Shown in pieces: positions 1-13,229 of a DNA stretch of 13,229 nt. A model generated the notes under the pieces. It was not told where the DNA came from and made no database searches. It worked only from the letters and a program-made list of their open reading frames with translations. The position numbers and the translations under genes were made by a program. Within the stretch, counting starts at the first letter, position 1. Each line of letters opens with the position of its first letter. The DNA comes from Sedimentisphaerales bacterium. Lineage in GTDB: Bacteria; Planctomycetota; Phycisphaerae; Sedimentisphaerales; SG8-4. Location: assembly GCA_016928975.1 (NCBI GenBank), contig JAFGJR010000057.1, forward strand, positions 1 through 13,229, given 5' to 3'.

Positions 1-1124
1 CGTTCTATCATCGGGCGGACTTCTTCGTCAGTTCCGGCTGGTACATAGACGAGGTGGAGTTGTGGCGAGGGGTGCCGGCGTTCACGAGCCCCATCTATCG
101 TTTCTGGTCACCGGTGAATAGCGTGCACTTCTATACGATCAGCGAGGCGGAACGCGATATGCTCATCCAGGACTGGCCGAGCGTCTGGACTTACGAGGGT
201 ATCGCCTATCAAGCGTTTGTTGATGGCGGCCAGGCGGGGACGGCGCCGATTTACCGGTTCTGGTCGGGGCATTCGCATTTCTACACGATCAGCGAAGCCG
301 AACGGGACATGCTGATTCAGGACTGGCCGAGCGTCTGGACCTATGAGGGGATCGCGTTCTATGCGTATCCCGAGGGCCAGCAGCCGGAGGGGAGCAAGCC
401 GGTCTATCGGTTCTGGAACGGCAGCCGGGTGTGTCACTTCTACACGATGAGCGAAACTGAACGAGACATGATCATCCGTGATTTCTCGCACGTCTTCAGC
501 TACGAGGGCGTTGCCTGGTACGCGGAGGCTCCACTGGACGGCGTCGCTTTGACGATGGACAACCAGGCGGGACTGTTGGATTCCCGGTCGGCGCAAGCCA
601 ACAGTGGTGAATCGCAGAGCGAACCGCTGCCGCGCCTGCCGGGCATGCGCCTTGTGGACCCCAACCCGGCCAACCTCACCGGGCAGGTCATCTACCTCGA
701 TTTCGACGGCGAGCAGAACGTCACCTACAATGGCCCAGTGACGGTCGGTCCGTTCGATGTCCCAGCTTTCCAGGCTACTGGCAGTTTGGCTGGACAAGAG
801 CAGATGATCATTAGTGGCGTCCTGGGACAATTGCAGCAGACCTTCGCTGACTGCGGCGTTACGTTCACTGCGGACAAGCCATCTGGTGGCGTCGTCTACT
901 CCAGCGTCTACGTCGGCGGTGATGATTCGACGTTTGCGCCGTACGGATTGTTCTTCGGGTTGGCGGAGCAGGTCGATGTCGGCAATCGCGCACGCGATGA
1001 TGATGCCCTGGTCTTCACCGATTGCCTTGGCCAATACATGCTTGACATGGACTCACTCACTGACAGACTCACCCGCATCATCGCTCACGAGGTGGGGCAT
1101 CTGCTTGGTTACGCTCATGCCTGA
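1..1124 (+). CDS. 3' part of a secreted protein: beta-sandwich tail, three DUF5648 repeats, metzincin-like zinc site (5' end outside window)
   Basis: The reading frame is open to the left edge (first full codon at 3), so the true start lies outside; the internal GTG at 54 is not a credible start. The first visible residues end in GWYIDEVEL, typical of the last strand of beta-sandwich domains attached to secreted bacterial proteases. Three DUF5648-type repeats follow, each with P-[IV]-YRFW, HFYT, E-RDM and YEG[IV]A. After a linker comes a domain starting near IYLDFDGEQNVTYNG and ending in HEVGHLLGYAH at 1086-1118, which is the metzincin zinc motif HExxHxxGxxH. The frame stops one residue later with two consecutive stops (TGA TAG), so no Met-turn follows. 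I recall this domain from large planctomycete surface proteins. It is probably a secreted or surface-bound metalloprotease or a relic of one; activity is doubtful because the domain looks cut short. A link to the neighbouring secretion genes is possible but not shown. Confidence 0.82.
   Translation, partial: FYHRADFFVSSGWYIDEVELWRGVPAFTSPIYRFWSPVNSVHFYTISEAERDMLIQDWPSVWTYEGIAYQAFVDGGQAGTAPIYRFWSGHSHFYTISEAERDMLIQDWPSVWTYEGIAFYAYPEGQQPEGSKPVYRFWNGSRVCHFYTMSETERDMIIRDFSHVFSYEGVAWYAEAPLDGVALTMDNQAGLLDSRSAQANSGESQSEPLPRLPGMRLVDPNPANLTGQVIYLDFDGEQNVTYNGPVTVGPFDVPAFQATGSLAGQEQMIISGVLGQLQQTFADCGVTFTADKPSGGVVYSSVYVGGDDSTFAPYGLFFGLAEQVDVGNRARDDDALVFTDCLGQYMLDMDSLTDRLTRIIAHEVGHLLGYAHA
90..533 (+). repeat. 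Three tandem DUF5648-type coding repeats
   Basis: The units start at about 90, 246 and 399, with periods of 156 and 153 nt. Units 1 and 2 are identical over a 27-residue core (HFYTIS to YEGIA), while the DNA of that core differs at 12 codons, all synonymous. Unit 3 is more diverged (HFYTMSETERDM, SYEGVAW). DUF5648 repeats are found in secreted bacterial proteins and their ligand is unknown to me. Confidence 0.85.
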
Positions 1125-1275
1125 TAGTCACCACGTGAGCGTCTCTTCTCCTATCCCGCCTAATCAAAAACGCGTGGCTATGCCGATATTCCCCGTATGA
1201 GACAAGAAAGCGGGCCCGATGGCCGTGCTCGGCGGGTGGCCGCTCTTGGCCCGGATTCTGACAGTATGGTTCTGC

Positions 1276-1280
1276 GGAGG
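1276..1280 (+). promoter_or_regulatory. Ribosome binding site fixing the adaptor start
   Basis: GGAGG lies 7 nt before the ATG at 1288. The longer frame from the ATG at 1219 has no comparable site and would add a GC-rich stretch before the signal peptide, so 1288 is preferred. Confidence 0.75.
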
Positions 1281-1287
1281 TTTCGGC

Positions 1288-2142
1288 ATGACTGCGGATA
1301 GAGGAATGCTTCTCAGGATTGTCCTTGTCGGACTTCTCTCCGTCTCCCACGCAGCCTACTCCCAGACCAGTGTCCGCGCCATCACGCGGCCGAGCGTGGA
1401 TATCACGCTCTCCTTTGTCCAGCCAGGGCGAATTGCCCAGGTTCTGTTCAAAGAAGGTGATGTGGTGAAGGCAGGGGATGTCCTGGTCCGCCAGGATGAT
1501 GCCGCCGAGCAGGTTCAGCTTGCCCAGCTTAAGGCTCAGAGCGAAGACTTGACGCAGGTGAAGGCCAGCGAGGCGTCGTTGGCACAGAAGAAGGTCGATC
1601 TGGAGAAGCTGCAAAAAGCCGCCGCCAGCAACGCCGCGACCTTCCTTGAGGTCGAGCATGCCAAGCTCGATGTGACGATTGCCCAATTATCTTTGGAGCT
1701 TGCCGAGTTCGAGCACGAGCAAGCAGGTCGGAAGTACGAGGAATACAGGATCCGCGTGGAGAACATGCGACTGAAGAGTCCTATCGACGGTCGAATCGAG
1801 GAGATCGGTGTCGAGGTGGGCGAATCGGCCAACGCCCTGGCCGATGTGGTCCGGGTGGTGCAGATCGATCCGTTGTGGATCGATGCGCCTGTGCCGTGGG
1901 CGGAAGCGACTGGTCTGAAAGCCGGGCGGACCGCACGAGTACAGTTCAGTGGGTCAGGCGTTGCAGAGGCGGGTCTAGAGGCTGCCCTTGCACCCGCCAC
2001 TGCAGAGGGACGCGTGATCTTCGTTGCCGCAGTGGCCGATGCTGCCAGCGGAACCTTGCGGGTGCGAATCGAGGTGCCGAACAAGACGGCCAGACCGGCG
2101 GGCGAGCATGTCTTGATCACGTTCGCAGATGAAGGACGATAG
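1288..2142 (+). CDS. Periplasmic adaptor protein (HlyD / RND membrane-fusion family)
   Basis: The protein has 284 residues. An N-terminal signal sequence (MTADRGMLLRIVLVGLLSV, likely cleaved around HAAYS-Q) indicates export to the periplasm. A split lipoyl domain is clear: first half about 38-70 (GRIAQVLFKEGDVVKAGDVL) and second half about 160-190 (LKSPIDGRIEEIGVEVGE). Between them lies an Ala/Glu/Lys/Leu-rich alpha-hairpin (about 71-158). A beta-barrel and a short membrane-proximal part follow (LWIDAPVPWAEATGLKAG, SGTLRVRIEVPN). Such adaptors bridge an inner-membrane pump to a TolC-type channel. The TolC-like gene follows after 17 nt, so the two probably form an operon. No pump gene is next to it, which is odd for this family; the partner may be the HlyD-fused membrane proteins on the opposite strand or a pump elsewhere. 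The 163 nt upstream (1125-1287) contain no gene and no promoter I trust. Confidence 0.9.
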   Translation: MTADRGMLLRIVLVGLLSVSHAAYSQTSVRAITRPSVDITLSFVQPGRIAQVLFKEGDVVKAGDVLVRQDDAAEQVQLAQLKAQSEDLTQVKASEASLAQKKVDLEKLQKAAASNAATFLEVEHAKLDVTIAQLSLELAEFEHEQAGRKYEEYRIRVENMRLKSPIDGRIEEIGVEVGESANALADVVRVVQIDPLWIDAPVPWAEATGLKAGRTARVQFSGSGVAEAGLEAALAPATAEGRVIFVAAVADAASGTLRVRIEVPNKTARPAGEHVLITFADEGR

Positions 2143-2159
2143 CTAACGGGAATCCACTT

Positions 2160-3959
2160 ATGTCATTGCGGCCCGGGGCCGGAGATCTCCGAACGCTTCT
2201 ACCTGTTATTCTGGTAGGCTTGCTGATCGCAGGCGGGGGATGCGTGTCCGATGAAGTGGGCGACAGATCGAAGGTGAGCACCTACCAGAGACGGCTGGCG
2301 GGTGGCGGGCCGCAACTGAGACGGAATGAGCAGGAAATGCCCTCGGCACAGCCTCTGGGATTGCTCCAGCCGGTCGAGACTCGGCAGGAACCGATCCCAA
2401 GTCTGCAGGTGACCGTGGACCCCAACACCGGGCAGAAGAACGCGCCACTGACGATCGAGCAGGCCATTGTGCGTGCGCTGGCCAACAGCCCGGAGATTCG
2501 CATCGTCAGCTTTGACCCGGAGATTGCCCGCCAGGAGGTCGCCAAAGCGGCGGGGGACTTCGATCCGGTGAGCTTCGGCCGGTACAACTACGGCAGGCAG
2601 GACAACCCGGTCAACAGCTTCTTCGATCCGGGAGAATCCGAGACACGGCTGTACGAGGTTGGGGTGAAACAACGGACGATTCTTGGCTCAGAGTGGTCGG
2701 CCAGCTACGGCCTGAGCCGCGTCTGGGATGACCTGTCATTGCACACGCTATCGACTCGGTATGAGCCGATGGTCGTGTTCGAGCTTCGCCAACCTCTGCT
2801 GCGCGACGCCGGCACCCAGGTGAACCTGGCGGGGGTGGATATCGCCAAGCTCAACTACGAGGCGGCGATGCTGGGCTTTCGGGAGAAGGCGGAGGCGGTC
2901 TGTGCGGCTGTGATTACCGCGTATTGGCGCCTGGTTCAGGCTCGCCGCGACATCCAGATCCAGCGCGAGCTGGTGAGCCAGACGAATGAGACGTTGAAGA
3001 AGGTCGAGGGGCGTCGTGACATCGATGCCACGGATGTCCAGACGGAACAGGTGGCTGCCTACGCCAGGTCGCGGGAGGCGATCCTGCTGGAATTGGAGAA
3101 GCAGGCGATCGACGCACAGGATGCGCTGACGCGTCTGATTTCTGATCCGCACGTGAACCTGGGCAGTGAGTTGACGATCCTGCCAACGAGCGAGCCGCAG
3201 GTGATCCGCGAGTTGCCCCAGTCCGTGATTCTGGCGGACCGCACGTTGGCGGTGGCGATGCAGCGAAATCCTGGGATCCAGCGGGCGCAGCTTGGGATTC
3301 AGGTGGCCCAGATCAACCTTGACGTGGCGAAGAACCAGGAGATGCCCCGGCTGGACCTGGTGGGCTCGGCGAGAGCTCGCAGCCTGGCGGAGGATCTCTA
3401 CGATGCGCAGGACCAGATCGACAACGGTCAGTATACCAGCTACGCCATCGGATTGACCCTGGAGTACCCTCTGGGCAACCGCAGCCGACGTGCCGAGTCG
3501 CTGCGCAGACAGTGGGAGCGGAGGAAGGCGACGGCTGTTTACCACAATGCGGCCGACCAAGTGGCAGTGCAGGTCCGGGAAAAGGCTCGCAGGGTGCAGA
3601 CGAGCTTCGAACAGCTCAAGGCGCAAAAGGAGGCTGTGCAGGCAGCCCGGATGCATCTGCAGACGCTGGGGGAATCGGAGCCGATCCGAGAGAAGCTCAC
3701 GCCGGAATTCCTATTGGTGAAATTGCAGGGCCAGGAGACCTATGCTCAAGCCCAGCGGGCGGAGACAAGCGCCCTTGCGGAGCTCAACATTGCATTGGCG
3801 GAGCTTGCCCAGGCGGCGGGGACAATCCTCGATCTGCGGACGGTGGAGGCGTCGCTTTCTTGCGTGGTGGAGCGTCTGCCTGAAGTGGAGTCGCCCGAAC
3901 AGGAGCCCGACCAGCAAACGCGGCGAGAGCCACCCTGGGAAATGTCGCCCTCATTCTAA
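2160..3959 (+). CDS. TolC-like outer-membrane efflux protein, probable lipoprotein
   Basis: The protein has 599 residues. The N-terminus has a hydrophobic segment ending in LLIAGGGC, with Cys28 a candidate for lipidation; Gly at -3 makes the lipobox atypical. A linker of about 65 residues precedes two outer-membrane efflux protein (OEP) repeats. The first begins near LTIEQAIVRALANSPEI and the second near LADRTLAVAMQRNPGIQRA. Each has long amphipathic helices and beta segments (YEVGVKQ, YAIGLTLEYPLGN) as in the TolC alpha/beta barrel. The family forms a trimeric channel across the outer membrane that docks with periplasmic adaptors. It is translated just downstream of the adaptor gene (17-nt gap, weak Shine-Dalgarno), which fits an adaptor-channel pair. 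Its TAA stop overlaps the stop of the convergent SecA-like gene by 4 nt, so the two transcripts must run into each other. The substrate cannot be told from sequence. Confidence 0.92.
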   Translation: MSLRPGAGDLRTLLPVILVGLLIAGGGCVSDEVGDRSKVSTYQRRLAGGGPQLRRNEQEMPSAQPLGLLQPVETRQEPIPSLQVTVDPNTGQKNAPLTIEQAIVRALANSPEIRIVSFDPEIARQEVAKAAGDFDPVSFGRYNYGRQDNPVNSFFDPGESETRLYEVGVKQRTILGSEWSASYGLSRVWDDLSLHTLSTRYEPMVVFELRQPLLRDAGTQVNLAGVDIAKLNYEAAMLGFREKAEAVCAAVITAYWRLVQARRDIQIQRELVSQTNETLKKVEGRRDIDATDVQTEQVAAYARSREAILLELEKQAIDAQDALTRLISDPHVNLGSELTILPTSEPQVIRELPQSVILADRTLAVAMQRNPGIQRAQLGIQVAQINLDVAKNQEMPRLDLVGSARARSLAEDLYDAQDQIDNGQYTSYAIGLTLEYPLGNRSRRAESLRRQWERRKATAVYHNAADQVAVQVREKARRVQTSFEQLKAQKEAVQAARMHLQTLGESEPIREKLTPEFLLVKLQGQETYAQAQRAETSALAELNIALAELAQAAGTILDLRTVEASLSCVVERLPEVESPEQEPDQQTRREPPWEMSPSF

Positions 3960-5941
3960 CCCCTGCCGGCGAAGCCGAGGGTTTCGTCGAGCCAGTGGTC
4001 GGCTCGCATGACCGCCTTTCGCTGGCTCAGGGCGAAGCGGTCGGCCCGAGACTGAGCCAGGCGAAACGTTGCCTTTGTCAAGGCAGAGGAGACGTCATCA
4101 GATGTCTGAACGTGGCGGCGCTTGAGATATCCGACCAGGTGTGTCGCATAGCGGCAGACGAACTCATCTTCCAGGGACACGATCGCCTGGGCACTTCCAG
4201 GATCGCCCTGGCGAGCGCATCGGCCGAAGAGCTGACGGTCGATCCGGCCGGACTCATTCCGCTCGGCGGCGATCACGTGCAGGCCGCCGACCTCGGCCAC
4301 ACCTCGGCCCAGTTTGATATCCGTGCCTCGGCCGGCCATGTTCGTCGCGACGGTGATCTTGCCCGGCTGGCCGGCCTCTGCGACGATCTGGGCTTCCTCA
4401 CGATGACGGACGGCATTGAGCACCTGATGCTCCAGGCCCTGCACGGCGAGCAGGCCGCTGAGATGCTCGCTGTCGCGCACGCTCCGCGTTCCCACCAGGA
4501 CCGGTCTGCCGCTCTCGTGGACCTTTTGAATCTCCTCCACAAGGCGTCGCCATTTGCCTTCCTTGCTCGATAGGACAATATCGGCCAGCACCGTTCGAAC
4601 GCAGGGCCGGTTCGTCGGGATTACCACAACCGGCAGGTTGTAGATCTGCCAGAATTCGTTGGCCGCCTCCTGGGCCGTTCCGGTCATTCCCGCCAAGTGC
4701 TTGTATAGCCGAAAGAATCTCTGAAAGCTGATTCGGGCGTATGTGTCCTTCCAGGCAGTGACCTCCAGCCCTTCTTTGGCTTCGATCGCCTGGTGCAGGC
4801 CGTCTCGCCAAGACCGGTCCGGCATGATCCGCCCGGTGAAATCGTCCACGATCACGACTTTGCCGTCGCGGACGATATAGTGCTTGTCCTTGATGTACAA
4901 CTGCCTGGCGACCAGCGCCCTGGTCATGATCTCCTCGCGGCGGCGGGCACCTCTCCAAATCCCCGGCCACGAGGCTGTCATCTCCTCCAGACGCCGACAG
5001 CCCTCGCCGGTCAGCTCCACCTCGCGGTAGCGAACGTCGATGGTGTAGTCCCTGGGGTGGCAGAGGCTCTCCGCCAGCTTGACAGCCTGGCAGAAGGCTT
5101 GCGTCTGCTCGGGGTTGGGGGCCGGGCCGGAGATGATCAAAGGAGTCACCGCTTCGTCGACCAGGACGGAATCGGCTTCATCGACAAGGGCACAATTCAA
5201 GCCTCGCTGCACGAGGCGATCCAGGGGAGACCTTCCACCCGAGGCAATCTTGCTGAGCAGAGCAGACCTGGATCCTCGTAGTCGTCCCAACAGCAATCGA
5301 TCCCGCAGGAAATCCGCCGTCACTTCCTTGTTTGTGCAGTAGGTGATGTCCGCGGCGTAGGCATTCCTGCGATCCTCGGCGGCCATGCCCTGCTCGACAT
5401 AGGCTACGCTGAGTCCACAGAACTGGTAGATCCGGCCCATCCATTCGGCGTCTCGCCTGGCCAGATAGTCGTTGACGGTGATGATGTGGCAGCCTCGACC
5501 TCGCCAGCCGGCAACCGTCGCGGGCATCGTGGCGGCGAGCGTCTTGCCCTCGCCTGTGGCCATCTCGGCGATACACCCTTTGGACAACGCCAGTGCCCCG
5601 GCGACCTGAACGGGAAAAGGCTTCTCGCCGATCTGGCGCGCCGCCGCTTCCCGCACGATGGCAAATGCCCGATCCAGGTCCGGCGCCTTGTCACGACCGA
5701 GGCGAAAGACGCGGCTTAGGTCGGCGGCCTGCTCTCGCAGTTTCTGGTCCGCGATGACGGAGAACCGCTTCTCCAAGTCCACGATTCTCTGGGCGCGGCG
5801 AAGAAACCGCTCCCGTCGCGGAATACGCCGAGTCAACAGGCCCACCCCTGCATGCCAGAGGGCGTCGGCCCCCTGCGGCAGGGGCTTGTCCTGCAAGTCC
5901 TGATCGAGTGGCTGCCAGCTTGCGTGGGAGAAGGTCGCCAT
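3956..5941 (-). CDS. Short SecA-like preprotein translocase ATPase
   Basis: The protein has 661 residues. The DEAD-type SecA motor is complete: Walker A MATGEGKT (127-134), TVNDYLARRDAEWM (155-168), Walker B ALVDEADSVL (251-260), DDFTGRIMPDRSW (366-378), GMTGTA (418-423), TNMAGRGTDIKLG (533-545) and the arginine-finger motif GRCARQGDPGS (573-583). A preprotein cross-linking region is recognisable between the two halves of the first nucleotide-binding domain (about 265-400). After LEDEF (590-594) only about 67 residues remain, so most of the helical scaffold/wing region and the zinc-binding tail of housekeeping SecA (commonly 830-950 residues) are missing. It is therefore likely an accessory, SecA2-like motor rather than the housekeeping secA. 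The ATG directly abuts the TGA of the M50 gene (TGAATG). AGGAGG lies 12 nt upstream, inside the last codons of that gene, so translation is probably coupled. It is the last gene of the minus-strand operon. Housekeeping SecA pushes unfolded proteins through SecYEG; the partner channel here is unknown. Confidence 0.92.
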   Translation of the reverse strand: MATFSHASWQPLDQDLQDKPLPQGADALWHAGVGLLTRRIPRRERFLRRAQRIVDLEKRFSVIADQKLREQAADLSRVFRLGRDKAPDLDRAFAIVREAAARQIGEKPFPVQVAGALALSKGCIAEMATGEGKTLAATMPATVAGWRGRGCHIITVNDYLARRDAEWMGRIYQFCGLSVAYVEQGMAAEDRRNAYAADITYCTNKEVTADFLRDRLLLGRLRGSRSALLSKIASGGRSPLDRLVQRGLNCALVDEADSVLVDEAVTPLIISGPAPNPEQTQAFCQAVKLAESLCHPRDYTIDVRYREVELTGEGCRRLEEMTASWPGIWRGARRREEIMTRALVARQLYIKDKHYIVRDGKVVIVDDFTGRIMPDRSWRDGLHQAIEAKEGLEVTAWKDTYARISFQRFFRLYKHLAGMTGTAQEAANEFWQIYNLPVVVIPTNRPCVRTVLADIVLSSKEGKWRRLVEEIQKVHESGRPVLVGTRSVRDSEHLSGLLAVQGLEHQVLNAVRHREEAQIVAEAGQPGKITVATNMAGRGTDIKLGRGVAEVGGLHVIAAERNESGRIDRQLFGRCARQGDPGSAQAIVSLEDEFVCRYATHLVGYLKRRHVQTSDDVSSALTKATFRLAQSRADRFALSQRKAVMRADHWLDETLGFAGRG

Positions 5942-8128
5942 TCAGATGTGGAACCTCCTCTGGAACAACCGTCTGGCGGACTGGTACCACTGGATCAACA
6001 AAGGCTTGCGTGTCATGGTGAGCCGGGCCACGACTCGCTGGCCGGTCAGGAGGCTGGATGCATCTGGCGCGGCGGGTTTGATGCGAATCTCGAAGAACTT
6101 CTCTGCCGCGGTTGTATCCTGCGGGGCTCGTGAACGTGTAGGCATGTCGCCGCCAGCGGCGTAGCCAAGGGCTTCAGAAGGCAACTCGTCGCTGCCGGCA
6201 GGGAAGATCTTCTCGATGCGGCCCGTGAGAGTCCGGTCGGGCCGGCCCTTGATGCGGATCTCGACCTCTTGACTGGCCTGCTCGAAGATCATGGCGGCGA
6301 CATCCTGACCGGCGGTCACGCGAAGGATCAGATCGTTGAGGCTGCCGACGAATCCGATCGTGTCGCCTCGCCTGAGGTATGTGCCTTTGCTGTATTCAAT
6401 CTCGGGGGCTATCCAGATCCCTTTGAAGGGCGACCTCAAGTTCAGCTTGTCCAGTTGCCACTGGACGCGGGCAAGGCTTTCGTCGAGGGCGTCGATCTGC
6501 TCTGCAATGGTCTGCGCCGCGGCAGTCTCCTGGATCTCGGCCAGACGATAGCGTGCCTCCAGGCCGCGTCGTTCCGCCAGTAGGATTGCCTTCTGCGCCT
6601 CCAGTTCGCGGTTGATGGCCTGCACCAGCGGCGGGCCGTCCGGAGAAGCTGCCGACTGCGAGGGCAGGAAGTCGGTGACAAAGCCGTCGCTCTCGGCGTG
6701 GATCAGGGCGAGTTGTGCAGGCTCGACGATTCCTTCGATTCGGTAGTGGTCCGGCATACGAACCAGGCCGATGAGCATGAATGTTGCGCACAGCCCGCCT
6801 GCCGTGGAGGCAACCGCCCGGCGGCGATTGCGAGCCAGTTCCGGACCTGTCGCCAGGTACCTGATGAACTGGACCAGCGGGGCGATGAGCCAGCCACCAA
6901 CGGCGGCTATCGCAAAAAGCGGAACGAGGATGAACAGTTGCTCAGGCAAGCGGCGATTGAGGAACAGGAGAATGCGGATGCTGATGTAGACGCGATAGAC
7001 GGTCGAGGTCGTGCCGTAAAGGACAAACCAGACCGTTTCACCGGGACCACAGGCCGGGTTCTGAAGCTTCTTCACGGACCAGACGTATCGCTTGACGAGA
7101 TAGTAGATGTAGTTTCTGGACCGCTGAGCGAGGTTTGGGATCTCAATCAGATCGCAAAGGACGTAGTACGCGTCGAATCGCAGCAGGGGGTTGCCGTTGA
7201 ACAAGACCGTCGAGACACTGGCCACGAAGATGACGTTGTAGGCGATGATGTGGAGGGTCCCCGTGGAGGTCTGGGCCCAGACGATGGCGGCGACGGAGGC
7301 GGCCGCCAATTCCGCCATGACTCCCGCCATGCCGACAATGGCCCGGTGCCATTTGCTGCGAAAGGCCCAGGCACTGGAGGCATCGACATATGGTAGGGGG
7401 AGAAGCACGAGGAACATCACACCCATGCTGTGCACGTCGCCGCTGCTGCGGTTGAGCCGGCCGAACCGCTTGCAGGCGAAGGCATGGCTGAACTCATGGC
7501 AGACCTTGACGAGCACAAAGCTCAGGTACAACAGGATCAGGTTACCCGGGTCCAGGACATCGGCGCTCTGGGCAAACAATTCACCGGAGTTGGCGATGAC
7601 GAAGTACAGTCCCGCCGCCAACAGGACGACCCACAAACAGAAGCCCGGCCAACTGAAGAGGGAGCCGAAAACACCGACCCAACGGTTGAGAAAGGCATCG
7701 GGGTCGATCAAGGGGACTCGCAGGAAGAGCAGGTTCGCCAGATAGTTCAGGACCTGCCGTCTGACTCGCCGGCGATAGCGGTTGAGAAGCCCCTGTGCGT
7801 CGGGAGGCATGTCCACGTGCAACAGGTTCATCGCGTACAGTTGCCCAAGCAGTTGGATCACTTCCCCCTGAGTCGGGGCGCCATCGCCAAGCTGCTCATT
7901 GCATAGCTGCCAGACCTGTGCCACGGTTCGTCGGCCGTCGAGGGCCCCGGCAAAGCGATAGGCGTTCTCGGCAATGCGAGCGTATTCACTGTTGGCCGGG
8001 TTCTCCAGGACGTACCACAGTTGCCCGCGGAAATATTGCCGGCGGATGTTCACGTCGGACAATAGTCGCGGCCGCAGATCCGCAACGCGATACCATGCCT
8101 CGTGAAATGTCGGGCGGTCTACCGCCAT
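5942..8128 (-). CDS. PqqD-like / M50 site-2-type zinc metalloprotease / HlyD adaptor fusion
   Basis: The protein has 728 residues. The N-terminal 30-105 region (RGQLWYVLENP, ALDGRRTVAQVWQL, LGQLYAMNLLHV) resembles the PqqD winged-helix fold, which in peptide-modification systems binds leader peptides. A polytopic membrane part (about 158-455) carries the M50 zinc site HEFSH at 211-215 and the second motif NGNPLLRFD at 311-319, where Asp319 is the expected third ligand. Both are intact, so the peptidase may be active in the membrane. From about 460 to 715 there is a HlyD-type periplasmic arm: first lipoyl half (IEGIVEPAQLALIHAESDGFV), a hairpin (505-560), second half (LNLRSPFKGIWIAPEIEYSKG) and a beta-barrel. 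I recall annotations such as 'putative peptide zinc metalloprotease' for this architecture. The start at 8128 is preceded by GGGAGAAG just after the stop of the upstream gene (15-nt gap). The likely role is membrane-embedded processing and/or export of a protein substrate; substrate and cleavage site are unknown. Confidence 0.92.
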   Translation of the reverse strand: MAVDRPTFHEAWYRVADLRPRLLSDVNIRRQYFRGQLWYVLENPANSEYARIAENAYRFAGALDGRRTVAQVWQLCNEQLGDGAPTQGEVIQLLGQLYAMNLLHVDMPPDAQGLLNRYRRRVRRQVLNYLANLLFLRVPLIDPDAFLNRWVGVFGSLFSWPGFCLWVVLLAAGLYFVIANSGELFAQSADVLDPGNLILLYLSFVLVKVCHEFSHAFACKRFGRLNRSSGDVHSMGVMFLVLLPLPYVDASSAWAFRSKWHRAIVGMAGVMAELAAASVAAIVWAQTSTGTLHIIAYNVIFVASVSTVLFNGNPLLRFDAYYVLCDLIEIPNLAQRSRNYIYYLVKRYVWSVKKLQNPACGPGETVWFVLYGTTSTVYRVYISIRILLFLNRRLPEQLFILVPLFAIAAVGGWLIAPLVQFIRYLATGPELARNRRRAVASTAGGLCATFMLIGLVRMPDHYRIEGIVEPAQLALIHAESDGFVTDFLPSQSAASPDGPPLVQAINRELEAQKAILLAERRGLEARYRLAEIQETAAAQTIAEQIDALDESLARVQWQLDKLNLRSPFKGIWIAPEIEYSKGTYLRRGDTIGFVGSLNDLILRVTAGQDVAAMIFEQASQEVEIRIKGRPDRTLTGRIEKIFPAGSDELPSEALGYAAGGDMPTRSRAPQDTTAAEKFFEIRIKPAAPDASSLLTGQRVVARLTMTRKPLLIQWYQSARRLFQRRFHI

Positions 8129-8143
8129 GTACGTGCTTCTCCC

Positions 8144-9994
8144 CTACAGCCACAGCTTCATCCGGATCCAGTTGACTACCTTCCTCGTCCAGATCCACGC
8201 ATAGTGGCGTTTCTCGATCGTGACTTTTGCCACGCCCTCCATGCCCGGCCGCATCCAGGGCCGGTTCTCTGACAGCTTGGCCCGCACCTTGAACACGTTG
8301 CGGTTGTTGACGACCTCCGCCGCCGGGTTGACACGCTCAACGACAAAGCGGATTCGATCTCCGGGATAGGTGGCGGTGGCCAGATAACCCTCCTGGCCCA
8401 CGGCGACATCCGACACTTCATCCTCCGAGACGTACAGTCCTGCTCTCAGAGAATCCAGCGGAGCGACTTCAAAGAGCACCTTGCCGGTCTCCACAGGAGC
8501 GCCGATCTGGCGCTTCAGATCCCCGGCCACCAGCGTTCCGGTGACCGGCGAGAGAATCCGTGCCTGGCCGATGCGGTAGCTCAACAAATCCATCTGGGCC
8601 TGCGCTTTGTCGGCGCCGGCCTGGGCGATTTGGGCCTCGGCGGTCTTGCCGTCCCGCATAGCAGCGTCCGACTGCTTGAGATAGCCGGCCTTCTCCGCCC
8701 TGGCGGAAGCCAATTGCAGGCGCAGTTCCGCCGTGTCCAGCTCCGCCAGAGCCGTCCGGCCCTCAACGATCGCGTCGCCGACCTCTACATCGACGTCCTT
8801 GATGAATCCATCAAACGGGGCCGCGATCTTGCATTGAGAGACCGCTTCAAAGACAAAGGGCGCCTTGACCTTGTACCAGCCTTTGGCGAAGACCAGGAAC
8901 AGCAGCAGGGCCAGGCCGCCGAGGATCGCCAGCTTGGTCCAGGTGTACTGGGCTCCCAGCACGACGGCAAGCCCACGGCGGGCGTTGGCGGCGATTCTTG
9001 CTCCGATCCAACGGTCGTAGTGGTATAGGTTCAGGAGTCGCGGAGCGCACAAATCGCACGCCAACCGGATGGTCTCGGCCTGGTCGTCCGTGAACGCCTG
9101 GGCGGCCACCCGCTCCAGCGTGACTACGGCCGCCGACCGGCCATCCTCTCGCAACGGCAGACTCATCAGCGCGTTCCGGCCATGATGGTCCGACAGCTCG
9201 CCGGCTGCTCGCGCGATGTAGGCGGCGTCGGCGGAAGGAGGGTAGATGACCTCACAATCCTGATCGAGACACTCCTCCATGGCCGCCTCGATGTCCTGCA
9301 CCAATCGCATCTTGCGGCTGAAGTGCCCGGTGTGGCTCATGGCTTTGACCTGGACGTAGCGGCCCTTGAGAAAGCCTACACTGACTCGCTCGCACTGCCA
9401 CTGGGACGCCATCTCGTTGCACAAAGCCATCGCCACGCCCCGAAAGCGGTTCTGGCGGTTGATCCCTGCGAGAACATCGAGCGCACTATGCAGCTTCAGC
9501 GGGGCTGTCTCTTGGCCGAGCCGGGACAGATGCTCGCCGGTCATGCCCACCAGGCCCACGGTAAGCTCCAGCAACTGCCGAGCCCCATCGAGAGCCATCT
9601 TGTCGGCCGTCTTGAGCAGGAGTGTCGTCACGAGTGGTCCCTGATCTGCGATTCGCAGGGGGACGACGACCACGTGGGTCTGAAGATCGCCGCCGACGGG
9701 TAAGGTCACGGCGACCGTGCTGGAGGACACCTGGTTGGCTGCCTCCGCTGACCGTCGCAGCCACGATGTCGGCTCCTGCTCCGGGCCGCCGGCCGGATGC
9801 ACGGCCACCAGTCGAAAGCCGCCACCGCCATCCAGTTGTAGTACCGCGCCTCCCCTGGCGCGACAGCACCGGCACTGGACAGCCAGAAGCTCCGCGAGAA
9901 ACGGGCCGAGCGCACCGGGGTCCCCGGCGGACCTCACTCCAGACGCAGAGGGTTCCTTTGCCTGCGCCGAGCCCTGAACACGGTCATGTTGCAT
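8144..9994 (-). CDS. Tandem GAF / transmembrane / HlyD adaptor fusion protein
   Basis: The protein has 616 residues from the ATG at 9994. Residues 30-155 look like a diverged GAF domain (GGAVLQLDGGGGFRLVAV, VVVVPLRIADQGP, LLELTVGLVG). Residues 167-322 form a clearer second GAF domain (FRGVAMALCNEMASQWQCER, NALMSLPLREDGRSAAVVTL). One membrane segment follows (about 353-371, TKLAILGGLALLLFLVFA). The periplasmic part is HlyD-like: lipoyl half (APFDGFIKDVDVEVGDAIVEG), a hairpin (425-500), second lipoyl half (ARILSPVTGTLVAGDL) and a barrel (LRAGLYVSEDEVSDVAVGQEG). It would link a cytoplasmic ligand or protein sensor to a periplasmic adaptor. The frame is open further upstream to 10204, but that would overlap the FHA gene and encodes Cys/Arg/Gly-rich nonsense; 9994 leaves a 44-nt gap. 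A GTG at 10003 is an alternative, and neither has a good ribosome binding site. A cysteine cluster (C41, C43, C44) is unusual. It sits between the FHA gene and the M50 fusion in one operon. Confidence 0.87.
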   Translation of the reverse strand: MQHDRVQGSAQAKEPSASGVRSAGDPGALGPFLAELLAVQCRCCRARGGAVLQLDGGGGFRLVAVHPAGGPEQEPTSWLRRSAEAANQVSSSTVAVTLPVGGDLQTHVVVVPLRIADQGPLVTTLLLKTADKMALDGARQLLELTVGLVGMTGEHLSRLGQETAPLKLHSALDVLAGINRQNRFRGVAMALCNEMASQWQCERVSVGFLKGRYVQVKAMSHTGHFSRKMRLVQDIEAAMEECLDQDCEVIYPPSADAAYIARAAGELSDHHGRNALMSLPLREDGRSAAVVTLERVAAQAFTDDQAETIRLACDLCAPRLLNLYHYDRWIGARIAANARRGLAVVLGAQYTWTKLAILGGLALLLFLVFAKGWYKVKAPFVFEAVSQCKIAAPFDGFIKDVDVEVGDAIVEGRTALAELDTAELRLQLASARAEKAGYLKQSDAAMRDGKTAEAQIAQAGADKAQAQMDLLSYRIGQARILSPVTGTLVAGDLKRQIGAPVETGKVLFEVAPLDSLRAGLYVSEDEVSDVAVGQEGYLATATYPGDRIRFVVERVNPAAEVVNNRNVFKVRAKLSENRPWMRPGMEGVAKVTIEKRHYAWIWTRKVVNWIRMKLWL

Positions 9995-10038
9995 ATGCCG
10001 CACCCATTCGCGAAAGAAGGCACGCACCCATTTGCATG

Positions 10039-10986
10039 TTACACACCCGGACGGCGCTGATTCCCGGCGACAGAGGCTGCTTCCTGTGCCACCGCCTGGA
10101 CGAAGGCGAATATCTCCTCCGGGCTTGGTGAAACCCGATCCTCGATAGGGACATCGACATAGAGGAGGTCCACAGCGTCTTGCCCCGAGTCGATGCGAGT
10201 GCACAGGATCGCTCGTGGGCTGTGCTCGTCGATCAACGAGATGGTGACCTGGGTATCACAGGAGAAAATGCTCTTGGTCATGAGCGGTCGTCCGTTCGCG
10301 CGAACCGCCTCCAGCAAGCGGTGGGAGACGCGGAGGCCCCGGTGAAAGGGGTCCATTCGATTGGCGGACGGGGCTTGTGTGTCCTCGCCCGTGCCGCCGA
10401 AGTGGCAGGCCACGATTTCAGGGATCTTCGGCATGGGCTGGTCCGCCGATGGAAACCGGAAGATGACAGCCGCGGTGGTCGAGCCTTGTGCCAGAGCTCG
10501 GCAAACCTCCACATATACGGCGTGCAGGTCGGTCAATTCCGACAAGCGTCCTCTCACCTGATTGAGCTTGCCGGGACAAGGCTGAGTCGTGCATTCTTCA
10601 ATCCGGGGCCGATCATAGAAGACCTCCGTGCCGAAGTCCTCGACGATGATCTTCGGGCATTGCAGCCCAGGCGTGACGACAGGGCGGTGTTCATGCCCTT
10701 CCCCCAGTAGCAGAGAGACGGGGCCAATCTGCACGACATCATCTGCCGTAAGGTCGCAGGAGTCGATGCGTTTGCCATTGACGAAGGTCCCATTGCTGCT
10801 GCCCAGGTCCTTGATCGTCCAATGACTGGAAGGCGCCCAGGATATCTCCGCGTGTCTGCGTGAAACGTCAGCTCGATCGATCACGACGTCACAGGTGGGA
10901 TTGCGTCCGATCACTGTGCCCTGCGGCTTCAGAGGGACCCGCCATGTCTCGCTGGGGCTGCACACCGTCAGCATTGTATCGGCCAT
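10039..10986 (-). CDS. FHA domain protein with C-terminal GAF-like domain
   Basis: The protein has 315 residues from the ATG at 10986. The N-terminal FHA domain (about 5-95) has all signature residues: GR (27-28), SRRH (42-45) and SSNGTFVNG (63-71). These bind phosphothreonine peptides, so the protein probably recruits or senses a phosphorylated partner. A linker (96-143) has several cysteines. The rest (about 144-308: VYVEVCRALAQGSTTAAVIF, RPLMTKSIF, RAILCTRIDSG, LLYVDVP, IFAFVQAVAQEAA) looks like a GAF domain, as seen in FHA-GAF proteins elsewhere. There is no signal peptide or membrane segment, so it should be cytoplasmic. It is the first gene of the minus-strand operon and thus a candidate regulator or assembly factor for the export proteins encoded after it. 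No Ser/Thr kinase is in the window. The start is set by AAGGAG 6 nt upstream; the ATG at 11001 overlaps that site. Confidence 0.92.
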   Translation of the reverse strand: MADTMLTVCSPSETWRVPLKPQGTVIGRNPTCDVVIDRADVSRRHAEISWAPSSHWTIKDLGSSNGTFVNGKRIDSCDLTADDVVQIGPVSLLLGEGHEHRPVVTPGLQCPKIIVEDFGTEVFYDRPRIEECTTQPCPGKLNQVRGRLSELTDLHAVYVEVCRALAQGSTTAAVIFRFPSADQPMPKIPEIVACHFGGTGEDTQAPSANRMDPFHRGLRVSHRLLEAVRANGRPLMTKSIFSCDTQVTISLIDEHSPRAILCTRIDSGQDAVDLLYVDVPIEDRVSPSPEEIFAFVQAVAQEAASVAGNQRRPGV

Positions 10987-10992
10987 GTTGAT

Positions 10993-10998
10993 CTCCTT
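10993..10998 (-). promoter_or_regulatory. Ribosome binding site fixing the FHA gene start
   Basis: AAGGAG on the minus strand lies 6 nt before the ATG at 10986. It rules out the upstream in-frame ATG at 11001 as the main start, because that codon sits on top of the site. Confidence 0.8.
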
Positions 10999-11052
10999 CA
11001 TCGCTCACATCAGCGCGCCGCGTTGCGGTCCCCGGCTGCCTGCTCAGCATAG

Positions 11053-11080
11053 AGTATCGACACAGGTTGCGCCATGTCAA
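11053..11080 (-). promoter_or_regulatory. Predicted sigma70-type promoter for the FHA-to-SecA operon
   Basis: On the minus strand, a perfect -35 box TTGACA (11080-11075) and GATACT (11058-11053, 4 of 6 matches to TATAAT) are separated by 16 nt. Transcription would start near 11046, giving a leader of about 60 nt before the FHA gene. Found by eye; no transcript data. Confidence 0.5.
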
Positions 11081-11177
11081 CCGTGGGCGTCGCATCGGTG
11101 GGGCGTATCGCCTCGTCTGGACCGTCGCTGCCAGAAGCAGGGGTCGCATATCGCGGCTTCCAGAACGGCTGGCGGCT

Positions 11178-11197
11178 CAAATTACCCAAATTGACCC
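11178..11197 (+). repeat. Short tandem direct repeat upstream of the TpsB-like gene promoter
   Basis: CAAATTACCC (11178-11187) is followed at once by CAAATTGACCC (11187-11197). The pair lies about 15 nt upstream of the predicted -35 box and just before a run of nine T (11201-11209). It could be an operator for a dimeric regulator, or chance. Confidence 0.35.
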
Positions 11198-11200
11198 AGG

Positions 11201-11239
11201 TTTTTTTTTGCTTGCGATTTGAATGCCACCGGGTATAAT
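11201..11239 (+). promoter_or_regulatory. Predicted sigma70-type promoter with upstream T-tract for the TpsB-like gene
   Basis: A perfect -10 box TATAAT (11234-11239) lies 16 nt after TTGCGA (11212-11217, 4 of 6 matches to TTGACA). A run of nine T (11201-11209) sits immediately upstream of the -35 box, where an AT-rich UP-type element would be. Transcription would start near 11246, giving a leader of about 112 nt in which I see no clear structure. Confidence 0.6.
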
Positions 11240-11344
11240 CTTGCCTTTCGCCTGAAGCGGCATCGTGGATGTTCTGTGGATCGCAGGTTCTTGCCGGCCA
11301 TTTGTAGCGCCCGTGTTGGATTGCGGAATTTCACCTTTGTGACC

Positions 11345-11349
11345 AGGAG
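11345..11349 (+). promoter_or_regulatory. Ribosome binding site fixing the TpsB-like gene start
   Basis: AGGAG lies 8 nt before the ATG at 11358. An in-frame GTG at 11349 overlaps this site and is therefore not the start. Confidence 0.8.
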
Positions 11350-11357
11350 TGGCACAA

Positions 11358-13226
11358 ATGGGACCAGAGCGAAAGGCGGCACCCTTCGTGCGAGTGTTGC
11401 GGATGATTCCGCTCCTGATTGTTCTGCCCCTGCTCGTTGTCTCAGTCCAGGGGCGGGAAGGCGCGGTCAGGGGACAACCTGAGGGGGGCTTGACTCAGGC
11501 AGGACATCCGCCGGCGGCCCCATCGCAGGCCCCGGATGCCACGGAGAAGTATCTTGTCCGAGCGATTGAAATCAGCGGCAACAGCCTCCTGTCGACGCAG
11601 GACCTGCTGAGGAATATCCCCGCCCTTTACCAATCCCAAGGCAAGGATGCCGGTGTTGCAGCCCAGACATACGACTTTGCAGTACTCAGGGATGTGATCC
11701 GTGCGCCGGGCGCGTTGCGGCAGGTGTCCGAGAGCGCGATCAAAGGGTTCACCGACTACCTGCTGTCGCGGTACAACGATCGGGGATACGCCGGGATCTA
11801 CGTCTATGTCAGCGCCAGCGCGATCATGGCAGGGGACTCGCCGGCCGGCGGCGTGCAACGCCTGGAGGGTGATATCCTGCCGATTCGGATCATCGAGGGA
11901 CGAGTGGCATCCATCGAGATGAGACACTACGATGCCGACGGCGACAGGAAGGACAAGGGCGTTCTGAAGGACTCCCTGGTTGCGGCGTGGTCGCCGGTGA
12001 AACCGGGGGAAGGGATCAAGAAGAAGTCATTGGACGACTTCGTGCGGCTGCTGAACGAGAACCCGGACCGGTATGTCCGGCACAGCGTGTCGCGCAGTGA
12101 CGAGCCGAACTCGCTCGACCTGATCTACGCGATTTACGAAGGGAACCCGTGGCATCCGTACATACAAGTCGACAACTCCGGGACCGACGAGCGGCAGTGG
12201 AGTCCTCGAATCGGGCTCATCAACACCGATCTGACCGGCCGTGACGACCGGCTGTCCCTCATGTATCAGGCCGATCTGGACGACCTCAGTGAGAACTACG
12301 CCGCATTCGGGAGCTATGGCATTCCCCTCCTCACACCGAAACTCCGTCTCAGCGCCTTCGGCGGATACAGTGAGTTTGACATTACACCACAGGCGACCGG
12401 CGGACTGGTGAACTTCCTCGGAGCCGGCTCGTTCTACGGGGCCAATCTCCGCTACAGTGTCGTGCAGGTGCGTGACTGGTTCTTTGACCTTACCAGCTCT
12501 TTTTCCTGGGAGAGGAGCAAGATTGATAGCGATCTGGGCCTGAGCTCCACCGTCAACATGCGTCTCTTGGGGCTGGGATTCGAGGTTCACCGGGGCAGCG
12601 CCATGTCCGACACATCCCTGTTGTTTGACGCCCTGCACAATGTCGGCGGCTCGGACCTGGATGATTTCGAGGAAGCCCGGACCGGCGCGGACCCGGACTT
12701 GGTCAAGTATTTCCTTTCGCTGAGCCACAGGCAGTACCTGGACAAGGCTAAGCTCAACCACATGGGGGGCAGTTTCCGGACCATTCTGACGAGCGACCGC
12801 CTGGTGCCGGCGAAGATGACGACCTTCGGGGGATTGTATTCCGTGAGAGGGTATCCCGAAGATGCTCTCGTCGCCGATGGCGGCATCCTGGCTTCCTTGG
12901 AGTACCGTCGGTGTCTCATCCGGGACCTCGGCGCAGGGAAACGTGCCAGGAGTGACACGAACAAAAAGACGTGGCCGGTCGATGTCTCTCTCCTGGCGTT
13001 CACGGACTACGGACAGGCGAGGATCGAAGATCCGCAGCCGGGCGAGTTGAAGACCCAGGACTTGTGGGGCATCGGGCTTGGAACGCTGATCACGGTCGGC
13101 AGCAAGTTCGAAGCGCGCGCCTACTATGGCTGGGCCTTGCATGAGATTGTCCGTCCAGGCGACGATCGCATCCTGGCCGATGAAGGGGACGGCGCATGGA
13201 ACTTCAGCTTCTTGCTTCGCTGGTAG
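11358..13226 (+). CDS. TpsB-like outer-membrane transporter (ShlB/FhaC/HecB family, Omp85 superfamily)
   Basis: The protein has 622 residues. It has an N-terminal signal or anchor segment (about 11-30, VRVLRMIPLLIVLPLLVVSV) and a Pro/Gly/Ala-rich linker (31-62). Two POTRA-like domains follow: about 64-155 (YLVRAIEISGNSLLSTQDLL, SRYNDRGYAGIYVYV) and about 172-262 (ILPIRIIEGRVASIEMRHY, LDLIYAIYEGNPW). The remainder (about 265-622) is an alternating-residue beta-barrel. The Omp85/TpsB loop motif appears as VRGY at 496-499, followed by an acidic, Gly-rich segment and LASLEYR. The last strand ends in FSFLLRW, so the terminal aromatic is Trp rather than the more usual Phe. Family members translocate large exoproteins (TpsA) across the outer membrane. 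No TpsA-like gene is visible, but the window ends 3 nt after the stop, where a partner could begin. The gene is transcribed divergently from the FHA operon, suggesting joint use or control. A BamA/TamA-like assembly role is less likely given only two POTRA domains. Confidence 0.88.
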   Translation: MGPERKAAPFVRVLRMIPLLIVLPLLVVSVQGREGAVRGQPEGGLTQAGHPPAAPSQAPDATEKYLVRAIEISGNSLLSTQDLLRNIPALYQSQGKDAGVAAQTYDFAVLRDVIRAPGALRQVSESAIKGFTDYLLSRYNDRGYAGIYVYVSASAIMAGDSPAGGVQRLEGDILPIRIIEGRVASIEMRHYDADGDRKDKGVLKDSLVAAWSPVKPGEGIKKKSLDDFVRLLNENPDRYVRHSVSRSDEPNSLDLIYAIYEGNPWHPYIQVDNSGTDERQWSPRIGLINTDLTGRDDRLSLMYQADLDDLSENYAAFGSYGIPLLTPKLRLSAFGGYSEFDITPQATGGLVNFLGAGSFYGANLRYSVVQVRDWFFDLTSSFSWERSKIDSDLGLSSTVNMRLLGLGFEVHRGSAMSDTSLLFDALHNVGGSDLDDFEEARTGADPDLVKYFLSLSHRQYLDKAKLNHMGGSFRTILTSDRLVPAKMTTFGGLYSVRGYPEDALVADGGILASLEYRRCLIRDLGAGKRARSDTNKKTWPVDVSLLAFTDYGQARIEDPQPGELKTQDLWGIGLGTLITVGSKFEARAYYGWALHEIVRPGDDRILADEGDGAWNFSFLLRW

Positions 13227-13229
13227 GCA

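Follow-up and report, generated by a model that had tools for sequence, protein, structure and literature searches.

A conserved SecA, M50-HlyD and GAF-HlyD gene cluster and its probable role in ABC-free export of LEPR-tagged proteins

The window, the whole 13,229-nucleotide stretch of Sedimentisphaerales DNA that was analyzed, carries four minus-strand genes in tandem. These encode an FHA protein (10039..11001, or from 10986; Pfam FHA 1e-22), a 616-residue GAF-HlyD adaptor with a membrane span (8144..9994), a 728-residue protein combining a PqqD-like domain, an M50 intramembrane metalloprotease, and an HlyD arm (5942..8128; hereafter M50-HlyD), and a short SecA of 661 residues with both motor halves and a preprotein-binding domain (3956..5941). 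Consecutive gaps of 44, 15, and 0 nt agree with the one-strand arrangement proposed in an earlier sequence-only reading. The GAF-HlyD gene is placed from the ATG at 9994; its mechanical open reading frame reaches 10204, overlapping the FHA gene. Its product matches HlyD_3 at 2e-15, and its best GAF match, at 7e-5, lies under Pfam cut-offs. The product of the FHA gene had been described as an FHA-GAF protein; the FHA domain is clear, but no GAF match was found in Pfam at E<=0.1.

On the plus strand, genes for an RND-type HlyD periplasmic adaptor (1219..2142) and a TolC-family outer-membrane channel (2160..3959), both recognized by domain profile matches, form a pair that adjoins the SecA/M50-HlyD/GAF-HlyD tandem, with the TolC gene convergent with that for SecA. 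A further plus-strand gene (3..1124) encodes a DUF5648 and metzincin protein that is 5′-cut, with its N-terminus beyond the window edge. Type I secretion systems likewise use HlyD adaptors and TolC and export large repeat or RTX substrates, but the candidate signal here is N-terminal and, as the sequence-only reading had stated, an ABC pump is missing: a profile search of eight window genes found no ABC transporter, which rules out a plain type I system.

Conservation was assessed in 80 loci, the best 80 of 147 relatives found in a scan of named genomes. SecA lies within 1 kb after M50-HlyD in 74 of them, GAF-HlyD within 1 kb before it in 68, and both neighbors are present in 63, an order kept over many phyla and far beyond chance. 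In four of the six SecA-less loci the sequence stops no more than 400 nt from the M50 gene, which is not so in L026 and L066. The proposal that these three genes form one system is supported, and their homologs are not mostly apart in relatives. The other proposed components fared differently. Relatives of the RND-type HlyD occur in 52/80 loci and of TolC in 24/80 (by single-sequence search), and both are supported as partners of the module. FHA and TpsB relatives were found in 0/80 loci at E<1e-4; TpsB as an outer-membrane exit and FHA as a sensor subunit are not supported, and both are rejected as parts of the module.

The gene association had been published before. Kamneva, Poudel and Ward (2015; PMC4452313) described a locus with a secondary SecA_DEAD protein, Peptidase_M50-HlyD, GAF-HlyD, a further HlyD, and sometimes OEP/TolC, with no ABC gene and in overlapping phyla; they guessed at a T1SS-like role and, in the parts of the paper considered here, called the broader biological role "completely unknown". 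Methylobacterium extorquens AM1 is one of the strains in which they report it. The present module matches that locus in that M50-HlyD and GAF-HlyD adjoin SecA and that, in relatives, the extra SecA_DEAD protein stands beside a housekeeping SecA. It differs in that those parts of the paper name no substrate and no SecA-less sister type, and the terms LEPR and PqqD have 0 occurrences in the text of PMC4452313.

The window SecA is a strong homolog of known SecA proteins (Pfam SecA_DEAD 1e-99, plus SecA_PP_bind and a P-loop), yet it is truncated. It aligns to residues 6-606 of the Bacillus subtilis SecA chain 3jv2_A, with the alignment ending at 603-606, and 20/20 aligned members of the short family (645-676 aa) end within five alignment columns of each other. 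Compared with housekeeping SecA, the short protein therefore lacks the region beyond residue 603-606, which we take to comprise the HWD, the two-helix finger, and the C-terminal linker; the finger that enters SecY presumably lies past residue 606. In a SecA tree, one branch with support of 98/95 splits 31 short from 18 long rows. When genomes were sorted into short and long SecA by open-frame size among the matches listed, 30 were called short; G037, G074, and G149 were ambiguous and not assigned. A long SecA is also present in 15/16 genomes of relatives with a short one, ruling out the short protein as sole SecA there, which had been named as a potential refutation of the system; in relatives, the SecA of the module is an accessory one.

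Gram-positive bacteria have accessory Sec systems (SecA2/SecY2) in which a second SecA is specialized for large surface adhesins. The module SecA differs in its missing C-terminal part and its HlyD, M50, and TolC partners, and scores far below NCBIfam SecA2 cut-offs (575, 510, 495, and 451 bits against 1085, 930, 725, and 1100). A comparable route, in which the short SecA feeds tagged proteins to SecYEG and HlyD, TolC, and M50 act later in outer-membrane passage and leader removal, is nevertheless suggested by the strong SecA homology, by the preprotein-binding domain, by a top TM-score of 0.79 (among 50 matches listed) to SecY-engaged SecA 6itc, and by the window encoding no pore protein besides M50-HlyD. 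The shared truncation argues against such a route, as do the N-termini of the putative substrates described below: in 54/55, no signal-peptide-like hydrophobic stretch of 12 residues precedes the tag (60 were fetched, and L120, L128, L130, L158, and L160 were dropped for showing no motif by the pattern used). We consider delivery to SecYEG unlikely.

M50-HlyD is only faintly recognized by Pfam (M50 1e-3, PqqD 0.09, both below cut-off) but matches NF041824, a daptide intramembrane metalloprotease, at 1e-42 over residues 24-415, below the equivalog cut-off. It carries the motifs HEFSH and NPLLRFD, and H211, E212, H215, N311, and D319 are invariant in 41/41 aligned rows. As predicted for an M50 site-2 protease, the HExxH and a downstream Asp ligand fall in modeled membrane helices (mean pLDDT 84). 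A PDB sequence search with the protein gave no match. All 50 Foldseek matches listed were adaptors such as MexA, MacA, and AcrA that cover the HlyD half, so that the comparison concerns that half and is silent on the PqqD-M50 half.

What is new is a likely substrate: proteins that carry LEPR-XLL (NF012209), an orphan N-terminal domain that is itself the candidate tag and that passages of the literature using the term do not tie to a secretion machine. These proteins open with a predominantly basic segment, after which comes LExRxLLSAD; planctomycetes have the related LExRxLLA (PF07595). PF07595 was reportedly described by Studholme et al. in 2004 as a planctomycete cell-surface motif. It has the same LExRxLLA/S core, located N-terminally in extracellular proteins, but the portions of PMC8567305 considered here assign no export machine to it. 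Among the proteins compared with this family, P0208 scored above the cut-off and P0190 just below it. Many tagged proteins are giant and repeat-rich, with open frames up to ~20,000 residues, and the giants are presumably at the cell surface. Ensifer adhaerens, for example, has a tagged open frame of 9,023 aa (L281). Six giant C-termini gave no matches to NCBIfam T1SS C-terminal target models at E<=0.01; one has RTX-type repeats. The 5′-cut metzincin protein of the window is a candidate substrate judging from its relatives, as 18/32 relatives of its metzincin part carry LEPR or LEDR near the N-terminus.

Tag and machine co-occur. LEPR-XLL proteins are encoded in 56/62 genomes with SecA-type M50-HlyD, from four phyla. 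The search also covered the genomes of 50 of the 80 loci, and 42 of these gave LEPR matches. M50-HlyD is present in 19/20 LEPR-positive against 27/179 LEPR-negative genomes of Planctomycetota (Fisher p 4e-13), 7/17 against 6/181 in Desulfobacterota (1e-5), 50/54 against 31/205 in Pseudomonadota (4e-27), and 17/22 against 25/172 in Verrucomicrobiota (3e-9), with all p values uncorrected for relatedness. Against the link, LEPR occurs without an M50-HlyD match in 1, 10, 4, and 5 genomes of these phyla, respectively. The planctomycetes also weigh against export of LEPR proteins: only 9/14 SecA-type genomes have a LEPR match at E<=0.05, and none was found in G001, the genome of L039, which has the M50-HlyD closest to that of the window among the 80 loci (73%). 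A scan for LExRxLL[ASGND]-type patterns in the first 100 residues, sampling 400 kb per genome, gave few matches both in LEPR-negative planctomycetes with the machine (G085, 0/326 genes; G197, 2/315) and in those with no M50-HlyD or short SecA listed (G104, 0/320; G138, 0/325).

The genes are also neighbors. Among LEPR matches sharing a contig with M50-HlyD, 51/75 lie within 10 kb of it, and on contigs of ~1 Mb or larger the count is 16/37 where 0.24 would be expected. This count includes G803, with LEPR 246 kb from M50-HlyD; the expectation uses rounded genome sizes in place of contigs for G722, G844, G795, and G803, and the Pseudomonadota figures use M50-HlyD places among the matches listed. 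Planctomycetota again weigh against the exporter reading, as only 4/16 LEPR matches lie within 10 kb and they are often far from the machine; all those of G111 (3) and G168 (8) are >0.9 Mb away. Thirteen named plasmids have full-length M50-HlyD, and on 6/8 of those inspected, a tagged giant gene lies upstream of the cluster.

A sister machine without SecA adjoins giants bearing a different tag, FDGAA in place of the LLSAD of the SecA type. Residue 8 of the tag is Asp in 17/17 sister-type proteins and Ser or Asn in 21/21 of the SecA type; against this matching of tag to machine type, Asp is found in 2/11 tagged proteins of SecA-type genomes that do not adjoin the machine. M50-HlyD proteins of ~640 bits or more were assigned to class 1, for which the Pseudomonadota partials G445, G472, and G576, which lack the N-terminus and score 489-515 bits, were not counted by themselves. 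Among 16 genomes with only lower-scoring M50-HlyD, 14 have only long SecA, G580 has a short SecA-type match, and G560 has no SecA match. Against a SecA-powered exporter, not all tagged proteins need SecA, because the sister type adjoins LEPR giants with no SecA in 10 loci inspected and Thalassospira, one of the six plasmid cases, has a SAD-type tag with no adjacent SecA.

These observations bear on two further explanations. If the giants arrived by other means, PqqD-M50-HlyD might only cut the tag or hold the protein in TolC, as retention modules do, which would suit the invariant catalytic motifs and a sister type that keeps a like tag with no SecA or other obvious ATPase adjacent in 10 loci inspected. 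Mere processing or anchoring is hard to square with a SecA-family ATPase co-inherited with M50-HlyD, and an ABC-type sequence pattern occurs near the module in only 2/20 loci (L090, ~7.5 kb off; L102, ~3 kb off; pattern only), making this explanation quite improbable. The resemblance of the M50 part to NF041824 and YydH/LiaK could instead point to small cargo, peptide or RiPP-like, with the LEPR link reflecting shared lifestyle only; given adjacency far above expectation and a tag that matches machine type, such cargo is very improbable.

The cluster probably exports LEPR-tagged proteins, many of them giant, across the whole envelope, powered by SecA and with no ABC pump. In such an exporter, the PqqD-like domain of M50-HlyD would read the tag at the inner membrane, the M50 metalloprotease may cut it, and the short SecA would give ATP-driven movement through a conduit formed by the M50 membrane part, the HlyD arms of M50-HlyD, GAF-HlyD, and the RND-type adaptor, and TolC, with the GAF part in a regulatory role. 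It is plausible, at roughly even confidence, that this constitutes a separate ABC-free Gram-negative secretion pathway with a finger-less SecA, a protease-adaptor-TolC conduit, and a hydrophilic N-terminal tag read by a PqqD-like domain, and that it comes in two or more types that differ in their tag variant. The proposal joins two orphans, a surface-protein tag noted since 2004 with no machine assigned in the texts considered, and a SecA/HlyD/M50 locus noted in 2015 with no substrate named. If true, it would account for the export of some of the largest proteins that bacteria in several phyla make, and would mean that a SecA can move protein without its usual SecY-inserting part.

The eight genes of the window comprise on the plus strand a 5′-cut DUF5648/metzincin gene (3-1124), an RND-type HlyD gene (1219-2142), a TolC gene (2160-3959), and a TpsB-type gene (11349-13226), and on the minus strand genes for SecA-like (3956-5941), PqqD-M50-HlyD (5942-8128), GAF-HlyD (8144-9994), and FHA (10039-11001) proteins. 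The gaps of 0, 15, and 44 nt between the minus-strand genes are as the sequence-only reading stated, and none of the eight is an ABC gene, which agrees with its remark that an ABC pump is absent.

The gene order proposed as a check on that reading is conserved across distant genomes. In a scan using one genome per species, the best 80 of 147 related loci came from Planctomycetota, Verrucomicrobia, Kiritimatiellota, Lentisphaeria, Nitrospira, Nitrospinaceae, Gemmatimonadetes, Desulfobacterales and other Deltaproteobacteria, Elusimicrobia, Chitinispirillaceae, Burkholderiales, and Gammaproteobacteria. Among these 80, SecA lies within 1 kb after M50-HlyD in 74 and GAF-HlyD ahead of it in 68, with both neighbors present in 63; single-sequence searches placed HlyD1 in at least 52 and TolC in at least 24. 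FHA, once taken for a machine part, and TpsB, for an outer-membrane exit, were found in none of the 80, and these genes flanking the window's module may be local neighbors. A DUF3467-like protein of ~100 amino acids, not found in the window, is likely a further machine component: its gene adjoins the GAF-HlyD gene in 23 of the 80 and in L268, L269, L270, L272, and L274, often between it and a giant gene. This gene set, which is both real and conserved, had already been described, the locus having been published in 2015 (PMC4452313).

The SecA of the window is a truncated, accessory form, alignable to Bacillus subtilis SecA residues 3-606 and no further. Past residue 606, full SecA carries the helical wing, two-helix finger, and linker. 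Twenty diverse short members (645-676 aa) end within five alignment columns of one another, and aligned short SecAs keep TGEGKT and DEAD, bar variants such as TGEGKS in L047. A structure model (mean pLDDT 84) had its highest TM-score among 50 listed matches, 0.79, with SecY-engaged SecA (6itc). The concern that this gene might be an organism's sole secA is not borne out among relatives, as 15 of 16 genomes also encode a long SecA, with G013 showing only the short one. In a tree of 49 sequences, one branch (support 98/95) parts all 31 short SecAs from the 18 long ones. Three short SecAs of 620-654 aa, in G067 (L102), G003 (L175), and G137 (L105), branch closer to the long forms than does the main body of short ones, and are accompanied by mid-scoring M50-HlyD proteins (422-546 bits), possibly constituting a third type.

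The M50-HlyD protein matches the daptide intramembrane metalloprotease model NF041824 over residues 24-415 (1e-42, under the equivalog cut-off), and its C-terminal half groups with MexA, MacA, and AcrA in Foldseek. HExxH, N311, and D319 are invariant in all 41 aligned members, including three from SecA-less loci (L092, L096, and L099). Plasmid relatives are annotated as "PqqD family protein," "PqqD family peptide modification chaperone," or "site-2 protease family protein." E. coli and Citrobacter plasmids (H36-H40) carry a distant relative that matches a third of the query at 33%.

A candidate substrate tag is LEPR-XLL. LEPRxLLx lay near an ORF N-terminus within reach in nine of the best 80 of 147 loci, some ORFs being cut by the locus end, and all nine ORFs scored above the NF012209 cut-off. 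Genome-wide searches (LEPR at E≤0.02 in Pseudomonadota and at 0.05 in Planctomycetota, Desulfobacterota, and Verrucomicrobiota) gave M50-HlyD, LEPR, and both, respectively, in 46, 20, and 19 of 199 Planctomycetota (p 4e-13), 13, 17, and 7 of 198 Desulfobacterota (p 1e-5), 81, 54, and 50 of 259 Pseudomonadota (p 4e-27), and 42, 22, and 17 of 194 Verrucomicrobiota (p 3e-9), by Fisher tests that ignore relatedness of genomes. LEPR-positive genomes with no M50-HlyD match numbered 1, 10, 4, and 5 in the same order; two of the ten have a short SecA (a 667-aa frame in G296 and a contig-edge fragment in G349). Short SecA, by our own sorting, occurred in 16/20 LEPR-positive versus 14/179 LEPR-negative Planctomycetota. 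Where M50-HlyD is of the SecA-linked class 1 (about 640 bits or more), LEPR was found in 9/14 Planctomycetota, 3/3 Desulfobacterota, 31/31 Pseudomonadota, and 13/14 Verrucomicrobiota. Of 14 control genomes, Deinobacterium chartae alone gave a LEPR match at E≤0.05, and at 0.02 there was no match. The search of 50 out of the 80 locus genomes detected LEPR in 42; the eight without it include G001 (L039), which bears the M50-HlyD most like the window's among the best 80 of 147.

The tag also lies beside the machine. Within 10 kb of M50-HlyD are 51 of the 75 LEPR matches placeable on a shared contig, and on contigs of ~1 Mb or more 16/37 are that close, versus 0.24 expected at random, Planctomycetota being the exception (4/16). 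In eight places (G302, G425, G417, G007, G743, G749, G795, and G770) class-1 M50-HlyD is followed on its own strand, at a distance of 1.9-2.7 kb, by the tag. The interval would fit a SecA gene, and in G007 and G425 one was seen in it; in many other places the giant is upstream of the module. Four pairs of class-1 M50-HlyD and giant occur in G425, on four contigs. Open frames beside the machine reach 15,080 aa (G367) and 18,984 aa (G795), and those on contigs without it 19,427 aa (G472) and 20,466 aa (G719).

The M50-HlyD query is matched over most of its length in thirteen plasmid records. Six of the eight read, from Ensifer adhaerens (9,023-aa ORF), Mesorhizobium ciceri, Methylosinus, Pontibrevibacter, Pseudosulfitobacter, and Thalassospira, have a giant upstream of the cluster tagged LEPR, MEPR, or IEPR followed by xLLSAD or xLLNAD, with a DUF3467 gene between them in four. 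The Alisedimentitalea giant, as annotated, starts without the motif, the stretch read in Pseudohalocynthiibacter has no annotated giant gene, and no SecA adjoins the Thalassospira cluster. A SapC family gene lies between M50-HlyD and SecA in Pseudosulfitobacter (L273) and beside the giant gene in Alisedimentitalea (L275).

Lower-scoring M50-HlyD relatives (about 260-345 bits), in Pseudomonadota and Desulfobacterota, form a sister type. The ten loci read (L092-L101) had no SecA match, a shorter GAF-HlyD-like protein in nine, a second adaptor in eight, and a TolC-profile match in two. Of 16 genomes with this type only, 14 have a long SecA alone (882-991 aa), a short SecA-type match occurs in G580, and G560 lacks any SecA match. 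Sister-type giants carry LEPRxLFDGAA-like tags with Asp at motif residue 8 (17/17), whereas class-1 giants on the same contig have Ser (20) or Asn (1) in 21/21, a count that leaves out three N-termini with no recovered motif. This pairing of tag and machine is the strongest sign of direct recognition, although common descent of the linked genes would also give it. Eleven tagged proteins not encoded next to the machine in class-1 genomes have Ser (9) or Asp (2). The tag looks unlike a typical signal peptide: 54/55 N-termini have no 12-residue stretch of mean hydropathy >1.6 ahead of the motif, and the 40 preceding residues are net positive in 47/55.

The window's own candidate substrate is gene 3-1124, whose N-terminus, and hence any tag, lies outside the window. 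Among the best 119 of 499 relatives, 32 share the metzincin part, and 18 of these have LEPR/LEDR in the first 110 residues; seven of the other 14 do not start with Met. The motif is in none of the 87 matching through other parts only, chiefly DUF5648. P0219, which bears the NCBI name LEPR-XLL, shares 50% identity with the window protein over 187 residues. The related planctomycete model PF07595 scores LEDRRLLSAD of one metzincin relative above its cut-off and LEDRRVLSAS of another just below. The metzincin frame ends directly after HExxHxxGxxH, at 1124 (region 1090-1200), where tagged relatives such as P0219 continue; possibly the gene is interrupted, or it is a short one.

The term LEPR does not occur in the text of PMC4452313 or in the first 300,000 characters of PMC8277102. 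In a literature search that covered a minority of subscription papers and no preprints, "secondary SecA_DEAD" appears in one further paper, only within its reference list and without LEPR, and the passages on LEPR-XLL draw no tie to any secretion machine, nor do the titles and abstract openings of the other papers listed. Some genomes hold about 30 LEPR matches (32 in G687 and 31 in G006), a number that would fit a tag of general address function. The module is likely an exporter of LEPR-XLL giants, with export, cleavage, and a motor role for SecA all putative, and this role is new as far as the searched literature shows.
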